NCBI RefSeq assembly: GCF_900115555.1
Contig: NZ_FOWX01000003.1
Location: forward strand, 1-64,000
Direction: 5' to 3'
Source of the DNA: Pseudomonas borbori
GTDB lineage: Bacteria > Pseudomonadota > Gammaproteobacteria > Pseudomonadales > Pseudomonadaceae
DNA: 64,000 nt
Below the pieces are notes generated by a model that saw only the letters and a list, made by a program, of their open reading frames with translations, was not told the DNA's origin and made no database searches. A program made the translations under genes and the position numbers. Positions 1 through 64,000 of this stretch are shown in pieces; the stretch's first letter is position 1; every line of letters starts with the position of its first letter.

Positions 1-345
1 GCAGGACGGCTTTGCCGACCTGAATGAAGCCAGGGGCTGGGTCAGGGACTTCATGCGCTGGTACAACCATGAGCACCGCCATAGCCGTATCCGCTTCGTC
101 TCACCGGCCGAGCGCCATCGCGGCGAGGATCATCAGGTGTTGGCGCGCCGGCATGCGCTGTATCAGCAAGCCCGTGCCCGTCACCCGAGGCGCTGGTCAG
201 GTAACACGCGCAACTGGGAGCCCATCGGGGCCGTCATGCTCAACCCGGAACGGGAGCAATCCGCGCTGGAAGAGGCGGCATAAAAAACACGGTCGACGCG
301 ACAACTACCTTGAAAAACGCCGGTTGTTTCCGCCAGTGCCTGCCG
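1..345 (+). mobile_element. right-hand remnant of an IS3-family insertion sequence
   Basis: The window opens inside an IS3-family element. The 3' part of the transposase gene ends at 283 and is followed by about 60 bases of non-coding sequence resembling the short right end usual in this family. The exact terminal inverted repeat cannot be set because the left end is outside the window, so the right limit is approximate. Confidence 0.5.
2..283 (+). CDS. IS3-family transposase (OrfB), C-terminal fragment cut by the window edge
   Basis: The reading frame is open from base 2 and stops at 281-283. It encodes the end of an rve-type integrase core: the sequence around RWYNHEHRHSRIRFVSPAERH is the classic C-terminal block of IS3-family OrfB, which contains the last acidic catalytic residue's neighbourhood. 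The final part is a basic tail with WSGNTRNWEPIG, typical of one Pseudomonas/Burkholderia subgroup. The DDE catalytic centre is mostly outside the window. An IS next to unknown accessory genes fits the interior of an integrated element. Whether the full gene is intact cannot be judged here. Confidence 0.85.
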   Translation, partial: QDGFADLNEARGWVRDFMRWYNHEHRHSRIRFVSPAERHRGEDHQVLARRHALYQQARARHPRRWSGNTRNWEPIGAVMLNPEREQSALEEAA

Positions 346-1318
346 CTCCCTCCGCGCAACGACCCACTCCCGACTGGACTCGGGTACATGCCGAGTGTTG
401 TGCCGGCCGGATAAGCGTTGACTGGGTGGCCGGGTGGCGTGGAATGCGCACGGTGCTAACCAATCCAACTCAGCCGCGCAGTCGCCCCCATCCATGTTGC
501 GCGTCAGGGGGACGCTTCGGGCAACAATTATCACGTGATAATTACTTCGGATAATTGAATTTTCATCAATAAATTGCCTACGAGGATTGATTCGACGGGG
601 GTTGCGCCGCCCCCGTGGCAGTTATTGTCGGCTGTCGCGACCATTACAAGCCAATGCCAACGCTCGCGCATGACAGATCCCAAAATGCATAACTACCACA
701 TACGAGCATGTGACGCAGAGCGATCCGAAAGGTACTCATCTGCATGTCCGGGTTTAGTCATGGACGACCGGCGCTCCTCAGAGTGAAGGCCGACCTTTCT
801 ATTCAAGGCAGTTTGCAAGAAGCACATGACTGACATTAGCCGTACCTCAAATCACGTGAATTAGCCCTCTGTAAACTCGTCGAGCCGCCTCTCAACTGCT
901 CAAAAATAGACCGCATCTAGCCGTGTAGCTGCTACATAGATGGCCCAGAAGCCGCAAACAACCCAAGCCAATTTGGATGAAACCGACCAGGATTGAGCTA
1001 ACCAAGAGTTACTAAAGCGCTACCGCTCGCCCCCCAGAACTGAAATATTGCCAGCAGGACTAAAAATCAACGAAACCCACGCAGTACTTAGCCTACAGGC
1101 TATTTCTTCCAGATTGACAACCTGCCAAAGTTGACTGCTCGTCGTATTTTAAATTTTATTTAGTTGAAAAAATAATTCGACGGATCTCTATATTTGAGAA
1201 CAAACAAAAGCAGGTGATTACCTGGTTGGAAAATTTTCGGTGTGGATGCTATGAAGCTCGCAAAAATCCTAGAGCATTATTTCCTCGGTACCAAAGCCTT
1301 GAGACAGGAGTGATCAAA
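346..1318. other. gene-free stretch, AT-rich towards its right end
   Basis: I see no convincing coding sequence here. Short open frames have no recognisable domain and no good ribosome-binding site. The GC content drops from about 700 onward. The notable content is a perfect 18-base palindrome at 526-543 and a related TCACGTGA core at 852-859. The stretch probably holds decayed island DNA and the promoter of the gene at 1319. Confidence 0.5.
526..543. repeat. perfect 18-bp palindrome with TTATCACGTGATAA core
   Basis: AATTATCACGTGATAATT is its own reverse complement. Its central 14 bases are identical to the copy at 5185-5198 and nearly identical to three others between 4959 and 5150, so this is an outlying member of that family. 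It could be a protein-binding site (partition-like or repressor-like), but no binding protein is known. Confidence 0.7.
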
Positions 1319-1612
1319 ATGAAGATAGGCCAGCTAATTGAGCTGCTGGGGCAATACCCAGATGACATGGATGTCCTCGTCGAAGGCTACGAAAATGGAT
1401 ACGACCCGATTCACTCGCTATCCATCAAAAAACTGGCCGGGGTTCAAAATGCCGAAGAGTATGACGGGCTCTTCGATACCCCGGACAACCTTGAGTTGCA
1501 TACGCCAGGCAAGAACCTAACAGGGTTACGGGCCATGGCGCGGAGGAGCGGCGGCGAGCGCTTTGACTGTGTTGTCATTACAGGCCTTCGCGGCCATCTG
1601 CGCCCTGATTAG
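1319..1612 (+). CDS. hypothetical protein, 97 aa
   Basis: The start ATG at 1319 is preceded by a CAGGAG ribosome-binding site about ten bases upstream; a longer frame from 1214 lacks one. The protein starts MKIGQLIELLGQYPDDMDV and continues with an acidic segment around GYENGYDPIHSL. I recall similar short proteins (a leading K-x-G/S-x-L-I-x-L-L-x-x-x-P-D-D motif followed by a GY-x-x-GYD motif) scattered over Pseudomonas islands and phages, without an assigned function. No signal peptide or membrane segment is visible. It is the only plus-strand gene in the left part of the island and converges on the phosphoesterase chimera. Confidence 0.65.
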   Translation: MKIGQLIELLGQYPDDMDVLVEGYENGYDPIHSLSIKKLAGVQNAEEYDGLFDTPDNLELHTPGKNLTGLRAMARRSGGERFDCVVITGLRGHLRPD

Positions 1613-1622
1613 CCGTAGTCGC

Positions 1623-2192
1623 TCAACTTACACCAAGCGCCTTAAACGCCGCATCCACCGGATCGCTGTAGAAGCCAGTCTGAAACTTGGCAAACGGCTC
1701 ACCGGGCACAGTGGGGATGTCCGTCACACTGGCCATGGGCAGGAGGATGCGTTTCGCACCGGCATCGAAAGCAACCTGCATGCACTCAGCAAGGTTCTCG
1801 AACGGCTCGGTACGGATTTTGCGAAAGTCATTCATGGTCGTGCGCGCATGCCATGCCGCAAGATGGGCATTGCCGGTGCAGGCATAGTCAGTCCACATCG
1901 TGCACCCGAGGAATCGCACATCGCCGACTAGCACCTCATCTCGATCCAGCACGCGCACGCGCTCGTCCGCCATCGAGCGCATCTTCAGCAGCGTTCGGAT
2001 CAAGTGGCCCCCATAGAACTCATGGTTGCCGGGCACATAGAGCACATGCCCTCGGAAAGCCTGACGGGCCCAATCAACGCCACGGGCTTTGACATCGATG
2101 TCGCCGGCCAGGATGACGACATCGGCGTCCTCGACCTGCGGCGCATAAACACTGAATTCAAGATGCAGATCCGACAGCAAATGAATACGCAT
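1623..2192 (-). pseudogene. metallophosphoesterase N-terminus fused to a BrxL-like (BREX Lon-type) C-terminal tail
   Basis: Residues 1-129 look like a calcineurin-type metallophosphoesterase, with the metal-binding motifs SDLH (D8, H10), GD (D31) and GNHE (N56, H57). The later histidine motifs of this family (the HH-x-P and GH-x-H types) are missing. From about residue 130 (genomic position about 1805) the sequence switches to a block reading ENLAECMQVAFDAGAKRILL, then SVTDIPTVPGE and a FKALG end. I recognise this as the extreme C-terminus of BrxL, the Lon-like BREX protein. A deletion therefore seems to have joined the 5' part of one gene to the last 60 codons of another in frame. The frame is open, so a chimeric protein could be made, but it lacks a complete active site from either parent. 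It is last in a run of minus-strand genes. Confidence 0.7.
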
Positions 2193-2242
2193 AAATAGAC
2201 TCGAAAAGACGTGACAAGGGACTACAGATTCATCAAACCCGG

Positions 2243-2680
2243 TCAGGGCCGCGGGTAAATCAGGCGAACGACCGAAGTGCTATCCAAACTGAGCGCACCC
2301 TCATCGCCACAGCTGAAAACCTCGCCGCTTACGGTGGTGTAGATCCAGTGGTGATGGTTGTCCTTCGCTCGCGCACTATGCAGCGACGCCAGGCGCTCCA
2401 TTGACCAACCATCGCGCCCCGTCATCTGGGGCGGCAGCATGACCTGCACATCCAGGGAAACAGCTTGTCCTTTCGCCAGTTCAATCAGGTACTCGAACAT
2501 CTCGACATCACCTGGCATGACCTGCTGTTTGGACTCCTCCCCGCCAGAAATCGTGGTGATCACCACATGAAACCAGGGTAATGACAGATCCATTTCGACC
2601 ATCTTGCTGTAGACATAATTCGATGCAGAATCAATGACCTCTTCATCGCTGAGAAGCATGCCTCGGTGCGTCTTAAACAT
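2243..2680 (-). CDS. hypothetical protein, 145 aa
   Basis: The ATG at 2680 follows a GGAAGG ribosome-binding site. I do not recognise the family. The protein is soluble and acidic, with no signal peptide or membrane helix. It has a middle block with WFHVVITTISGG and a C-terminal half rich in His and aromatic residues (NHHHWIYTTVSGEVFSCGD). It sits 50 bases upstream of the phosphoesterase chimera and 80 bases downstream of the small Cys-rich gene, all in one direction, so co-transcription is likely. The function is unknown. Confidence 0.6.
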   Translation of the reverse strand: MFKTHRGMLLSDEEVIDSASNYVYSKMVEMDLSLPWFHVVITTISGGEESKQQVMPGDVEMFEYLIELAKGQAVSLDVQVMLPPQMTGRDGWSMERLASLHSARAKDNHHHWIYTTVSGEVFSCGDEGALSLDSTSVVRLIYPRP

Positions 2681-2760
2681 GAAAACCTTCCAGTCAGGGA
2701 TATGGGCTGCATTGCAAAATGAACATTGAGCATCGGCGCCGGATCAGCGAGGCCCAACCG

Positions 2761-3048
2761 CTAGGACTCGTCCCAATACTCGTCACGGGCGACCAGGCCG
2801 AAATGTAGATCGCCTGATTGGGCGTCACCAAATAACCGACTGATCCGGCGCTCCTGGCGCAGAAAGGCCAGCGCCTTGAAAAAGCAGGACTCACACACCC
2901 TCACTCGATAGCGCTCACCGTCATGCTGAGAGCCATACCCCCAGTGGGCATGCAGCATGCCGAACTGCTCGCCAAAGCCAGGTACTCGTGTACTGCAATC
3001 GCAAACATCGCAACGCACATCCGCCTGGCGTGGATCAGGTTCAGTCAT
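2761..3048 (-). CDS. small cysteine-rich protein, probable zinc-binding fold, 95 aa
   Basis: I chose the ATG at 3048 (MTEPDPRQADV), which overlaps the end of the preceding gene and follows a GAGGA site, over an upstream start 21 bases earlier. Two Cys pairs, CDVC near residue 15 and CESC near residue 50, are spaced as in a zinc ribbon. Between them lies a conserved-looking stretch with GFGEQFGMLHAHWGYGSQHDG. The overlap with the upstream paralogue pair suggests translational coupling. I recall similar Pseudomonas island proteins without function; a nucleic-acid or protein-binding role is only a guess. Confidence 0.6.
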   Translation of the reverse strand: MTEPDPRQADVRCDVCDCSTRVPGFGEQFGMLHAHWGYGSQHDGERYRVRVCESCFFKALAFLRQERRISRLFGDAQSGDLHFGLVARDEYWDES

Positions 3049-3469
3049 TGAAGTCCTCGGAGTGCACAAGCTTCAGCAGCGTTTGAAAATCAATATTCGT
3101 GCGCAATCCATCTCCCAGCAGCACATAACAGCTGTCTACTGCATGAAATAAACACCCCTCTGTGAAATCCAGCAGCAGGCCTGATCGCACCCACTCGCCA
3201 AAATTCAAGAGCCTATTTGTGCGATACAACACGTCGCGGGTGATTAGGACTGCCGGTTGCAAGCCCTCAGCTTGCAAGTGCTTTTGTTCAACGTCAGGTA
3301 TGCCGGTGACATCAGCCCAGAGCCAGTCTTCGACGATGAACCCCATCTCTATGCCAGACTGAATACTGGTATCGAGATGTGCATGTGCTTTAGACCACGA
3401 CAACGCAATGCCCGGCATTGGCACAGCCGTCTCGTACAGTCGTTCGCGGATCAACTCAATTTCACTCAT
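3041..3469 (-). CDS. DUF6957-like protein, second of a tandem pair, 142 aa
   Basis: The start ATG shares one base with the stop codon of the upstream gene (TGATG), indicating translational coupling. The protein shares its layout with the neighbour at 3469-3873: a PGI-x-x-SW block near the N-terminus, a VEDWLWADV block near residue 50, a QPAV-x-IT block, then GEWVRSGLLLDFTEGCLFHAVDSCYVLLGDG. I match this pair from memory to the DUF6957 family, common in Pseudomonas accessory regions and of unknown function. No signal or membrane segment is seen. The family name should be confirmed by a profile search. Confidence 0.65.
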   Translation of the reverse strand: MSEIELIRERLYETAVPMPGIALSWSKAHAHLDTSIQSGIEMGFIVEDWLWADVTGIPDVEQKHLQAEGLQPAVLITRDVLYRTNRLLNFGEWVRSGLLLDFTEGCLFHAVDSCYVLLGDGLRTNIDFQTLLKLVHSEDFND

Positions 3470-3873
3470 CACTGAAGCCCCATTACGGTTGAAAGATCAG
3501 CACGCTTGCGAACACCATCGCCAACCAGGACATAAAGGCTGTTGCGAGTACGGAAAAAGCAGCCCTCGGTGAAGGTCACGAGCGGGCTCGTACGCACCCA
3601 GTCGCCCACATCAAACCGCCGGTTGCTGTCGAACAACACGCTGTGCGAATACATCACCACGGGCTGTTGACCTGCCGCTTGGAGTTGCTCACGCTCCTGA
3701 TCGGTAAGGATCAAATCGATCCAAATCCAATCACGAACAATGCAATATGGCACCCAGCAACTGTGGTCACTCAACAACACCCGGTCACGTGCCTGCTCCC
3801 ACGACATTTCAATGCCTGGTATGACTTCTCCTGGCCCTTGTAACAGGCTGTGGATGTTCTCCAACTCGCTCAT
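3469..3873 (-). CDS. DUF6957-like protein, first of a tandem pair, 134 aa
   Basis: The ATG at 3873 (MSELENIHSLL) lies just after a G-rich GGGGGGAG ribosome-binding site; a possible TTG start 15 bases earlier has no better context. Shared blocks with the following gene are PGIEMSWEQA, VRDWIWIDLI, QPVVMYSH and GDWVRTSPLVTFTEGCFFRTRNSLYVLVGDG. The two copies are clearly homologous but well diverged, so the duplication is old. The gene heads the minus-strand run 3873-1623, and its promoter should lie in the AT-rich gap up to 4116. The function is unknown. Confidence 0.65.
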   Translation of the reverse strand: MSELENIHSLLQGPGEVIPGIEMSWEQARDRVLLSDHSCWVPYCIVRDWIWIDLILTDQEREQLQAAGQQPVVMYSHSVLFDSNRRFDVGDWVRTSPLVTFTEGCFFRTRNSLYVLVGDGVRKRADLSTVMGLQ

Positions 3874-4116
3874 CACTCCCCCCAACAACTTATGTATATC
3901 GACTTGGCCTTGAATTTAAGGTGCAAATTTCCTGTCCTGGATAACCTGTCCCAAGACTGTTTAATGACTGTCCCAACGAAAATACGCACTGACGATTCGC
4001 CAGTAATAGCTAAACTATTGAATGTGCGGTGTATAGTTAATAACCCTACACCACTGACCCAGTGACAGCGCCAGGTTCAATAGGAAGAGAGCCAGGCTCG
4101 CCGTGCAGCGATAATA

Positions 4117-4608
4117 TTAGTTATACATCGCCATCAGCTTGCCAGGCCCGACCCACACCTTATTCTTAAACTGCACAGGTATCTCAGCCAGCAAATCCGT
4201 GCCATGCTGGCCAATAAAGGCGGTGGAAACCAGAAGCTCGAATGGATAGTCACCGCCGAATGGCTCAATGCTTAACGGCACGTCAGCGCGGAAGGAACGT
4301 GAAAGATCGCGTAGGCGTTGAATAAACTGCTGCTGCATGACACCGCATGCTACAAGCCCAGGAAACTCATGCTCTTTGTCTGGTGAGACCCAGAATGCGC
4401 GTGGAAGGCCATCATCTTCTGTGACCCCAAGAATAGAGAATCCCATGAGACGCGACACACAAAAGAAAACGCGCGCACATGAAATTAGCGGTAAGCCTTC
4501 ATGAGTGATGTGCACACTTGCGGCATAAAGGATCTCAGAGTCATAGAGTTCATCCATAGGCTCAAGGGGGCCAATCGTAACAGCAAGGTTAGACGAGATA
4601 ACACTCAT
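4117..4608 (-). CDS. hypothetical protein, 163 aa
   Basis: I use the ATG at 4608 (MSVISSNLAV); a GTG 12 bases earlier is possible. The family is not recognised. The protein appears soluble, with a central EDDGLPRAFWVSPDKEHEF segment and a C-terminal FIGQHGTDLLAEIPVQFKNK. Upstream on the minus strand, TTGACG (4666-4671) and TATTCT (4641-4646) could form a promoter, but the 19-base spacing is longer than optimal. The gene stands alone, 243 bases from the next gene, and lies left of the palindrome cluster, whose regulator could affect it. Confidence 0.55.
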   Translation of the reverse strand: MSVISSNLAVTIGPLEPMDELYDSEILYAASVHITHEGLPLISCARVFFCVSRLMGFSILGVTEDDGLPRAFWVSPDKEHEFPGLVACGVMQQQFIQRLRDLSRSFRADVPLSIEPFGGDYPFELLVSTAFIGQHGTDLLAEIPVQFKNKVWVGPGKLMAMYN

Positions 4609-5333
4609 GCAAGCAACCACTCAACAATTAAGTTGCAGTGAGAATAGCAGCCAAACAGGCACTCGCGTCAAGCCCTTACATAACTTTATTTTATGCTGTC
4701 AATATATATGTATTAATATATCGCGGCTGCCTCTACGCACACTTTCAGCCGAAACAACCTCAACAAAAGCACTTTTCTTCATGATGATTTACATGTATGA
4801 GAGCGCTTACCAATAAAAGTATATTTCAAGCACAATCACTGACCTAAAAGCATGTGATTGGGTCAGATATACGGATAACTGCGATACATTGCTTTGGGCG
4901 AAACCAACCCAGCTTTCGGGCATAACCCCTGGCCCGAATAGCACAATGCACAGCCCCTCTATCACGTGATAACGATGCTTGGGCCAAAATGCTGAGTGGC
5001 ACTCCATGGTCACCATGGCTGATCACTCAAATTCGCTGAAGGTGCGTTCCCATGATAAAACTTGGCCTGGGCGGCAACACGCACACCCCCCGTCATCACG
5101 AGATAACTCCTGCTACGTGCATCACCCTCCTACCCCTTATCACTTGATAACCCTTGCCCCGAGCATAGCCACGCAACAACCCCGTTATCACGTGATAATC
5201 CCTGATATGCGAATCACACTCCCACAACTGTTTTCAGGTGTCATAAGAAGTCATCGAGTATTCGATACATATCACTTATGTGAGAGGTGGATATGATTGC
5301 CAGACGATAGACACAAGCTGACGACAGAAACTA
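4609..5333. other. 725-bp intergenic region carrying a palindrome cluster
   Basis: This stretch has an AT-rich left part (about 4680-4810), including a run of alternating AT around 4698-4728, and a right part with four near-identical palindromes (4959-5198). An open frame at 4979-5296 spans the palindromes but has no ribosome-binding site or recognisable domain and is probably not a gene. A second kind of palindrome, CCATGGT-C-ACCATGG, is at 5004-5018. The organisation looks regulatory or centromere-like rather than coding. Confidence 0.55.
4959..5198. repeat. cluster of four TTATCACGTGATAA palindromes
   Basis: The copies are at 4959-4972 (one mismatch, palindromic over 12 bases), 5093-5106 (two mismatches), 5137-5150 (one mismatch) and 5185-5198 (exact). 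The last three start 44 and 48 bases apart. A fifth exact copy is at 528-541. Repeated palindromes of one sequence in a non-coding region indicate a sequence-specific dimeric DNA-binding protein. The CACGTG centre recalls parS sites for ParB, and the TATCAC half-site recalls lambdoid repressor operators. The sequence does not decide between them. Confidence 0.75.
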
Positions 5334-5467
5334 ATGAATATTAATATCGATAGCACAGGAAGCGCGTGGCGTATGCCAGAAAATACAGCAACCTGACACA
5401 ATACGAGCTGGCGGAAAAAGCCAGCGTCGCACAGTCAAGTCTTGCCACACTAGAGTCAGAACGTTGA
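5334..5467 (+). pseudogene. relic of a small XRE-type HTH regulator, frameshifted and truncated
   Basis: An ATG at 5334 begins MNINIDSTGS. After a one-base frame change near 5370 the downstream frame reads RVAYARKYSNLTQYELAEKA and then SVAQSSLATLESER before a TGA at 5465-5467. This is a helix-turn-helix of the Cro/CI type, closely like the first HTH of the repressor at 6712 (GGRIAAARRARKLTQADLAKL). The distance from ATG to stop is not a multiple of three, confirming the frameshift. It ends 25 bases from the convergent AcrVA2-like gene. The exact palindrome at 5185-5198 lies about 135 bases upstream, so the sites may once have served this regulator. Confidence 0.6.
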
Positions 5468-5492
5468 AATCAGGGGCGAAGAACTCCACTGA

Positions 5493-6467
5493 CTAGACCT
5501 CAAGCACCTCAGATACCGGTCTACCTTCGACAACAAGAGGAGGGATCCAGCGATAAATGAACTTCCGCTCACCTGAGCGAGGCCCTTTCCAGAAACCATG
5601 CCAGTGCGCCCGTCTTAAGTGAGTTTTGACTGTTCTGCCACTCGCCAGAGACTCTGTACTTCTCAACTTAGCCCCTAACGTATTTCCGACATGGAAAACT
5701 CTTGGTTTTTCTGGCGTGAACAGATAGCTACCCTTCTTACCTTCGCGAAAAAGTGACTCTCTGTATGCTATTTTTGGCATTAGCATTGGGTCAACGTCAG
5801 GCTCCGAAGAGCATAAATACAATACAATTGAGATCAATGACCTCAACTCTTGAAAATTCTGCCGCACTGATTCCTCTGTGACGTTATAATTAGATGATTT
5901 AATTTTTTCATACATAAGAGCCATTGCCTTACGCATCAGTTCTTCAATTGATTTGACGCCAACCTCAATACAGAACGGTAACAATCCTCTGTCGCTATTG
6001 AGAACGAACCATAGATATTGGTTATTACTTGTATAGTCCCAATCAAGACTTGCCCAAAACCCATTAATAGGCGTTCCCGCCCATGGCAACCCCGGTGATT
6101 CAACATAGATACTCCACTCGGGCATCCGTTGAAAAAGCTCTGAAGGTAACTCTTCAGCAATATCGGTTTCTGTTAGAGCAGAGAGCAAACTAGCATCCAA
6201 CCTGTAGATGCCTTTTGAATATCTCCAGGCGCTAATCACCGATAAAAACCCGCCCTCCTCGAAAAAGTCAAAGTCGCTAGACTCCGGACTTGAATTTTGT
6301 CTCCAAACTAAGGCTGCCCATAATGATGAAGGTAGAAAACACCAACTAGGCCAATCGGGCATATCTTTAAGGCCTTTATTCTCAATACAAAACCTTGCCC
6401 ATGAAGACATTGTAGGATAGGTATTCATGACATCTTTAAGGTGCCGCATCGGGCTCACATTACCCAT
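5493..6467 (-). CDS. AcrVA2-family protein (anti-CRISPR AcrVA2 homologue), 324 aa
   Basis: The protein matches AcrVA2 of Moraxella bovoculi as I remember it in length (about 320 aa) and in several blocks: AWRYSKGIYRLD (80-91), then ELFQRMPEWSIYVESP (110-125), INGFWASLDWD (134-144), and above all the C-terminal LRRAHWHGFWKGPR (284-297) with RKFIYRWIPPLVV following. AcrVA2 is known to block type V-A immunity by lowering Cas12a production during its translation. Homologues are widespread on mobile elements, mostly untested, so the activity here is inferred. The ATG at 6467 follows a GGAGGTG site. The gene is divergent from the repressor at 6712 and may share its control region. It sits among island genes with lower GC than the core. 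Confidence 0.8.
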   Translation of the reverse strand: MGNVSPMRHLKDVMNTYPTMSSWARFCIENKGLKDMPDWPSWCFLPSSLWAALVWRQNSSPESSDFDFFEEGGFLSVISAWRYSKGIYRLDASLLSALTETDIAEELPSELFQRMPEWSIYVESPGLPWAGTPINGFWASLDWDYTSNNQYLWFVLNSDRGLLPFCIEVGVKSIEELMRKAMALMYEKIKSSNYNVTEESVRQNFQELRSLISIVLYLCSSEPDVDPMLMPKIAYRESLFREGKKGSYLFTPEKPRVFHVGNTLGAKLRSTESLASGRTVKTHLRRAHWHGFWKGPRSGERKFIYRWIPPLVVEGRPVSEVLEV

Positions 6468-6638
6468 GGCTCACCTCCGAACCCAGCGCGAACGCCAACC
6501 AAGATTGCGCCGCTTCCTTGCCACTCCCCCGCACACGCCAGTGTTCAGCACTCAATCTTCTCATCGCCTTCTACTCCTTATCAGCCATTAAAAAACAGCA
6601 ACTGCTGTTACACGCCAATATCACTAACCTTTTTGCAA

Positions 6639-6683
6639 TTGTCAACAGCATTTATTGACAAGGCTATTATTGATGAGTAGGAT
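6639..6683 (+). promoter_or_regulatory. promoter of the double-HTH repressor with an overlapping inverted-repeat operator
   Basis: TTGACA (6655-6660) and TAGGAT (6678-6683) are separated by 17 bases, a good sigma-70 promoter pointing at the gene starting at 6712. The inverted repeat TTGTCAA-N9-TTGACAA (6639-6661) overlaps the -35 box, so a bound dimer would block it. This is the expected layout for autoregulation by the downstream HTH protein, and it could also act on the divergent AcrVA2-like gene. Confidence 0.6.
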
Positions 6684-6711
6684 CGAGCTAACTGAATGAG
6701 GAACGACGCTG

Positions 6712-7764
6712 ATGAAGGCTTTCGACACAAACACCCTTGGCGGACGAATTGCCGCAGCGCGCAGGGCTCGCAAGCTGACCCAAGCCGACCTCGCGAAGCT
6801 GGCAGGGATTAACCAATCGAGCGTTGCACTTCTGGAGAGCGGGTCGTCCAAGACCTCCCACAACGCCGTAGAGCTCGCACAAGCACTTCAGGTATCTGTC
6901 GAGTGGCTTCTCAATGGAGAAGCCTCAACACTCTCTTCCGATGAAAGCGACTCAAAAGCCCATGACGAAAGGGATGAAGGCATCGCACTGACCACGCAAA
7001 AATCGCTGGACAGCTTTGCTGAACGACTCACATTTCTGCGCGAACAGAACCAGCTCACGCAGGCTCAACTGGCTGCCAAATCAGGCCTTTCTCAAGCCAC
7101 TATTGGTAACCTTGAGACGGGACGCAACAAGGGCACCAAGAAGATCCTTGAACTGGCGAAGGCGCTACATATCACCCCTGAGTGGCTGATCCAGGGTGGC
7201 AACCTCTATGAGGCGAAAGGGGCTTTTCTTCGAAAAGACATGGGGGTCTTGTCCCGTGAAGAACATAACTCCCAGGTAATGAGAGACTTTGCCAGCCGCG
7301 CCATAATCATGCCTGAAGTGAAAGATGAGCCTGCTCCCCATACGCATACGCCCTCTCCCACCCCATCACGAATACTGCCCATCATCACTTGGGTTAATGA
7401 AGCACTGAGCACTCCGAACGAAGCCCACCGAAGCCATGAAACCGAAGGCTGGTTCTTGAGTCCCTTTGACCACAGCCCTGAGGCCTTTTGGATGAAGATC
7501 AGTTTCGATGTAATGGAGCCTGCTTACCTTCATAACGACCTGATCCTGGTTGATCCAACAGTCTCCCCCCAAAACAATGACGATGTGGTGATTCGGGACG
7601 CCAGAGGCATCGCTGGTTTTGGCCGTCTGCGCCAGACGCTGAGTGAACTCTACCTTGAGACATTAAACCCGAAGTACCCCGACAGGATGCACCGTCTAGA
7701 TGAGAGCGTGCTGATCGTCGGTACCGTCACCGGCCTAATCAGACAGCGTCGTGCCATGGCTTAG
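6712..7764 (+). CDS. phage-type repressor with two HTH domains and a degenerate S24/LexA-like C-terminal domain, 350 aa
   Basis: Two XRE helix-turn-helix domains occupy residues 10-69 (GRIAAARRARKLTQADLAKL) and 100-162 (FLREQNQLTQAQLAAKSGL), an unusual tandem arrangement. Residues 225-345 form an S24-like fold ending in a DLILVDP strand. The catalytic serine of CI/LexA (normally in a G-D/N-S-M motif) is valine in FDVMEP (V267), and the lysine expected near GFGRLRQ (302-308) is absent. Self-cleavage after SOS induction is therefore not expected. The ATG at 6712 follows a GAGGA site. The gene probably controls its own promoter, the divergent AcrVA2-like gene and perhaps excision functions. A hairpin at its stop codon separates it from xis-int. 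Confidence 0.85.
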   Translation: MKAFDTNTLGGRIAAARRARKLTQADLAKLAGINQSSVALLESGSSKTSHNAVELAQALQVSVEWLLNGEASTLSSDESDSKAHDERDEGIALTTQKSLDSFAERLTFLREQNQLTQAQLAAKSGLSQATIGNLETGRNKGTKKILELAKALHITPEWLIQGGNLYEAKGAFLRKDMGVLSREEHNSQVMRDFASRAIIMPEVKDEPAPHTHTPSPTPSRILPIITWVNEALSTPNEAHRSHETEGWFLSPFDHSPEAFWMKISFDVMEPAYLHNDLILVDPTVSPQNNDDVVIRDARGIAGFGRLRQTLSELYLETLNPKYPDRMHRLDESVLIVGTVTGLIRQRRAMA

Positions 7765-7782
7765 CCGTGGCACCCTTTTTTT
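7751..7782 (+). terminator. rho-independent terminator overlapping the repressor stop codon
   Basis: GTGCCATGGC (7751-7760), a TTA loop and GCCGTGGCAC (7764-7773) form a 10-bp stem with one G-T pair, followed by CCTTTTTTT. The TAG stop codon of the repressor spans the loop and stem base. It should insulate the excisionase and integrase genes from repressor transcription. Confidence 0.8.
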
Positions 7783-7834
7783 GCCCACCACAACAGCAAT
7801 TGCAATTATTATTGGTAAAACCAGAGGAAGAGCA

Positions 7835-8092
7835 ATGACAGCAGCAGCGAAACAATTCACCGACAACGACACCATTCCACCACCAAGCATTAAGCAGCAG
7901 TTCGCCATTGTCCCCGCTAAATGGGTCAGGCAAGAGCTGCTCTTCCCTGTCTTTGGCATCAGCACGGAGGCTGCTCGCAAGTACCGGGGAAGCGGCCAAT
8001 GGCATGAGGGCAAGCATTGGGATCGAGACCCGGCAAATCGCGTCATCTACAACCGCGAAGCCATCGAGAAATGGATGTCAGGAGCACTGTAA
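7835..8092 (+). CDS. excisionase-like small DNA-binding protein, 85 aa
   Basis: The ATG at 7835 follows an AGAGGAAGAG ribosome-binding site. The pattern WVRQELLFPVFGISTEAARKY, then G-x-W-x-EGKHWDRDP-x-NRVIYNREAIEKWM, is that of the small winged-helix excisionases found directly upstream of tyrosine integrases in Pseudomonas and enterobacterial islands. Its stop codon is two bases from the integrase ATG, so the two are translated from one transcript. The probable role is to bias the integrase towards excision at the tRNA-Ser site. Confidence 0.75.
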   Translation: MTAAAKQFTDNDTIPPPSIKQQFAIVPAKWVRQELLFPVFGISTEAARKYRGSGQWHEGKHWDRDPANRVIYNREAIEKWMSGAL

Positions 8093-8094
8093 CC

Positions 8095-9390
8095 ATGAAA
8101 ATGCCCAAAGGTGTTGAGATCCACAACGGCAGAGTCCGCATCGGCTTCACGCTCAACGGCGAACGCTGTCGTGAAGTGATGCGTGACATGCCGGTCAATG
8201 AGAAAACTATCGCCTATGCCAAGAGCGTTCGCGAGCTGGTGGTCGACGAGATTAAGCGTGGCGTCTTTGACTACCAGCGCCGATTCCCTGACTCCGCAAA
8301 GGTGACTCAGGCTGGCGAGACTGATCAGGCGAAAAGTCCTCTTCCTGCACAACCTAAGGTGGCTATAGCAGCCGTTAAATCGTTAGAGCCCGCCTCCCCC
8401 ACCATGACAGTCAAAGAGGGCGTGATGCTCTGGCTACGCGTGGCAAAGAGCGGAACGGCCTCGACGACTTACCTCAACTACAAATGCAAAGCAGGCCATG
8501 TAATTCGTCACCTTGGCGATAGGCCCATCGACAAGGTGACGATTCAAGATCTCAGGTTGTTTCGCAATCATCTAGTGAAGCCTGAGAACGGTAAGAAAGG
8601 GCTTTCGCCGAAGACGGTCAACGACGTGCTAACCATTGCTCGCGGGGTCTGGGCTGACGCAAAAGCAAACGAACTAATTTCGAGCGATCACATGAAGAGC
8701 ATCCACAACCACAAAGTGAAATACAAAAGCCTGGCAGATCCTTTCACCCGTGAAGAGATCAAACGGATTGAGCAGGCAGACCCTCGGCGGCTTCGTGAAG
8801 CCCGTGTGGTGGTCATGAACTGCTGGATGGGCCTCTCACGCTCAGAATTGATGGCACTGGCCCGAGAGGACGTGGATCTCGATAACAAGCTAATCCATGT
8901 ACGCCGCGCCTACGTGGATGGCATCTACCGTATCCCCAAGGAGGAAAAACGTGAGCGCTTTGTTGAGTTGATCAAACCAGCGGCTGCGCTGATGAAACTC
9001 GTCCTAGAAGACACAGCCGCCTGTAAGCCACAGCACATTGATGTCACCCAGCGCGACAACCTTACCAGCGAGCCGGAGCATGTCACCTTTCTGTTCAGGG
9101 ACTGGGCGACGGAAAATGCCTGGCACCCTGACCACCTGGATGAATGGTTCAAGGAGCACTTGGTCAAGTCTAAGGTGAGCCATCGGGGCATCAACCAATG
9201 CCGCCATACTTATGCGAGCCAGGCCCTATCAAGCCACGTCACGCTGGAGTGGTTGGCTAAGCAACTGGGTCACGCCGACACGACTATGATTAAGAAACAC
9301 TATGCAAAGCTGATCCCGGCTGACACCAAACGGATGGGTCACCATGTGTCTGAGCTGATGGGATTTGGGGAGGATTGGGGCGGGGTATAG
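8095..9390 (+). CDS. tyrosine recombinase integrase of the island, 431 aa
   Basis: The N-terminal 60 residues (GVEIHNGRVRIGFTLNGERC) form the arm-DNA-binding domain of the DUF3596 type. A core-binding SAM-like domain follows (about 104-205), then the catalytic domain (218-410). Catalytic features are R370/H371 in NQCRHTYASQ, H393 in QLGHADTT and the tyrosine nucleophile Y403 in KKHYAKL. The first catalytic Arg, normally in GLR-x-SE, reads GLSRSEL (246-252), so the arginine is displaced by one; I recall the same GLS pattern in relatives. The ATG at 8095 is coupled to the excisionase. The gene points at tRNA-Ser(CGA), the likely attachment site. Confidence 0.92.
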   Translation: MKMPKGVEIHNGRVRIGFTLNGERCREVMRDMPVNEKTIAYAKSVRELVVDEIKRGVFDYQRRFPDSAKVTQAGETDQAKSPLPAQPKVAIAAVKSLEPASPTMTVKEGVMLWLRVAKSGTASTTYLNYKCKAGHVIRHLGDRPIDKVTIQDLRLFRNHLVKPENGKKGLSPKTVNDVLTIARGVWADAKANELISSDHMKSIHNHKVKYKSLADPFTREEIKRIEQADPRRLREARVVVMNCWMGLSRSELMALAREDVDLDNKLIHVRRAYVDGIYRIPKEEKRERFVELIKPAAALMKLVLEDTAACKPQHIDVTQRDNLTSEPEHVTFLFRDWATENAWHPDHLDEWFKEHLVKSKVSHRGINQCRHTYASQALSSHVTLEWLAKQLGHADTTMIKKHYAKLIPADTKRMGHHVSELMGFGEDWGGV

Positions 9391-9408
9391 CGGTCTGGAA
9401 GGACTGGA

Positions 9409-9442
9409 TTTTGCCCCCATTTGCCCCCAATTTTGCCCCCAA
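9409..9442 (+). repeat. three tandem TTTGCCCCCA repeats between int and tRNA-Ser
   Basis: Copies are at 9410-9419, 9420-9429 (one base shorter in the T run) and 9432-9441. They lie between the integrase stop and the tRNA gene, where integrase arm-type sites are found in tRNA-targeting islands. I infer that they are integrase-binding sites of the attachment region. Confidence 0.55.
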
Positions 9443-9469
9443 GCGTTTTTTCACTTTCTCAAAGACAAG

Positions 9470-9506
9470 AAAAAGCCCCGTAACTCATTGAATTACGGGG
9501 CTTTTT
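9470..9506. terminator. bidirectional rho-independent terminator
   Basis: AAAAAGCCCCGTAA (9470-9483) pairs with TTACGGGGCTTTTT (9493-9506). A-tract and T-tract on the two sides allow termination of integrase transcripts from the left and of the tRNA-Ser transcript from the right. Confidence 0.85.
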
Positions 9507-9510
9507 AGTA

Positions 9511-9600
9511 TGGCGGGAAGATAGGGATTTGAACCCTAGGTACCATCGCTGATACAACGGATTTCGAATCCGTCCCGTTCGGCCACTCCGGCATCTTCCC
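9511..9600 (-). tRNA. tRNA-Ser(CGA)
   Basis: A 7-bp acceptor stem (GGGAAGA with TCTTCCC), discriminator G and encoded CCA (9511-9513 on the complement) are present. The anticodon loop carries CGA (in GGATTCGAAATCC), and the long variable arm is typical of tRNA-Ser. The 3' end faces the integrase, so this gene is the probable integration target; the gene itself is intact. Confidence 0.95.
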
Positions 9601-9920
9601 GTGGCGGCGCGCATGATAGCAGTACAAACGCGTTTGGCGAAGCCCAATCGGTAGATTTTTTCGCATGCTTTCAGATGCTTGCGCGGGCGGCTTGGGTGCG
9701 CATGCACTGCAAGCGCCCCGCTCGCTTCGACTGAGGCGGATGTTTGGATAAAGCACCGAGGCGTGGGCAAGACGCCGCATCGGCGGCGTTCGCTATCGAG
9801 GAGCAAAGGCTTCGCGGGCATGGGACTGGGCGTCGCCCCCGCTCCTACCCCCAGCCGTTTGCTGCGCCCCTCAAGCAAAAGAGGCGCCTGAGCGCCTCTA
9901 CTGTGCCGCTCAGCGGTCGA
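9601..9920. other. intergenic region between tRNA-Ser and purC with a REP-like element
   Basis: No gene is seen. Around 9828-9848 lies GCGTCGCCCCCGCTCCTACC, which resembles the Pseudomonas extragenic palindromes containing GTAGGAGCGG. A short hairpin, GAGGCGCCTGAGCGCCTC (9881-9898), lies just after the purC stop and may end its transcript. Confidence 0.5.
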
Positions 9921-10790
9921 TCAGGCGGTCAGCTTGATCAGGGCTTCGCGATATTTGTCAGCGGTTTTCTGCGCGACCTCGGCCGGTACGGCCGGGGCTG
10001 GCGGCTCCTTGTTCCAGCCGGTGGATTCCAGCCAGTCGCGTACGAACTGCTTGTCGAAGCTCGGCGGGTTCTTGCCCTCGACGTAGCTGTCGGCTGGCCA
10101 GAAGCGGCTGGAATCGGGGGTCAGCACTTCGTCCATCAGGGTCAGGGTGCCGTTTTCGTCCAGGCCGAATTCGAACTTGGTGTCGGCGATGATGATGCCG
10201 CGGGTGGCGGCGTATTCGACGGCGGCGCTGTACAGGGCGATGGCGGTGTCACGCACCTGGGCGGCCAGTTCGGCACCGATGATGGCTTCGCACTGCTCGA
10301 AGGAGATGTTCTCGTCGTGGTCGCCGACGGCGGCCTTGGTCGAGGGGGTGAAGATCGGCTGTGGCAGCTTGGAGGCTTCCTGCAACCCGGCGGGCAGCTG
10401 GATGCCACAGACGCTGCCGCTGTTCTGGTATTCCTTCCAGCCGGAGCCGACGATGTAGCCGCGCACTATGGCTTCCACGGCAACCGGCTTGAGGCGTTTG
10501 GCGACCACGGCGCGGCCTTCCACCAGCGGCAGTTCGGCGGCCGGCACCACATCCTCGACCTGGTCGCCGGTGAAGTGGTTGGGCACCAGGTGCGCCAGTT
10601 TGGCGAACCAGAAGTTGGAAATCGCGGTGAGGATCTTGCCCTTGTCCGGGATCGGCTCGGCGAGGATCACGTCGAAGGCCGAGAGACGGTCGGTGGCGAC
10701 CATCAGCATGCGCTTGTCGTCGATTTCGTAGAGGTCGCGGACTTTGCCCGAGTAGATTTTCTTCAGGCTCAGGGTCGCAGGAGTGGTCAT
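9921..10790 (-). CDS. purC: phosphoribosylaminoimidazole-succinocarboxamide synthase (SAICAR synthetase), long form, 289 aa
   Basis: The enzyme joins aspartate to CAIR in de novo purine synthesis. The start is [20 protein letters not shown] at 10790; upstream codons up to 10856 lack a ribosome-binding site and overlap a hairpin. Diagnostic motifs are [34 protein letters not shown] and [15 protein letters not shown]. At 289 aa it is the long form I associate with Betaproteobacteria and fungi, not the short 236-aa PurC of Pseudomonas. The position after dapA and bamC is nevertheless where Pseudomonas keeps purC. Codon use is like its neighbours. Confidence 0.93.
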
Positions 10791-10820
10791 ATCGGGATTT
10801 CCGCCTTTAGCAAACGAAAC

Positions 10821-10845
10821 AGGCGAAACCCGCCGGGTTTCGCCT
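10821..10845 (-). terminator. hairpin between bamC and purC
   Basis: AGGCGAAACCC and GGGTTTCGCCT form a perfect 11-bp stem with a 3-base loop. On the minus strand it is followed by a moderately T-rich run (TGTTTCGTTT). It may partly terminate or stabilise the dapA-bamC transcript ahead of purC. Confidence 0.5.
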
Positions 10846-10874
10846 ATTGGTATCACGGCTGTGCATACAGCCGA

Positions 10875-11981
10875 TTAGCCGAGATTTTCCTGGATCAGGC
10901 CGAGGATGCGCCGTGCCACATCGGCCGGGGCAATGGTATTCAGGTCTTTTTCCACGGTGACCTGGACGCTGTCGCCCACCGGTGTCAGGCGCACCTGGTA
11001 ACGCTCGGCGCGCGCCTCGATTTCTTCCTTGTCCGGCTTGCCACCGAACAGGCCGGCGAAGAAGCCCGGCTCTTCGTCCTTGTTCTGCGCGCCTTCGGCC
11101 AGGTTGATGTAGTACACACCTAGGCTGCGGTTGAGGTCGTCGATGCGCACATCGGCCATTTCCAGGGAGCGACCGACACCAGACCAGGCACGATCGAAAT
11201 CGGCACCGAGATTCAATACCGGGTTGCCGTTGCCGTCTTCCGACAGGCTGACGCGGCTCGGCGCATCGAAGTCGCGGGCGGCCAGCAGCGATACGGAACC
11301 GCCCTGCTCGGCACTGCGCGCCAGGCTCACGAGCATGGCGTCGAGCAGCGCGGCATCCAGGCTGGAGTTGGCGCTGCGCGTAGTGAAAGCGACCTCGGCC
11401 GTGCTGCCCGCAGCACGCTCGGCGCTGACCACGAAGATCTCGCTGGTATTGCGCTGCACGCCCGGCTCGATACGCACGCGCACGCGGGTTTCGCTATCCG
11501 CCGTCACGCCCGACAGGCTACGCGCCACGGACGCGGGCAACGCGTCGAAACGCTGCCAATCGGTGCTGAACTCACCCGTTTGCGGACGCTCGTCGACAAC
11601 GCGAAAACCGTTGTCATCGAAGAATTGACGGGCAATCGGCCAGACTTCGGCGGGCACGCGCTGGGCGACCAGCCAACGCGATTCGCCGCTTTTCTGCAGG
11701 CTGAACTCGCTGGCATCGGCACGCACGGCCAGCGCCTGCGGACGCGGAACTTCGTATTCACCCTCGACCGTGCTGCTGGCAACCTGCTGCGGCACCGGCA
11801 ACAAGGGGTCGAGGCGTTTGGCCTCGACGTTCGCCGGCAGCTGCATGGGCGCGGTTTGCCGAGCGTCGAGGTAATCGCTGCCGCGATCGCGGAAATAGCC
11901 GTCTTCACCATAGATCCAGCCACAACCGCTGGCGCTGGAGATGATCAGAGCAAGTGCGGAGAGTCCGCCCAGTCGCTTCAT
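10875..11981 (-). CDS. bamC: outer membrane assembly lipoprotein BamC, 368 aa
   Basis: A lipoprotein signal ends in SSASGC with the lipidated cysteine at C20. The protein is the NlpB/DapX type, an accessory lipoprotein of the BAM complex that inserts beta-barrel proteins into the outer membrane. A flexible N-terminal segment is followed by two helix-grip domains (about 100-215 and 250-365). It lies 17 bases after dapA, the usual arrangement in gammaproteobacteria, and is probably co-transcribed with it. Confidence 0.9.
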
Positions 11982-11998
11982 GCGTAGTATTTCCTCGA

Positions 11999-12877
11999 TT
12001 AAACCAATACACCGGTCTGGCGCAGGGCCTGACGCAGCGGTTCATGACAACGCGGGCTGAGCCAGGTCAGCGGCAGGCGGATACCATCCGGCATCATGCC
12101 CATTTCATGCAGGGCGAACTTCACCGGAATCGGGTTGGACTCGATAAACAGCGCCTGGTGCAGCGGCATCAGACGATCGTTGATGGCCCGCGCGGTAACG
12201 GCGTCGCCAGCCATGGCGGCGGCGCACATTTCGGCCATGGCGCGCGGCGCGACGTTGGCGGTCACCGAGATATTGCCCTTGCCGCCAATCAGCATGAGTT
12301 CGACGGCGGTAGCGTCATCGCCGGAATACACCAGGAAATCCTTGCTCACCCGATCCAGGACTTCCTGACCGCGCTGCAGGTCGCCGGTGGCTTCCTTGAT
12401 GCCGATAATGTTGGCGATCTTCGACAGGCGTTCGACCGTTTCCGGCAGCATGTCGCACACGGTGCGACCCGGCACGTTGTAGAGAATCTGCGGAATGGCC
12501 ACCGACTCGGCGATGTGCCGGAAGTGCAGGTACAGACCTTCCTGGGTCGGCTTGTTGTAATAGGGCGTGACCAGCAGACAGGCATCGGCGCCCACATCCT
12601 TGGCCGCGCGCGTCAGTTCGACCGACTCGCGCGTGGAGTTGCCGCCCGTACCGGCGATCACCGGGATGCGTCCGGCGACCTGATCGACCACCCGTCGGAT
12701 CACTTCGATATGTTCGGACACTTCCAACGTGGCCGACTCGCCGGTGGTCCCGACCGCGACGATGGCGTTGGTGCCCTCTTGCAGGTGGAAATCCACCAGT
12801 TTGCTCAGGCTGTCCCAATCGAGACCACCTTGAGCATCCATGGGCGTGACCAGTGCCACCATACTGCCCGCAATCAT
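11999..12877 (-). CDS. dapA: 4-hydroxy-tetrahydrodipicolinate synthase, 292 aa
   Basis: The enzyme condenses pyruvate and aspartate semialdehyde in lysine and diaminopimelate synthesis. The ATG at 12877 ([14 protein letters not shown]) is the standard start. Visible motifs are [10 protein letters not shown] (substrate binding), ILYNVPGRT with the catalytic Tyr, and [10 protein letters not shown] with the Schiff-base Lys. Length is normal for the family. It is divergent from gcvR across about 215 bases. Confidence 0.96.
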
Positions 12878-13092
12878 GCAACCGCTCCTGCCGGAAAAAG
12901 AGAGCGGTAATGGTACTGGCGCCACCCACCTTGTACAAGCGAAGGAAAAGGCCGATTGGCAAGCGCAGTAACTGTATAAGCGACCCGCTATTCCTTTCAT
13001 CGAGCATTCCCCTGAGCGGCGCTTTTCGCTACCCTTCCGGCTTTGCTCGGTACCCGTTGTGGGCCGGGCGTTCATCGCTCTAGGAATGCTGC

Positions 13093-13650
13093 ATGTCCAC
13101 CCCCCCAGTTCGCGAACAATTCCTCGTCATCAGTGCACTCGGCCCCAATGCCATGGAGCTGACCAATGTGCTGTGCCGCACCAGCAATGAAAATCGCTGC
13201 GCCGTGATCAGCACCCGCCTGAGCCGCCATGGCGAGTTCAGCGCCCTGGTGCTGCAGGTCTCCGGCAGTTGGGACGCCCTGGCGCGCCTGGAGTCGAGCC
13301 TGCCGGCCCTGGCCAAGAAGCACGGTTTTACGGTCAACGTGACGCGCAGTGCGGCGGCGGAAAATCGCCCCCAGGCCCTGCCGTACGTGGCATACGTCAG
13401 TTCGGCGTACCGTCCGGACATCCTCAATGAGCTGTGTCAGTTTTTCATCGATCACAACGTCGAACTGGAAAGCCTGACCTGCGATACCTACCTGGCTCCG
13501 CAGACCGGCGGCACCATGCTCAATGCGACCCTGACCGTAACGCTGCCGGCGGGCACCCAGATCAGCTGGCTGCGTGATCAGTTCCTCGACTTCTCCGATG
13601 CCCTGAACCTCGATGCCCTGATCGAGCCCTGGCGCCCACAGAACCCGTAA
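13093..13650 (+). CDS. gcvR: glycine cleavage system regulatory protein GcvR-like, 185 aa
   Basis: Two ACT domains (about residues 8-80 and 94-170) make up the protein, with the first starting [20 protein letters not shown]. In E. coli GcvR binds GcvA and modulates the glycine-cleavage operon in response to glycine. Position between dapA and bcp is conserved in Pseudomonas. The stop codon is nine bases from the bcp start, so the two are probably one operon. Confidence 0.85.
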
Positions 13651-13659
13651 GGAAACCCC

Positions 13660-14133
13660 ATGGCCGTAGCACTCGACTCCCCGGTCGCCGATTTCCAGGC
13701 CCAGGCCACCAGTGGTCAGCAGGTTCAGCTGTCGGCCCTGCAAGGCCAGCAGTTGGTGATCTACTTCTATCCGAAAGACAGCACCCCGGGCTGCACCACC
13801 GAAGGCCAGGGCTTTCGCGATCACTACCCGGCCTTCCAGGCCGCCAACACCCTGGTCTTCGGCGTATCGCGGGACAGCCTCAAGTCCCACGAGAACTTCA
13901 AGTGCAAGCAGGAGTTCCCCTTCGAGCTGATCTCGGACAAGGATGAAGCGCTCTGCCAGCTGTTCGACGTGATCAAGCTGAAGAAGCTCTACGGCAAGGA
14001 ATACCTGGGCGTCGACCGCAGCACCTTCCTGCTCGACAAACACGGCGTGCTACGCAAGGAATGGCGCGGGGTGAAAGTGCCGGGCCATGTCGAGGCCGTG
14101 TTGGCCGCGGCGCAGGATCTGCACAACGCCTGA
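13660..14133 (+). CDS. bcp: thiol peroxidase of the Bcp/PrxQ type, 157 aa
   Basis: A thioredoxin-fold peroxiredoxin that reduces hydroperoxides. The peroxidatic cysteine is C45 in YPKDSTPGCTTEG. The second cysteine five residues later, present in E. coli Bcp, is replaced by Glu, so it would act as a 1-Cys type or use another cysteine (for example in FKCKQEF or ALCQLF). The short spacing after gcvR suggests co-transcription. A strong terminator follows. Confidence 0.92.
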   Translation: MAVALDSPVADFQAQATSGQQVQLSALQGQQLVIYFYPKDSTPGCTTEGQGFRDHYPAFQAANTLVFGVSRDSLKSHENFKCKQEFPFELISDKDEALCQLFDVIKLKKLYGKEYLGVDRSTFLLDKHGVLRKEWRGVKVPGHVEAVLAAAQDLHNA

Positions 14134-14146
14134 AGCTGTACCGACG

Positions 14147-14187
14147 AAAAGGCCGCTTGCCGGGACTTCCCGCAAGCGGCCTTTTTT
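14147..14187. terminator. rho-independent terminator after bcp
   Basis: AAAAGGCCGCTTGC pairs with GCAAGCGGCCTTTTTT around a short loop (14161-14171). It lies between the convergent bcp and perM-like genes and can serve both strands. Confidence 0.88.
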
Positions 14188-14243
14188 GTCTGGGCCTGAC
14201 CCCGTTATCGCCCGACTGCGACCATCAACCAGGCAGCTTGTCC

Positions 14244-15311
14244 TTACTCGCCCTGCAACGCCAACTCCCGGCGCGGCCAGGCGTTGAGCACGGCCTTGAA
14301 CAAGGTGGCCAGGGGAATGGCGAAGAACACCCCCCAGAAGCCCCACAGACCACCGAACAGCAAGACCGCGCAGATGATCGCCACCGGGTGCAGGTTGACT
14401 GCCTCGGAGAACAGCAGCGGCACCAGCACGTTGCCATCCAGCGCCTGGATCACCCCATAGACCACCATCAAATAGAGAAACTGATCGCCAAAGCCCCACT
14501 GGAACAGGCCGATCAGCGCCACCGGCACCGTCACCACCACCGCGCCGATGTAGGGCACCACCACCGACAGCCCCACCAGCAACGCCAGCAGCGCCGCATA
14601 GTTGAGCCCCAGCGCGGCGAAGGCGATGTAGGTGACCACGCCGCAGATGATGATCTCGATGAACTTGCCGCGAATGTAGTTGGCGATCTGCTGGTTCATT
14701 TCCTGGGCCACCTGGGTGATCAGGGCGCGCTCGCGCGGCAGGTAGCCGCGAAACCAGGCGCCGATCACCTCTCGATCCTTGAGAAAGAAAAACACCAGGA
14801 TCGGCACCAGCACCAGGTAGATCATGATACTGACCAGCAGCGGCAGGCTGGACAGGGAGAACGACAGCGCCCACTGGCCGAACTTGCCGGCCTCGCCGCT
14901 GATCGCCTCGGTCAACTGCAACACCTGGGCATCGCTGATCAGGTTCGGGTAACGCTCCGGCAACAGCAGGAACAGCGCCTGCCATTCCCCGAGCATGCGC
15001 GGCAGCTCGTTGAACAGGGTGCTCAGCTGGCGCCACAGCAGCGGCATCAGCACCAGCAGGAACAAGCCGAGCGCACTCATGAACAGCAGGAACACCAGCG
15101 ACACCGCCACTATCTGCGGCAGGTGCAAACGCTCCAGGGCATTGACCAGCCCCTGCATGAGAAACGCCAGCACCAATCCGGCCAGCACCGGCGCCAGCAT
15201 GCCGCCTAGGGTCAGAACGGCGGCAAAACCGAGCACCAACAGCACCGCCAGGACCACCGCCTGCTCATCGGAGAAGTAGCGGTGCATCCAGTCGCGCAAC
15301 ACCTTAATCAT
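14244..15311 (-). CDS. perM: AI-2E/PerM-family membrane permease, 355 aa
   Basis: About eight transmembrane helices occur in the arrangement of the UPF0118 (AI-2E transporter) family: helices near 20-70, a long central loop, then helices from about 155 on, with conserved PYIGAVVVTVPVAL and a GNVLVPLLFSEAVNLHPV segment. Family members export autoinducer-2 or act as ion antiporters; the substrate here is unknown. I prefer the ATG at 15311 (MIKVLRDW), six bases after AGGGA, over the ATG at 15317. The order next to bcp is conserved in Pseudomonas. Confidence 0.88.
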   Translation of the reverse strand: MIKVLRDWMHRYFSDEQAVVLAVLLVLGFAAVLTLGGMLAPVLAGLVLAFLMQGLVNALERLHLPQIVAVSLVFLLFMSALGLFLLVLMPLLWRQLSTLFNELPRMLGEWQALFLLLPERYPNLISDAQVLQLTEAISGEAGKFGQWALSFSLSSLPLLVSIMIYLVLVPILVFFFLKDREVIGAWFRGYLPRERALITQVAQEMNQQIANYIRGKFIEIIICGVVTYIAFAALGLNYAALLALLVGLSVVVPYIGAVVVTVPVALIGLFQWGFGDQFLYLMVVYGVIQALDGNVLVPLLFSEAVNLHPVAIICAVLLFGGLWGFWGVFFAIPLATLFKAVLNAWPRRELALQGE

Positions 15312-15351
15312 CAACATTCCCTAGATCGAAACAGCCCACGCAGGACGCGTA

Positions 15352-15603
15352 TCAGGCTTTACGCAACCAATAGCGGTACACACCCGCCTCTTCCTCTTCA
15401 CGCAACAAGCCATGCCCGGCAAGAGTGGCGAAGGCCCGAAAATCCCGTTGCGAGCCGGCATCAGTGGCAATCACCTTGAGCACCGCCCCGCTTGCCAGGC
15501 GATTCAACTCCAGCTTGGCCTTGAGCAACGGCAGCGGACAATTCAGACCACTGGCATCCAGCTCGGCGTCGCAGGCACCATTCCACTCCCGTACATCGTT
15601 CAT
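15352..15603 (-). CDS. TusA/SirA-family sulfur-carrier protein, 83 aa
   Basis: The family motif CPLPLLKAK carries the single reactive cysteine used to relay persulfide sulfur. The ATG at 15603 follows GGAGGG. This is the orthologue position of P. aeruginosa PA1006, a TusA-like protein connected with molybdenum cofactor and sulfur trafficking, rather than of tusA proper. It is divergent from the bepA-like gene and upstream of perM with a 40-base gap. Confidence 0.85.
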   Translation of the reverse strand: MNDVREWNGACDAELDASGLNCPLPLLKAKLELNRLASGAVLKVIATDAGSQRDFRAFATLAGHGLLREEEEAGVYRYWLRKA

Positions 15604-15710
15604 TCGAGCCCTCCTAAAACAGCGCCAAGGATACCCAAGACCGTACAACCCTGGCCAGGTGAACGCTTGCCCGGCTACAGTAACGCCTTTGTTCGCCAAG
15701 AGTTCTGTGC

Positions 15711-17144
15711 ATGAATGTTCTGCGCCCTATTCTGTTGACGCTCGCCTGCCTGGCCGCCCAACCTGGCCTGGCCAGCGATCTACCGTCACTCGGCGATGCC
15801 AGCTCCTCGATCGTCTCGCCGCAGCAGGAACATCAACTGGGCCGCGCCTGGCTGAGCCTGCTGCGTGGCCAGATCAGCCAGCTGTCGGACCCTCAGCTCA
15901 AGGATTTCGTCGAGAGCAGCGTCTATCGCCTGGGCGAAACCAGCGAGTTGCAGGATCGACGCCTGGAGTTCGTCCTGCTCGACAGCCCGCAAATCAACGC
16001 CTTCGCCGCGCCCGGCGGGATCATCGGGGTCAACGGCGGCCTGTTTCTCTACGCCCAGACCGAAGCCGAATACGCCTCGGTAATGGCCCACGAACTCGCC
16101 CACCTGTCGCAACGCCACTTCGCCCGCGGCTTGGAAGCCCAACAGCGCATGCAACTGCCGATGATGGCCGCCATGCTCGCCGGGATCGTGGCCGCGGCGG
16201 CGGGTGCCGGCGACGTCGGCATGGCCGCCATCGCCTCGACCCAGGCAGCGGCCATCCAGAAGCAACGGCGCTTCTCCCGGCAGAACGAGCAGGAGGCCGA
16301 TCGCATCGGCCTGGTCAATCTGGAGAAGGCCGGCTACGACCCCCGCGCCATGCCGAGCATGTTCGAGCGCCTGATGCGCCAATACCGCTACGACCGCAAG
16401 CCGCCGGAATTCCTCCTGACTCACCCGGTCTCCGAATCGCGCATCGCCGACACGCGCAACCGCGCCGAACAAGCCAAGGCCGGCGGCGCAATCGACAGCG
16501 TGCGCTATCAGCTGATGCGCGCCCGCGTGCAGCTGATCTACGAAGACACCCCGGGCCTGGCGGCCAAGCGTTTTCGCGCCATGCTCGACGAGAACCCCAA
16601 GCTGCAAGCAGCCCGCTACGGCCTGGCCCTGGCGCAGATCAAGAGTGGCCAATACCCGCAGGCCGGCGAGAACCTGCAATCCTTGCTGCAGTCGGCACCC
16701 GAGGATATCGCCTACAACCTGGCCCAGATCGAACTGGACATCGCCGCCAGTCGCCTGCCGCAAGCACAGAGCCGCATCGAACGGCTCATGCGCGACTACC
16801 CGAACAACTACCCACTGAACCAGGTCCGCATCGACCTGCTGATGAAGCAGGGGCTTACCTGGGATGCCGAGCGCGCCCTCGACGAGTTGCTGAAGAAGCG
16901 CAGCAAAGACCCGGACATCTGGTATCAGGTCGCCGAGGTGCGCGGCCTCAGCGGCAACACCATCGGCCTGCACCAGGCCCGTGCGGAGTTCTTCGCCCTG
17001 GTCGGCGACTACGATCAGGCCATCGAACAACTCGACTTCGCCAAACGCCGCGCCACCAACAACTTCCAGTTGGCCTCACGCATCGACGCGCGGCAACGCG
17101 AGCTGCTGGAGGACCAGCGCATCATCGAGCAGATGTTGCGCTAA
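15711..17144 (+). CDS. bepA: periplasmic M48 metalloprotease BepA-like, 477 aa
   Basis: A signal peptide (residues 1-22) precedes an M48 peptidase domain with the zinc motif HELAH (127-131) and a third ligand in EQEADRIGL. The C-terminal half is built of TPR-like helical repeats. BepA (YfgC) degrades or helps assemble outer-membrane proteins such as LptD at the BAM complex. The neighbourhood of nadA and the TusA-like gene matches other Pseudomonas. It converges on nadA across 70 bases. Confidence 0.9.
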   Translation: MNVLRPILLTLACLAAQPGLASDLPSLGDASSSIVSPQQEHQLGRAWLSLLRGQISQLSDPQLKDFVESSVYRLGETSELQDRRLEFVLLDSPQINAFAAPGGIIGVNGGLFLYAQTEAEYASVMAHELAHLSQRHFARGLEAQQRMQLPMMAAMLAGIVAAAAGAGDVGMAAIASTQAAAIQKQRRFSRQNEQEADRIGLVNLEKAGYDPRAMPSMFERLMRQYRYDRKPPEFLLTHPVSESRIADTRNRAEQAKAGGAIDSVRYQLMRARVQLIYEDTPGLAAKRFRAMLDENPKLQAARYGLALAQIKSGQYPQAGENLQSLLQSAPEDIAYNLAQIELDIAASRLPQAQSRIERLMRDYPNNYPLNQVRIDLLMKQGLTWDAERALDELLKKRSKDPDIWYQVAEVRGLSGNTIGLHQARAEFFALVGDYDQAIEQLDFAKRRATNNFQLASRIDARQRELLEDQRIIEQMLR

Positions 17145-17214
17145 GTCCGCAGAATGGTTCGATTGCCGTAGCCCAACCAGGCTGCGCGGGGTTCGGCGAA
17201 TGGCCGGGGCCGGC

Positions 17215-18273
17215 TCAGGCGTTGCCCGACAGCTTGAGCCGCGCCGCCTGGGTGAAATCCAGCATGCGCTTGAGCGGCTTGATCGCCTTGGGGATCAGCG
17301 CGGGGTCGACGAAGATCTCGTTGCTGCCTTCGCGCAGGCTCTGCAGGGTGCGTTGCAGGGTGTTCATCGCCATCCACGGGCAGTGCGCGCAGCTGCGGCA
17401 CGCGGCGCCGTTACCGGCGGTCGGCGCCTCGATGAATTCCTTGTCCGGGCACAGCTGCTGCATCTTGTAGAAGATGCCGCGGTCGGTGGCAACGATAAAG
17501 GTCTTGTTCGGCAGGCGCTGGGCCGCCGCGATCAGCTGGCTGGTCGAGCCGACCGCATCGGCCAGGTCGATCACCGCCGTCGGCGACTCCGGGTGCACCA
17601 GCACCGCGGCGTCCGGGTACAGGGCCTTCATGTCCTCGAGTTGCTTGGCCTTGAACTCCTCGTGGACGATGCAGGCGCCGTCCCACAGCAGCATGTCGGC
17701 ACCGGTCTTGTTCTGGATGTAACGCCCCAGGTGCTGGTCCGGCGCCCAGATGATGCTTTCGCCGTTGTCCATCAGGTGCTCGACGATCTCCACCGCGCAA
17801 CTGGAGGTCACCACCCAGTCGGCCCGCGCCTTCACCGCCGCCGAGGTATTGGCGTAGACCACCACGGTGCGCTGCGGGTGCTGGTCGCAGAACGCGGCGA
17901 ACTCCTCCACCGGACAGCCCAGATCCAGCGAGCAGGTCGCTTCCAGGGTCGGCATCAGCACGCGTTTTTCCGGGTTGAGGATCTTCGCCGTCTCGCCCAT
18001 GAACCTGACCCCGGCCACCAGCACGGTCTGCGCCGGGTGCTGATTGCCGAAGCGGGCCATTTCCAGGGAATCGGACACGCAACCGCCGGTTTCTTCGGCC
18101 AGAGCCTGCAGCACCGGGTCGCAGTAATAATGGGCAACCAACACCGCATTCTGCTTTTTCAGCTCGGCGGCAATCTCGGCGCGGTAGAAGGCTTCCTGCT
18201 CGGGTGTCAGCGGCTTGGGCTGCTTGGCGTCCAGATGGGCCTGGACCAACAGGCGTTCGGAAATCTGCGTCAT
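17215..18273 (-). CDS. nadA: quinolinate synthase A, 352 aa
   Basis: The enzyme condenses iminoaspartate with dihydroxyacetone phosphate to quinolinate in NAD synthesis. It needs a [4Fe-4S] cluster; candidate ligands lie in [11 protein letters not shown] and TCSLDLGCP, and near the C-terminus in [29 protein letters not shown] and the ESPTAV block are family signatures. Length is typical. It stands at the border between the core region and the aromatic cluster. Confidence 0.95.
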
Positions 18274-18386
18274 GTCATCAGGCTCTGTACAGGTCTATCA
18301 GCGGGGGATTCGAGTATACCCGTCAGATTGACTACAGGAGAGCAGATTGGACAGGCATACGGGGAGGAAAGCGCGCTGCAACAAAG

Positions 18387-18418
18387 AAAATCCTGCGCCC
18401 CTAGAGCCGCAGGATTTT
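18387..18418. terminator. hairpin terminator between pcaD and nadA
   Basis: AAAATCCTGC (18387-18396) pairs with GCAGGATTTT (18409-18418) around a 12-base loop. It lies downstream of the pcaIJFD transcript and is A/T-flanked on both sides. Confidence 0.75.
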
Positions 18419-18531
18419 CATAATAGTTTGATCTTAAAAGACTTTGCAAATACGCCCACAGGCGTTGCCCGGGTATGCGCAGCGAACACCCAGCACAGAC
18501 CGCGGGCGAATCGCAGGATGCGTCCAGGCAG

Positions 18532-19320
18532 TCACTGCCGAAGAAAATCCACTACCGCCCGGGTGAATACCGCGCCGGCCTCGACATTGGACAGGTGCGC
18601 GGCATGCAGTTCGAGCAGCTGCGCGCCGGCGATGTGCTGCTGCAGGAAGCGGCCATCGGCCGGGGTGGTGACCGGGTCGGCAGCGCCGCAAACGATCAGC
18701 GTCGGCAGCTCGATGGCAGCCAGTTGCTGGCGAAAATCGGCATCGCGTACCGCCGCGCAGTTGCCGGCATAGCCCTGGGCCGAGGTGGCCGCCAGCATCG
18801 CGGTGATGCGGTTGGCCTGTTCGGCCTCGGCCGCGGCGAACGCGGGGGTGAACCAGCGGGCAATGGACGCATCGCGCAAGTCGCGCATCGCCTGCTGGCC
18901 ACCTCGCAACACGCTGTCGATGCGGCTGTTCCACACCTCGTCGTTGGCAATCTTGGCTGCGGTGTTGCACAGCACCAGCTTGTCCAGGCGCGCGCCGGCA
19001 TTGATGCCCAGCCACTGGCCGATCAGGCCGCCCATGGACAGACCACAGAACGATGCCTGGCGGATATCCAGGTGATCGAGCAGGGCCAGTACATCGCGGC
19101 CCAGTTGCTCGATGCTGTAGAAACCCGCACTGACCTGCGACTGGCCGTGGCCGCGGGTGTCGTAGCGCAGCACCCGGAAATGCTCGGTAAAAGCCGGCAT
19201 CTGGGTGTCCCACATGCCCAGGTCGGTGCCCAGGGAATTGCTCAGCAGCAGCACCGGCGCATCGGCCGGGCCTTCGAGTTGGTAATTCAGGTCGCCAGCG
19301 GCGAGGTGGACAACAGGCAC
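18532..19320 (-). CDS. pcaD: 3-oxoadipate enol-lactonase, 262 aa
   Basis: An alpha/beta hydrolase that opens 3-oxoadipate enol-lactone to 3-oxoadipate, the step joining the catechol and protocatechuate branches. The nucleophile elbow is GLSMGG (Ser near 95), the acid is probably Asp in GAADPVT and the histidine is in LHAAHLSNVE. It is the last gene of pcaIJFD here; in many pseudomonads pcaD is instead linked with pcaBC. It takes the product of catC encoded 13 kb away on the same strand. Confidence 0.93.
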   Translation of the reverse strand: MPVVHLAAGDLNYQLEGPADAPVLLLSNSLGTDLGMWDTQMPAFTEHFRVLRYDTRGHGQSQVSAGFYSIEQLGRDVLALLDHLDIRQASFCGLSMGGLIGQWLGINAGARLDKLVLCNTAAKIANDEVWNSRIDSVLRGGQQAMRDLRDASIARWFTPAFAAAEAEQANRITAMLAATSAQGYAGNCAAVRDADFRQQLAAIELPTLIVCGAADPVTTPADGRFLQQHIAGAQLLELHAAHLSNVEAGAVFTRAVVDFLRQ

Positions 19321-19446
19321 GGAAAAACTCCTTCAAATGAATGGAACTCAATGTGCGCCCGAGGGGGCATAGCGTTGGCGATCAAGACCGCTGCCACGAG
19401 TGCAATAGTGCAGGTCGGTTCGGGTCCAGACAACGAGGTCAGTCTT

Positions 19447-19468
19447 GGTGCGCACGGCGCACCCTACG
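19447..19468. repeat. copy of a GGTGCGCACGGCGCACCCTAC extragenic repeat
   Basis: The sequence contains a palindromic core (GGTGCGCACGGCGCACC-like) and ends in CCCTAC. Related pairs lie at 31274-31355 and 39164-39300. All three sit in gaps of the aromatic cluster, which suggests REP/MITE-like dispersed elements. Confidence 0.6.
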
Positions 19469-19477
19469 AATCAGGAC

Positions 19478-20683
19478 TCAGACCCGCTCGATCGCCAGCG
19501 CCAGGCCCTGGCCGACGCCGACGCACATGGTCGCCAGGCCGCGCTTGCCGCCGCTCTTCTCCAGTTGGTGCAGGGCGGTCAGGACCAGGCGCGCGCCGCT
19601 CATGCCCAGCGGGTGGCCGAGGGCGATGGCGCCGCCGTTGGGGTTGACCTGGGGCGCGTCGTCGGCCAGGCCGAGGTCGCGGGTCACCGCCAGGCCCTGG
19701 GCGGCGAAGGCTTCGTTGAGTTCGATCACGTCGAAATCGCCGACCTGCAGATCCAGGCGCTCGCACAGCTTGCGCACCGCCGGCACCGGGCCGTAGCCCA
19801 TGATCCGCGGCGCCACCCCGGCGCTGGCCATGCCCAGCACCCGCGCGCGCGGGGTCAGGCCGTGTTTGCGCACCGCCTCGGCAGAGGCCAGAATCAGCGC
19901 CGCGGCGCCGTCGTTGACCCCCGAGGCGTTGCCAGCGGTGACGGTCTTGTCCGCGCCGTTGACCGGCTTCAATTTGCTCAGGGCTTCCAGAGTGGTATCC
20001 GGACGCAGGTGCTCGTCCTGATCGATCACGCTGTCGCCCTTCCTGCCCTTGATCACTACCGGAACGATTTCCTCGGCGAAGAAACCCGCGGCCTGGGCGG
20101 CAGCGGCGCGCTGCTGGCTGCGCAGGGCGAAGGCGTCCTGATCGGCGCGGCTGATCTTGAACTCATCGGCGACGTTGTCGGCGGTCTGCGGCATGGCGTC
20201 GACGCCGTACTCAGCCTTCATCAGCGGGTTGACGAAACGCCAGCCGATGGTGGTGTCCTCGATCTTCTGGGTGCGCCCGTAAGCCGTGTCGGCCTTGCCC
20301 ATCACATAGGGCGCACGCGACATCGACTCGACGCCGCCGGCGATCGCCAGCTCCATCTCGCCGCTGGCGATGGCGCGAAAGGCCGTGCCGACCGCGTCCA
20401 TACCCGAAGCGCAGAGGCGGTTGAGGGTCACCCCCGGCACCGAATCCGGCAGGCCGGCCAGCAGCAGGGCCATACGCGCCACATTGCGGTTGTCTTCGCC
20501 GGCCTGGTTGGCGCAGCCCATGAACACTTCATCGACCTGGCTCAGGTCGAGTTGCGGGTTGCGCGCGATCAGCGCCTTGAGCGGCACCGCCGCCAGGTCG
20601 TCGGCGCGCACCGGGGCCAAACCGCCGCCGAAGCGGCCGATAGGCGTGCGCACGGCATCGCAGATATAGACGTCACGGCTCAT
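19478..20683 (-). CDS. pcaF: 3-oxoadipyl-CoA thiolase, 401 aa
   Basis: It cleaves 3-oxoadipyl-CoA to succinyl-CoA and acetyl-CoA. The thiolase catalytic cysteine is in [11 protein letters not shown], the histidine in [17 protein letters not shown] and the second cysteine in the C-terminal MCVGVGQG. The ATG overlaps the pcaJ stop by four bases (ATGA), so translation is coupled. The sequence [20 protein letters not shown] is typical of PcaF in Pseudomonas. Confidence 0.95.
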
Positions 20684-21462
20684 TCTTCACCCCCGGTCTG
20701 GCCATGGGCCGCGGCGGTGCGCGCTTCCAGTTCGCGCAGGGCGGTCAGTTCCAGCTCGGTCGGCGCGGCGGTTTCGCCCAGGTCGTCGGCGAAGCGGATC
20801 TGCCAGCCGGTGGCTTCGATCACCTGCTCGCGGCTTACCCCCGGATGTAGTGCGGTGACGATGAATTCGTTGCTGCCGGCTTCCGGCTCCATGATGCACA
20901 GGTCGGTGATGATGCCGACCGGACCGGCGCCGGGCAGGCCGAGCTGCTTACGGTGGTCGCCGCCCTCGCCGTGGCCGACCGAGGTGATGAAGGCCAGCTT
21001 GTCGACGAAGGTGCGGTGGCTCTGCTTGAGGATGATCAGCACCTGCTTGGCGCTGCCGGCGATCTCCGGGGCGCCACCGGCGCCGGGCAGGCGCACCTTG
21101 GGCGCATGATAATCGCCGATCACCGTGGTGTTGATGTTGCCGTACTTGTCGACCTGGGCCGCGCCGAGGAAGCCGACGTCGATGCGCCCGCCCTGCAGCC
21201 AGTAGCGGAAGATCTCGCCGGTCGGCACCACTGTGTCGGCGGTCTCGGCCAGTTCGCCGTCACCGATCGACAGCGGCAGCACACTCGGCTTGGCGCCGAT
21301 CGGGCCGGATTCGTAGATCAGCACCACGTCCGGCGAGGAGGTCAGGCGCGCCAGGTTGGCGGCCTTGGACGGCAGGCCGATACCGACGAAGCACACCGCG
21401 CCATTGCGCAGGCGGCGGGCGGCGGCCACGGTCATCATTTCATTGGTGCTGTAGGCGCTCAT
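20680..21462 (-). CDS. pcaJ: 3-oxoadipate CoA-transferase subunit B, 260 aa
   Basis: It is the beta subunit of the succinyl-CoA:3-oxoadipate transferase. The catalytic glutamate that carries CoA is in the YESGPIGA motif (about residue 50). The start ATG overlaps the pcaI stop (TAATG). The length is somewhat larger than the roughly 213 aa of older P. putida annotation but like other Pseudomonas PcaJ-type proteins. It forms a complex with PcaI. Confidence 0.93.
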
Positions 21463-22319
21463 TATTTGGCCTCCTGCTGGGCGGCCAGTTTGGCCTGGAA
21501 CTCGGTAAAGTCGGCGGTGCCGCGGATGTATTCGTCGATCCAGGCGCTGAAGGTCTCGCGGTCGCGGGCGATCGGGTCCCAGGCCTGGTAGAAGCGGTTG
21601 TCGCGCTCGGAGTAGCCGAGGGCGTAGGACGGATGGGCGCCGCCGGGCACGTGGCAGACCGCGGTCAGCGCCCAGCTCGGCAGCACGCAGGCGTTCATCG
21701 GCGCATCCAGATCGTCGACGATTTCTTCCACGGTGACGATGCAGCGCTTGGCCGCCAGGGCCGCCTCCTTCTGCACGCCGAGGATGCCCCAGAGCAGCAC
21801 GTTGCCCTTGCGGTCGGCCTTCTGCGCATGGATCACGGTGACGTCCGGGCGCACGCTCGGCACGGCGGCCAGCTTCTCGCCGGTGAACGGACAGTCGATG
21901 AACTTGATTCGCGGGTTGACCTTGACCAGGTCCGAACCCTGATAACCGCGCAGCACGGCGAACGGCAGATTCGACGCCCCGGCGACGTAGGCGTTGGCCA
22001 TGGCGGCGTGGCTGTGCTCCTCGATTTCCAGCGGCTGCGGCCAGCCCTTCTCCACCGCGTCGCGCAGGCGATGCAGGGAGCCGACGCCAGGGTTGCCGCC
22101 CCAGGAGAACACCAGCTTCTTCGCGCAACCGGCGCCGATCAGCAGGTCATAGACCAGGTCGGGGGTCATGCGGATCAGGGTCAGCTCGCGCTTGTTCTGG
22201 CGGATGATCTCGTGGGACGCCGCGGTCGGGATCAGGTGGGTGAAGCCTTCGAGGGCGATGCTGTCGCCGTCGTTGACGAAGCGCTGTACGGCTTCGGCAA
22301 GGGAAATGAGTTCGGCCAT
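21462..22319 (-). CDS. pcaI: 3-oxoadipate CoA-transferase subunit A, 285 aa
   Basis: It is the alpha subunit of the CoA-transferase, starting MAELISLAEAVQRFVNDGDS with the GFTHLIPTAASHE loop. It is first in the pcaIJFD operon. The control region upstream carries two PcaR boxes (22404-22437). 3-Oxoadipate, the co-inducer of PcaR, is also the substrate of this enzyme. The enzyme links both ring-cleavage branches to the TCA cycle. Confidence 0.93.
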   Translation of the reverse strand: MAELISLAEAVQRFVNDGDSIALEGFTHLIPTAASHEIIRQNKRELTLIRMTPDLVYDLLIGAGCAKKLVFSWGGNPGVGSLHRLRDAVEKGWPQPLEIEEHSHAAMANAYVAGASNLPFAVLRGYQGSDLVKVNPRIKFIDCPFTGEKLAAVPSVRPDVTVIHAQKADRKGNVLLWGILGVQKEAALAAKRCIVTVEEIVDDLDAPMNACVLPSWALTAVCHVPGGAHPSYALGYSERDNRFYQAWDPIARDRETFSAWIDEYIRGTADFTEFQAKLAAQQEAK

Positions 22320-22403
22320 CGGTGCTGCTCTCACTGGTTGGACAGTGCCACCGGGTCAGGGTGGCGGGTGAGTCAACAGTAAGCCCGGTGGCGCGGCCAA
22401 ACA

Positions 22404-22437
22404 ATCCGATAATCGACTTACTGTTCGATAATCGAAC
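22404..22437 (-). promoter_or_regulatory. two PcaR-type operators upstream of pcaI
   Basis: CGATAATCG cores occur at 22407-22415 and 22426-22434. The second is inside the perfect palindrome GTTCGATAATCGAAC (22423-22437). The known P. putida PcaR site in the pcaIJ promoter is of the GTTCGATAATCGCAC type. The 19-base spacing is identical to the pair upstream of pcaR. Confidence 0.75.
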
Positions 22438-22443
22438 ATAGCT

Positions 22444-23367
22444 TTACTCATGCCGATCGAGCAGACACCCCAGCCCTTCGGCCAGTTCGCGCTGGCGCTG
22501 CAGGCCCTGCATGACCCGGCCGACGATTTCCATGCGTTCGCGCGCCCCGACGCGCAGCGCATCCATGGCCTCGTGGGCGGCGGCCGTGGTGTTCAGACCG
22601 CTGAGGGCCGACTGGTCGACCTGGCCCAGACCATCGCTGGCTTCGTCGGCGGCGCTTTTCAGGCCCTTGGCGATCTGCATGATCTGCTCGCTGGAGTCGT
22701 TGGCGCGCACCGCCAGGCTGCGCACCTCGTCGGCCACCACGGCGAAGCCGCGACCGTGCTCGCCAGCGCGCGCCGCCTCGATGGCCGCGTTGAGCGCCAG
22801 CAGATTGGTCTGCCGGGCGATGTCCTGGATGCTGCCGACAATCGCGCCGATACGCCGCGACTGCTCGCCCAGGGTGTTGAACACCTCGCCGGTACGCCGC
22901 AGGTAATCGGCCAGCTCGCCGATCGACTGGCGGGTGGCCTGGATGCTCTCGGCACTGCTGCTGACCTTCGCGCCGGACTGCTGGGCCAGCTGGGTGGCGA
23001 CGTGCATGTCGGCCTGGCTCTGCTCGATGGCGCGCAGCAGCTCGCCCTGATGCTGGCGCAATGCGGGATCGAAAACAGGCTCGGGCGGCGGGCTGGCGAG
23101 CGGCACTTGTACCGGCGCCTGCAGGCGTGCCGGCGGCTGCGACCAGTCGCAGTTCTGCAGCACCCGCTCGATGATTTGCGGCGGCTGGGTCAGGTAGAAG
23201 AAGGCGGCCAGCAACCCGGTGATGACCACGCCAGCTGCCACGCCGGATTCCCAGCTGCCACTGGTCAAAAAGACCAGGGCCACAGCCCCCAGCAGGTTGC
23301 CGGTCAGCAGCGCGCTGGCCAGATGCTTGCGCCAGCTGCTGCGGCCCATTGCTTGATCGCGCTTCAT
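22444..23367 (-). CDS. short methyl-accepting chemotaxis-like protein without a sensor domain, 307 aa
   Basis: Two N-terminal membrane segments (about 15-37 and 42-60) are separated by only a few residues, so there is no periplasmic ligand-binding domain. The C-terminal half has the conserved MCP signalling hairpin with [20 protein letters not shown] and [15 protein letters not shown]. The length is about 230 residues short of a classical receptor. It may sense cytoplasmic or membrane energy state or work with another receptor. It lies between pcaI and the ABC importer in the same direction, and the PcaR boxes between it and pcaI argue for separate transcription of pca. Confidence 0.8.
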
Positions 23368-23515
23368 GGATGCTCTCTTCTCTCGTCAAACCAAAATAAG
23401 GCCATCCCCCGCTATGCGTTGCATGAGGGAAGGTGCTTCGCCGCGTCCACGCCGCCGCGCTGCAGGAGCGGGGGGACGCCCAGCTCCCTGCCCGCGAACG
23501 GTGGCGGGGCTGGCA

Positions 23516-23540
23516 ATTTCGCGGCCATGGGCCGCTCCTA
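23516..23540. repeat. Pseudomonas REP element (GTAGGAGCGG type)
   Basis: ATTTCGCGGCCATGGGCCGC followed by TCCTA is the complement of the common extragenic palindrome TAGGAGCGGCNNNNGCCGCGAA. A related G-rich copy lies at about 23461-23500. The gap 23368-23593 holds nothing else recognisable. Confidence 0.65.
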
Positions 23541-23593
23541 CTTGTGATATCCGCCGTAGCCAGAGCCGGGCGCCTGGGCACCCTGCCCCGAAA

Positions 23594-24322
23594 CTACAAG
23601 CCGATATGGCTCTGCAGGATCTGCGGCTGGCCCTTCAGCGCCTGGCTGGGACCGTCATAGACCACCCGGCCCTTGACCATGATCATGCTGCGGTCGGTGA
23701 GGTCGAGCAGCACCTTGACGTTCTTGTCGACCACCAGGGTGGCGATGCCGCTGGCCTTGATCAGGCGGATCACGTCCCAGATTTCCTTGCGGATCAGCGG
23801 CGCCAGGCCTTCGGTGGCCTCGTCGAGAATCATCAGCTCGGGGTTGGTCAGCAGCGCGCGGCCGATGGCGACCATCTGCTGCTCGCCGCCGGAGAGGTTG
23901 CCGGTGAGGTGGCCGAAACGCTCGGCCAGGCGCGGAAAGGTCGCCAGCACCCGCTCAAGATCCCAGTCGCGGCGACCGTCCACGCCCGGGCGCGCGGCCA
24001 TCACCAGGCTTTCGCGCACCGTCAGGTTGGGGAACATGCCGCGGCCTTCCGGCACATAGCCGATGCCGCGGCGGATCACCTGGTGCGCAGCGCTGCCGGT
24101 GAGGTTTTCGCCCCTGATCCGCACCTCGCCACTGCGCGGCGGGGTCAGGCCGAGCAGCGAGCGGATGGTGGTGCTCTTGCCCACGCCGTTGCGCCCGAGC
24201 AGGGCCAGGGTTTCCCCCGGCGCGATCTGCAGGTCGACGCCATGCAGCACATGGCTGTTGCCGTAGAAGGTGTGCAGGCCGCGCACCTCGACCAGCGGGG
24301 TTGCCGTCGTTGTCGTGCTCAT
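23594..24322 (-). CDS. livF: branched-chain amino acid-type ABC transporter ATPase LivF-like, 242 aa
   Basis: Walker A is GRNGVGKST (about residues 42-50), the signature LSGGEQQM and Walker B LMILDEATEGLAP. It is the second of two ATPases of a HAAT-family importer. Its start overlaps the livG stop. Within an aromatic-degradation cluster the substrate may be an aromatic acid rather than an amino acid; this is inferred from position only. Confidence 0.88.
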   Translation of the reverse strand: MSTTTTATPLVEVRGLHTFYGNSHVLHGVDLQIAPGETLALLGRNGVGKSTTIRSLLGLTPPRSGEVRIRGENLTGSAAHQVIRRGIGYVPEGRGMFPNLTVRESLVMAARPGVDGRRDWDLERVLATFPRLAERFGHLTGNLSGGEQQMVAIGRALLTNPELMILDEATEGLAPLIRKEIWDVIRLIKASGIATLVVDKNVKVLLDLTDRSMIMVKGRVVYDGPSQALKGQPQILQSHIGL

Positions 24323-25080
24323 CAGAATTGCTCCTCGCCGTCGCCCAGATAGGCTTCCTGCACCGCAGGGTCGTTGCGCACCCGCTCCAGCGGACCGCTG
24401 GCCAGCATCTGCCCGTTGACCATCACGGTCAGGGTCTTGGCGATGCTGAACACCGCGTCCATGTCGTGCTCGACCAGCACCAGCGAGTAGTCGCGCGACA
24501 ACTCGGCGAGCAACTCGACCACCCGGCTCGATTCTTCCTTGCCCATGCCGGCCATGGGTTCATCCAGCAACAGGAAGCTCGGCTCAGTGGCCAGCACCAT
24601 ACCGATCTCCAGCTGGCGCTGCTCGCCATAGCTCATGGAACTGGCGGTGCTGTGGCCCTTGCTGCTCAGGCCGCAGGCCTGCAGGGCTTGCTCGGCGCGC
24701 TCACGCACCAGCGGGTAGCTGTCGCTGCGGCGGAAGAAGCGGAAGGAGTTCTTCATCCGCGACTGCGCGGCGAGCAGGCAGTTTTCCAGACAACTGAAGC
24801 TGGGGAAGATATTGGTGCGCTGAAAGCTGCGCCCCACCCCCAGGTGCGAGACCTGGTTCGGTGCCAGGCCGGTGATGTCCCGGCCGTTGAAGATCACCTG
24901 GCCGCTGCTGGGGCGCAGATGGCCGGAGAGCAGATTGACCATGGTGCTCTTGCCCGCGCCGTTGGGGCCGATGATGGCGTGGATCTCGCGCGGTGCGACC
25001 TGCAGGCTGATGTCGCTGACGGCGCGCAGCCCGCCGAAGTGCTTGCTCAGGCCGCGGGTTTCCAGAATCAAGGCGCTCAT
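24322..25080 (-). CDS. livG: ABC transporter ATPase LivG-like, 252 aa
   Basis: Walker A is GPNGAGKST, the signature region reads SYGEQRQLEIGMVLA and Walker B FLLLDEPMAGM. The C-terminal extension ending EAYLGDGEE is characteristic of LivG. The signature has SYGEQ instead of SGGEQ, which is common in LivG proteins. It is translationally coupled with both livM and livF. Confidence 0.88.
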   Translation of the reverse strand: MSALILETRGLSKHFGGLRAVSDISLQVAPREIHAIIGPNGAGKSTMVNLLSGHLRPSSGQVIFNGRDITGLAPNQVSHLGVGRSFQRTNIFPSFSCLENCLLAAQSRMKNSFRFFRRSDSYPLVRERAEQALQACGLSSKGHSTASSMSYGEQRQLEIGMVLATEPSFLLLDEPMAGMGKEESSRVVELLAELSRDYSLVLVEHDMDAVFSIAKTLTVMVNGQMLASGPLERVRNDPAVQEAYLGDGEEQF

Positions 25081-26108
25081 TGTTCGGCCTCCTGTTTGAT
25101 CGTGCCGGCCAGCGGCGCTTGCGTGGTCTTGCTCGATTCACGTTGCGCCAGTTGCAGCAACAGGCCGGCGATCCCGCGCGGCAGCAACAGCACCATGGCG
25201 ATCACCACCACGCCCATCGGCAGCTCCCAGTGCGGGGTCAGGCTGGCGAACCAGTGATGCAGGCCCTCGAAGGCGAAGGCGCCGAGAATCGGCCCGAACA
25301 GGCTGCCCATGCCGCCGAGAATCACCATCACCAGGATATGCGCCGACATCTGCCAGCTCAGTTGGCCGGGGCTGACGAAGCCGTACTGGGTGGCCGAGAG
25401 CATGCCGGCGTAACCGGCGATAGTGCCGGCGATGACGAAGGCCGCCAGCTTGTAGAACAAAGGGTTGAAGCCCATGGCGCGGACCCGCTGTTCGTTCTCC
25501 TTGATGCCCAGCAGCACCCGGCCGAAGGGTGCACGGAGGAAGGTGCGCAGCAGGACGAACAACAGCCCCAGGGAGGCCAGCACCACATAGAACAGGGTGG
25601 TGCGGTTCTCCAGGTCGAGCAGCTGCACCCCGGCGATGGCCACCTCGGGCTTCATGAACAGGTAGGCACCGTCCGAACCGCCGGCGAAGGACGCATCGTG
25701 GAACAGGTAATAGAGCATCTGCGAGAAGGCGATGGTCACCATGATGAAGAAGATCCCCGAGGTGCGGATGATCAGTACCCCCATCAACAGCGCGGCCAGG
25801 GCGCTGACGCCCAGGCACAGCGGCAAGGCGATCCAGATGCTCAGCGCCGCGTATTCGGGGGCGAACAGCACCAGGGCATAACCGGCCATGCCGAAGAAGG
25901 CCGCCGAGGCCAGGCTGACCATGCCGCTGACCCCGACCAGCAGGTCGAGGCCGAGGGCGACAATGGCCAGGATCATGATGCTGGTCAGCTGCTGGAGAAA
26001 GAAGTCGTGCTGTTCACCGGCGAGCATTGCGCCGAACAAGGGGTAAGCGGCCATCAGCAGCAACAGCAGCGCGAGCAGCAGCTGGATCGGGCGAGGTAAT
26101 GCATGCAT
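25077..26108 (-). CDS. livM: ABC transporter permease LivM-like, 343 aa
   Basis: About ten hydrophobic segments are visible, with the family motifs GVSGMVSLASAAFFGMAGYA and the cytoplasmic loop VLLGIKENEQRVRAMGFN. LivM pairs with LivH to form the membrane channel. The ATG at 26108 and the livG overlap (ATGA) fit a single operon. Confidence 0.88.
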   Translation of the reverse strand: MHALPRPIQLLLALLLLLMAAYPLFGAMLAGEQHDFFLQQLTSIMILAIVALGLDLLVGVSGMVSLASAAFFGMAGYALVLFAPEYAALSIWIALPLCLGVSALAALLMGVLIIRTSGIFFIMVTIAFSQMLYYLFHDASFAGGSDGAYLFMKPEVAIAGVQLLDLENRTTLFYVVLASLGLLFVLLRTFLRAPFGRVLLGIKENEQRVRAMGFNPLFYKLAAFVIAGTIAGYAGMLSATQYGFVSPGQLSWQMSAHILVMVILGGMGSLFGPILGAFAFEGLHHWFASLTPHWELPMGVVVIAMVLLLPRGIAGLLLQLAQRESSKTTQAPLAGTIKQEAEQ

Positions 26109-26130
26109 AAGAAAGTTCCCGAAATGGTTA

Positions 26131-26991
26131 TTAGGCGAACAGCCCGCGCGGCTTGAACAACAGCACCACGGCCATCAGCACGTACACGGCCATGCCGGCG
26201 TATTGCGGCACCAGCACCGCGCCCCAGGTGGCGGTCAGCCCGACCAGCAAGGCGCCGAGAAAGGCCCCGCGAATCGAGCCCAGGCCGCCGATGACCACCA
26301 CCACGAAGGCGATGATCAGGATCTGGTTGCCCATGCCCGGATACACCGACGACACCGGCGCGGCGATCATCCCGGCGAAGGCGGTCAGCGCCGCACCGGC
26401 GGCGAACACCAGGGTGTAGATCAGGCGGATATCGATGCCCAGGCACTGGACCATCTCGCGGTTGCTCGAGCCGCCGCGGATGATCATGCCCAGGCGGCTG
26501 CGTTGCAGGACCAGGTACATGGCCAGGGCGATCGCCGCGCACACCGCGGAGATGAACAGGCGGTACAGCGGGTAGTCGAGGGTTTCGGTGAGCTGGATCG
26601 AACCGCTGAGCACTGCCGGGATGGCCACGCTGTGCACGTCGTTGCCCCAGACGATGCTGCGCAGCGAGTCGATGACCATGATCAGGCCGAAGGTCATCAG
26701 CACCTGGTCGAGGTGCTCGCGCCGGTACAGCGCCTGAATCAGGAAGCGCTCGATCAGCACCCCCAACAGCGCCGCCAGCGGCACCGCCAGCAGGATGGCG
26801 AGGAAGAAGTTGTCGACCAGCCCGCTCAACCAGTACATCAGGTAGGCGCCGACCATATAGAGCGCGCCGTGGGCCAGGTTGATGATGTGCATGATGCCAA
26901 AGATCAGGGTCAGGCCGCTGGCGATCAGAAACAGCAGCAAGCCGTACTGCAGACCGTTGAGGGTCTGGATAAGAATGGTGGAAAGTTCCAT
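26131..26991 (-). CDS. livH: ABC transporter permease LivH-like, 286 aa
   Basis: About eight membrane segments are visible, with typical ASGLTLIFGIMHIINLAHGA near the N-terminus. The start chosen is MELSTILIQTLNGLQYG at 26991. It is separated from livJ by 237 bases containing a strong hairpin. Confidence 0.88.
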   Translation of the reverse strand: MELSTILIQTLNGLQYGLLLFLIASGLTLIFGIMHIINLAHGALYMVGAYLMYWLSGLVDNFFLAILLAVPLAALLGVLIERFLIQALYRREHLDQVLMTFGLIMVIDSLRSIVWGNDVHSVAIPAVLSGSIQLTETLDYPLYRLFISAVCAAIALAMYLVLQRSRLGMIIRGGSSNREMVQCLGIDIRLIYTLVFAAGAALTAFAGMIAAPVSSVYPGMGNQILIIAFVVVVIGGLGSIRGAFLGALLVGLTATWGAVLVPQYAGMAVYVLMAVVLLFKPRGLFA

Positions 26992-27095
26992 CGGGCATAC
27001 CAAGGTCAGAAATCAGGCAGGCCCGCCCCCTGGCCACGGCCGGACGGTCGGGCGGGTCAACGGCCTCGAGCGACGCGAGCGAGGTTCCGGACAAG

Positions 27096-27140
27096 GCGTT
27101 GCGACGGGTCATAGCCGGCTATGACCAGGTGCAACAACGC
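27096..27140. repeat. strong stem-loop in the livJ-livH gap
   Basis: The perfect palindrome GGTCATAGCCGGCTATGACC (27107-27126) is flanked by GCGTTGC (27096-27102) and GCAAC (27131-27135), extending the stem. There is no T-tract, so it is unlikely to be a simple terminator. It may protect the livJ mRNA or lower downstream expression. Confidence 0.6.
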
Positions 27141-27228
27141 GGGATCCAGGCCTCGGCAGGCGAACTCGATGCAGCCAACCCGCCCCACCGGTCAGCCGCT
27201 GGCGGCCAGGGTGCGGGGACGACGCTAG

Positions 27229-28416
27229 CTACTGCAGCTTGCAGCCCGGCGCAGGGTCGGCCAGGGCGGCGGCAGCCGTGCTGACCACCACATTGGCGCC
27301 GTCACGCACCTCGCGCAGGTAGATGTTCTGCACCGGGTTATGCGCCTTGGAGAAACTCCAGGCGCCGCGCGGGCTGTCGATCCGGGTATCGGCCATGGCC
27401 GCATTCCAGGCGGCGCGGTCCTGGGTATTGCCGTTCACCTTGGCCAGCGACTGGGCCAGCAGCAGGCCGCTGTCGTAGCCCTGCACCGCGTAGATGTCGG
27501 CCTCCTTGCCGAACTTCTGCCGGTAGTCCGCGCGGAACGTGTTGTTCTGCGGGGTATCCAGGCTGTCGGCATAGTGCAGCGTGGTCAGCAGGCCGGTCGC
27601 GGCCGAGCCTTGCGCGGCCAGGGTGCCTTCGCTGAGAAAGCCCGAGCCGAGCAGCGGGATCTTGCCTTGCAGGCCGGCCGCGGCGTAATCCTGGACGAAC
27701 TTGGCCGCGCCGCCGCCGGCGAAAAACACGAACACCGCATCGGGCTTGAGTGCGGCGATTTCGGTCAGTTGCGCCTGGAATTCCACATCGGGGAAGGGCA
27801 CGTAGATTTCCTTGCTGACGGTGCCGCCGGCCTTCTCGAAACCTTCCTTGAAGCCCTCCACCGATTCGGTGCCGAAGCCGTAACGCCAGGCCACGGTGAC
27901 GATGTTCTTGTAGCCCTTGTCCGCCGCCACCTGGCCCATCGGGTAGGCGGTCTGCCAGGAGGTGAAGGAGGTGCGGAAGATGTTCTCTGCGCACAGCGGC
28001 CCGGTCGCCGCGTTGAAGCCGGCGTTGGGGATGATCAGCGGCACGCCGGTCTCGCGGGCGACCTTGACCGCGCCCATGCCGACCCCGGAGTGCACCGGGC
28101 CGACCACCACGTCGACCTGGGAGCCGGCGATCAGCTTCTGCATGTTCGGCACGGCCTTGCCGGGATTGGCTTCGCTGTCGACCACCACGTATTCCACCGG
28201 GCGGCCGCCGAGGTTGTTGCCCTGTTGTTCGATGGCCAGTTTGAGGCCGTTGGTGGTGGCCTCGCCCAAGGCGGCGAAGGTGCCGGTATAGGGCAACAGC
28301 AGGCCGATTTTCACGGGCTCTGCTGCCTGCGCGGCGCTCGCCGCGAGGGCCAGTGCCAGGACACTAGTGGTGAAGGTGGAACGGAACGAGCAAGGCATCT
28401 TGTTATTGTTGTGCAT
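27229..28416 (-). CDS. periplasmic substrate-binding protein of a HAAT-family ABC importer (LivJ-like), 395 aa
   Basis: A signal peptide ends near ASAAQAAEP. The mature part begins PVKIGLLLPYTGTFAALGEA, the classic start of the type I Leu/Ile/Val-binding fold (Peripla_BP_6), a family that also contains binding proteins for aromatic acids. The ATG at 28416 follows GGAG; codons 2-5 (His-Asn-Asn-Asn) contain an A-rich Crc/Hfq-like motif. It is followed by livHMGF. Given the flanking porin and ben genes, benzoate or a related acid is a plausible ligand, but this is not proven by sequence. Confidence 0.88.
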   Translation of the reverse strand: MHNNNKMPCSFRSTFTTSVLALALAASAAQAAEPVKIGLLLPYTGTFAALGEATTNGLKLAIEQQGNNLGGRPVEYVVVDSEANPGKAVPNMQKLIAGSQVDVVVGPVHSGVGMGAVKVARETGVPLIIPNAGFNAATGPLCAENIFRTSFTSWQTAYPMGQVAADKGYKNIVTVAWRYGFGTESVEGFKEGFEKAGGTVSKEIYVPFPDVEFQAQLTEIAALKPDAVFVFFAGGGAAKFVQDYAAAGLQGKIPLLGSGFLSEGTLAAQGSAATGLLTTLHYADSLDTPQNNTFRADYRQKFGKEADIYAVQGYDSGLLLAQSLAKVNGNTQDRAAWNAAMADTRIDSPRGAWSFSKAHNPVQNIYLREVRDGANVVVSTAAAALADPAPGCKLQ

Positions 28417-28527
28417 GGTTATCTCCGGCTGCGCTCTGCGGCGCAGCATGCAAGGCAAAGGTCGTTCGATTGGCATTTTCTGTCGAGCCGCCGGCACCAG
28501 GGCCGAGCGCTCGTGGCGCACTCACCG

Positions 28528-29802
28528 TCAGAGCAGGTTCCAGCTGTAGTTGAAGATCAGGCGGTTCTCGTCGACATCGGTGCGGTAGTTGGAACGCGCG
28601 GTGACGTTGCGCACCTTCACGCCCAGGCCCTTGAGCGAACCGCTCTGCACCACGTAGCCGATGTCCAGGTCGCGCTCCCACTCCTCCCCCTCGAAGCCGC
28701 GGCCGGTATCGACGTTGTCGCCCTTGATGTAGCGCACCCCGGCGACCAGGCCTGGCACGCCCATGGCGGCGAAGTCGTAGTCGTATCGCAGCTGCCAGGA
28801 GCGCTCGTCGGCCGAGTCGAAGGTAAAGGTCGGCACCTCGTTGCCCAGCGGGCTGACGTTGGCGAACACCCGCGGCAGGCCGTGGTCGCCGAACATCGCC
28901 TGGTAGCCGAGATAGAGGGTATGGCCGCCAAGCTTGGCCGACAGCAGGGAGTAAAAGGCCTGGTTGTCGATCTCGCCCGCCAGTTGCTCGCCGTCCTCGG
29001 CCGAATCGAAATAGCCCAGGTTGGCGCCGAGCACCCAGTCGCCGAGCGGCTCGCTGTGCTTGAGGCTGAAGTGGCGCTGGTTGTAGATATCCTCCAGCTG
29101 GGCATACCAGGCGCCGACCGAGGTGCGGTTGGCGTTGAAGGCGTAGTCGGCACCGGAATAGTTGAAGCGGTCGGTGGTGATCAGCCCGCCACCATTGCGC
29201 AGCGGGACGAAACCGAGCATGGCGCCCAGTTCCTCATCACCGGCCTCGTTGCGCAGGCTGGTGGAACGCAGCTGACCGCCCTGCAGAGTCAGACCGGCGA
29301 TCTCGTTGGAGACGATGCTGGCGCCCTGGTAGGTCGGCGGCAACAGGCGGATATCGCCGAAGTACAACACCGGCAGCATCAGCTGCTGTTCGCCGATTTT
29401 CAGCTCGGTCTTCGACAGCCTGACCTTGAGGGCCGCGCCCAGGCGGCTGTAATCATCGGCCGCCCGGCCCTCGTCGGTTACCGGCAACAGGCCGGTATTG
29501 ACCCGATCCGGGCTGCTGTCGAGCTTGAGCCCCAGCAGGCCGATGGCATCCACACCGAAACCGACCGGACCTGAGGTGTAGCCGGATTTGACGTTGAGGA
29601 TGAAGCCCTGGGCCCACTCCTCGGCCTTGGACTGCTGGTTGGGCCCGACGATGTCGGAGTAGTCGCGACTGAAGTAGTAGTTACGCGCCTGCAAAGTCGC
29701 GGTGCTGTCTTCGATAAAACCGCCCGCCTGCACCAGGGCTGGCAGGCTGAGGGCTACTGCTACGGACAGCAGGACAGGCTTCACATTCGGATACTGAGTC
29801 AT
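28528..29802 (-). CDS. benF: OprD-family outer-membrane porin, BenF-like, 424 aa
   Basis: A signal peptide (1-26, ending VQAGG) and an 18-strand OprD-type barrel with the family start [20 protein letters not shown] are visible, as is the motif [18 protein letters not shown]. In P. putida BenF lies after benE in the benzoate operon and admits aromatic acids. The position after benE here supports this. AATAACAACAAAG just upstream of the ribosome-binding site resembles a Crc/Hfq target. Confidence 0.85.
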
Positions 29803-29945
29803 GGTTTAGCTCTTTGTTGTTATTGATAGTGGGCTGTTGCGCCACCCTTGCCGGGGACGAACCCGGCAACGCAAGTGGGTGGTGTGACCGTCGCCGCGCC
29901 GCCTTCGGGTCAGGTGCGGCGGCAATGCTCATGGGCCAGAGGTGG

Positions 29946-31196
29946 CTAACCGGTCGCCTCCTCCTTGGCCAGATTCGTGGTATGCAGCGGCGCTGCGGCT
30001 GGTAGCGAGGCGCGCCGAACACTCAGCAGCAGATGAGCGGCGATGCCGAACATCAATCCCCAGAAGGCCGCCGACAGCCCCATGAAGGACATGCCCGAAG
30101 CCGTCACCAGAAAGGTGATCAGCGCCGCTTCGCGGTCATCCGGCTGGGCCATGGCGCTGGTCATGGCCGCGGCAATCGCGCCAAACAGCGCCAGCCCGGC
30201 CAGGGCTGCGATCAGTTCCTTGGGGAAGGCGGTGAACAGCGACACCAGGGTGGCGCCGAACAGCCCCAGCAGCAGGTAGGCCAGACCGCCGACCACCCCG
30301 GCGACGTAACGCCGGGCCGGGTCTTCGTGGGCTTCGCGGCCGGTGCAGATGGCCGCGGTGATCGCGGCCAGGTTGAGGCCATGGCAGGCGAAGGGGGCCA
30401 GCAGCAGCGAACCCAGGGCGCTGCTGGTGATGATCGGGCTGGCCGGGGTCTGGTAACCGGCGCCGCGCAACACCGCCATACCCGGGACGAACTGCCCGGT
30501 CAGGGCCAGCATCACCAGCGGCAAGGCGATATTCAGGCTGGCAGCCAGGCTGAATTCGGGACTGATCCACACCGGCGTGGCCAGGCCGATGACCAGTGCC
30601 TCCTGGCGCAGGTCGCCGGTGGCGAAGGCAATGCTGCAACCGACCAGCAGCACCGCCAGCACCGCATAGCGTGGCGACAAGCGCTTGACCAGCAGGTAGC
30701 TGGCGAACATCGCCAGCACCAGAAAGGGTTTGGCCTGCAACGAGACGAACAGCCCGGTGCCGAAGCTGAACAGGATACCGGCCAGCATGCCGGCGGCAAT
30801 CGCCGCGGGCAGCTTGCCGATAAGGCGGTCGAAGGTACCGCTGATGCCGACCAGAAAGATGATCAGGCTGGCGACCATATAGGCACCGACCGCCTCGTTC
30901 AGACTGATCTGCGGCAGCAGCGAGACCAGCAACGCCGAACCCGGCGCCGACCAGGCGATGATGATGGGCACGCGGTAACGCAGGCTGAGGCCGATGCCCA
31001 GCACCGCGCTGCCGATGGAAATCGCCCAGACCCAGGACGACAGCACGGCATGTGACAGCCCCGCGCTCTCGGCCGCCTGGAAGATGATCACCAGGGGCCC
31101 GGCGTAGGAAATCACGGTAGCGATGAAACCGGCCACCACGGCGGACAGGGAGAAATCATTGATCAAGGCTTTCATGGGGCCTCGCAAGGTAGTCAT
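29946..31196 (-). CDS. benE: benzoate/H+ symporter BenE, 416 aa
   Basis: The protein has about twelve hydrophobic segments and the BenE-family signatures SAVVAGFIATVISYAGPLVI near the N-terminus and AWSAPGSALLVSLLP. I use the ATG at 31196 (MTTLRGPMKAL) after GAGGAG; the ATG at 31175 is also possible. It imports benzoate across the inner membrane. The gap to catA holds an inverted repeat pair. Confidence 0.9.
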   Translation of the reverse strand: MTTLRGPMKALINDFSLSAVVAGFIATVISYAGPLVIIFQAAESAGLSHAVLSSWVWAISIGSAVLGIGLSLRYRVPIIIAWSAPGSALLVSLLPQISLNEAVGAYMVASLIIFLVGISGTFDRLIGKLPAAIAAGMLAGILFSFGTGLFVSLQAKPFLVLAMFASYLLVKRLSPRYAVLAVLLVGCSIAFATGDLRQEALVIGLATPVWISPEFSLAASLNIALPLVMLALTGQFVPGMAVLRGAGYQTPASPIITSSALGSLLLAPFACHGLNLAAITAAICTGREAHEDPARRYVAGVVGGLAYLLLGLFGATLVSLFTAFPKELIAALAGLALFGAIAAAMTSAMAQPDDREAALITFLVTASGMSFMGLSAAFWGLMFGIAAHLLLSVRRASLPAAAPLHTTNLAKEEATG

Positions 31197-31273
31197 GGCG
31201 CTCCTCGGGGAGCGCTCTCGTTGTTTGTGGGCCCCGTGGTCACGGATTGAACCGCTCACACGGGGCCCGCGCC

Positions 31274-31355
31274 GTAGAGTGCGCCGCGCGCACCATGCAA
31301 ACGACACGCGACATCATTGGTGCGCACGGCCTGGGCGGCCCCGCGCACCCTACGG
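31274..31355. repeat. paired GTAGGGTGCGCC/GGTGCGCAC extragenic repeat between catA and benE
   Basis: GTAGAGTGCGCCGCGCGCAC (31274-31293) faces a second unit, GGTGCGCACGGCCTGGGCGG then CCCCGCGCACCCTAC (31319-31353). The ends are inverted relative to each other. The same two-unit architecture recurs between benA and benR. Confidence 0.65.
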
Positions 31356-31358
31356 ACT

Positions 31359-32300
31359 TCAGGCCTGTTGCAGGGCCCGCGGGCGCTTGCTGCGCTGCTC
31401 GGCTTCGGCTGCCGGGGCCATCTGCAGCTGGAAGTCGAACTGCAGTTCGGCAAAGCGGCTGCCTTGCACGCCACGGTCATTGGCGGCAGCGGCGTCCTCG
31501 ACGAACTTGATGTCGCCGACCAGGCCGTCGCGGGTGGCGTAGGCGAAGTCGTCCCACAGGTACTGCTCGCCGGCCAGGTTGATCTGGGTGGTCAGGTGGC
31601 GGTGGCCCGGTGCGGAGATGAAGAAGTGGATGTGCGCCGGACGCTGGCCGTGACGGCCGAGCAAGTCCAGGCACTCCTGGGTCGGACCGTCCGGGGAGCA
31701 GCCGTAGCCGCAGGGCACGATGCTGCGAGCGCGGTAGCGGCCGTCGGCATCGGTGACGATTCGCCGACGCAGGTTGTAGTCCGACTGGCTCTTGTCGAAG
31801 TAGGAGTAGTTGCCCTGGGTGTTGGCATGCCACAGGTCGACCACCGCACCGGCCACAGGCGCGCCCTGGGTGTCGCGCACCACGCCTTCGAGGAACATCA
31901 CGGTGGCGGAGTCCAGCTCGCTGCCGTCGTCCATCCGTACTTCGCCTTCGGCCAGCGGCGCGCCGGCGACATACAGCGGGCCTTCGATGGTGCGCGGGGT
32001 GCCGCCGGTCAGGCCGGCTTGAACGTCCTTGGCGTCCTGCAGCACATCGAGGAAGTGCTCCAGGCCCAGGCCTGCGACCAGCAGACCGGCTTCATTGCGC
32101 CCGCCCAGGCGATTGAGATAATCGACGCTTTTCCAGAACTCGTCGTCGGTGATTTCCAGGTCTTCGATGATCTTCGCCGCATCGCTGACGATGCGCAGCA
32201 TGATCTGCTTGATACGCGGGCTGCCCTGGTCGTTGTTGAGGCCGCTGGCTTCTTTGAACAGGTCCTGGATTTCGGCAGTGTGGCTGACTTTAACGGTCAT
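31359..32300 (-). CDS. catA: catechol 1,2-dioxygenase, 313 aa
   Basis: It performs intradiol cleavage of catechol to cis,cis-muconate. The Fe(III) ligands (two Tyr, two His) lie in the GNYSYFDKSQ to RPAHIHFFISAPGH span, which carries the intradiol dioxygenase signature DLWHANTQG. An N-terminal helical dimerisation domain (about 1-100) is present. The ATG at 32300 is preceded by an A-rich AACAAAAA motif. It is third in catBCA. Confidence 0.95.
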   Translation of the reverse strand: MTVKVSHTAEIQDLFKEASGLNNDQGSPRIKQIMLRIVSDAAKIIEDLEITDDEFWKSVDYLNRLGGRNEAGLLVAGLGLEHFLDVLQDAKDVQAGLTGGTPRTIEGPLYVAGAPLAEGEVRMDDGSELDSATVMFLEGVVRDTQGAPVAGAVVDLWHANTQGNYSYFDKSQSDYNLRRRIVTDADGRYRARSIVPCGYGCSPDGPTQECLDLLGRHGQRPAHIHFFISAPGHRHLTTQINLAGEQYLWDDFAYATRDGLVGDIKFVEDAAAANDRGVQGSRFAELQFDFQLQMAPAAEAEQRSKRPRALQQA

Positions 32301-32332
32301 GGTGGTTACCTCGGTTTTTGTTGTAGGAGCAA

Positions 32333-32623
32333 TCAACGGTCGTCGTCACGGATCGACGAGGGATGCCGGCACAGGGCGTCGATCTCGATCTCCATGTAGG
32401 GAAACAGCGGCAGCTGCAGCAGGGTGTCGTGCAGCTCCTGCACGCTGTCCAGGTCGAATACGCTGTAGTTGGCGTACTGCCCGGCGATGCGCCACAGGTG
32501 GCGCCACTTGCCCTCGCGCATCAGACGCTGGGCCAGTTCCTTCTCGTCCGCCTTGAGCTGGGCGGCCTTGGCCGGGTCCATGTCCAGCGGCAGTTTTACG
32601 GTCATCTTTACGTGGAACAGCAT
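32333..32623 (-). CDS. catC: muconolactone delta-isomerase, 96 aa
   Basis: A small enzyme converting muconolactone to 3-oxoadipate enol-lactone. MLFHVKMTVKLPLDMDPAKA and the WRIAGQYANYSVFDL segment are diagnostic. Length is standard and it forms a decamer in known members. Spacing to catB and catA is about 32 bases on either side, consistent with one transcript. Confidence 0.96.
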   Translation of the reverse strand: MLFHVKMTVKLPLDMDPAKAAQLKADEKELAQRLMREGKWRHLWRIAGQYANYSVFDLDSVQELHDTLLQLPLFPYMEIEIDALCRHPSSIRDDDR

Positions 32624-32655
32624 GGGGCTCTCCTCTCGAGTTAGGGGCGGCCGGC

Positions 32656-33777
32656 TCAGGGGCGACGGAAGAACGCCAGGCGCTCTTCGTCGAGGCTCAG
32701 GCCGAGGCCCGGGGTACGCGGCACGTGCAGGGCAAAGTCGCGGTACTGCGGCGCTTCGTTAACGATTTCTTCGGTCAGCAGCAGCGGGCCGAACAGCTCG
32801 GTGTGCCAGGTCAGCTGGTTCAGGGTGAGAAAGGCATGGGCCGAGGCCAGGGTGCCGATCGAACCTTCGAGCATGGTCCCGCCGTACAGGGCAATGCCGG
32901 CCGCCTCGGCGATCGCCGCAGTGCGCAACACGGCACGCGGGCCACCGTTCTTGGCGATCTTCAGGGCGAACACGCTGGCGGCACCGTCGGCGGCCAGGCT
33001 GAAGGCGTCCTCGACGCTTTCGATCGATTCGTCGGCCATGATCGGTGCCGGGCTGCGCTGATTGAGGCGCACCTGGCCGCTGCGGTTGATCCGCGCAATC
33101 GGCTGTTCGATCAGGTCGATAGCGTTGTCGCCGAGCACCTGGCAGGCGCGCAGGGCCACCGACTCGTCCCAGGCCTGGTTGACGTCGACCCGCACGCTGG
33201 CGCTGTCGCCCAGGGCGCGCTTGATCGCGATGACGTGCTGGAGATCCCGGTTGACCTCGCCCGCGCCGATCTTCAGCTTGAAGATGCGGTGGCGACGGAT
33301 TTCCAGCATGTGCTGGGCTTCGGCGATGTCCTTGGCGGTGTCGCCACTGGCCAGGGTCCAGGCCACTTCCAGGCTGTCGCGCACCCGACCGCCGAGCAGC
33401 TCGCTGACCGGCAGACCGAGGCGCTTGCCCTGGGCATCGAGTAGCGCGCTTTCCAGGCCGGACTTGGCGAAGGTATTGCCCTTGGCGGCCTTGTCCAGAC
33501 GCAGCATGCAGGCGTTGATATTGGCGGCGTCCTGACCGATCAGCAGCGGCGCCAGGTGGCTGTCGATGTTCTGCTTGATGCTTTCCGGGCTCTCGTTGCC
33601 GTAGGCCAGGCCACCGATGGTGGTGGACTCGCCGAGGCCTTCGATACCGTCGGCACAGCGCAGGCGAATCACCACCAGGGTCTGGCGCTGCATGGTGTGC
33701 ATCGCCAGCTTGTGCGGGCGGATGGTCGGCAGATCGACGATGATCGCCTCGATGCTTTCGATCAGGACTTGGCTCAT
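32656..33777 (-). CDS. catB: muconate cycloisomerase, 373 aa
   Basis: An enolase-superfamily enzyme turning cis,cis-muconate into muconolactone. K-x-K is in FKLKIGAGE, and the metal-binding acids lie in VDVNQAWDE, LIEQPI and ADESIES. The ATG at 33777 (MSQVLIESIEAIIVDLPTIR) is the conserved start. No LysR-type catR is found next to it; the gene follows benK by 25 bases, so it depends on the ben transcript or an internal promoter. Confidence 0.95.
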   Translation of the reverse strand: MSQVLIESIEAIIVDLPTIRPHKLAMHTMQRQTLVVIRLRCADGIEGLGESTTIGGLAYGNESPESIKQNIDSHLAPLLIGQDAANINACMLRLDKAAKGNTFAKSGLESALLDAQGKRLGLPVSELLGGRVRDSLEVAWTLASGDTAKDIAEAQHMLEIRRHRIFKLKIGAGEVNRDLQHVIAIKRALGDSASVRVDVNQAWDESVALRACQVLGDNAIDLIEQPIARINRSGQVRLNQRSPAPIMADESIESVEDAFSLAADGAASVFALKIAKNGGPRAVLRTAAIAEAAGIALYGGTMLEGSIGTLASAHAFLTLNQLTWHTELFGPLLLTEEIVNEAPQYRDFALHVPRTPGLGLSLDEERLAFFRRP

Positions 33778-33802
33778 TTCAGGTAGGTTCCGCAGGTTGG
33801 GG

Positions 33803-35143
33803 TCAGGAAGCCGTGACCGCCGGCAGCGGCGCGGCACTGCGGCTGCGCTGGCTGCTGATGGCGAACACGCTCATGGCGATGGCGGCGATGGCGCCGGGAA
33901 TGGCGAAGGCCAGGAAGTTGAGTTGCAGCGGCAGGTTGATGCCCAGCAGCGCACCACCCAGCAGCGGGCCGACGATGGCGCCGTTGCGGCCGATACCCGA
34001 GGCCCAGCCGAGGCCGGTGGAGCGGATCGACAGGCCATAGAACTGCGCGGCGCAGGCGTACAGCAGGATCTGCGTGCCGATGGTGGTGGCGCCGGCGACA
34101 AAGATCAGCAGGTACAGCAGCGGCGTCGGGCTGTTGAAGCCGAGCAGACTGATCGATAGCGCGGCGGCGACGAAGAACGCCACCATCACCTTGACCAGGT
34201 TGAAGCGGTCGCCCAGCCAGCCACCGAGGATGGCGCCGGCCATGCCGCCGAAATTCAGCGCCAGGAGAAACGACAGGCTCGAGCCCAGACTGTAGCCGGC
34301 GTTGGCCATCAGCTTCGGCAGCCAGGAGCTCAAGGCGTAGACCATCAGCAGGCAGCAGAAGAACGCCAGCCACAGGCACAGGGTGCGCACGGCGCGGCCT
34401 TCGCGGAACAGTTCGAGCACGGCGCCGCCCTTGCCCTTGGTATCGGTCAGCAGCAGCTGATCCGTGGCGCTGATCTGCTGGCCCGGCTCGATCTTGGCGA
34501 GAATGGCGCGGGCCTGGGCAGTACGCCCCTGGCGCACCAGGAAACCGACCGACTCGGGCAGCAGCCAGAAGATCAGCGGCAACAGCAGCAGCGGCACGGC
34601 GGCGGCGAAGAACATCGACTCCCAGCCGAAGCGCGGCAGCATATAGATGCCGACGCCGGCGGCGAGCATGCCGCCCACCGAGTAGCCGCTGAACATCACC
34701 GCCACCAGGGTGCTGCGCAGGCGCTTGGGCGCGTATTCGTTCATCAGCGCCACGGCATTGGGCATCAGCCCGCCGCAGCCGAGCCCGGCAATGAAGCGGC
34801 AGATGCCGAACTCGGTGGGGTTGCTGGCGAAACCGTTGACGATGGTGGCGCTGGAGAACAGGGCGAAGCAGATGGCGATGCCCTTCTTGCGTCCGATCCT
34901 GTCGGCCAGGGTGCCGAAGGTCAGGGCGCCGAACATCATGCCGAACAGCGCGTAGCTGCCCAGGGCGCCGGCCTGCAGCGGGGTCAGGCCCCACTCCTGC
35001 ATGATCGCCGGCAACACCACGCCGTAGATGAACAGGTCATAGCCGTCGAAGATCAGCAGCAGCGCACAGAGCGCCATGACCATCCAGTGAAAGCGCGCGA
35101 AGCGCGCGTTATCTATAACCTCGTGGACATCGATATTTCGCAT
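33803..35143 (-). CDS. benK: benzoate MFS transporter BenK, 446 aa
   Basis: It has twelve predicted membrane segments of the aromatic acid:H+ symporter family. DGYDLFIYGVVLPAIMQEWGL near helix 1 and the loop GTLADRIGRKKG between helices 2 and 3 are family signatures. The ATG at 35143 begins MRNIDVHEVIDNARF. Upstream is a CAAAAACAAAAG stretch that could bind Hfq/Crc. It is the second inner-membrane benzoate importer besides BenE. Confidence 0.92.
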   Translation of the reverse strand: MRNIDVHEVIDNARFARFHWMVMALCALLLIFDGYDLFIYGVVLPAIMQEWGLTPLQAGALGSYALFGMMFGALTFGTLADRIGRKKGIAICFALFSSATIVNGFASNPTEFGICRFIAGLGCGGLMPNAVALMNEYAPKRLRSTLVAVMFSGYSVGGMLAAGVGIYMLPRFGWESMFFAAAVPLLLLPLIFWLLPESVGFLVRQGRTAQARAILAKIEPGQQISATDQLLLTDTKGKGGAVLELFREGRAVRTLCLWLAFFCCLLMVYALSSWLPKLMANAGYSLGSSLSFLLALNFGGMAGAILGGWLGDRFNLVKVMVAFFVAAALSISLLGFNSPTPLLYLLIFVAGATTIGTQILLYACAAQFYGLSIRSTGLGWASGIGRNGAIVGPLLGGALLGINLPLQLNFLAFAIPGAIAAIAMSVFAISSQRSRSAAPLPAVTAS

Positions 35144-35211
35144 GGCATCGGTTCTCTCTTTTGTTTTTGTTGTGAAAAGCTCGTGTGGTGCTTTTGTAGG
35201 AGCCGGGCTGC

Positions 35212-35976
35212 TTAACCCAGGTCGCCACCGCCCACCGGCAGGGTCACGCCGGTGATATAAGCGGCGTCGTCGGAGGCGAGGAACAGGATCGCCCCGGCCT
35301 GCTCGTCGATGCTGCCGTAGCGTTTCATCAGGCTGCTGCTGAGGGTCTGGTCGACGATCTGCTGGTACCAGGCCTGCTCCTGCTCGCTCTGCGCGGCGCT
35401 GTTGCGCGGGATGCGCCGTGGCGGCGCCTCGGTGCCGCCGGGTGCGGTGGCGTTGACCCGGATGCCGCGCTCGGCGGTCTCGAAGGCCAGGCAGGCGGTC
35501 AGGGCGTTGACCCCGCCCTTGGCCGCGCCGTAGGGCACGCGATTGACCCCGCGGGTGGCGATCGAGGAGACGTTGACGATGGCGCCGCTGCCCTGCTCGA
35601 GCATCTGCGGCAGTGCGGCGTGGCAGCACCACAAAGTCGGGAACAGCGAACGACGCACTTCGGCCTCGATTTCGTGCGCCTGGTAGTGCTCGAACGGCTT
35701 GGCCCAGATGGTGCCGCCGACGTTGTTGATCAGGATGTCCAGGCGGCCGAAGCGCTCGACCGCCGCGGTCATCACCCGCTGGCAGTCGGCAAACTGCTCG
35801 AGGTCGGCGGTCAGGCACAGCACCGCCTCATGCTCGGCCAGCTCGAACACCAGCTCGGAGCGGTCCACCGCCACCAGCTGCGCGCCCTCCTCCAACATCC
35901 GCTCGGCGACGCGCCGGCCGATGCCCTGAGCGGCGCCGGTGACCACGGCGACCTTGTCCTGGAAACGTTTGTTCAT
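35212..35976 (-). CDS. benD: 1,6-dihydroxycyclohexa-2,4-diene-1-carboxylate dehydrogenase, 254 aa
   Basis: A short-chain dehydrogenase that oxidises and decarboxylates the benzoate cis-diol to catechol with NAD. The cofactor motif is TGAAQGIG (residues 14-21), and the catalytic Ser and YGAAK lie near 140-160. The start MNKRFQDKVAVVTG at 35976 is conserved. It ends the benABCD group. Confidence 0.94.
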   Translation of the reverse strand: MNKRFQDKVAVVTGAAQGIGRRVAERMLEEGAQLVAVDRSELVFELAEHEAVLCLTADLEQFADCQRVMTAAVERFGRLDILINNVGGTIWAKPFEHYQAHEIEAEVRRSLFPTLWCCHAALPQMLEQGSGAIVNVSSIATRGVNRVPYGAAKGGVNALTACLAFETAERGIRVNATAPGGTEAPPRRIPRNSAAQSEQEQAWYQQIVDQTLSSSLMKRYGSIDEQAGAILFLASDDAAYITGVTLPVGGGDLG

Positions 35977-35992
35977 GAACCACCTCGCTTGC

Positions 35993-36041
35993 GCAGCCCG
36001 GATGCAATCCGGGAAATCCGCCAGAGAACCCCGGGCTACTG
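35993..36041. repeat. extragenic repeat between benC and benD
   Basis: AGCCCGGATGCAATCCGGG (35995-36013) and CCCCGGGCTA (36029-36038) form an inverted repeat of a type I know as common between genes of Pseudomonas and Azotobacter. It has no coding content. Confidence 0.55.
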
Positions 36042-36090
36042 CACGAATAAAACAGGCCCGCTCACCCAGTAAGCGGACCAAAGGAGCCTG

Positions 36091-37101
36091 TCAGGCGCTG
36101 GCGGCGAACTTCTCGTAGTAGAAATTCGCCGGCGCGATGCCCTGTTCGCGGATGTACTGGCTGACCGCCTCGACCATCGGCGGCGGGCCGCACAGGTAGA
36201 CATCCACGTCGCCGTCGTTGAGGTGCCTGGGCGCGATGTGCTGGGTGACGTAGCCCTTGTGCGGGTAGCTGCTGTCCGGGCTGGCCACGCAGGCGCTGTA
36301 GGTGAAGTTGGGGATGCGCGCGGCCAGGGCCTCGAGCTTGTCCATCTCGACCAGGTCGAAATCGTTGGTCACCCCGTAGATCAGGTGCAGCGGGTGTTCG
36401 CTGCCCTGCTCGGCAATCTTCTCGAGCATCGCGGTGAAGGGCGCCAGGCCGGTGCCGCCGGCCAGCAGCAACAGCGGCCGTTTGATTTCGCGCAGGTAGA
36501 AACTGCCCAGCGGGCCGGCCAGGGTCATGCTGTCGCCGGCCTTGGCCAGCCCGGTGAGGAAGCTGCTCATCAGGCCGCCCGGCACGTTGCGGATCAGAAA
36601 GCTGACTTCGCCGTCCTTCTGCAAGGTGCTGAAGGAATAGGCGCGGCTCTGCTCGCTGCCCGGCACCTTGAGGTTGACGTACTGGCCCGGCAGGAACGCC
36701 AGCTTGCTCAGGGATTCGCCCTTGATCGACAAGGCGATGGTGCTGTCGGACAGCTGACGCACCGCGCTGATCGCCGCCTCGAAGCTGGCCTGCTGGGTCT
36801 TGCAGACGTCGCTTGAGGCCGGCACGCGCACCACGCAATCGCTTTCGGCGCGCATCTGGCAGGTCAGTACATAGCCCTGCTCGGCTTCTTCCGCGCTCAG
36901 GGCATCCTCGACGTATTCCTCGCCCAGGTCGTACTGACCGGCTTCGGCGAAACACTTGCAGGCGCCGCAGGCGCCGTCACGGCAATCCAGCGGAATGTTG
37001 ATGCCCTGGCGGTAGGCGGCATCGGCGACGGTCTCGCCGAGGTTGGCGTCGATGAAACGGGTGACCCCGTCTTCGAAATTCAGTGCGATCTTGTGGCTCA
37101 T
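36091..37101 (-). CDS. benC: benzoate 1,2-dioxygenase electron-transfer component, 336 aa
   Basis: The N-terminal plant-type [2Fe-2S] ferredoxin domain has CRDGACGACKC (about 40-50) plus a distal Cys. It is followed by an FAD domain with RAYSFST and an NAD domain with LLLAGGTGLAPF. It passes electrons from NADH to BenAB. An internal hairpin-like repeat lies after its stop. Length is typical. Confidence 0.95.
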   Translation of the reverse strand: MSHKIALNFEDGVTRFIDANLGETVADAAYRQGINIPLDCRDGACGACKCFAEAGQYDLGEEYVEDALSAEEAEQGYVLTCQMRAESDCVVRVPASSDVCKTQQASFEAAISAVRQLSDSTIALSIKGESLSKLAFLPGQYVNLKVPGSEQSRAYSFSTLQKDGEVSFLIRNVPGGLMSSFLTGLAKAGDSMTLAGPLGSFYLREIKRPLLLLAGGTGLAPFTAMLEKIAEQGSEHPLHLIYGVTNDFDLVEMDKLEALAARIPNFTYSACVASPDSSYPHKGYVTQHIAPRHLNDGDVDVYLCGPPPMVEAVSQYIREQGIAPANFYYEKFAASA

Positions 37102-37182
37102 GGCACACCTCGCTATACGGTTTTCGGCGTGCAGAGGCCCGAGACGGGAGGCAACGCCCCCGTCGGCAGCCCTGCAGCGGAT

Positions 37183-37671
37183 TCAGATGTGATAAACGTC
37201 GATGACCTGGCGCACGTAGTCGTTCTTCAGCACCACCTTCTTGGCCTTGATCAGCGGGTTCGGCCCGCTGGTGTCGAGGCTGTAGAAGCTGGTGCCGTAG
37301 AAGTGGTCGACGACCTTGTAGCGAAAGCTCATGGTGTGCCAGTTGAAGCGCAGCTGGCACAGGCCATCGGCCGGCTCGAGCAGCTCGATGTTGCTGATGT
37401 TGTGCGAGGTGCGCGTGTCCGGGATGGTGGCACTGGAGCGCTCGGTGCGGATGCGGAACACCCGGTCTTCCAGGCCGCTGCGGTTGCCGTACCAGATCAG
37501 CGAGATCTCGGTCTGGGGATTTTCCACCAGCTGGTCGCGGTCGTCCCAGGCCGGCATCCAGAAGGTGGCGTCGCTGGCATACAGCTCCAGCCACTGGTCC
37601 CACTGCTTGTCGTCCAGGTAGCGCGCTTCGCGGTAGAGGAAGTCACGCGCGGCTTCGTAAGTCAGGCTCAT
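37183..37671 (-). CDS. benB: benzoate 1,2-dioxygenase small (beta) subunit, 162 aa
   Basis: A cystatin-like fold subunit of the ring-hydroxylating oxygenase, starting MSLTYEAARDFLYREARYLD. WQWLELY-type and WMPAWDDRDQ segments are family features. Its ATG directly abuts the benA stop, so the subunits are co-translated. Confidence 0.95.
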   Translation of the reverse strand: MSLTYEAARDFLYREARYLDDKQWDQWLELYASDATFWMPAWDDRDQLVENPQTEISLIWYGNRSGLEDRVFRIRTERSSATIPDTRTSHNISNIELLEPADGLCQLRFNWHTMSFRYKVVDHFYGTSFYSLDTSGPNPLIKAKKVVLKNDYVRQVIDVYHI

Positions 37672-39033
37672 TTACGCGCCCTCCACATGAATCAGTTGAT
37701 CCTGCTGTTCCTTCAGCGCCTCGATCATCTGCTGCTGCCAGTAGTGGTGCTGCAGCACGAACAGGCCTTCGTCTTCGGTACGCACGCCGCTCATCAGCGG
37801 ATGCAGGTCGATTTCCCTGGCCGCGTCATCGGCGCCCTCGACCCAGTGTTCGCAGCCGCGGGACATGTCGTTCCACTCCATGGCCCGACCGGCGAAGCCC
37901 TGCTGGCAGGCGCGGAACTCTTCCAGGTCGTCCGGGGTGGCCATGCCGCTGACGTTGAAGAAGTCTTCGTACTGACGGATGCGCCGGGCGCGGGCCTCGG
38001 CGCACTCGCCTTTCGGCGCGATGCAGTAGATGGTCACTTCGGTCTTGTCCACCGACAGCGGCCGGGCAATGCGCAGCTGCGAGCCGAACTGGTCCATCAG
38101 GTACAGGTTCGGGTACAGGCAGAGGTTGCGCGAGTTGCCGATCATCCAGTCGGCGCGAGCTTCTCCAAACTCGGCGGCGAGACGATCGCGCTCGGCGAAC
38201 AGCGGCCGGTCCTCGGGGTTGTCCCAGCGAGTCCAGAGCAGCAGGTGGCCGTTGTCGAAGGAGTAGAAACCACCGCCCTTCTTGCCCCAGCCGCCGGCGC
38301 TCATGGCGCGGATATCGTCGCCGGCTTCCTTCTGCTTGCGCTGCTGCTGGGTCGCGGCGTAGTTCCAGTGCACCGCGGTGACGTGGTAGCCGTCGGCGCC
38401 GTTCTCCGCCTGCAGCTTCCAGTTGCCCTCGTAGACATAGGTGCTGGAGCCGCGTAGCACTTCCAGGCCGTCGGCGGACTGGTCGACGATCATGTCGATG
38501 ATCTTCTTCGACTCGCCGAGGAAGTCCTCCAGCGGCGCCACGTCCTCGCGCAGGCTGCCGAACAGGAAGCCGCGGTAGGACTCGAAACGGGCGACCTTCT
38601 TCAGGTCGTGGGAGCCGTCGCAGTCGAAACTCTGCGGATAACCGGCTTCCTTGGGGTCCTTGACCTTGAGCAGCTTGCCCGAGTTGTTGAAGGTCCAGCC
38701 ATGGAACGGGCAGGTGTAGGTAGCCTTGTTGCCGCTCTTGAAGCGGCAGAGCATGGCGCCACGGTGACTGCAGGCGTTGATGAAGGCATTGAGCACCCCC
38801 TCCTTGTTGCGCGCGATGAAGATCGGCTGGCGCCCCATGTGGGTGGTGTAGTAGTCGTTGTTCTCGGGGATCTGGCTTTCATGGGCCAGGTACAGCCAGT
38901 TGCCCTCGAAGATGTGCTGCATCTCCAGGTCGAACAGGCGGGGGTCGGTGAACATCTCGCGCTTGCAGCGGAAAATGCCCTTGTCTTGGTCTTCTTGCAG
39001 CAGGCCGTTCAGGTAATCGAGTCGCAGGGTCAT
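37672..39033 (-). CDS. benA: benzoate 1,2-dioxygenase large (alpha) subunit, 453 aa
   Basis: It holds the Rieske [2Fe-2S] site, with CSHRGAM (about residue 89) and CPFHGWTF about 18 residues on, and the mononuclear iron site, with [14 protein letters not shown] (about 210-223). The product is the cis-diol of benzoate. It is first in the operon. Two XylS/BenR-like boxes lie upstream (39097-39133), and an AACAATAATAAC motif overlaps the ribosome-binding region. Confidence 0.96.
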
Positions 39034-39045
39034 CGCCGTGGCTCC

Positions 39046-39133
39046 GTTATTATTGTTTCAACGGAATCAAGGCTACGACTCGGGGACGCCGGACAATATC
39101 CAGTTTGTACACGACCTTTATCCGTTTTCTGCA
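39046..39133 (-). promoter_or_regulatory. benA promoter region: two BenR/XylS-type boxes and a Crc/Hfq-like motif
   Basis: On the minus strand, TGCA-N6-GGATA (39133-39119) and TGTA-N6-GGATA (39111-39097) form a direct repeat starting 22 bases apart. This resembles the TGCA-N6-GGNTA tandem of the TOL Pm promoter bound by XylS, to which BenR is related. AACAATAATAAC (39057-39046) next to the ribosome-binding site fits the A-rich Hfq/Crc target. Confidence 0.75.
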
Positions 39134-39163
39134 GGGCGCGAACGATGGCGCGCCAACCCACAC

Positions 39164-39300
39164 GTAGGGTGCGCCGTGCGCACCAAAAACGCGGAGAAAG
39201 ATCAGGATTTGCGGCGTCGGTTGGTGAACAAGCTTCGCACCAACTCGCTACGACATATGCCTCTGGTGCGCACGGCCTAGGCGGCCCCGCGACACCCTAC
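39164..39300. repeat. paired GTAGGGTGCGCC/GGTGCGCAC extragenic repeat between benA and benR
   Basis: GTAGGGTGCGCCGTGCGCAC (39164-39183) and the inverted unit GGTGCGCACGGCCTAGGCGG then CCCCGCGACACCCTAC (39265-39300) bracket about 80 bases without a gene. They match the pair at 31274-31355. Confidence 0.65.
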
Positions 39301-39322
39301 AGGCCATACGAAAACGTAGGGA

Positions 39323-40279
39323 TCAGGACTCGCGCCGGCGCAGGGTGTCCGAGGGCAATTCGCCGAAGGTGCTCTTGTAGCTCTCCGAGAAACGCCCCAG
39401 GTGCAGGAAGCCGTAATCCAGCGCCACCTCGGTGACGTTGCGCACCTTGGCGGTCGGATCGATCAGGCAGGCATGCACCTTCTCCAGTTTCTTGCTGCGG
39501 ATGTAGTGCTTCGGCGTGGTGCCGGCGTTGCGCTCGAACAACGCGTAGAGCGAACGCGGACTCATGCGTACCACCTCGGCCAGCTGCTGCAGGCCGATGT
39601 CCTGCTTGAGATTGTCTTCGATGTACTGGGCGATCCGCTCGAACGACCGGCAACTTTCGCCCAGCTCCTCGCGCCCGACGTTGTTGGCCAGCAGGCCGAG
39701 CAGCTTGGTGGCAATGATCCGCGCGTATTGCTCCTGCACCTGGGCCAGCGGTTGCGCGCTTTCCGCCTCTTCACAGACCAGACCGAGCAGATTGACGAAA
39801 CCGTCCAGCTGGCGCAGGTCATGCCGTGCGCCGAAGCGGATGCCGTCGACCGGACGGCGCCAGTGATTTTCGCTGCAGGCCCGGTCGAGAAAGGTCGCTG
39901 GCAGCTTGACGATGAACTTCTCGCAGTCGCCGGAATAGGTCAGGTCGACCGGATCGTCCGGGTTGATCAGCAACAGCTCGCCAGGGGTGAAATAGTGCTC
40001 CTCGCCCCGCCCACGCCACAGGCAATGCCCCTGCAACAGGATCTGCAGGTGGTAGATGGTTTCCAGAGCCGGCGAGGTGACCCGCACACTGCCGCCGTAA
40101 CTGATCCGGCACAGATCCAGGCTGCCGAAGGTGCGGTGGCTCAGACTGGCCTCGGGCCGGCCACTTTGCGGCAAACGAATGCAATGCGAACCGACATGCT
40201 GATTGACATAATCGGAGACGGCGTAGGGGTCGGCATTGTGAAATACCCGACTCTTCTCGTTAAGCAGACGACAGTCCAT
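39323..40279 (-). CDS. benR: AraC/XylS-family activator BenR, 318 aa
   Basis: The C-terminal AraC DNA-binding domain (about 215-315) has two HTH motifs: QDIGLQQLAEVVRMSPRSLY and the second within RNVTEVALDYGFLHLGRFSE. The N-terminal part is a cupin-like effector domain like XylS. BenR activates benABCD with benzoate as effector. The gene lies upstream of benA in the same direction. Confidence 0.92.
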   Translation of the reverse strand: MDCRLLNEKSRVFHNADPYAVSDYVNQHVGSHCIRLPQSGRPEASLSHRTFGSLDLCRISYGGSVRVTSPALETIYHLQILLQGHCLWRGRGEEHYFTPGELLLINPDDPVDLTYSGDCEKFIVKLPATFLDRACSENHWRRPVDGIRFGARHDLRQLDGFVNLLGLVCEEAESAQPLAQVQEQYARIIATKLLGLLANNVGREELGESCRSFERIAQYIEDNLKQDIGLQQLAEVVRMSPRSLYALFERNAGTTPKHYIRSKKLEKVHACLIDPTAKVRNVTEVALDYGFLHLGRFSESYKSTFGELPSDTLRRRES

Positions 40280-40546
40280 GGCTCACGGTGCTCTTATAGT
40301 TTTTCTGACGCTGAGGGTCGGCACAAGCAAGGCATCCGCCCACAGTCTTTTATTGATACAGGCAAAACAGCCATAGGGTGGCCTGCACCGATCAACGGTC
40401 GGCAACAGCTACCCGCCAAGCCTATCGCTCGACTCGTTGGCAGCCATCCCATCGGCTATGACAGCTTAGTGAATTTGAACAGAAGCAAGATAGTCAGTGC
40501 GCGATAACCGCACACATTCGCTCAAGGAAACGCCACCACGCCCGGT

Positions 40547-41392
40547 TTACATTGGCTTGAACAGCTGACTGCTCAGCTCGCGGCTGGCGCTGAGCATGAT
40601 CGGCAGGAAGCGCTGCTCCAGTTCGCTGGCCGGCACCCGCCCGGCATGGGTGCTGACGTTCATCGCGGCCAGTACATGGCCGGACGAGTCGTACACCGGC
40701 ACCGCCAACGAACGCAGCCCTTGCTCCAGCTCCTGATCGACCAGGCACCAGCCCTGCTGACGCACCTGCTGCAGGCACTCCCAGAGCGCCTGCGGGGTAT
40801 GCAGGGTGCGGCTGGTCTTGGCCTGCAGATCGGCGTGATTGAGGTAATCGTGCAGGCTGTCGTCGTCCAGCGCGGCGAGGAGGATGCGGCCCATCGACGT
40901 GCAGTAGGCCGGCAGGCGGCTGCCGACGCTCAAGTCCACCGAGATCAGCCGCTGTGGAATCGCCGAGCGGGCGATGTAGAGCACCTGCTCGCCTTCCAGG
41001 GTGGCCAGGTTGCAGGCCTCGTGCAGCTGCTCGCTGATGCGGTCCAGGTAGGGCTGCGCCGAGACCGCCAAGGGCGTGGACGACAGGTAGGCATGGCCGA
41101 GGGTCAGCACCTTGGGCAGCAGCGAATAGGTACGTCCGTCGCTGGTCGCATAGCCCAGTTTCATCAGGGTATACAGGCAGCGGCGCACGGCCGCGCGGGG
41201 AATCTCGGTGCGGTGGCTGATCTGCGCGATGGTCAGGTGGCGCTTGCGCTCCTGGAAGGCATTGATCACCGCCAGGCCTCGGGCCAGCGAGGTCATGAAG
41301 TTCGGATCGCCGCTCAGCTCGGCGATGCGTTTGGCCGGTGAAACATACACCGGCGGCACCAGGCCGGACAGCGACGGACGCGCATCGGTCAT
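40547..41392 (-). CDS. pcaR: IclR-family regulator PcaR, 281 aa
   Basis: A winged HTH (about 32-95: FMTSLARGLAVINAFQERKR, then LTIAQISHRTEIPRAAVRRC) is followed by the IclR effector domain. Similarity to P. putida PcaR, as I recall it, is very high through YSLLPKVLTLGHAYLSSTPL. PcaR activates pca genes with 3-oxoadipate. Operators like those at pcaI precede this gene, indicating autoregulation. The ATG at 41392 is used; no pca gene is adjacent. Confidence 0.93.
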   Translation of the reverse strand: MTDARPSLSGLVPPVYVSPAKRIAELSGDPNFMTSLARGLAVINAFQERKRHLTIAQISHRTEIPRAAVRRCLYTLMKLGYATSDGRTYSLLPKVLTLGHAYLSSTPLAVSAQPYLDRISEQLHEACNLATLEGEQVLYIARSAIPQRLISVDLSVGSRLPAYCTSMGRILLAALDDDSLHDYLNHADLQAKTSRTLHTPQALWECLQQVRQQGWCLVDQELEQGLRSLAVPVYDSSGHVLAAMNVSTHAGRVPASELEQRFLPIMLSASRELSSQLFKPM

Positions 41393-41425
41393 ACGACCTC
41401 CAAAGCAGGTGGGAGCGACAACGAT

Positions 41426-41454
41426 GCGATTATCGAACGCTAGGCCGATAATCG
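41426..41454 (-). promoter_or_regulatory. two PcaR-type operators upstream of pcaR
   Basis: CGATTATCG (41427-41435, inside the complement of GTTCGATAATCGC) and CGATAATCG (41446-41454) start 19 bases apart, as at pcaI. They lie 34-62 bases upstream of the pcaR ATG, where a bound dimer would affect pcaR transcription. Confidence 0.72.
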
Positions 41455-41728
41455 CAATCGCTCCGACCGACCGGTAACCTTGCCGCCACTCAGCCAGCAC
41501 CCGTTGCGTCCAGCTGGCTGCTGCAGGCCGGAGACGATCCAACCCAGCAAGCGAGATTGCCGCACCGGCTGTTGTGGCGCGCCCCTCCCCCGCCCGTCAC
41601 GCCAATGACCGCGATAAGGGATGAGGATCGCTACTGCTTATTCAGGCTGAAAACGCCGTCGCGAAAGCGTTTCACAAGCCTTGATTCCCCGGCTAGCCGC
41701 GGCTGCGGGTAAAAGCAGCGGACACAAA

Positions 41729-41767
41729 AAAGCCCGGATGCCTTTGCGATAAGGACATCCGGGCTTT
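41729..41767 (-). terminator. rho-independent terminator of tRNA-Lys
   Basis: AAAGCCCGGATG (41729-41740) pairs with CATCCGGGCTTT (41756-41767), and the loop region itself has a small CCTT/AAGG stem. It lies downstream of tRNA-Lys on the minus strand, with T-tract on that strand. Confidence 0.85.
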
Positions 41768-41792
41768 CTATAACCTTCCGTGGAAGGGTGTT

Positions 41793-41868
41793 TGGTGGGT
41801 CGTGTGGGATTCGAACCTACGACCAATTGGTTAAAAGCCAACTGCTCTACCAACTGAGCTAACGACCC
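41793..41868 (-). tRNA. tRNA-Lys(UUU)
   Basis: A 76-nt cloverleaf with acceptor GGGTCGT/ACGACCC, D-arm TAGCTCAGTTGGTAGAGCA, anticodon TTT in GGCTTTTAACC, and encoded CCA. It is intact. In P. aeruginosa the tRNA-Lys beside queC is, from memory, an integration hot spot. Confidence 0.96.
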
Positions 41869-41924
41869 GATGCAGGGCGCATGATACTGATTTAATTCAG
41901 GAAATCAACACCTGGAGAAAACTT

Positions 41925-42599
41925 TTAGCGATACCGGGTCGGATCGGCTACGCCCGCCGCGGCAAAACCGGCCGCTCGCAGGCGACAGCTGTCGCATTTG
42001 CCGCAGGCACGCCCCTCCTCGTCGGCCTGGTAGCAGGACACCGTCAGGGCGTAATCCACGCCATGACGCAGACCCGCCTGGACGATCTCGGCCTTGCTCA
42101 TGTTCTGCAGCGGTGCCTGGATACGGAAACCCTGGCCTTCGACCCCGGCCTTGGTCGCCAGGTTGGCCATGCGCTCGAAGGCCGCAATGAACTCGGGCCG
42201 GCAATCCGGGTAGCCGGAATAGTCCACCGCATTGACCCCGATGAAGATATCGCGCGCGCCCAGCACCTCGGCCCAGCCCAGGGCCAGGGCGAGGAACACG
42301 GTATTGCGCGCCGGCACGTAGGTGACCGGAATGCCTTCGGTGGGGCTTTCCGGCACCGCGATGCTGCTGTCGGTCAGCGCCGAACCGCCGATGCCATCGA
42401 GGCTCAGGCCGACCACCTTGTGCTCGACCACCCCCAATTGCCTGGCCACCCGCTCGGCCGCCTGCAATTCGGCGCGATGGCGCTGACCATAATCGAAGCT
42501 CATGCTGTAGCAGCTGTAGCCCTCGGCCTTGGCCAGGGCTACCACGGTGGCCGAATCCAGGCCGCCGGAGAGAAGAATGACCGCTTTCTTGTCGCTCAT
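41925..42599 (-). CDS. queC: 7-cyano-7-deazaguanine synthase QueC, 224 aa
   Basis: An ATP-dependent enzyme converting 7-carboxy-7-deazaguanine to preQ0 in queuosine synthesis. The PP-loop is SGGLDSAT (residues 11-18) and the zinc site is in [20 protein letters not shown]. It follows queE with a one-base gap, so the two are one operon. Confidence 0.96.
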
Positions 42600-42600
42600 G

Positions 42601-43248
42601 TCAGTGTCCCGGCTCGTCGTTCCAGAGAATCTTGTGCAGCTGCATTTGCAGGCGCACGGGCAGGTTATCGGCGACTATCCAGTCGGCCAGCAACCGCGCG
42701 CTCAACTCATGGTGGCTCGGCGAGAACAGTACCTCGCCGGCGCGCTGGTGCAGACGATACTGGATCAGCTTGGTCACCGCCCAGTCATAGTCTTCGCGCG
42801 AGCAAATCACGAACTTGACCTGATCGTTCACCGTCAACAGCTCGATATTCTCGTAGCGATTGCGCGCCACTTCTGCCGAGCCCGGTGTCTTCAGGTCGAG
42901 CACCTTGCTCACCCGCGGATCGACCGCCGATACATCCAGCGCGCCACTGGTTTCCAGCGACACCTGGTAGCCGGCATCACACAAGCGCTTGAGCAAAGGG
43001 ATGCAGTTGGGTTGCGCCAGCGGCTCGCCACCGGTCACACAGATGTAGCGCGGCTGGTAGCCGGCAATCTGTTCGACGATGGCGTCCAGGGACATGACTT
43101 CGCCGCCGCTGAAGGCGTAAGCGGTGTCGCAGTACTGGCAGCGCAGGGGGCAGCCGGTCAGGCGAACGAACACGGTCGGCAAGCCGGCGGTGCGCGTCTC
43201 GCCCTGCAGCGAGTAGAAAATCTCGGTAATTCGCAGGGTATCTTGCAT
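42601..43248 (-). CDS. queE: 7-carboxy-7-deazaguanine synthase QueE, 215 aa
   Basis: A radical-SAM enzyme for the step before QueC. The cluster motif is CPLRCQYCD (residues 31-39), with YSLQGE at the N-terminus and [10 protein letters not shown]. The ATG at 43248 ([17 protein letters not shown]) is the family start; further upstream codons have no support. Confidence 0.95.
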
Positions 43249-43394
43249 ATCAGCCACGGGCGTGACGGCTAAACAGGCCATCCGCCTCCGTTGCGGGAAA
43301 AGGGGCGCGAATTGTATACGAAAAAATTTCCGGGAGAAATTTTTAACGTTGCGTAGCAACGGCCCGAAGGGTGGCCGCCAGGGATGGCGGGGCA

Positions 43395-43420
43395 TAAAAA
43401 ACCCGCGACAGGCGCGGGCT
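43395..43420 (-). terminator. terminator after cpoB
   Basis: CCCGCG (43402-43407) pairs with CGCGGG (43413-43418); on the minus strand the stem is followed by a T run (complement of 43396-43401). It separates the Tol-Pal operon from queEC. Confidence 0.8.
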
Positions 43421-43440
43421 TCTTGCTCGGCAATACCGCT

Positions 43441-44262
43441 TTACGGTATCCGCTGCAAATCCCGCTGCGCCAGCTGCGCCGCAGAACTACCCGGATACTT
43501 CGCAATCACCTGCTGCAGAATGCCTTTGGCCTTGTCTGCGTTGCCCAGACGCATTTCGACGTCGGCAAGCTTGAACAACGAGTCCGGCACCTTCGCATGC
43601 TGCGGATAGGACTGACTGACCTGGGCAAAGGCCTGGCCGGCAGCCTGCAGATCGCCCTGAGCCAGGTTTACCTCACCCAGCCAATACTGGGCATTGCCGG
43701 CATATTGGCTGTTCGGGTACTTACGCACAAAGGCGCTGAACGCCTGGCTGGCCTTGGCGAAATCCTTGGCTTTGATCAGATCGAAGGCGGCGTCGTAAAA
43801 CAGCTTTTCCTTTTCAGGGTCAGCCGGACCATTGTTGGCGGGCGCTTGCGCCTGGCCAGCAGTCGATGCCGGAGTACCGCTGGCGCCAGTAGCGCCACCG
43901 GCTGGGGAATTCTGGGTGGCCGCAGCGCCTGCTGCTCCACTGCTCAAACGTCGATCAAGATCCTGGTAACGCTCCAGGCCTTCTTGCTTCAAACGTTGAA
44001 TTTCATTCTGTTGCTCTTCGAGCATGCCGCGCAGTTGCGCGATTTCCTGCTGCATCTGCTGCAACTGGGTAAACACCATGCCTTGCGCCGAGGTCGGGGC
44101 CTCAGCCCCTCCCCCGACGTAGGCGCCGGACGTGCCATAACCAGATGGCGGGTAACTGCTGCTGCCATAATCGGCATTGTTATCCACCACAGGAACCTCG
44201 GCCCAAGCCGCGAACGGCAGGCAGAGGGCCAAAACAGTCAAGGCACGACGGCAGGTATGCAT
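43441..44262 (-). CDS. cpoB: Tol-Pal system protein CpoB (YbgF), 273 aa
   Basis: A periplasmic protein with signal peptide (1-21), a trimerising coiled coil (about 60-95, with QLQQMQQEIAQLRGMLEEQQ), a Gly/Ala/Pro linker and C-terminal TPR repeats (about 155-270). It coordinates peptidoglycan synthesis and outer-membrane constriction with TolA. It is last in the tol operon. Confidence 0.93.
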   Translation of the reverse strand: MHTCRRALTVLALCLPFAAWAEVPVVDNNADYGSSSYPPSGYGTSGAYVGGGAEAPTSAQGMVFTQLQQMQQEIAQLRGMLEEQQNEIQRLKQEGLERYQDLDRRLSSGAAGAAATQNSPAGGATGASGTPASTAGQAQAPANNGPADPEKEKLFYDAAFDLIKAKDFAKASQAFSAFVRKYPNSQYAGNAQYWLGEVNLAQGDLQAAGQAFAQVSQSYPQHAKVPDSLFKLADVEMRLGNADKAKGILQQVIAKYPGSSAAQLAQRDLQRIP

Positions 44263-44267
44263 GGCTA

Positions 44268-44768
44268 TTACTTACGCAGTTCTACGCGACGGTTCTGAGC
44301 CCAGGATTGCTCGTCGTTGCCAGTGGCAATCGCACGCTCTTCACCGTAGGAAACCAGTTCCAGTTGCGCCGGGGAAACACCCTGCAGCACCAGGTAGCGC
44401 TGAACGGCTTTCGAACGACGCTCGCCCAGAGCCATGTTGTATTCACGGGTGCCGCGCTCGTCAGCGTGGCCTTCCAGAACGACGCGAGCGCCATTACCCT
44501 TCAGGTCTTTAGCGTGAACGTCGAGTGCGCGCATAGCTTCGGCTTTCAGGTCGGAGCTGTCGTATTCGAAGTAGAAAGTGGTGATAGCGCGCAGAGCAGC
44601 TTCTTCGCTCAGGCTGCCATCTACGGCGCCAGTGTCGGCACCGTAACCAGCGTTTGGATCTACAGCGCCTTCACCGGCAGCATCGCCGCCTTTGGAGGAA
44701 CAACCAACAGCAACGGCCAGAGCCAGACCCAGTGCAGCAAATTTGCCAAACTTCAGCATTTCCATCAT
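44268..44768 (-). CDS. pal: peptidoglycan-associated lipoprotein Pal, 166 aa
   Basis: A lipoprotein signal with cysteine C23 in AVAVGCSSK, and an OmpA-like peptidoglycan-binding domain (about 55-165) with the motif [20 protein letters not shown]. It anchors the outer membrane to the wall and binds TolB. The ATG at 44768 follows TAGGAG. Confidence 0.96.
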
Positions 44769-44835
44769 GTAACTCCTAATGAACCCCAGTGTGTTAAGCA
44801 GTATTTCAAAAACAGTCCAACGGTGTAGCGCCGCA

Positions 44836-46134
44836 TCAGTTCAGGTAGGGGGACCAGGAAGGCTCTCGAACTTCGCCTTGAGCGGTAGGAAGAGGGAGCC
44901 TCACGCGTCCATTAATGGACGCCAACATCAAGACTCCCCGACCCTGCTGGCGGGTCGCGTAGATTAGCATGGTGCCGTTGGGCGCAACAGTGGGCGACTC
45001 ATCCAAACTTGTATCTGAAAGGATGCGCAAATTACCCCGCTGCAGGTCCTGCGCCGCTACCTTGAACACGGTGTAACCATCCTGGCGATGGATCATCACC
45101 AGGGTCTTCTCATCCGCGGAGAGTTTCGGGTTGGCGTTGTAGTTGCCGACGAAGGTCACCCGCTCCACCGCGCCACTGTTGATGCTGGTCTTGTAGATCT
45201 GCGGCTTGCCGGATCGATCCGAGGTGAAGTAGATGGTATTGCCATCCTTGCCCCAGAACGGTTCGGTATCGATCGAGCCCTGATTGGTCACCCGCCGCAA
45301 CTGCCGCGAGCCCATGTCCATCACATAGATTTCCGGATTGCCATCCTTCGACAGCACGAATGCCAGCCGGCTGCCGTCCGGCGACCAGGACGGCGCGCCG
45401 TTGAGGCCGTCGAAATTGGTGATCTGCTCTCGCCGACCGGTGTCGATGTGCTGAACGAAGATACGCGGACGCTTCTGCTCGAACGACACGTAGGCAATGC
45501 GCCGACCATCCGGGGCAAAGGACGGCGACAGGATCGGCTCGCGCGATTGCAGCAAGGTCACCGCGCGAGCACCGTCGTAGTCGGAACGCTGCAGGGTATA
45601 GCGGGTGTTGTTGACCGAGAAGCGCTCGGCCGTGACATACAGCATGCGCGTGGAAAACGCCCCCTTGACCCCGGTCAGCTTCTCGAACGACAGATCGGCG
45701 ATATGGTGCGCCATGTCGCGCAACTGGTCGGTTGCGCCGCCCACGCTGCCGGTCAGCACCTGCTGCTGGGTCGCCACGTTGAACAGGGCGAACTGCACCT
45801 GCAAACGACCGCCGCTGGGCAGCATGTTGCCAACCAATACATATTGCGCGCCCAGGGCTTGCCAGTCGCGGTAGATGATCTCGCTGGCCTGGGTCGGCAG
45901 ACTGATCATGTTCTGCCGCGGGATCGGCTCGAACACCCCCGAATTGCGCAGGTCATTGCCGATGATCTCGGCCATGTCCTCCGGCAGCACTGTTCCGCTT
46001 TGCCAGCCGAATGGCACGACGGCAATAGGTGTCGCACGGTCGGTACCAGTGCTGATCACCAAAGGATCAGCCGCCTGCACGGAACCGACCAACATGGCCA
46101 GACCGAGCAGGACGATACGCATCAGGGTATTCAC
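44836..46134 (-). CDS. tolB: Tol-Pal system beta-propeller protein TolB, 432 aa
   Basis: A periplasmic protein with signal peptide (ends near VQAADP), an N-terminal alpha/beta domain and six WD40-like propeller blades from about 170, with repeats of the [12 protein letters not shown] type. The start is GTG, overlapping the tolA stop (GTGA); an ATG four codons later is an alternative. Confidence 0.94.
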
Positions 46135-47087
46135 AGACCTAAATCCTCCGGTTTGAAGACGGCACGTCGCTGCCGGTAAAGTCGATCGAAAGTAGCGCGA
46201 TCCAATTGTTGCATTTCAGCGATACGGCCAACGTTGCGCACCGCTTGGATGGCGGAGCTGTCGAAAGGCGAATCGCCGCTGGAGCGGGTGACACTGGCGT
46301 TGATGATGGTGCCATCGGGCAACATCTCGATCAGCACTTCTACACTCATACCGTTACGCGCCGATGGCGGCCTGCGCCACTGCTCGCTGACCAACTTGAC
46401 GATCAGATCGTCGAGACTGCCGGCAACCTGGTCGCCCACTTCATCGGCCAGCGCCTGCTGGCGACCGACATCCTCGGACAACAACTCGGCCAATGCGGCG
46501 GCCTTCTTGTCTTCAGTGGCCTTGCGCTGAGCCGCCTCGGCGGCCTTTTTCTTCGCATCATCCGCGGCCTTTTTCCTGGCGGCCTCGGCTACGGCTTTTT
46601 TCTTCGCCTCCTCGGCGGCTTTCTTCTTGGCGTCTTCGGCCGCTTTCTTCTTCGCCGCTTCATCCGCCGCCTTCTTCTTGGCGATAGCGGCTAGCTTCTT
46701 CTGCTCGGCGGCCTTCTTTTCTGCATCGGCCTTCTTCGCCGCATCGGCCTTTCGAGCCTCCTCGGCCTTCTTTTGTTCCGCAGCCTTTGCCGCAACGGCC
46801 CGTTTTTCCTGATCGGCCTTTTTCTGCTCGAGTTGTTCGGTCTCATAGATCGGCGCGGTGGTTTTCTTGGTCTCACCGGCGATCTTCTGGTTGGTCTGAG
46901 TGGTCGCCTGACTCTGTGATTTCAGTTGATACAGGGTCGCCTGCACGATTGGCCTGGCCGGCGGCAAATCCGGAGCGAAGGCAAAACTGACGAACAGCAT
47001 GGCGAACATCAGGGCATGCAGCGCCACAGCCCAGAGCACAGGCCAAAACAGGCTTTCCGAAGGTGAAGGTTCGCGTTCCTGGCGCAT
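46131..47087 (-). CDS. tolA: Tol-Pal system protein TolA, 318 aa
   Basis: One N-terminal membrane helix (about 14-36), a long Ala/Lys/Glu-rich helical domain (about 65-205) with many AAKKAEEAR-like repeats, and a C-terminal globular domain III with [20 protein letters not shown]. It spans the periplasm and links TolQR to Pal. Its ATG shares a base with the tolR stop. Confidence 0.94.
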
Positions 47088-47539
47088 CAGGGGGCCTCGG
47101 TAATCAGCCCGACGTTACCCACGTCGGCCTGCTGCAGGCCACCCATGGCCAGCATCACCGTGCCGTAATCGACCGCTTTGTCACCACGCACGAACACCTG
47201 CACCTGCTTGCCCTGGCTGCGGCTCTGGTTGAGGATCGCAGTCACCGCACGGGTCATTTCCTCCAGGGTCATGGCTTGATCCTGCACGGTATCGACATCG
47301 ACTTCCGTACCCATATTCCAGTAATAGGACTTGTCGGCCTTGATCGAAATGGTCAGCACCTGAGCATTATTATCCTGCGGCAAGACCTCACTGCTGACCT
47401 GCGGCAGATCGACCTTGACTCCCTGGTTGAGCATCGGTGCGGTCACCATGAAGATCACCAGCAGTACCAGCATCACGTCGATGTAAGGCACCACGTTCAT
47501 CTCGGAAACCGGCTTGCGTCTGTTGCGAATTCTGGCCAT
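47087..47539 (-). CDS. tolR: Tol-Pal system protein TolR, 150 aa
   Basis: An ExbD/TolR-family protein with a single helix (about 17-38) that contains the essential Asp of MNVVPYIDVMLVLLVIFM. It forms the proton-driven motor with TolQ. The start MARIRNRRKPVSEMN has no competing codon. Confidence 0.95.
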   Translation of the reverse strand: MARIRNRRKPVSEMNVVPYIDVMLVLLVIFMVTAPMLNQGVKVDLPQVSSEVLPQDNNAQVLTISIKADKSYYWNMGTEVDVDTVQDQAMTLEEMTRAVTAILNQSRSQGKQVQVFVRGDKAVDYGTVMLAMGGLQQADVGNVGLITEAP

Positions 47540-47571
47540 GGCTTGAAACCTATCTTGAGAGTGCCTAAGGC

Positions 47572-48267
47572 TTAGTCGTCGCTGGTATGGACTTTACGGT
47601 GCAGGATCGCCTGGAACTCGTCGGCGAAGGTGTAATAACGACCGATCAGCATTTCCCCGCGCGCGGAGAAGCGGTTGTAGGCGATTACCGCAGGAATCGC
47701 CGCGAACAGACCGATGGCGGTGGCGATCAGCGCCTCGGCGATACCCGGGGCGACGGTGGCCAGGGTCGCTTGCTGCACCTGAGCCAAACCGCGGAAGGAG
47801 TTCATGATCCCCCACACGGTACCGAACAGACCGATATAGGGGCTGGTGGAACCGACGGTGGCGAGGAACGGCAGACTCTGTTCGAGCTTCTCTTCCTCGC
47901 GCGAAATGGCCACGCGCATGCCGCGCGCCACACCGTCCATCACCGCATCGGGATCGACCCCCTGCTGCTGACGCAGACGGGAGAACTCCTTGAAACCGGC
48001 ACGAAAGATCTGTTCCAGGCCCGAGTCCGGGTCCGGGTTGCTGCCCGCCTGACGATACAGCTTGGACAGGTCGATACCCGACCAGAAACGCTCCTCGAAG
48101 TTGTCCAGGGCGCGTTTGGCGGCGCGCAGCAGGGTGCTGCGCTGGAAAATCATGACCCACGAGGTGACCGAGGCGGCCACCAGCGTCAACATCACCAACT
48201 GGACCACCAGACTGGCATTGCTGATCAGACTCCACATCGACATATGGTCAACGGCGTTGGCTTCCAC
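47572..48267 (-). CDS. tolQ: Tol-Pal system protein TolQ, 231 aa
   Basis: A MotA/TolQ/ExbB proton-channel protein with three membrane helices; GSTSPYIGLFGTVWGIMNSF and GIAEALIATAIGLFAAIPAV are family signatures. The start codon is GTG (reads VEANAVDH) after GGAGAG. It follows ybgC by two bases. Confidence 0.95.
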   Translation of the reverse strand: MEANAVDHMSMWSLISNASLVVQLVMLTLVAASVTSWVMIFQRSTLLRAAKRALDNFEERFWSGIDLSKLYRQAGSNPDPDSGLEQIFRAGFKEFSRLRQQQGVDPDAVMDGVARGMRVAISREEEKLEQSLPFLATVGSTSPYIGLFGTVWGIMNSFRGLAQVQQATLATVAPGIAEALIATAIGLFAAIPAVIAYNRFSARGEMLIGRYYTFADEFQAILHRKVHTSDD

Positions 48268-48269
48268 GC

Positions 48270-48722
48270 TTACTCTCCTGCTCTAGATGTGCCCGCGCCG
48301 CCCTGCCCGGCAAAGGCCGTGTGCAGAGTTTGGGGAATGACCCGGGGTTTCAAATTGTCGGCGCGCACACAGGCCACCATAAACTGCCCTTCACAAAGCA
48401 GCGCATCATCCGTTGCCCGCCTGACCTGTTGACGAAAACGCAGGCTGGCACGGTTTAATTCGATCACTTCGGCGCTTACCAGTAACTCGTCGTCGAGCCT
48501 GGCTGGCGCGTGATAGCGCGCTTCAGCCGAATGCACAACGAACAACAGGCCCTCCTCGGCCAGCGTCGACTGGAGAAAACCCAGATCACGCAGACACTCG
48601 GTGCGAGCCCGTTCCATAAATTTGAGGTAATTGACGTAGTAGACGATGCCGCCCGCGTCGGTGTCTTCGAAATAAACCCGACAGCGATGGGTGAACGGTT
48701 TAACTCCGTTTTGCGCGTGCAT
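48270..48722 (-). CDS. ybgC: acyl-CoA thioesterase YbgC, 150 aa
   Basis: A hot-dog fold thioesterase with the 4HBT motif [20 protein letters not shown], including the catalytic Asp. It is first gene of the ybgC-tolQRAB-pal-cpoB operon and is linked to phospholipid metabolism. Length and context are standard. Confidence 0.94.
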
Positions 48723-48774
48723 ACTCTAGTGCTAGCTCCTGAACTTGCCAATCACTGGCAGCAAGTATTTTTGC

Positions 48775-49827
48775 TTACTCGCCATCGGCAGCAAACAAGT
48801 CGACGGACGGCATATCCCCCATGCGATTCGGCATGTTCAGGCCGAAATGCAGATAGGCATGCCGGGTTACCACGCGCCCACGCGGGGTACGCATGATGTA
48901 GCCCTGCTGAATCAGGTAGGGCTCCAGGACATCTTCGATGGTGTGGCGCTCCTCGCTGATCGCCGCAGCCAGGCTGTCGACCCCCACGGGGCCGCCATCG
49001 AACTTCTCGATCATGGTCAACAACAGCCGGCGATCCTGGTGATCGAAGCCGCGCTCGTCGACATCCAGCAGGTTCAGCGCCGAGTCGGCAATCTGCCGGG
49101 TGATGTCGCCCTGGCCGCGCACCTGGGCGAAATCCCGCACCCGGCGCAGCAGGCGGTTGGCAATGCGCGGCGTACCGCGGGCGCGCCGGGCGATCTCGAA
49201 GGCGCCCTGGGCCTCGATCGGCAAGCCGAGAATGCCTGCCGAACGGGTGACGATGGTGGTCAGGTCCTCGGTGCTGTAGAACTCCAGACGCTGGACGATA
49301 CCGAAACGATCGCGCAACGGGTTGGTCAGCATGCCGGCGCGGGTGGTGGCGCCTACCAGGGTGAAGGCCGGCAAGTCGAGCTTGATCGAACGCGCGGCCG
49401 GGCCTTCGCCGATCATGATATCCAGCTGGAAGTCTTCCATCGCCGGGTACAGCACTTCCTCGACGATCGGCGACAGGCGATGGATTTCATCGATGAACAG
49501 CACATCGCCCGGCTCGAGATTGGTCAGCAGCGCGGCCAGATCGCCCGGCCGCTCCAGCACCGGGCCGGAGGTGCTCTTGATCGACACGCCCATTTCCTGG
49601 GCGATGATATTGGCCAGGGTGGTCTTGCCCAGCCCCGGCGGACCGAAGATCAGGGTGTGATCGAGGGCTTCACTGCGCCCCCTGGCGGCCTGGATAAACA
49701 GCTCCATCTGCTCGCGCACGTTCGGCTGGCCGATGTACTCGGCCAGCTTCAACGGCCGAATGGCACGATCCACCTGCTCGTCGCGGTCGCGGCTGGTGGC
49801 GGTAATCAGGCGGTCTGCTTCGAGCAT
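48775..49827 (-). CDS. ruvB: Holliday junction branch-migration helicase RuvB, 350 aa
   Basis: An AAA+ ATPase with Walker [10 protein letters not shown] and Walker B FIDEIHRL, and a C-terminal winged helix with [16 protein letters not shown]. It works as a hexameric motor with RuvA. It is third in ruvCAB order. Confidence 0.97.
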
Positions 49828-49833
49828 CTGGAG

Positions 49834-50439
49834 TTACACCATTCCCTTCAGGGCACGACGGATCATGTCTTCACTGCTCAACCCATCCTGCTTGATGGCC
49901 GAGACGGCACGACTGGCTTCTTGCGGCTTGTAACCGAGGGAAATAAGCGCACTGACTGCATCATTCTCCGCATGTGGGACTGCGCCAGCGCCGCGAGGTT
50001 CAACCACCAGGCTCGCCATGCCCGGCACGCCCTCCCAGGCCTTGAAGCGGTCTTTCAATTCAACCAGCAGGCGTTCGGCGGTTTTCTTGCCGACCCCGGG
50101 GATTTTCACCAGTACCGAGGTGTCTTGCGCCTGCACGCAACGCACCAACTCATCGACCTCCAACCCGGACATCAGGGCCAGCGCCAGTTTCGGACCGACG
50201 CCATTGAGCCGGATCAGTTCGCGAAACAGCTGGCGCTCGCGCTTCTCGAAAAAGCCGTAGAGCAGGTGCGCATCTTCGCGCACCACCAGGTGAGTGTGCA
50301 GGGTCAGCGGCTCGCCGACCGCCGGCAAACGGTACAAGGTCGTCATGGGCACTTCCAGCTCGTAGCCCAGGCCATTCACATCCAGAATCAAATGCGGCGG
50401 CTGCTTCTCCGCCAGGGTGCCGCATAAACGTCCAATCAC
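49834..50439 (-). CDS. ruvA: Holliday junction-binding protein RuvA, 201 aa
   Basis: An OB-fold N-terminal domain is followed by helix-hairpin-helix pairs ([15 protein letters not shown] and [17 protein letters not shown]) and a small C-terminal domain that contacts RuvB. The start codon is GTG (reads VIGRLCG). It lies 21 bases after ruvC and six bases before ruvB. Confidence 0.96.
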
Positions 50440-50460
50440 CGCTGCTTTCCTTGAATAAGG

Positions 50461-50985
50461 CTATAACCGAAGGCGGCCGCCGCGCCGCTTGGCAGCGACC
50501 AGACCGTGTGGAATCAGGCTTTGCCGGTGATGGGCATGGCACAGCGCAATCGCCAGGGCATCCGAGGCATCGATCTGCGGTTTCTGCACCAGTTTGAGCA
50601 AATGCATGACCATCATCTGCACCTGCTCTTTATCGGCCCCCCCGCTGCCAGCAATCGCCTGTTTGACCTGGGTCGCGGTGTACTCGGCGATATCCAGCCC
50701 CGCCTCGATCCCCGCCACTATGGCCACGCCACGGGCCTGGCCGAGCTTGAGTGCCGAGTCCGGGTTACGCGCCATGAATACCTGCTCGATGCCCATGGTC
50801 ACCGGCCCATAGGTCTCGATCACCTCGCGCACGCCACGAAAAACCATCTGCAAACGCTCCGGCATCGAGCCAGTGCCGGTACGAATACAGCCCGAGGCGA
50901 CATATTCGCAACTGCGCCCGCTATCACGCACCACACCATAACCGGTGATACGCGAACCGGGGTCGATACCGAGGATCAACGTCAT
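50461..50985 (-). CDS. ruvC: Holliday junction resolvase RuvC, 174 aa
   Basis: An RNase H-fold endonuclease with catalytic acids in [13 protein letters not shown] (Asp7), [13 protein letters not shown] (Glu) and the C-terminal [14 protein letters not shown]. It cuts junctions moved by RuvAB. Length is normal. Confidence 0.96.
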
Positions 50986-51335
50986 GCCCTACCATCCGCC
51001 CGAGCTGCCGAGCAAAGCCGGCAACCATACTGTTTATCTATCCAGCTGGCGAGTATAGGGCCGGCCTTCGGTGCCGTCACCCACCTGGCAGCCATAAAAA
51101 GGCTATGCACCCGTTAACTGCTGCATCAGAGATAACGTTTTTGTAGGGCGGCCGGGCGGCGTTGCGCTTCATCCGCGAAAATCTTCGAAACACTGACAAT
51201 GTTTCGCGGCCAAAGTCCCTCCCACGAGGTTGCGATCTGGCTCAACAGATAACGGGGGGCATCGCCATACAAAAACCGGAGGCATGCGGGCAACAGCTCC
51301 CCAGCAACTTCCGGTCCTTGGCACCCAACAAGCAA
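50986..51335. other. 350-bp gap between yebC and ruvC without a clear gene
   Basis: A 69-codon frame at 51126-51335 (minus) has no recognised domain, and its end coincides with a GTAGGGCGGCCGGGCGGCGT stretch at 51144-51163 that looks like a dispersed extragenic repeat. I therefore do not call a gene. A hairpin around 51200-51216 is weak. Confidence 0.45.
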
Positions 51336-52082
51336 TCAACCAAGCTGTTCCATGATCTCGTCGGGGATCTCGGCGTTGTGGTAGACGTTCTGCACGTCGT
51401 CGAGGTCTTCCAGCATGTCGATCAGCCTGATCACCTTCTGCGCGGTTTCCAGGTCGCTGACGGGCGCACTGATCGACGGAATCATCGCCACCTCGGCCTC
51501 GTCGCCCCTGAACCCGGCATTGTTCAGCGCCTCGTTTACCGCGTGAAAGTCGGCAAAGGCGGTATAGACCTCGACCGAGCCGTCCTCGCCGCCGACCACA
51601 TCGTCGGCACCGGCTTCCAGCGCAGCCTCCATCAGGGCGTCTTCATCGACCCCCGGGGCATAGCTGATCTGCCCCTTGCGCTCGAACATGTAGGCCACCG
51701 AGCCATCGGTGCCCAGATTGCCGCCGCACTTGGTAAAGGCGTGGCGTACTTCGGCGGCGGTGCGATTGCGGTTATCGGTCATGGCCTCGACGAAGATCGC
51801 CACGCCACTGGGCGCATAGCCTTCGTAGCTCAGCTCGACCATGTTGTCGGCTTCGTCCGAACCGACGCCACGAGCGATCGCCCGATCGATGGTGTCGCGG
51901 GTCATGTTGGCGGTCAGCGCCTTGTCCACGGCCAGGCGCAGACGCGGATTGTCCGCCGGCAGACCACCGCCCTTGGCGGCGACGGTCAGCTCACGAATGA
52001 GCTTGGTGAAGATCTTGCCGCGCTTGGCGTCTTGGCGCCCTTTGCGGTGCTTGATGTTGGCCCACTTGGAATGACCAGCCAT
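51336..52082 (-). CDS. yebC: YebC/PmpR-family regulatory protein, 248 aa
   Basis: The conserved start [22 protein letters not shown] (first residues of the family) and three-domain layout are present. Members act as DNA-binding regulators (PmpR represses the pqs system in P. aeruginosa), and recent work also ties YebC proteins to translation of proline-rich stretches. The location between aspS and ruvC is conserved. Confidence 0.95.
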
Positions 52083-52170
52083 AACTCACTCCGTTATCAC
52101 TTCGATCAGGTTTCGTAACACCCATAACGAAGAAGCCTGGCAAACCCAGGCTCCTTGTCGTCGGCAAGGC

Positions 52171-53946
52171 TTATTCGGCCTTGGGCTGCTCGCGCAGGCG
52201 GATGTGCAATTCGCGCAACGCCTTGTTGTCCACCACGCCCGGAGCCTGGGTCATGACGCAGGCCGCGCTCTGGGTTTTCGGGAAGGCGATCACTTCGCGG
52301 ATCGACTGCGCGCCGGTCATCAGCATCACCAGACGATCCAGACCGAAGGCCAGGCCACCGTGCGGCGGCGCACCGTATTTCAGCGCGTCGAGGAGGAAGC
52401 CGAACTTCTCCTGCTGCTCCTCCTCGCCGATGCCGAGCACGCGGAACACCGCCTGCTGCATGCCCCGGTCGTGGATACGGATAGAACCACCGCCCAGCTC
52501 GGTGCCGTTGAGCACCATGTCATAGGCACGCGACAGCGCGGCGGCTGGATTGGCCTCCAGCTCGGCGGCACTGCAGCTCGGCGAAGTGAACGGATGGTGC
52601 AGCGAGGTCAGGCTGCCGTCGTCGCTTTCCTCGAACATCGGGAAGTCGACTACCCACAGCGGCGCCCATGCGCAGGTCAGCAGCTCGAGGTCGTGACCCA
52701 GCTTGATGCGCAGCGCGCCCAGGGCCTCGCTGACGATCTTGGCCTTGTCGGCGCCGAAGAACACGATATCGCCGTCGACCGCACCGACCCGATCGAGGAT
52801 CACGTTGAGGTTGTCCAGCGGGATGTTCTTGACGATCGGCGACTGCAGGCCTTCGACGCCATTGGCCCGCTGGTTGACCTTGATATAGGCCAGGCCGCGA
52901 GCACCGTAGATGCCGACGAACTTGGTGTAATCGTCGATCTGCTTGCGCGGCATGCTCGCCCCGCCCGGCACGCGCAGCGCGGCGACGCGGCAGTTCGGAT
53001 CGTTGGCCGGACCGCTGAACACCTTGAAGTCGACATCCTTGAGCTGATCGGCCACATCCACCAGTTCCAGCGGGATGCGCAGGTCCGGCTTGTCCGAACC
53101 ATAGCGGCGCATGGCCTCGGCGAAGGTCATGTGCGGGAAGTCGGCGAACTCCACGTCCAGCACTTCGCGAAACAGCTGGCGGATCATCTTCTCGGTGATG
53201 CCCATGATGTCGTTTTCATCGAGGAAGCTGGTCTCGATGTCGATCTGGGTGAACTCCGGCTGACGGTCTGCGCGCAGGTCCTCGTCGCGGAAGCACTTGG
53301 CGATCTGGTAGTAACGGTCGAAGCCGGCCACCATCAGCAGTTGTTTGAACAGCTGCGGCGACTGCGGCAGGGCGAAGAAGCTGCCGGCATGGGTGCGGCT
53401 CGGCACCAGGTAGTCGCGCGCGCCTTCCGGGGTGGCGCGGGTGAGGATCGGCGTTTCCACGTCGAGGAAGCCGTTGTCGTCCAGGTAGCGACGGATGCTG
53501 GTGGTGATGCTCGAGCGCAGCTTCAACTTGGCCGCCATTTCCGGGCGACGCAGGTCGATGAAGCGGTAACGCAGGCGGGTTTCCTCGCCGACATCGGAGT
53601 ATTCGTTGAGCGGGAACGGCGGGGTCTCCGCCTCGTTGAGCACTTCCAACTCATAACCCAGCACCTCGATGGCGCCGCTGGCCATGTTGGCATTGCGCGC
53701 ACCGTCCGGACGCAGGCGCACCTTGCCGGTGATCTTCACCACATATTCGCTGCGCACCTTGTCGGCGACGGCAAAGGTCTCGGCGCGATCGGGATCGAAC
53801 ACCACCTGGGCCAGACCTTCGCGGTCACGGATGTCGAGGAAGATCACCCCGCCATGGTCACGGCGGCGATGGACCCAACCGCAAAGGGTGACTTCCTGGC
53901 CGTCCAGGCTCTCGTTCAGTTGGCCGCAATAATGGCTGCGCATCAT
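52171..53946 (-). CDS. aspS: aspartyl-tRNA synthetase, 591 aa
   Basis: A class II synthetase with an N-terminal OB fold ([20 protein letters not shown]), class II motif 2 ([18 protein letters not shown]), a bacterial GAD insert and motif 3 ([15 protein letters not shown]). The ATG at 53946 ([10 protein letters not shown]) is the conserved Pseudomonas start. An enzyme of this type in Pseudomonas is usually non-discriminating. Confidence 0.97.
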
Positions 53947-54443
53947 GGTGGTAGTCGCTTCTCTTGAGTCTTGAATTCGTTGGACCGCGTGGAGTGCGGC
54001 GCGCTTGTCCGGGCCCATGCCTGTCGGCAGGTTCACGCGGCATTTTCTGCAATTGCAGCATTCGGCGGGGCCAGCAATCGACCAACGGCGCACTTGCGCC
54101 AGACCGCCCTCAACCCGCGCTTCGCGGCAAAGCGCGGGATTATATATGGTTAAGCCGTCACTTGCAGCCGCCAGCCCACGCGCTTTTGTCCAGCCACACA
54201 GGCTCAGAGGCCGTGGAAATATCGGGAGCCATCACGAGGCCGCCTCCAGAGGGTCGCGGAGCAAACGCCCCCCATCAGCCCCACCAAGTCACCCGCAGCA
54301 GACAACCATGCCGACCAAGAATCCCATAGCATCAAACAATGACGCTTATTGACATAAGCCGAGATCAAGCATGCAGCCCCTATGCTAGGCTCTGCCCACT
54401 GCGGAGCCAGACAAGCTCCGGCCCACTTGAAAGGAGAAATGGT
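53947..54443. other. 497-bp gap between divergent aspS and the Dps-like gene
   Basis: Several short frames are open but none has a ribosome-binding site, recognisable domain or Pseudomonas-like codon use. The stretch should contain the promoters of both flanking genes. I see no repeat or RNA gene. Confidence 0.45.
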
Positions 54444-54914
54444 ATGGAAATCAATATCGGAATCGCTGAACAGGATCGCGCCGCCATCGCCGAAGGCCTA
54501 TCCCGCCTGCTCGCCGACACTTACACCCTGTACCTGAAAACCCACAACTTCCATTGGAACGTCACCGGCCCGATGTTCAACACCCTGCACCTGATGTTCG
54601 AAGGGCAATACACCGAACTGGCATTGGCGGTCGACCAGATCGCCGAACGCATCCGCGCCCTCGGCTTCCCGGCCCCCGGCAGCTACGCGGCCTACGCGCG
54701 CCTGTCCTCGATCAAGGAAGAAGAAGGCGTACCCAGCGCTGCCGACATGATCAAACAACTGGTTCAGGGTCAGGAGGCGGTGATCCGCACGGCGCGCGGG
54801 ATCTTCCCCTTGCTCGACAAGGTCAGCGACGAACCCACCGCAGACGTCCTGACCCAGCGCATGCAAGTGCATGAAAAAACCGCCTGGATGCTGCGCAGCC
54901 TGCTCGACGCCTGA
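54444..54914 (+). CDS. Dps-family ferritin-like protein, 156 aa
   Basis: The ferroxidase-site motifs of Dps are present: [17 protein letters not shown] (about 34-50) and [20 protein letters not shown] (about 52-71). The protein binds and oxidises iron and may coat DNA; a Dps-like gene next to aspS is known in P. aeruginosa. The ATG at 54444 follows AAGGAG. It is a single-gene unit. Confidence 0.92.
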
Positions 54915-55121
54915 CAGATCAGCGAGCGCAAAGCGCCAACAGGCCGTTGAAAAATGCGACAGCGCTTCGACGGTCTGACAACCGATTGAAACCAGCAGCA
55001 GGCAAAGCCCCCAATCACCCTGGCCTTTACCTGAAACTGGCAACTCTGAGAAATGCGCCTAGGCGCAGGACCACTCCCTGCTCTATGCTTCAGCCATTCG
55101 CAACTTGCCACAGTGACGCGC

Positions 55122-56189
55122 ATGAGCAAGCCAAACAAAACCCCCAGCATTGTTGAGCGCTACCCGGAAGACACGCGCGAGGCAGCCGCCCTGCTGAAGC
55201 AGGCCGTGCCCTTGATGATGCGTCACGGCATCCCCCCCAACCCGCTGCACTACGCTCTTTGGTACACCTACAGCAAAGGCCAGGAGCCGGACCTCAATCG
55301 CCGCCTGGACAAGATCGTCACAGACTTCGACAGCTTTCCAGCGGAAGCAGCCACCAAACTGTTCCGCGACTACATCATTCGCCACGAACTCGAAGAAGCC
55401 CGCGCTGGCCAGCAACAAGTCATCGAACTGGTTGACGGCATCGAAGACGATGTTTCGCTCAGCGTGGCCGGCAGCCACAACTACCAAGTCAGCCTGCAAC
55501 AGGGCCTCGCCGCCCTGCAAGAGCCGATCATCGACGATCTGCCCAACGTATTGAACGACCTGCAACAAAGCACCCAACTGATGCAGGATCAGCAAGAGAA
55601 ATTTCTCTACCGCATACGTGCAGCGCAGAACGAGATCCAGCACCTGCGCGGCCAACTGGAACGCGCCCACGTCGCGGCAACCCTCGACAGCCTGACCCAG
55701 GTCTTCAACCGGCACGCCTTTACCCGCCTACTGGAACAGGCGCTCGCCGGCGAGCACAAGGGCGTAGCCCTGGTGATGCTGGATATCGACCACTTCAAGC
55801 AGTTCAACGACCAATACGGCCACCCACTGGGTGACCGGGTTCTGCAGCATGTCGGCCAACTACTGCGCGACGCCCTGCCACCGCGCGCCACTGCCGCACG
55901 CTACGGCGGCGAAGAGTTCTGCGTAATTCTTCGCGAGTGCTTCGACAGCCATAGCGCACACGCTTTCGCCGAAAGCCTGCGCATGAAAATCCAGTCACTG
56001 CGCATCAAAGTACGCCGCACCGACCAGGTGCTGGACAGCATCAGCGCCTCCTTCGGCTTCGCCCTGGCCAGACCTGGCGACAACCTGGAAAGCCTGCTTA
56101 CCCGCGCCGACGACGCGCTTTACCAGGCCAAACACAACGGCCGCAATCAGGTCCACCCCGAATCCCGCGAAAGCGCCATAAGCGCTTGA
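55122..56189 (+). CDS. GGDEF-domain diguanylate cyclase, 355 aa
   Basis: A long helical N-terminal region (about 1-185, with a coiled coil before the catalytic part) leads into a GGDEF domain starting DSLTQVFNRHAF. The active site reads ARYGGEEF, so it should make c-di-GMP. The inhibitory R-x-x-D site expected five residues earlier is not present. No membrane segment is seen, so it is cytosolic with unknown input. Confidence 0.9.
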   Translation: MSKPNKTPSIVERYPEDTREAAALLKQAVPLMMRHGIPPNPLHYALWYTYSKGQEPDLNRRLDKIVTDFDSFPAEAATKLFRDYIIRHELEEARAGQQQVIELVDGIEDDVSLSVAGSHNYQVSLQQGLAALQEPIIDDLPNVLNDLQQSTQLMQDQQEKFLYRIRAAQNEIQHLRGQLERAHVAATLDSLTQVFNRHAFTRLLEQALAGEHKGVALVMLDIDHFKQFNDQYGHPLGDRVLQHVGQLLRDALPPRATAARYGGEEFCVILRECFDSHSAHAFAESLRMKIQSLRIKVRRTDQVLDSISASFGFALARPGDNLESLLTRADDALYQAKHNGRNQVHPESRESAISA

Positions 56190-56356
56190 TTTGAGTAGCT
56201 CACCTCTTTGCTGTTAAATACGCCCCGTGCCGCTGCTCCGAGTCATGGATCAGCGCATAGGCCGATCACACGCGCATCCACAACGCCCTCAACTCAAGGC
56301 AATGCCCGTGCAACCGGCTCATCCTGGCGATCCTTTAATAAGTGAGCTCATTGAAT

Positions 56357-56956
56357 ATGTTGAAAATCGTCCACCTGCTAACGGGCCTCACCGCCCTGCT
56401 ACTGTCCTTTGTGCCAAGCCTCAGCAATACCACCCTGCCATTCCTACAACAGCCAGAGGCTCTGAGCCTTGCCTCGTTCGGCCTACTCAACCTGATCCTG
56501 GCACCGCAACTGCCTATCTGGCATTCGGGCCTGCGCCATCAACTGCAAAACCTGGTTTCTGCCCTGTTGATCCTGGGCACACTGCTGCAAGCCTTGATTC
56601 TGCTGGCCCCGTTACCAACGATCGCCGACCTGCCCGCCACCCTGTTCAGCCTGCTCACCGTGCTGGCCGCCGTACTGCTGCACCTGGCGACCAACCTGCG
56701 CCTGAAAGTCCGTGACAGCGCAGCACCACAGAACATGACCGACCGGGAAACCGGCACAGTCAAATGGTTCAACACCTCCAAAGGCTTCGGCTTCATTTCC
56801 CGCGACTCGGGTGACGATATCTTCGTGCACTTTCGCGCAATCCGCGGCGAGGGCCATCGGGTCCTGGTCGAAGGCCAGCGCGTCGAATTCTCCGTCATGC
56901 AGCGCGACAAGGGCCTGCAAGCGGAAGACGTGATTGCCTCCCCCGCCCGACGCTAG
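56357..56956 (+). CDS. membrane-anchored cold-shock-domain protein, 199 aa
   Basis: Four hydrophobic segments (about 1-22, 36-55, 65-85, 92-112) precede a C-terminal cold-shock domain (about 128-197) with RNP1 KGFGFI and RNP2 DIFVHF. The usual CspA is only about 70 aa. Position between the Dps-like/GGDEF genes and slyX matches a P. aeruginosa cold-shock gene (PA0961 region, from memory). I use the ATG at 56357; a GTG at 56342 is possible. It may bind RNA at the inner membrane. Confidence 0.82.
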
Positions 56957-56970
56957 CCCCGACGCCAAAC

Positions 56971-56999
56971 AGAAAAGCCCGCAAAATGCGGGCTTTTCT
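56971..56999. terminator. bidirectional terminator between the csp gene and slyX
   Basis: AGAAAAGCCCGCA and TGCGGGCTTTTCT form a perfect 13-bp stem with an AAA loop. It serves the convergent genes on both sides. Confidence 0.9.
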
Positions 57000-57024
57000 G
57001 TTTATACGACATCGCCAGCCACCA

Positions 57025-57231
57025 TCAATAGTGAGGGGGTGGCACCTCATCTTCCGCAGCATCGAGCCGGCCACCTATTTCCTCCTGGCGCCTGGCCAGA
57101 GCCGCGACCTGCAACTGCAAGCGCTCCAACTCCCGCTGCTGAGTCACCAGCACATCGTTGAGCGCCTGAATGGTGTCATCCTGGAAAGCCAAACGGCTTT
57201 CCAGATCGGTAATTCGCTGCTCCGCATTCAT
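57025..57231 (-). CDS. slyX: SlyX-like protein, 68 aa
   Basis: A short coiled-coil protein (heptads through [20 protein letters not shown]) ending in an acidic/proline-rich PPPHY, the hallmark of SlyX. The function is unknown. It is three bases from the HIT gene, which precedes it in the same operon. Confidence 0.9.
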
Positions 57232-57234
57232 CCC

Positions 57235-57660
57235 TCAATCCTCGATAAAACAGAAATTTTCAGCCAATACCAGGCGCAACCTGTCCTTGATCGCCAGCAC
57301 CTGCTCATCGCCATACGGCTGCGCAGGCAGTCTTCCCCACACCGGCGCCGGCCAGGCCGGATCGTCACGCCGCCGCGCGATCACATGCACATGCAGTTGA
57401 CTGACCACATTACCCAGGGTGGCAATGTTCATTTTGTCGGCGCCAAAGGCATCCTTGAGCGTCTCGGCCAGCATCGTGGCTTCTTGCCACAAGGCCTGCT
57501 GATCAAGGCCATCGAGCTGAAACAGCTCACTCACCTCCTCGCGCCTGGGCACCAGGATGAACCAGGGATAATTGGCATCATTCATCAACAACAAACGACA
57601 CAGCGGAAAATCCCCCACCGGCAGAGTGTCCTGCTGCAAACGCGAATCCAGAACGAACAT
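57235..57660 (-). CDS. HIT-family nucleotide-binding protein, 141 aa
   Basis: The histidine triad is visible as QLHVHVIARR near residue 95, the usual H-x-H-x-H region. Members hydrolyse nucleotide conjugates. The ATG at 57660 (MFVLDSRLQQDT) is the conserved start. The stop lies three bases upstream of slyX. Confidence 0.9.
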   Translation of the reverse strand: MFVLDSRLQQDTLPVGDFPLCRLLLMNDANYPWFILVPRREEVSELFQLDGLDQQALWQEATMLAETLKDAFGADKMNIATLGNVVSQLHVHVIARRRDDPAWPAPVWGRLPAQPYGDEQVLAIKDRLRLVLAENFCFIED

Positions 57661-58396
57661 AGGCACCCTCCTGCCAGACCATTGAATAGACAAAGCTTAG
57701 TGCCGATAGCGCAAACCCGACATGCCAAGCGACGGACCGGCAGCATACGCGGGAGCCGCAACGGATTCACCTCTACGCCCCAGCAGCCACCCCACACAGG
57801 CCAGCCATGCACGAGTACGGCGCAACAAGCCACGCACCATTCTCGCGCACGGTTTGTTTCCTAGCGTAATGGCAACCCCCACAAGCGTTACCACGACAAC
57901 CGAACGCCCCAGCCGAACGCCGCAAATACACATCGAGAGGCCTGTGTCACCAGCAATTTTCCCGCATACTTCATCCGTCATGACATGGCTGTAACCCCCA
58001 TGAAATCTGGCGACAACTCCTTTACAATGCGCACCAGAAGAAGCCGGCCCCTGCAAAAGCTCACCCCATGATCAAAGCTCGGCACCTTGAGCACGACTTT
58101 TGCTTTAAGCTACCGCGACGCCCGGGATACCGGGTCGCCAAGCTTCAAAACCCGGTTGCCAGCAACCAAAATTGCAGAATTCGTCGACGCTGCAAAACAC
58201 ACGCAGGAATCTACAGAATTGCGACATGTTTTATCGGATTTTGCGACATGACCGTGAACAAAGCGCAAGGAACAGATTGCAACTATCGCCAACTTTGGCT
58301 GCGTGCTATAAGTTAGCGCCGACACAAAAAGAAAGAGCTGTCCATATAACAAACAGTCGGACAGCGCAACTCTTCTAAACCAAAGGAGCAATCACG
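57661..58396. other. 736-bp gap upstream of oprD, with one doubtful minus-strand frame
   Basis: A minus-strand frame at 57697-57981 could code for 94 residues with one hydrophobic segment (SVVVVTLVGVAITLG), but it lacks a ribosome-binding site and known relatives, so I do not call it. The right half is AT-richer and contains direct TTGCGACATG repeats and a TATAAG -10-like box (58307-58312) for oprD. Confidence 0.5.
58219..58250 (-). promoter_or_regulatory. ArgR-like tandem site upstream of oprD
   Basis: TTGCGACATG occurs at 58219-58228 and 58241-58250, 22 bases apart. On the other strand these are TGTCGC half-sites followed by A-rich sequence, like the Pseudomonas ArgR consensus of tandem TGTCGC half-sites about two helical turns apart. 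oprD of P. aeruginosa is known to respond to arginine through ArgR. Confidence 0.6.
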
Positions 58397-59680
58397 ATGC
58401 AAGTGATGAAGTGGAGCGTAATCGCCCTCGCAGTAGCAGCGGGCAGTACCCAAATGGCAGTGGCCTCCAGCCAGTCCGAGTCCAAGGGCTTTCTGGAAGA
58501 CAGCACTTTCAATATTTTCAATCGCATCCTGTATCACAACCGCGATTTCCGTAACGGTGCCAGCAACGGCGCCAGCACTTCCGCCAACCCTGCGGGCTAT
58601 CGTGAAGAGACTGGCCTGGGCATCCGCCTGCTGGCTGAATCCGGCTTCACCCAAGGCACCGTTGGTGTCGGCGTAGACGCCCACTCCCTGTCCAGCATCA
58701 AGCTGGACAGCGGTCGCGGTCGTTTCGGTACCGGCCAGTTCGACCAGACCGATGACGGTCGCGGTGACGACACCCAGACCGAAGTGGGCGGCGCAATCAA
58801 GTTCCGCGTATCGGACACCGTACTGAAGTACGGCAACCAGTTCACTGCCAGCCCGGTCTTCAGCACCGACGACAGCCGCATCCTGCCTGAAGTTGCCACC
58901 GGCACCCTGCTGACCAGCAATGAGATCGAAGGCCTGGAACTGTCCGCTGGCCGCTTCACTGCCATGAGCAGCCAGACCAGCACCGATCGCGACACCTTTG
59001 CCTTGTCGTCCGCCAACATCGTTGGTGTCAGCTACAGCTTCACCGACAACTTCAGCGCCGCCATCCACGCCTCCGACGTCGAAGACCATTTCAAGAAGAC
59101 TTACGTCAACCTGAACTACAACCTGCCCCTGGGTGAAGATCAAGCACTGAACTTCGACCTCAACGGCTACAGAACCAACGACGATGGCCAGAAGCTCTCG
59201 GGCGACGTTGACAACAAGATCTGGAGCCTGGCAGCAGCCTACTCCCTGGGCGCTCACACCTTCACTTTGGCCCACCAGCGCTCCTCCGGTGATACCGCCT
59301 ACGCCTATGGCGTCGATGGCGGCGGCACCGTCTGGCTGGCCAACTCGGTTCAGTTCTCCGACTTCGACCGCGCGGACGAGGAATCCTGGCAGGCTCGCTA
59401 TGACCTGAACATGGCCACCTACGGCGTACCGGGCCTGAGCTTCATGACCCGCTACATCTACGGCGACAACATCGACACCGGCGTAGTCGGCGCCGACGAA
59501 GGTAAAGAGCACGAGTTCAACTTCGAAACCAAGTATGTGATCCAGGAAGGTGCCGCAAAAGACCTGTCGTTCCGCATTCGCAACTCCATCTGGCGCGCCA
59601 ACAGTGCCATGAATGACCACTACAGTGCGGACTTGAACGACTTCCGCCTGATCGTCGAATACCCGCTGAGCGTGTTGTAA
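58397..59680 (+). CDS. oprD: OprD-family porin for basic amino acids, 427 aa
   Basis: Signal peptide (about 1-24, ending AVASSQ), then an OprD barrel starting GFLEDSTFNIFNRILYHNRD. Strand motifs such as ESWQARYDLNMATYGVPGL match the porin at 28528. OprD takes up lysine and arginine and, in P. aeruginosa, carbapenems. Context next to HIT/slyX and a thioesterase-proS pair fits the oprD locus. An ArgR-like site lies upstream. Confidence 0.9.
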   Translation: MQVMKWSVIALAVAAGSTQMAVASSQSESKGFLEDSTFNIFNRILYHNRDFRNGASNGASTSANPAGYREETGLGIRLLAESGFTQGTVGVGVDAHSLSSIKLDSGRGRFGTGQFDQTDDGRGDDTQTEVGGAIKFRVSDTVLKYGNQFTASPVFSTDDSRILPEVATGTLLTSNEIEGLELSAGRFTAMSSQTSTDRDTFALSSANIVGVSYSFTDNFSAAIHASDVEDHFKKTYVNLNYNLPLGEDQALNFDLNGYRTNDDGQKLSGDVDNKIWSLAAAYSLGAHTFTLAHQRSSGDTAYAYGVDGGGTVWLANSVQFSDFDRADEESWQARYDLNMATYGVPGLSFMTRYIYGDNIDTGVVGADEGKEHEFNFETKYVIQEGAAKDLSFRIRNSIWRANSAMNDHYSADLNDFRLIVEYPLSVL

Positions 59681-59706
59681 TTCAGCTGTAATTCGTTAGC
59701 AATACG

Positions 59707-59736
59707 AAAAAGCCCGGCTTCTGCCGGGCTTTTTCT
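59707..59736. terminator. terminator after oprD
   Basis: AAAAAGCCCGGC pairs with GCCGGGCTTTTT around a short loop, flanked by A and T runs; usable from both strands. Confidence 0.88.
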
Positions 59737-59777
59737 TGCCTGCACTTACATATTGATCACTATTTAACCAACCACCA

Positions 59778-60194
59778 TCAAAGTGGCAAGGCGTAAGTTC
59801 CGGTGACATGCGCCACCAACTCTTCTGCATTGCCCAGCGAATACAACGACACTTCGCACACTGCCTGGCGCCGACTCAAACGTAATATTCGCGCCTCGGC
59901 CAACAAGTCCACCGGCCTGGGCTTGACCAGGAAGTTGATATTCAAATTGGAGGTCACCGCCATTTCCACGCGACCCAACCGCCCCAGCACCACCGCATAC
60001 ATGGCCGCGTCCGCCAGCGCCATGATGGTCGGCCCGGACAGGGTGCCACCGGGGCGCACCAACTTGGCATGAAAAGGCACCCGCGCGAGCACCCCCTGCG
60101 CATCCAGCCGGTCGATGCACAGCTCGATGTCCTCGGCCATGGGCAAACCCGCCCGGATCAGCGCCTGAACCTGTTCCGCCGTCAATACCGTCAC
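59778..60194 (-). CDS. PaaI-type hot-dog thioesterase, 138 aa
   Basis: The hot-dog fold motif [21 protein letters not shown] is that of the PaaI/4HBT group, acting on acyl-CoA esters of unknown identity. The GTG at 60194 (reads [10 protein letters not shown]) follows a GGAGGAGG site and is the best start. It is divergent from proS across 105 bases. Confidence 0.85.
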
Positions 60195-60299
60195 ACCCGC
60201 CTCCTCCTGAACCGCCTGCCTGCATCCTGTACGCCACAGTACAGGCACCGTACAATGCCGACCTATCAAAAGCCCTTGCAACCGACAAAACGGCCAATT

Positions 60300-62015
60300 A
60301 TGCGCACCAGTCAGTTCCTGCTCTCGACCCTCAAAGAAACCCCGTCCGATGCCGTGGTGATCAGCCACCAGCTGATGCTGCGCGCCGGCATGATCCGCAA
60401 GCTCGCCTCGGGCCTGTATACCTGGCTGCCGATGGGGCTGCGCGTGATGCGCAAGGTGGAAGCCATCGTCCGCGAGGAGATGAACGCCGCCGGCGCCCTC
60501 GAGGTGCTGATGCCGGCAATCCAGCCCGCCGAGTTGTGGCAGGAGTCGGGCCGCTGGGAGCAATACGGCCCCGAGCTGCTGCGCCTGAAGGACCGTCACG
60601 GCCGCGAGTTCTGCGTCGGCCCGACCCACGAAGAAGTGATCACCGATCTGGCGCGCAACGAATTGAGCAGCTACAAGCAGTTACCGCTCAACCTGTACCA
60701 GATCCAGACCAAGTTCCGCGACGAGATCCGCCCGCGCTTCGGCCTGATGCGCGGCCGTGAGTTCATCATGAAGGACGCCTACTCCTTCCATGTCGACCAG
60801 GCGTCGCTGCAAGCGACCTATGACCGCATGCACCAGGCCTACTGCAACATATTCACCCGCCTGGGCCTGAATTTCCGTCCGGTGCAGGCCGATACCGGTT
60901 CGATCGGCGGCACCGGCTCCCATGAGTTCCACGTCCTGGCCGAATCCGGCGAAGACGATATCGCCTTCAGCGACAGCTCCGACTACGCCGCCAATATCGA
61001 GAAGGCCGAAGCCATTCCGCGCGAAACCGTGCGCGGCGCAGCGAGCGAAGCCTTGCGCCTGATCGAGACCCCGAACACCAAGACCATCGCCGACCTGGTG
61101 GAGGGTTTCGACCTGCCCATCGAAAAAACCATCAAGACCCTGGTGGTGCATGGCGCCGAAGCCGGCACCCTGATCGCCCTGATCATCCGTGGCGACCACG
61201 AACTGAACGAGATCAAGGCAGCCAACCTGGAGCAGGTGGCCAGTCCGCTGGTCATGGCCTCGGAAGCCGAGCTGCGCGACGCCATCGGCGCCGGTGCCGG
61301 CTCCCTCGGCCCGCTGAATCTGCCACTGCCATGCATCGTCGATCGCTCGGTCGCCCTGATGAGCGATTTCGCCATCGGCGCCAATATCGACGACAAGCAC
61401 TACTTTGGCGTGAACTGGGAGCGCGACCTGCCCCTGCCGATGGTCGCCGACCTGCGCAACGTGGTCGCTGGCGACCCGAGCCCGGACGGCCAGGGCACGC
61501 TGGAGATCAAGCGCGGCATCGAAGTCGGGCACATCTTCCAGCTGGGCAGCAAATACAGCGAAGCGCTGAACTGCACCGTGATGGGCGAGAATGGCAAGCC
61601 GACGACCCTGACCATGGGCTGCTACGGCATCGGCGTATCGCGCGTGGTTGCCGCCGCCATCGAGCAGAATAACGACGAGCGCGGCATTCTCTGGAACGAC
61701 ACCTTGGCGCCGTTCCAGATCGCCCTGGTGCCGTTGCGCTATGAAACCGACGCCGTACGGGAAACCACCGACCGACTCTATGCCGACCTGACAGCTGCCG
61801 GCTTCGAAGTGCTGCTCGATGACCGTGACAAAAAGACCAGTCCGGGCATCAAATTCGCAGACATGGAGTTGATCGGCATCCCGCACCGTATCGTGATCAG
61901 CGATCGCGGCCTGGCCGAAGGCAATCTGGAATACAAGAGCCGCCAGGAAACCGAGGCTCAGGTGGTTGCCGTCGCCGACATCATGTCCTTCATCCACGCA
62001 CGTATCCGCCGCTGA
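60300..62015 (+). CDS. proS: prolyl-tRNA synthetase, 571 aa
   Basis: The bacterial-type ProRS has class II motifs 1-3 ([20 protein letters not shown] and [20 protein letters not shown]) and a central INS editing domain (about 225-400) that removes Ala-tRNA-Pro. The ATG at 60300 ([15 protein letters not shown]) is the conserved start. Confidence 0.97.
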
Positions 62016-62039
62016 TTTCAGCCTTTTATAAGAGCCGTC

Positions 62040-62993
62040 ATGTTCAAACGAAGCACCCCAGGCCTTGTCGGCGCCGCACTCTGCGGCGCCCTCTTTTTGA
62101 GTGGCTGCGCCAACCAGTTGCCGCAACGCAGCGAACATGAGGAGCGCGTCGAGCGCAAACTGCTGGATCACAGCCTGCAAATCGACATCGGCGAGCCGCG
62201 CGTACTGGAACTGCCGCAACGACGGGTGCGGGTGCACGAACAGAAGACCTTCGAGGTGACCGCCTTCGAGGTCAGCCGTCGCTACGACCGCTACACGCCT
62301 TACCAACCCTGGCGCGAACTCTACGAAGTACCGCTGGGCGCAGTTGCCGTAATCGCCGGCATCGGCGCCAACGCACTCAACGTGGTGCTGCTCGGCAGGC
62401 TGCCGGACAGCGCCACCAAAGACTGGATCAGCTATGGCTTCGCCGGGCTCAATCCGCTCATGAACGTCGAGTCCAACGGACGCTCGCAGCAGAACCTCGC
62501 CAGCCTCGACGAGCAACGCCAGGACGCCCGCATGGAATACTCCAGCCTGCCCTGGGCCGAGCGCTCGGTACGGGTCAAAGCCAACGAACAAACCCATGAG
62601 CTGCTGACCGACCGCAATGGCGTTCTACGCCTCAACCTGCTCGACAGTCCCTTTGCCGAGCAGGATGTCAGCCGCATCGGCACCTTGCAGCTGAGCGTCG
62701 AAGACCCGCAAGGCTCGACCCGGGCGGATGCCGCCTTATTGGTCAGCCGCACCTTGCGCGGCAAGCTGCAGGAAGCGCATAAGCTGATCTACGATGATCT
62801 GGAAGACGACGAGGTCGAACAGTGGGTGCACCGGGTCAAGCGCTTGTCCGAGCTGGGCCTGGAGGAAGAAGCCAGCGAGCTAGAACAGAGCCTGATCGAA
62901 CTGACCCGCAACGACCCCGAACTGCAGGAAAGCTTCCTGCTGGCCCTGATGCGCGATGCCGGGCGCCTGGTTGCCGACCCCGGCAACGACTGA
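62040..62993 (+). CDS. predicted lipoprotein of unknown function, 317 aa
   Basis: A signal peptide ends in LSGC with lipidation at C23. The following region is basic and polar with a hydrophobic segment at about 98-115 (LGAVAVIAGIGANALNVVLL). No family is recognised. It is 25 bases after proS and nine bases before a lytic transglycosylase gene, in the same direction, suggesting an envelope-related operon. Confidence 0.8.
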   Translation: MFKRSTPGLVGAALCGALFLSGCANQLPQRSEHEERVERKLLDHSLQIDIGEPRVLELPQRRVRVHEQKTFEVTAFEVSRRYDRYTPYQPWRELYEVPLGAVAVIAGIGANALNVVLLGRLPDSATKDWISYGFAGLNPLMNVESNGRSQQNLASLDEQRQDARMEYSSLPWAERSVRVKANEQTHELLTDRNGVLRLNLLDSPFAEQDVSRIGTLQLSVEDPQGSTRADAALLVSRTLRGKLQEAHKLIYDDLEDDEVEQWVHRVKRLSELGLEEEASELEQSLIELTRNDPELQESFLLALMRDAGRLVADPGND

Positions 62994-63001
62994 ACGCGAG
63001 C

Positions 63002-63574
63002 ATGGCCTTGCGCCTGTGCCTGACCCTGCTGCTGACGCTGCTGTGCCTGCCCGGCCATGCCAGCCTGCGCCAGGCACCCGAGCCGGAACTGCGTACGCTG
63101 CTGCAGCGCACGGTAGCCGAGGCCGACAGTTTCCAGGACCGCTTCGATGCCGAGGTCTGGCTGCTGGACATGTCGACCCGCCTGACCCGCTACATCCCTG
63201 CCGCCGAAGAACGTCTGAGCCTGCTCCGGCTGGTGCACCGCGAAGCCAGCAAGGCCGGCTTGCGCCCCGACCTGGTTCTGGCCCTGATCCACACGGAAAG
63301 CCATTTCGACCGCTTCGCCATTTCCTCGGCCGGCGCCCAGGGCATGATGCAGGTGATGCCTTTCTGGAAAGCCGAACTCGGTCGCCCGCAGGACAACCTC
63401 ACCGATAACGCCACCAATCTGCGCTACGGCTGCACCATCCTCAGCTTCTATCTGCGCAAAGAGAACGGCAACCTGAGCCGCGCCCTGGCGCGCTACAACG
63501 GCAGCCTCGGCAAACAGGCCTATCCGGCCAAGGTCATCGGTTTCTGGCACGACTTCTGGTACGTCAAGCCGTGA
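63002..63574 (+). CDS. lytic transglycosylase with SLT domain, 190 aa
   Basis: After a signal peptide (1-20) comes a family 1 SLT domain. The catalytic Glu is E99 in LIHTESHFDRFA, followed by SSAGAQGMMQVMP and ARYNGSLG. It would cut glycan strands of peptidoglycan to anhydromuropeptides. The ATG at 63002 lies nine bases from the lipoprotein stop. Confidence 0.9.
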   Translation: MALRLCLTLLLTLLCLPGHASLRQAPEPELRTLLQRTVAEADSFQDRFDAEVWLLDMSTRLTRYIPAAEERLSLLRLVHREASKAGLRPDLVLALIHTESHFDRFAISSAGAQGMMQVMPFWKAELGRPQDNLTDNATNLRYGCTILSFYLRKENGNLSRALARYNGSLGKQAYPAKVIGFWHDFWYVKP

Positions 63575-63749
63575 TTCGCGGATGGCTGGACCCATCCGGG
63601 AAATCCCAAGTTCATGTGCAAGGTCTGTCGCATCGTAGGGTGGATCGGGGCGCGTAGCTGACGTTTTACCCATCTACCAACGGCGATGGCAGCGAATGAA
63701 TAAGGCGTCATCCACCCACAGCTCTCGTAGCCCAGGCCACTTTAAGCCA

Positions 63750-64000
63750 TCAGCGCCGCACGATGAACCCAGTGATCCCTTGCAACGCCTGTTCCTCCAG
63801 CGCGAGCGCGGTGACCTTGGCCTTCGCCGGCCCTTGTTCCAGCCAGGCGGCCAGTTCGCGCACCGCGGGCTCCTCACCTTCGAGCAACACCTCGACGCGA
63901 CCGTCGCCGAGGTTACGCACCCAGCCATCCACATCCAGGCGTTCGGCTTGTTCGGCAGTGGCCTGGCGGAAGAACACCCCCTGCACCCGACCACTGACAT
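63750..64000 (-). CDS. acyP: acylphosphatase, 5' end beyond the window
   Basis: The frame is open to the window end and reads VSGRVQGVFFRQATAEQAER, the acylphosphatase signature with the phosphate-loop Arg. Later comes DVDGWVRNLGDGRVEVLLEG. It cleaves acyl phosphates. About 10-12 N-terminal residues are missing. Confidence 0.9.
   Translation of the reverse strand, partial: VSGRVQGVFFRQATAEQAERLDVDGWVRNLGDGRVEVLLEGEEPAVRELAAWLEQGPAKAKVTALALEEQALQGITGFIVRR

Follow-up and report, generated by a model that had tools for sequence, protein, structure and literature searches.

Why would a Pseudomonas island carry a relative of AcrVA2, an inhibitor of Cas12a expression, in a genome where no Cas12a is found, and what might the protein act on instead? 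According to two papers and a set of meeting notes (PMC13131331, PMC10403363; PMC12908700), AcrVA2 recognises an LSKT peptide in nascent Cas12a and thereby triggers translation-coupled decay of the cas12a mRNA, by a machinery that they describe as unknown; one of the papers presents this as the first documented prokaryotic case of such translation-dependent mRNA degradation (PMC13131331). The window, by which we mean the whole stretch of DNA analysed here, is the first 64 kb (64,000 nucleotides) of contig C58 of Pseudomonas borbori, from an assembly of 5.27 Mb in 96 contigs. A first-pass annotation of this stretch had proposed an AcrVA2-family protein on a tRNA-Ser island with no CRISPR in view, acting either as a guard against Cas12a in other hosts or on a different target.

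The open reading frame of 324 codons lies exactly where it had been placed, at 5493-6467 on the reverse strand, and its relationship to AcrVA2 is borne out. In a phmmer search of all PDB sequences (E up to 10), the sole match to its product was AcrVA2 (7ci1/7ci2; E 4.8e-22, query residues 76-317). The protein matches phrog_6160 in the PHROGs collection (E 4.1e-56, residues 26-315); Pfam, PADLOC and NCBIfam returned no match at E up to 1, and 72 members of the family likewise found nothing in Pfam at an E cut-off of 0.01. We built an AlphaFold2 model from an alignment (A3) of 72 hand-picked family members, two of which (L002 and L029) are identical; it has a mean pLDDT of 89.6 and a pTM of 0.88. 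When this model was run through Foldseek, the top three rows were AcrVA2 chains (best E 1.9e-18) and the next row, an unrelated protein, had an E of 0.12. VIA-align superposed model residues 2-314 on AcrVA2 chain 7ci1_B with Z 23.5 (270 residues aligned, 3.3 A) and 22-23% identity in the structural alignment; the best unrelated row scored Z 3.3, and apart from AcrVA2 all rows were weak (Z 3.3 or less), though further relatives may exist. The profile search and fold comparison that had been suggested as checks thus gave a significant AcrVA2 match and the AcrVA2 fold, rather than no match or a different fold, and the claim of homology stands: the window protein is homologous to AcrVA2 and shares its fold.

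The AHWHGFWKGPR block that had pointed to AcrVA2 is present at residues 287-297, within a C-terminal region that holds the family signature HxRxxHxH (Table 1). Each of H283, R285, H288 and H290 is conserved in 124 or more of 125 aligned rows, a set biased towards this motif because the genome scan was seeded on it; for W81, P116, G261, G295 and W307 the figure is 122 or more of the 124-125 rows with a letter at that position. The less biased rows tell a similar story: HxRxxHxH is found in all eight viral rows obtained without the C-terminal seed (46 viral rows in total) and in eight of the nine rows taken from tblastn matches, L004 being the exception. It is missing from all four genus relatives found by profile, one of which (L164) is interrupted by a stop; given that another of the four, L165, is a clear family member (family-HMM E 7.9e-41), a protein can belong to the family without the motif. 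HxRxxHxH is therefore typical of the AcrVA2/FinQ superfamily, as we refer to it below, but not universal. The same fold and the mostly shared block make a core activity common to the family likely, and the block itself may be catalytic or contact RNA.

Several distant relatives were noted along the way. The genus relatives L162:6196-7314, L163:5035-6153 and L164:6786-7811 (E 2e-7 to 3e-8, reading frames of 341-372 aa) have THWRKGHFR in place of HxRRxHWH and may link the AcrVA2/FinQ family to a wider one; L163, the one of the three that was scanned, has no Pfam match. L004:3854-4951, from an Acinetobacter plasmid, matches phrog_6160 more weakly (E 2.9e-12), and 207 Acinetobacter plasmid records matched in tblastn, of which a few were inspected.

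How far does this family reach? With tblastn (E up to 1e-3), relatives were found in 761 plasmid records and 97 phage records. A degenerate-pattern scan of 84,980 species genomes yielded 86 relatives, the best 80 of which were kept and make up 78 loci, and the same kind of scan of IMG/VR yielded 55 loci. Within the genus, phrog_6160 matched in 5 of 298 sampled genomes, weakly so (E 1e-11 to 2e-7) apart from the host genome itself. In a tree of 125 proteins, made by a quick method and containing numerous long branches and deep splits of low support, the window protein groups with L017 and L018 (support 100), its counterparts in P. mendocina FFL34 and P. yangonensis MY50. AcrVA2 falls in a separate clade of eight rows (support 100) containing Moraxella, Acinetobacter and Shewanella-phage proteins, and a viral contig row, L140, lies at zero distance from the AcrVA2 row. 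The tree excludes L034, L036, L133 and L134 (internal stop or frameshift), L083 (a short end fragment), rows shorter than 230 aa, the weak genus matches L007-L011 and nine exact duplicates. Among genes up to 5 kb away from 124 family loci, no partner recurred across the family: the most widespread cluster of neighbouring proteins, at 19 loci, includes the window, L017 and L018 integrases, and further clusters cover nine loci or fewer. Together, these data strongly support membership of the window protein in the AcrVA2/FinQ superfamily (phrog_6160), in a clade of its own.

One explanation for such a protein is that it is a working Cas12a inhibitor that shields the island in hosts with type V-A CRISPR systems. 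Homology to AcrVA2, the shared fold and carriage on a mobile element are consistent with this, as is Moraxella lacunata, which holds both a family member and Cas12a. That genome also shows that our Cas12a model works, since the model matches there. Yet the same model, with its built-in controls silent in both searches, found no match in the host's own genome and none in any of 298 sampled genomes of the genus. Among 49 genomes bearing a homolog (an interrupted copy in those of L034 and L036), Cas12a was found in M. lacunata alone, whose family member belongs to the AcrVA2 clade. The window protein sits outside that clade, and every sister island that we found occupies the same tRNA-Ser site in a Pseudomonas species. 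Neither of the two marks of AcrVA2 proper, a place in its clade and Cas12a in the host or its sampled relatives, is thus seen here. We consider this explanation very unlikely, and, among the readings of the locus, a stand-by inhibitor for Cas12a in other hosts is the least parsimonious.

Nor does the family follow CRISPR systems in general. We looked for Cas1 in 24 of the 49 homolog-bearing genomes and found it in 14, so that CRISPR presence neither demands nor rules out the family gene, and we rejected a correlation between the two. Cas1 had no match in the host assembly (controls matched in 9 of 14), and neither Cas1 nor Cas12a was found in the genomes of FFL34 and MY50. The absence of CRISPR remarked on in the first pass therefore extends to matches for Cas1 and Cas12a across the whole assembly (with the Cas12a controls silent). 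Of the two functions then put forward, a guard against Cas12a fares poorly (0 of 298 genomes, 1 of 49, and a position outside the AcrVA2 clade); a different target is favoured, with FinQ as the lead. The AcrVA2 preprint reportedly notes homologs in bacteria that lack Cas12a.

FinQ, the inhibitor of F-plasmid transfer from IncI plasmids, belongs to the same family. It matches AcrVA2 in the PDB (phmmer E 6.3e-13) and phrog_6160 (E 1.7e-39), and in hhalign comparisons it aligns with the AcrVA2 clade (99.7%, E 1.7e-26) and with the window subfamily (99.8%, E 4.7e-30, 304 columns); directly, the window protein and FinQ match by tblastn at E 8e-13. A model of a Pantoea protein 78% identical to FinQ (pLDDT 83.6) superposes on AcrVA2 with Z 19.1 (277 residues aligned, 4.7 A). 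These profile matches and the fold of the FinQ relative show that FinQ and AcrVA2 are homologous. FinQ pairs in the tree with L078, a Pantoea protein (support 100), away from the window clade; the window protein is not in the FinQ clade. FinQ is matched by 549 plasmid records, 514 of them with 90% identity or more; 516 of the 549 are typed as conjugative, and 36 of 40 records listed at even steps carry a finQ annotation. In the record of L003:3728-4819 FinQ is annotated as 259 aa, but the frame is open from an upstream ATG that would give 363 aa and align with the family from its N-terminus; the annotated start is probably wrong. FinQ is reported to terminate transcription of F tra early, at several sites (PMC8744291). 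AcrVA2 and FinQ are thus alike in that each lowers the expression of one target. Among the PMC papers that we searched, none joins FinQ with anti-CRISPR or fertility inhibition with Cas12a.

The setting of the window gene is indeed the tRNA-Ser island that had been proposed, with integrase, excisionase and CI genes alongside the tRNA-Ser(CGA) gene and a 26-bp repeat as its bounds (Table 1). From right to left, the order is an NlpB/BamC-type lipoprotein gene and purC (the chromosome side, by Pfam), tRNA-Ser, integrase, excisionase, CI and the divergent family gene. An alternative, later start of the integrase, at 8071, lines up with its counterparts in the sister islands; the enzyme is 81.5% identical to those of L017 and L018.

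Table 1. Features of the island in the window (coordinates count from the first nucleotide of the window; C56 is another contig of the assembly).
Feature	Position	Strand	Basis or remark
Metallophosphoesterase N-terminal part (about 128 aa) fused in frame to the last ~60 BrxL residues	1623..2192	-	Pfam Metallophos_2; TIGR02653 615-675/675, E 3.6e-19
Two tandem DUF6957 genes, island cargo	3041..3888 (3041-3472, 3469-3888)	-	PF22275, E 2.4e-20 and 3e-40; homologs in L017, L018, L160
AcrVA2/FinQ-family protein, 324 aa	5493..6467	-	phmmer, phrog_6160, AF2 model and structural match
C-terminal block HLRRAHWHGFWKGP (residues 283-296) with the HxRxxHxH signature of the family	5580..5621	-	invariant or nearly so in A3
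Palindrome of 16 bp, AACAGCAACTGCTGTT, a putative operator of CI immediately downstream of the leftward promoter -10	6594..6609	.	sequence
Promoter-like site of the AcrVA2/FinQ-family gene (TTGACA, 17, GATATT)	6617..6645	-	consensus scan, 10/12
Inverted repeat TTGTCAA-N9-TTGACAA between both divergent promoters	6639..6661	.	exact in window and L017, imperfect in L018
Promoter-like site of the CI repressor	6655..6683	+	consensus scan
CI-type repressor, 350 aa, two HTH domains and S24 (LexA-like) peptidase domain	6712..7764	+	HTH_3 6e-25 (two stretches), Peptidase_S24 1.4e-12, phrog_4 2e-52
Putative excisionase (DUF1233)	7751..8092	+	Pfam PF06806 2.6e-6, above its cut-off
Tyrosine integrase	8017..9390	+	Pfam Arm-DNA-bind_2 and Phage_integrase
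Attachment core at tRNA-Ser 3' end, GTTCAAATCCCTATCTTCCCGCCATA	9509..9534	-	second exact copy C56:4130-4155
tRNA-Ser (CGA), integration site	9511..9600	-	ARAGORN, Rfam

The 26-bp core occurs at exactly two places in the assembly when up to two mismatches are allowed, and both copies are exact. The sequence next to the C56 copy aligns with the distal end of the MY50 island at 87% over a stretch of 358 bases, repeat included, which indicates that the island spans C58 to C56 via one or more contig breaks; C56:4130-4155 is its other end. A transposase fragment (rve_3) lies near this end. Also at the distal end, C56:1084-3684 (L168) encodes an 866-aa AAA_13 ATPase (Pfam E 9.8e-20), possibly a defence gene, and the equivalent place in the MY50 island holds a short reading frame with the same N-terminus. 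In the window, the phosphoesterase-BrxL fusion looks like a deletion junction left by a former BREX locus on the island; the homolog in L017 is a longer phosphoesterase without the BrxL tail.

The region between the family gene and CI suggests how the gene could be controlled. We counted 11 promoter-like sites in the scanned region, compared with 4.7 in shuffles, and around the promoter of the family gene the sequences of L017 and L018 resemble that of the window; an RBS-like GGAGGTG precedes the ATG of the gene in all three islands. The pattern AACAGC-N4-GCTGTT occurs once in the 64-kb window, as the 16-bp palindrome, which is presumed to lie at the start of the family gene's transcript. This palindrome recurs at the matching place in four of five islands (the window, L017, L018 and L161) and is absent from the most distant one, L160. 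In L017 and L018, but not in the window, a second copy lies just past the 3' end of CI. This arrangement is consistent with repression of the AcrVA2/FinQ-family gene by CI. A 34-codon frame at 6468-6570 on the reverse strand overlaps the start codon of the family gene and is open in the window, L017 and L018; we rejected it as a leader peptide because most differences between L017 and L018, judged by eye, alter the amino acid and give no sign of coding constraint.

The sister islands in FFL34 (L017) and MY50 (L018), whose hosts have purC proteins 91% identical to that of the window's host, share the integrase-excisionase-CI module and the tRNA-Ser/purC location with the window, and in each of them a family member takes the divergent position. 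The MY50 island is complete: its direct repeats, of the same 26 bases as the window core, lie about 35.1 kb apart and enclose 37 reading frames of at least 90 aa, ten of which were run in PADLOC and nine in Pfam. No conjugation gene was seen among the nine Pfam-searched frames, and the window island is split over contigs. Other MY50 cargo includes a 1644-aa type ISP/IIG restriction-methylation enzyme (L155:3608-8542) and a PDC-S44 candidate defence protein (L156:12320-13090). A search for this CI type in 398 genus genomes (E up to 1e-30) matched three: the host genome, G239 and G279. The purC/BamC-side site is common to the FFL34, MY50 and G279 islands.

Across the five islands with this type of CI, a family member adjoins the repressor in three (window, FFL34 and MY50) but not in G239 or G279. 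In G239 the slot beside CI is taken by another gene, of 322 aa (L161:40-1008, reverse strand), that has no Pfam match and is possibly a functional analogue; no family member was found near CI in G279. The element can therefore do without the gene: in two of the five islands the slot holds no family member. These observations bear on the idea that the window protein regulates transcripts of its own island instead of an outside target, through autoregulation or by timing excision or transfer. Its fixed place beside CI in three of five islands, the shared operator-like sites and the 34-codon frame that overlaps its start codon in these three islands would all fit. The two islands lacking the gene argue against it, as do the missing sign of coding constraint in that frame (by eye) and the reported action of both FinQ and AcrVA2 in trans on other genes. 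We regard action on the island's own transcripts as quite unlikely.

The two sister islands differ in the allele of the gene that they carry. Between FFL34 and MY50, the integrase is 100% and CI 99.7% identical, and the family protein only 77%; dS is 0.003 for the integrase, 0.000 for CI, 0.26 for chromosomal purC and 0.62 for the family gene. The identity breaks at the CI start codon. Near-identical mobility modules thus carry clearly different alleles of the family gene, and the position of the break indicates that the gene was replaced relative to the module, along with the cargo beyond. Because the cargo past the gene differs too, the allele difference may be a mere cargo boundary. The family gene has a dN of 0.144 and a dN/dS of 0.23, which is purifying overall, and we do not claim positive selection; codons 151-210 alone reach 0.89. 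FFL34 also holds a second, partial copy of the family protein, its C-terminal part (L017:11215-11793). In the residues matching window 201-320, compared in 40-residue blocks, this copy is 65-82% identical to the window protein and 45-70% identical to the full copy of its own island.

Taken together, we think it probable, with some reservation, that the window protein is a nascent-peptide-guided mRNA silencer, repressed by CI in the settled island and directed at a target other than Cas12a. The protein would recognise a short peptide as it leaves the ribosome, as reported for AcrVA2, and this recognition would lead to destruction of that one mRNA. The target is probably a gene of a rival mobile element, as the F tra operon is for FinQ, or of a non-CRISPR defence. 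The divergently encoded CI/S24 repressor would hold the family gene off in the settled island; arrival of the island in a new cell, or inactivation of the repressor, would turn the gene on. We infer the silencing activity, the control and timing by CI and the class of target; homology, fold, the conserved motif, the divergent arrangement with its shared palindrome and the differing alleles are observed directly.

At 22-23% identity to AcrVA2, the silencing function could have changed. The fold might have been kept and nascent-peptide silencing lost, leaving a general RNA- or ribosome-binding stress factor or an inhibitor that works by plain binding; indeed, AcrVA2 is reported also to bind Cas12a peptide 618-634 in crystals (PMC13131331). 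Retention of HxRxxHxH, W81, P116, G261, G295 and W307 in at least 122 of 124-125 rows indicates a shared core activity and speaks against such a loss, which we judge unlikely.

Returning to the silencer that we favour, the family proteins probably silence many different rival genes, CRISPR among others. A broader proposal, to which we give an even chance, is that AcrVA2 and FinQ represent two specificities within a broad class of proteins, carried by mobile elements, that eliminate selected mRNAs via the nascent peptide. The reported multiple-site termination of tra by FinQ would then be translation-coupled decay, and the window gene a further specificity, held in an exchangeable, CI-controlled slot and aimed at a non-CRISPR target. 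If FinQ and the window protein share the mechanism of AcrVA2, it would be a general weapon between elements, with matches in 761 plasmid records, and its targets could be searched for. The homology of FinQ and AcrVA2 makes testable both the way in which FinQ silences F tra and what AcrVA2 homologs do in hosts without Cas12a. It also calls for caution: not every AcrVA2 homolog should be named an anti-CRISPR.

Set beside known systems, the window protein resembles AcrVA2 of Moraxella bovoculi (7CI1, 7CI2) in near full-length homology, fold, the C-terminal HxRRxHWH and carriage on a mobile element. Unlike AcrVA2, it belongs to a separate clade at 22-23% identity, and Cas12a was not found in its host or the sampled genus. 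The neighbourhoods differ as well: Moraxella acrVA2 is reported beside acrVA1, acrVA3 and acrIC1 (PMC7913775), whereas the window gene adjoins an integrase/CI module, and no further acr gene was recognised among ten window reading frames scanned, this gene included, with Pfam, PADLOC, NCBIfam and PHROGs. The cluster phrog_6160, which has no assigned function, is also matched by the AcrVA2 of Shewanella phage Y11 and by FinQ, and according to the GTalign-web paper all 273 structural hits of AcrVA2 for which descriptions were retrieved (342 hits in total) were uncharacterised (PMC12230656). The tRNA-Ser islands of FFL34, MY50, G239 and G279 have integrase and CI of the same family as the window island but differ in cargo. 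FinQ, the F-transfer inhibitor of IncI plasmids, resembles the window protein in homology over 304 columns, in the fold of a close relative and in carriage on mobile elements; its gene lies in the transfer region of a conjugative plasmid, whereas the window gene lies on a chromosomal integrative island, and the target of FinQ is F tra.
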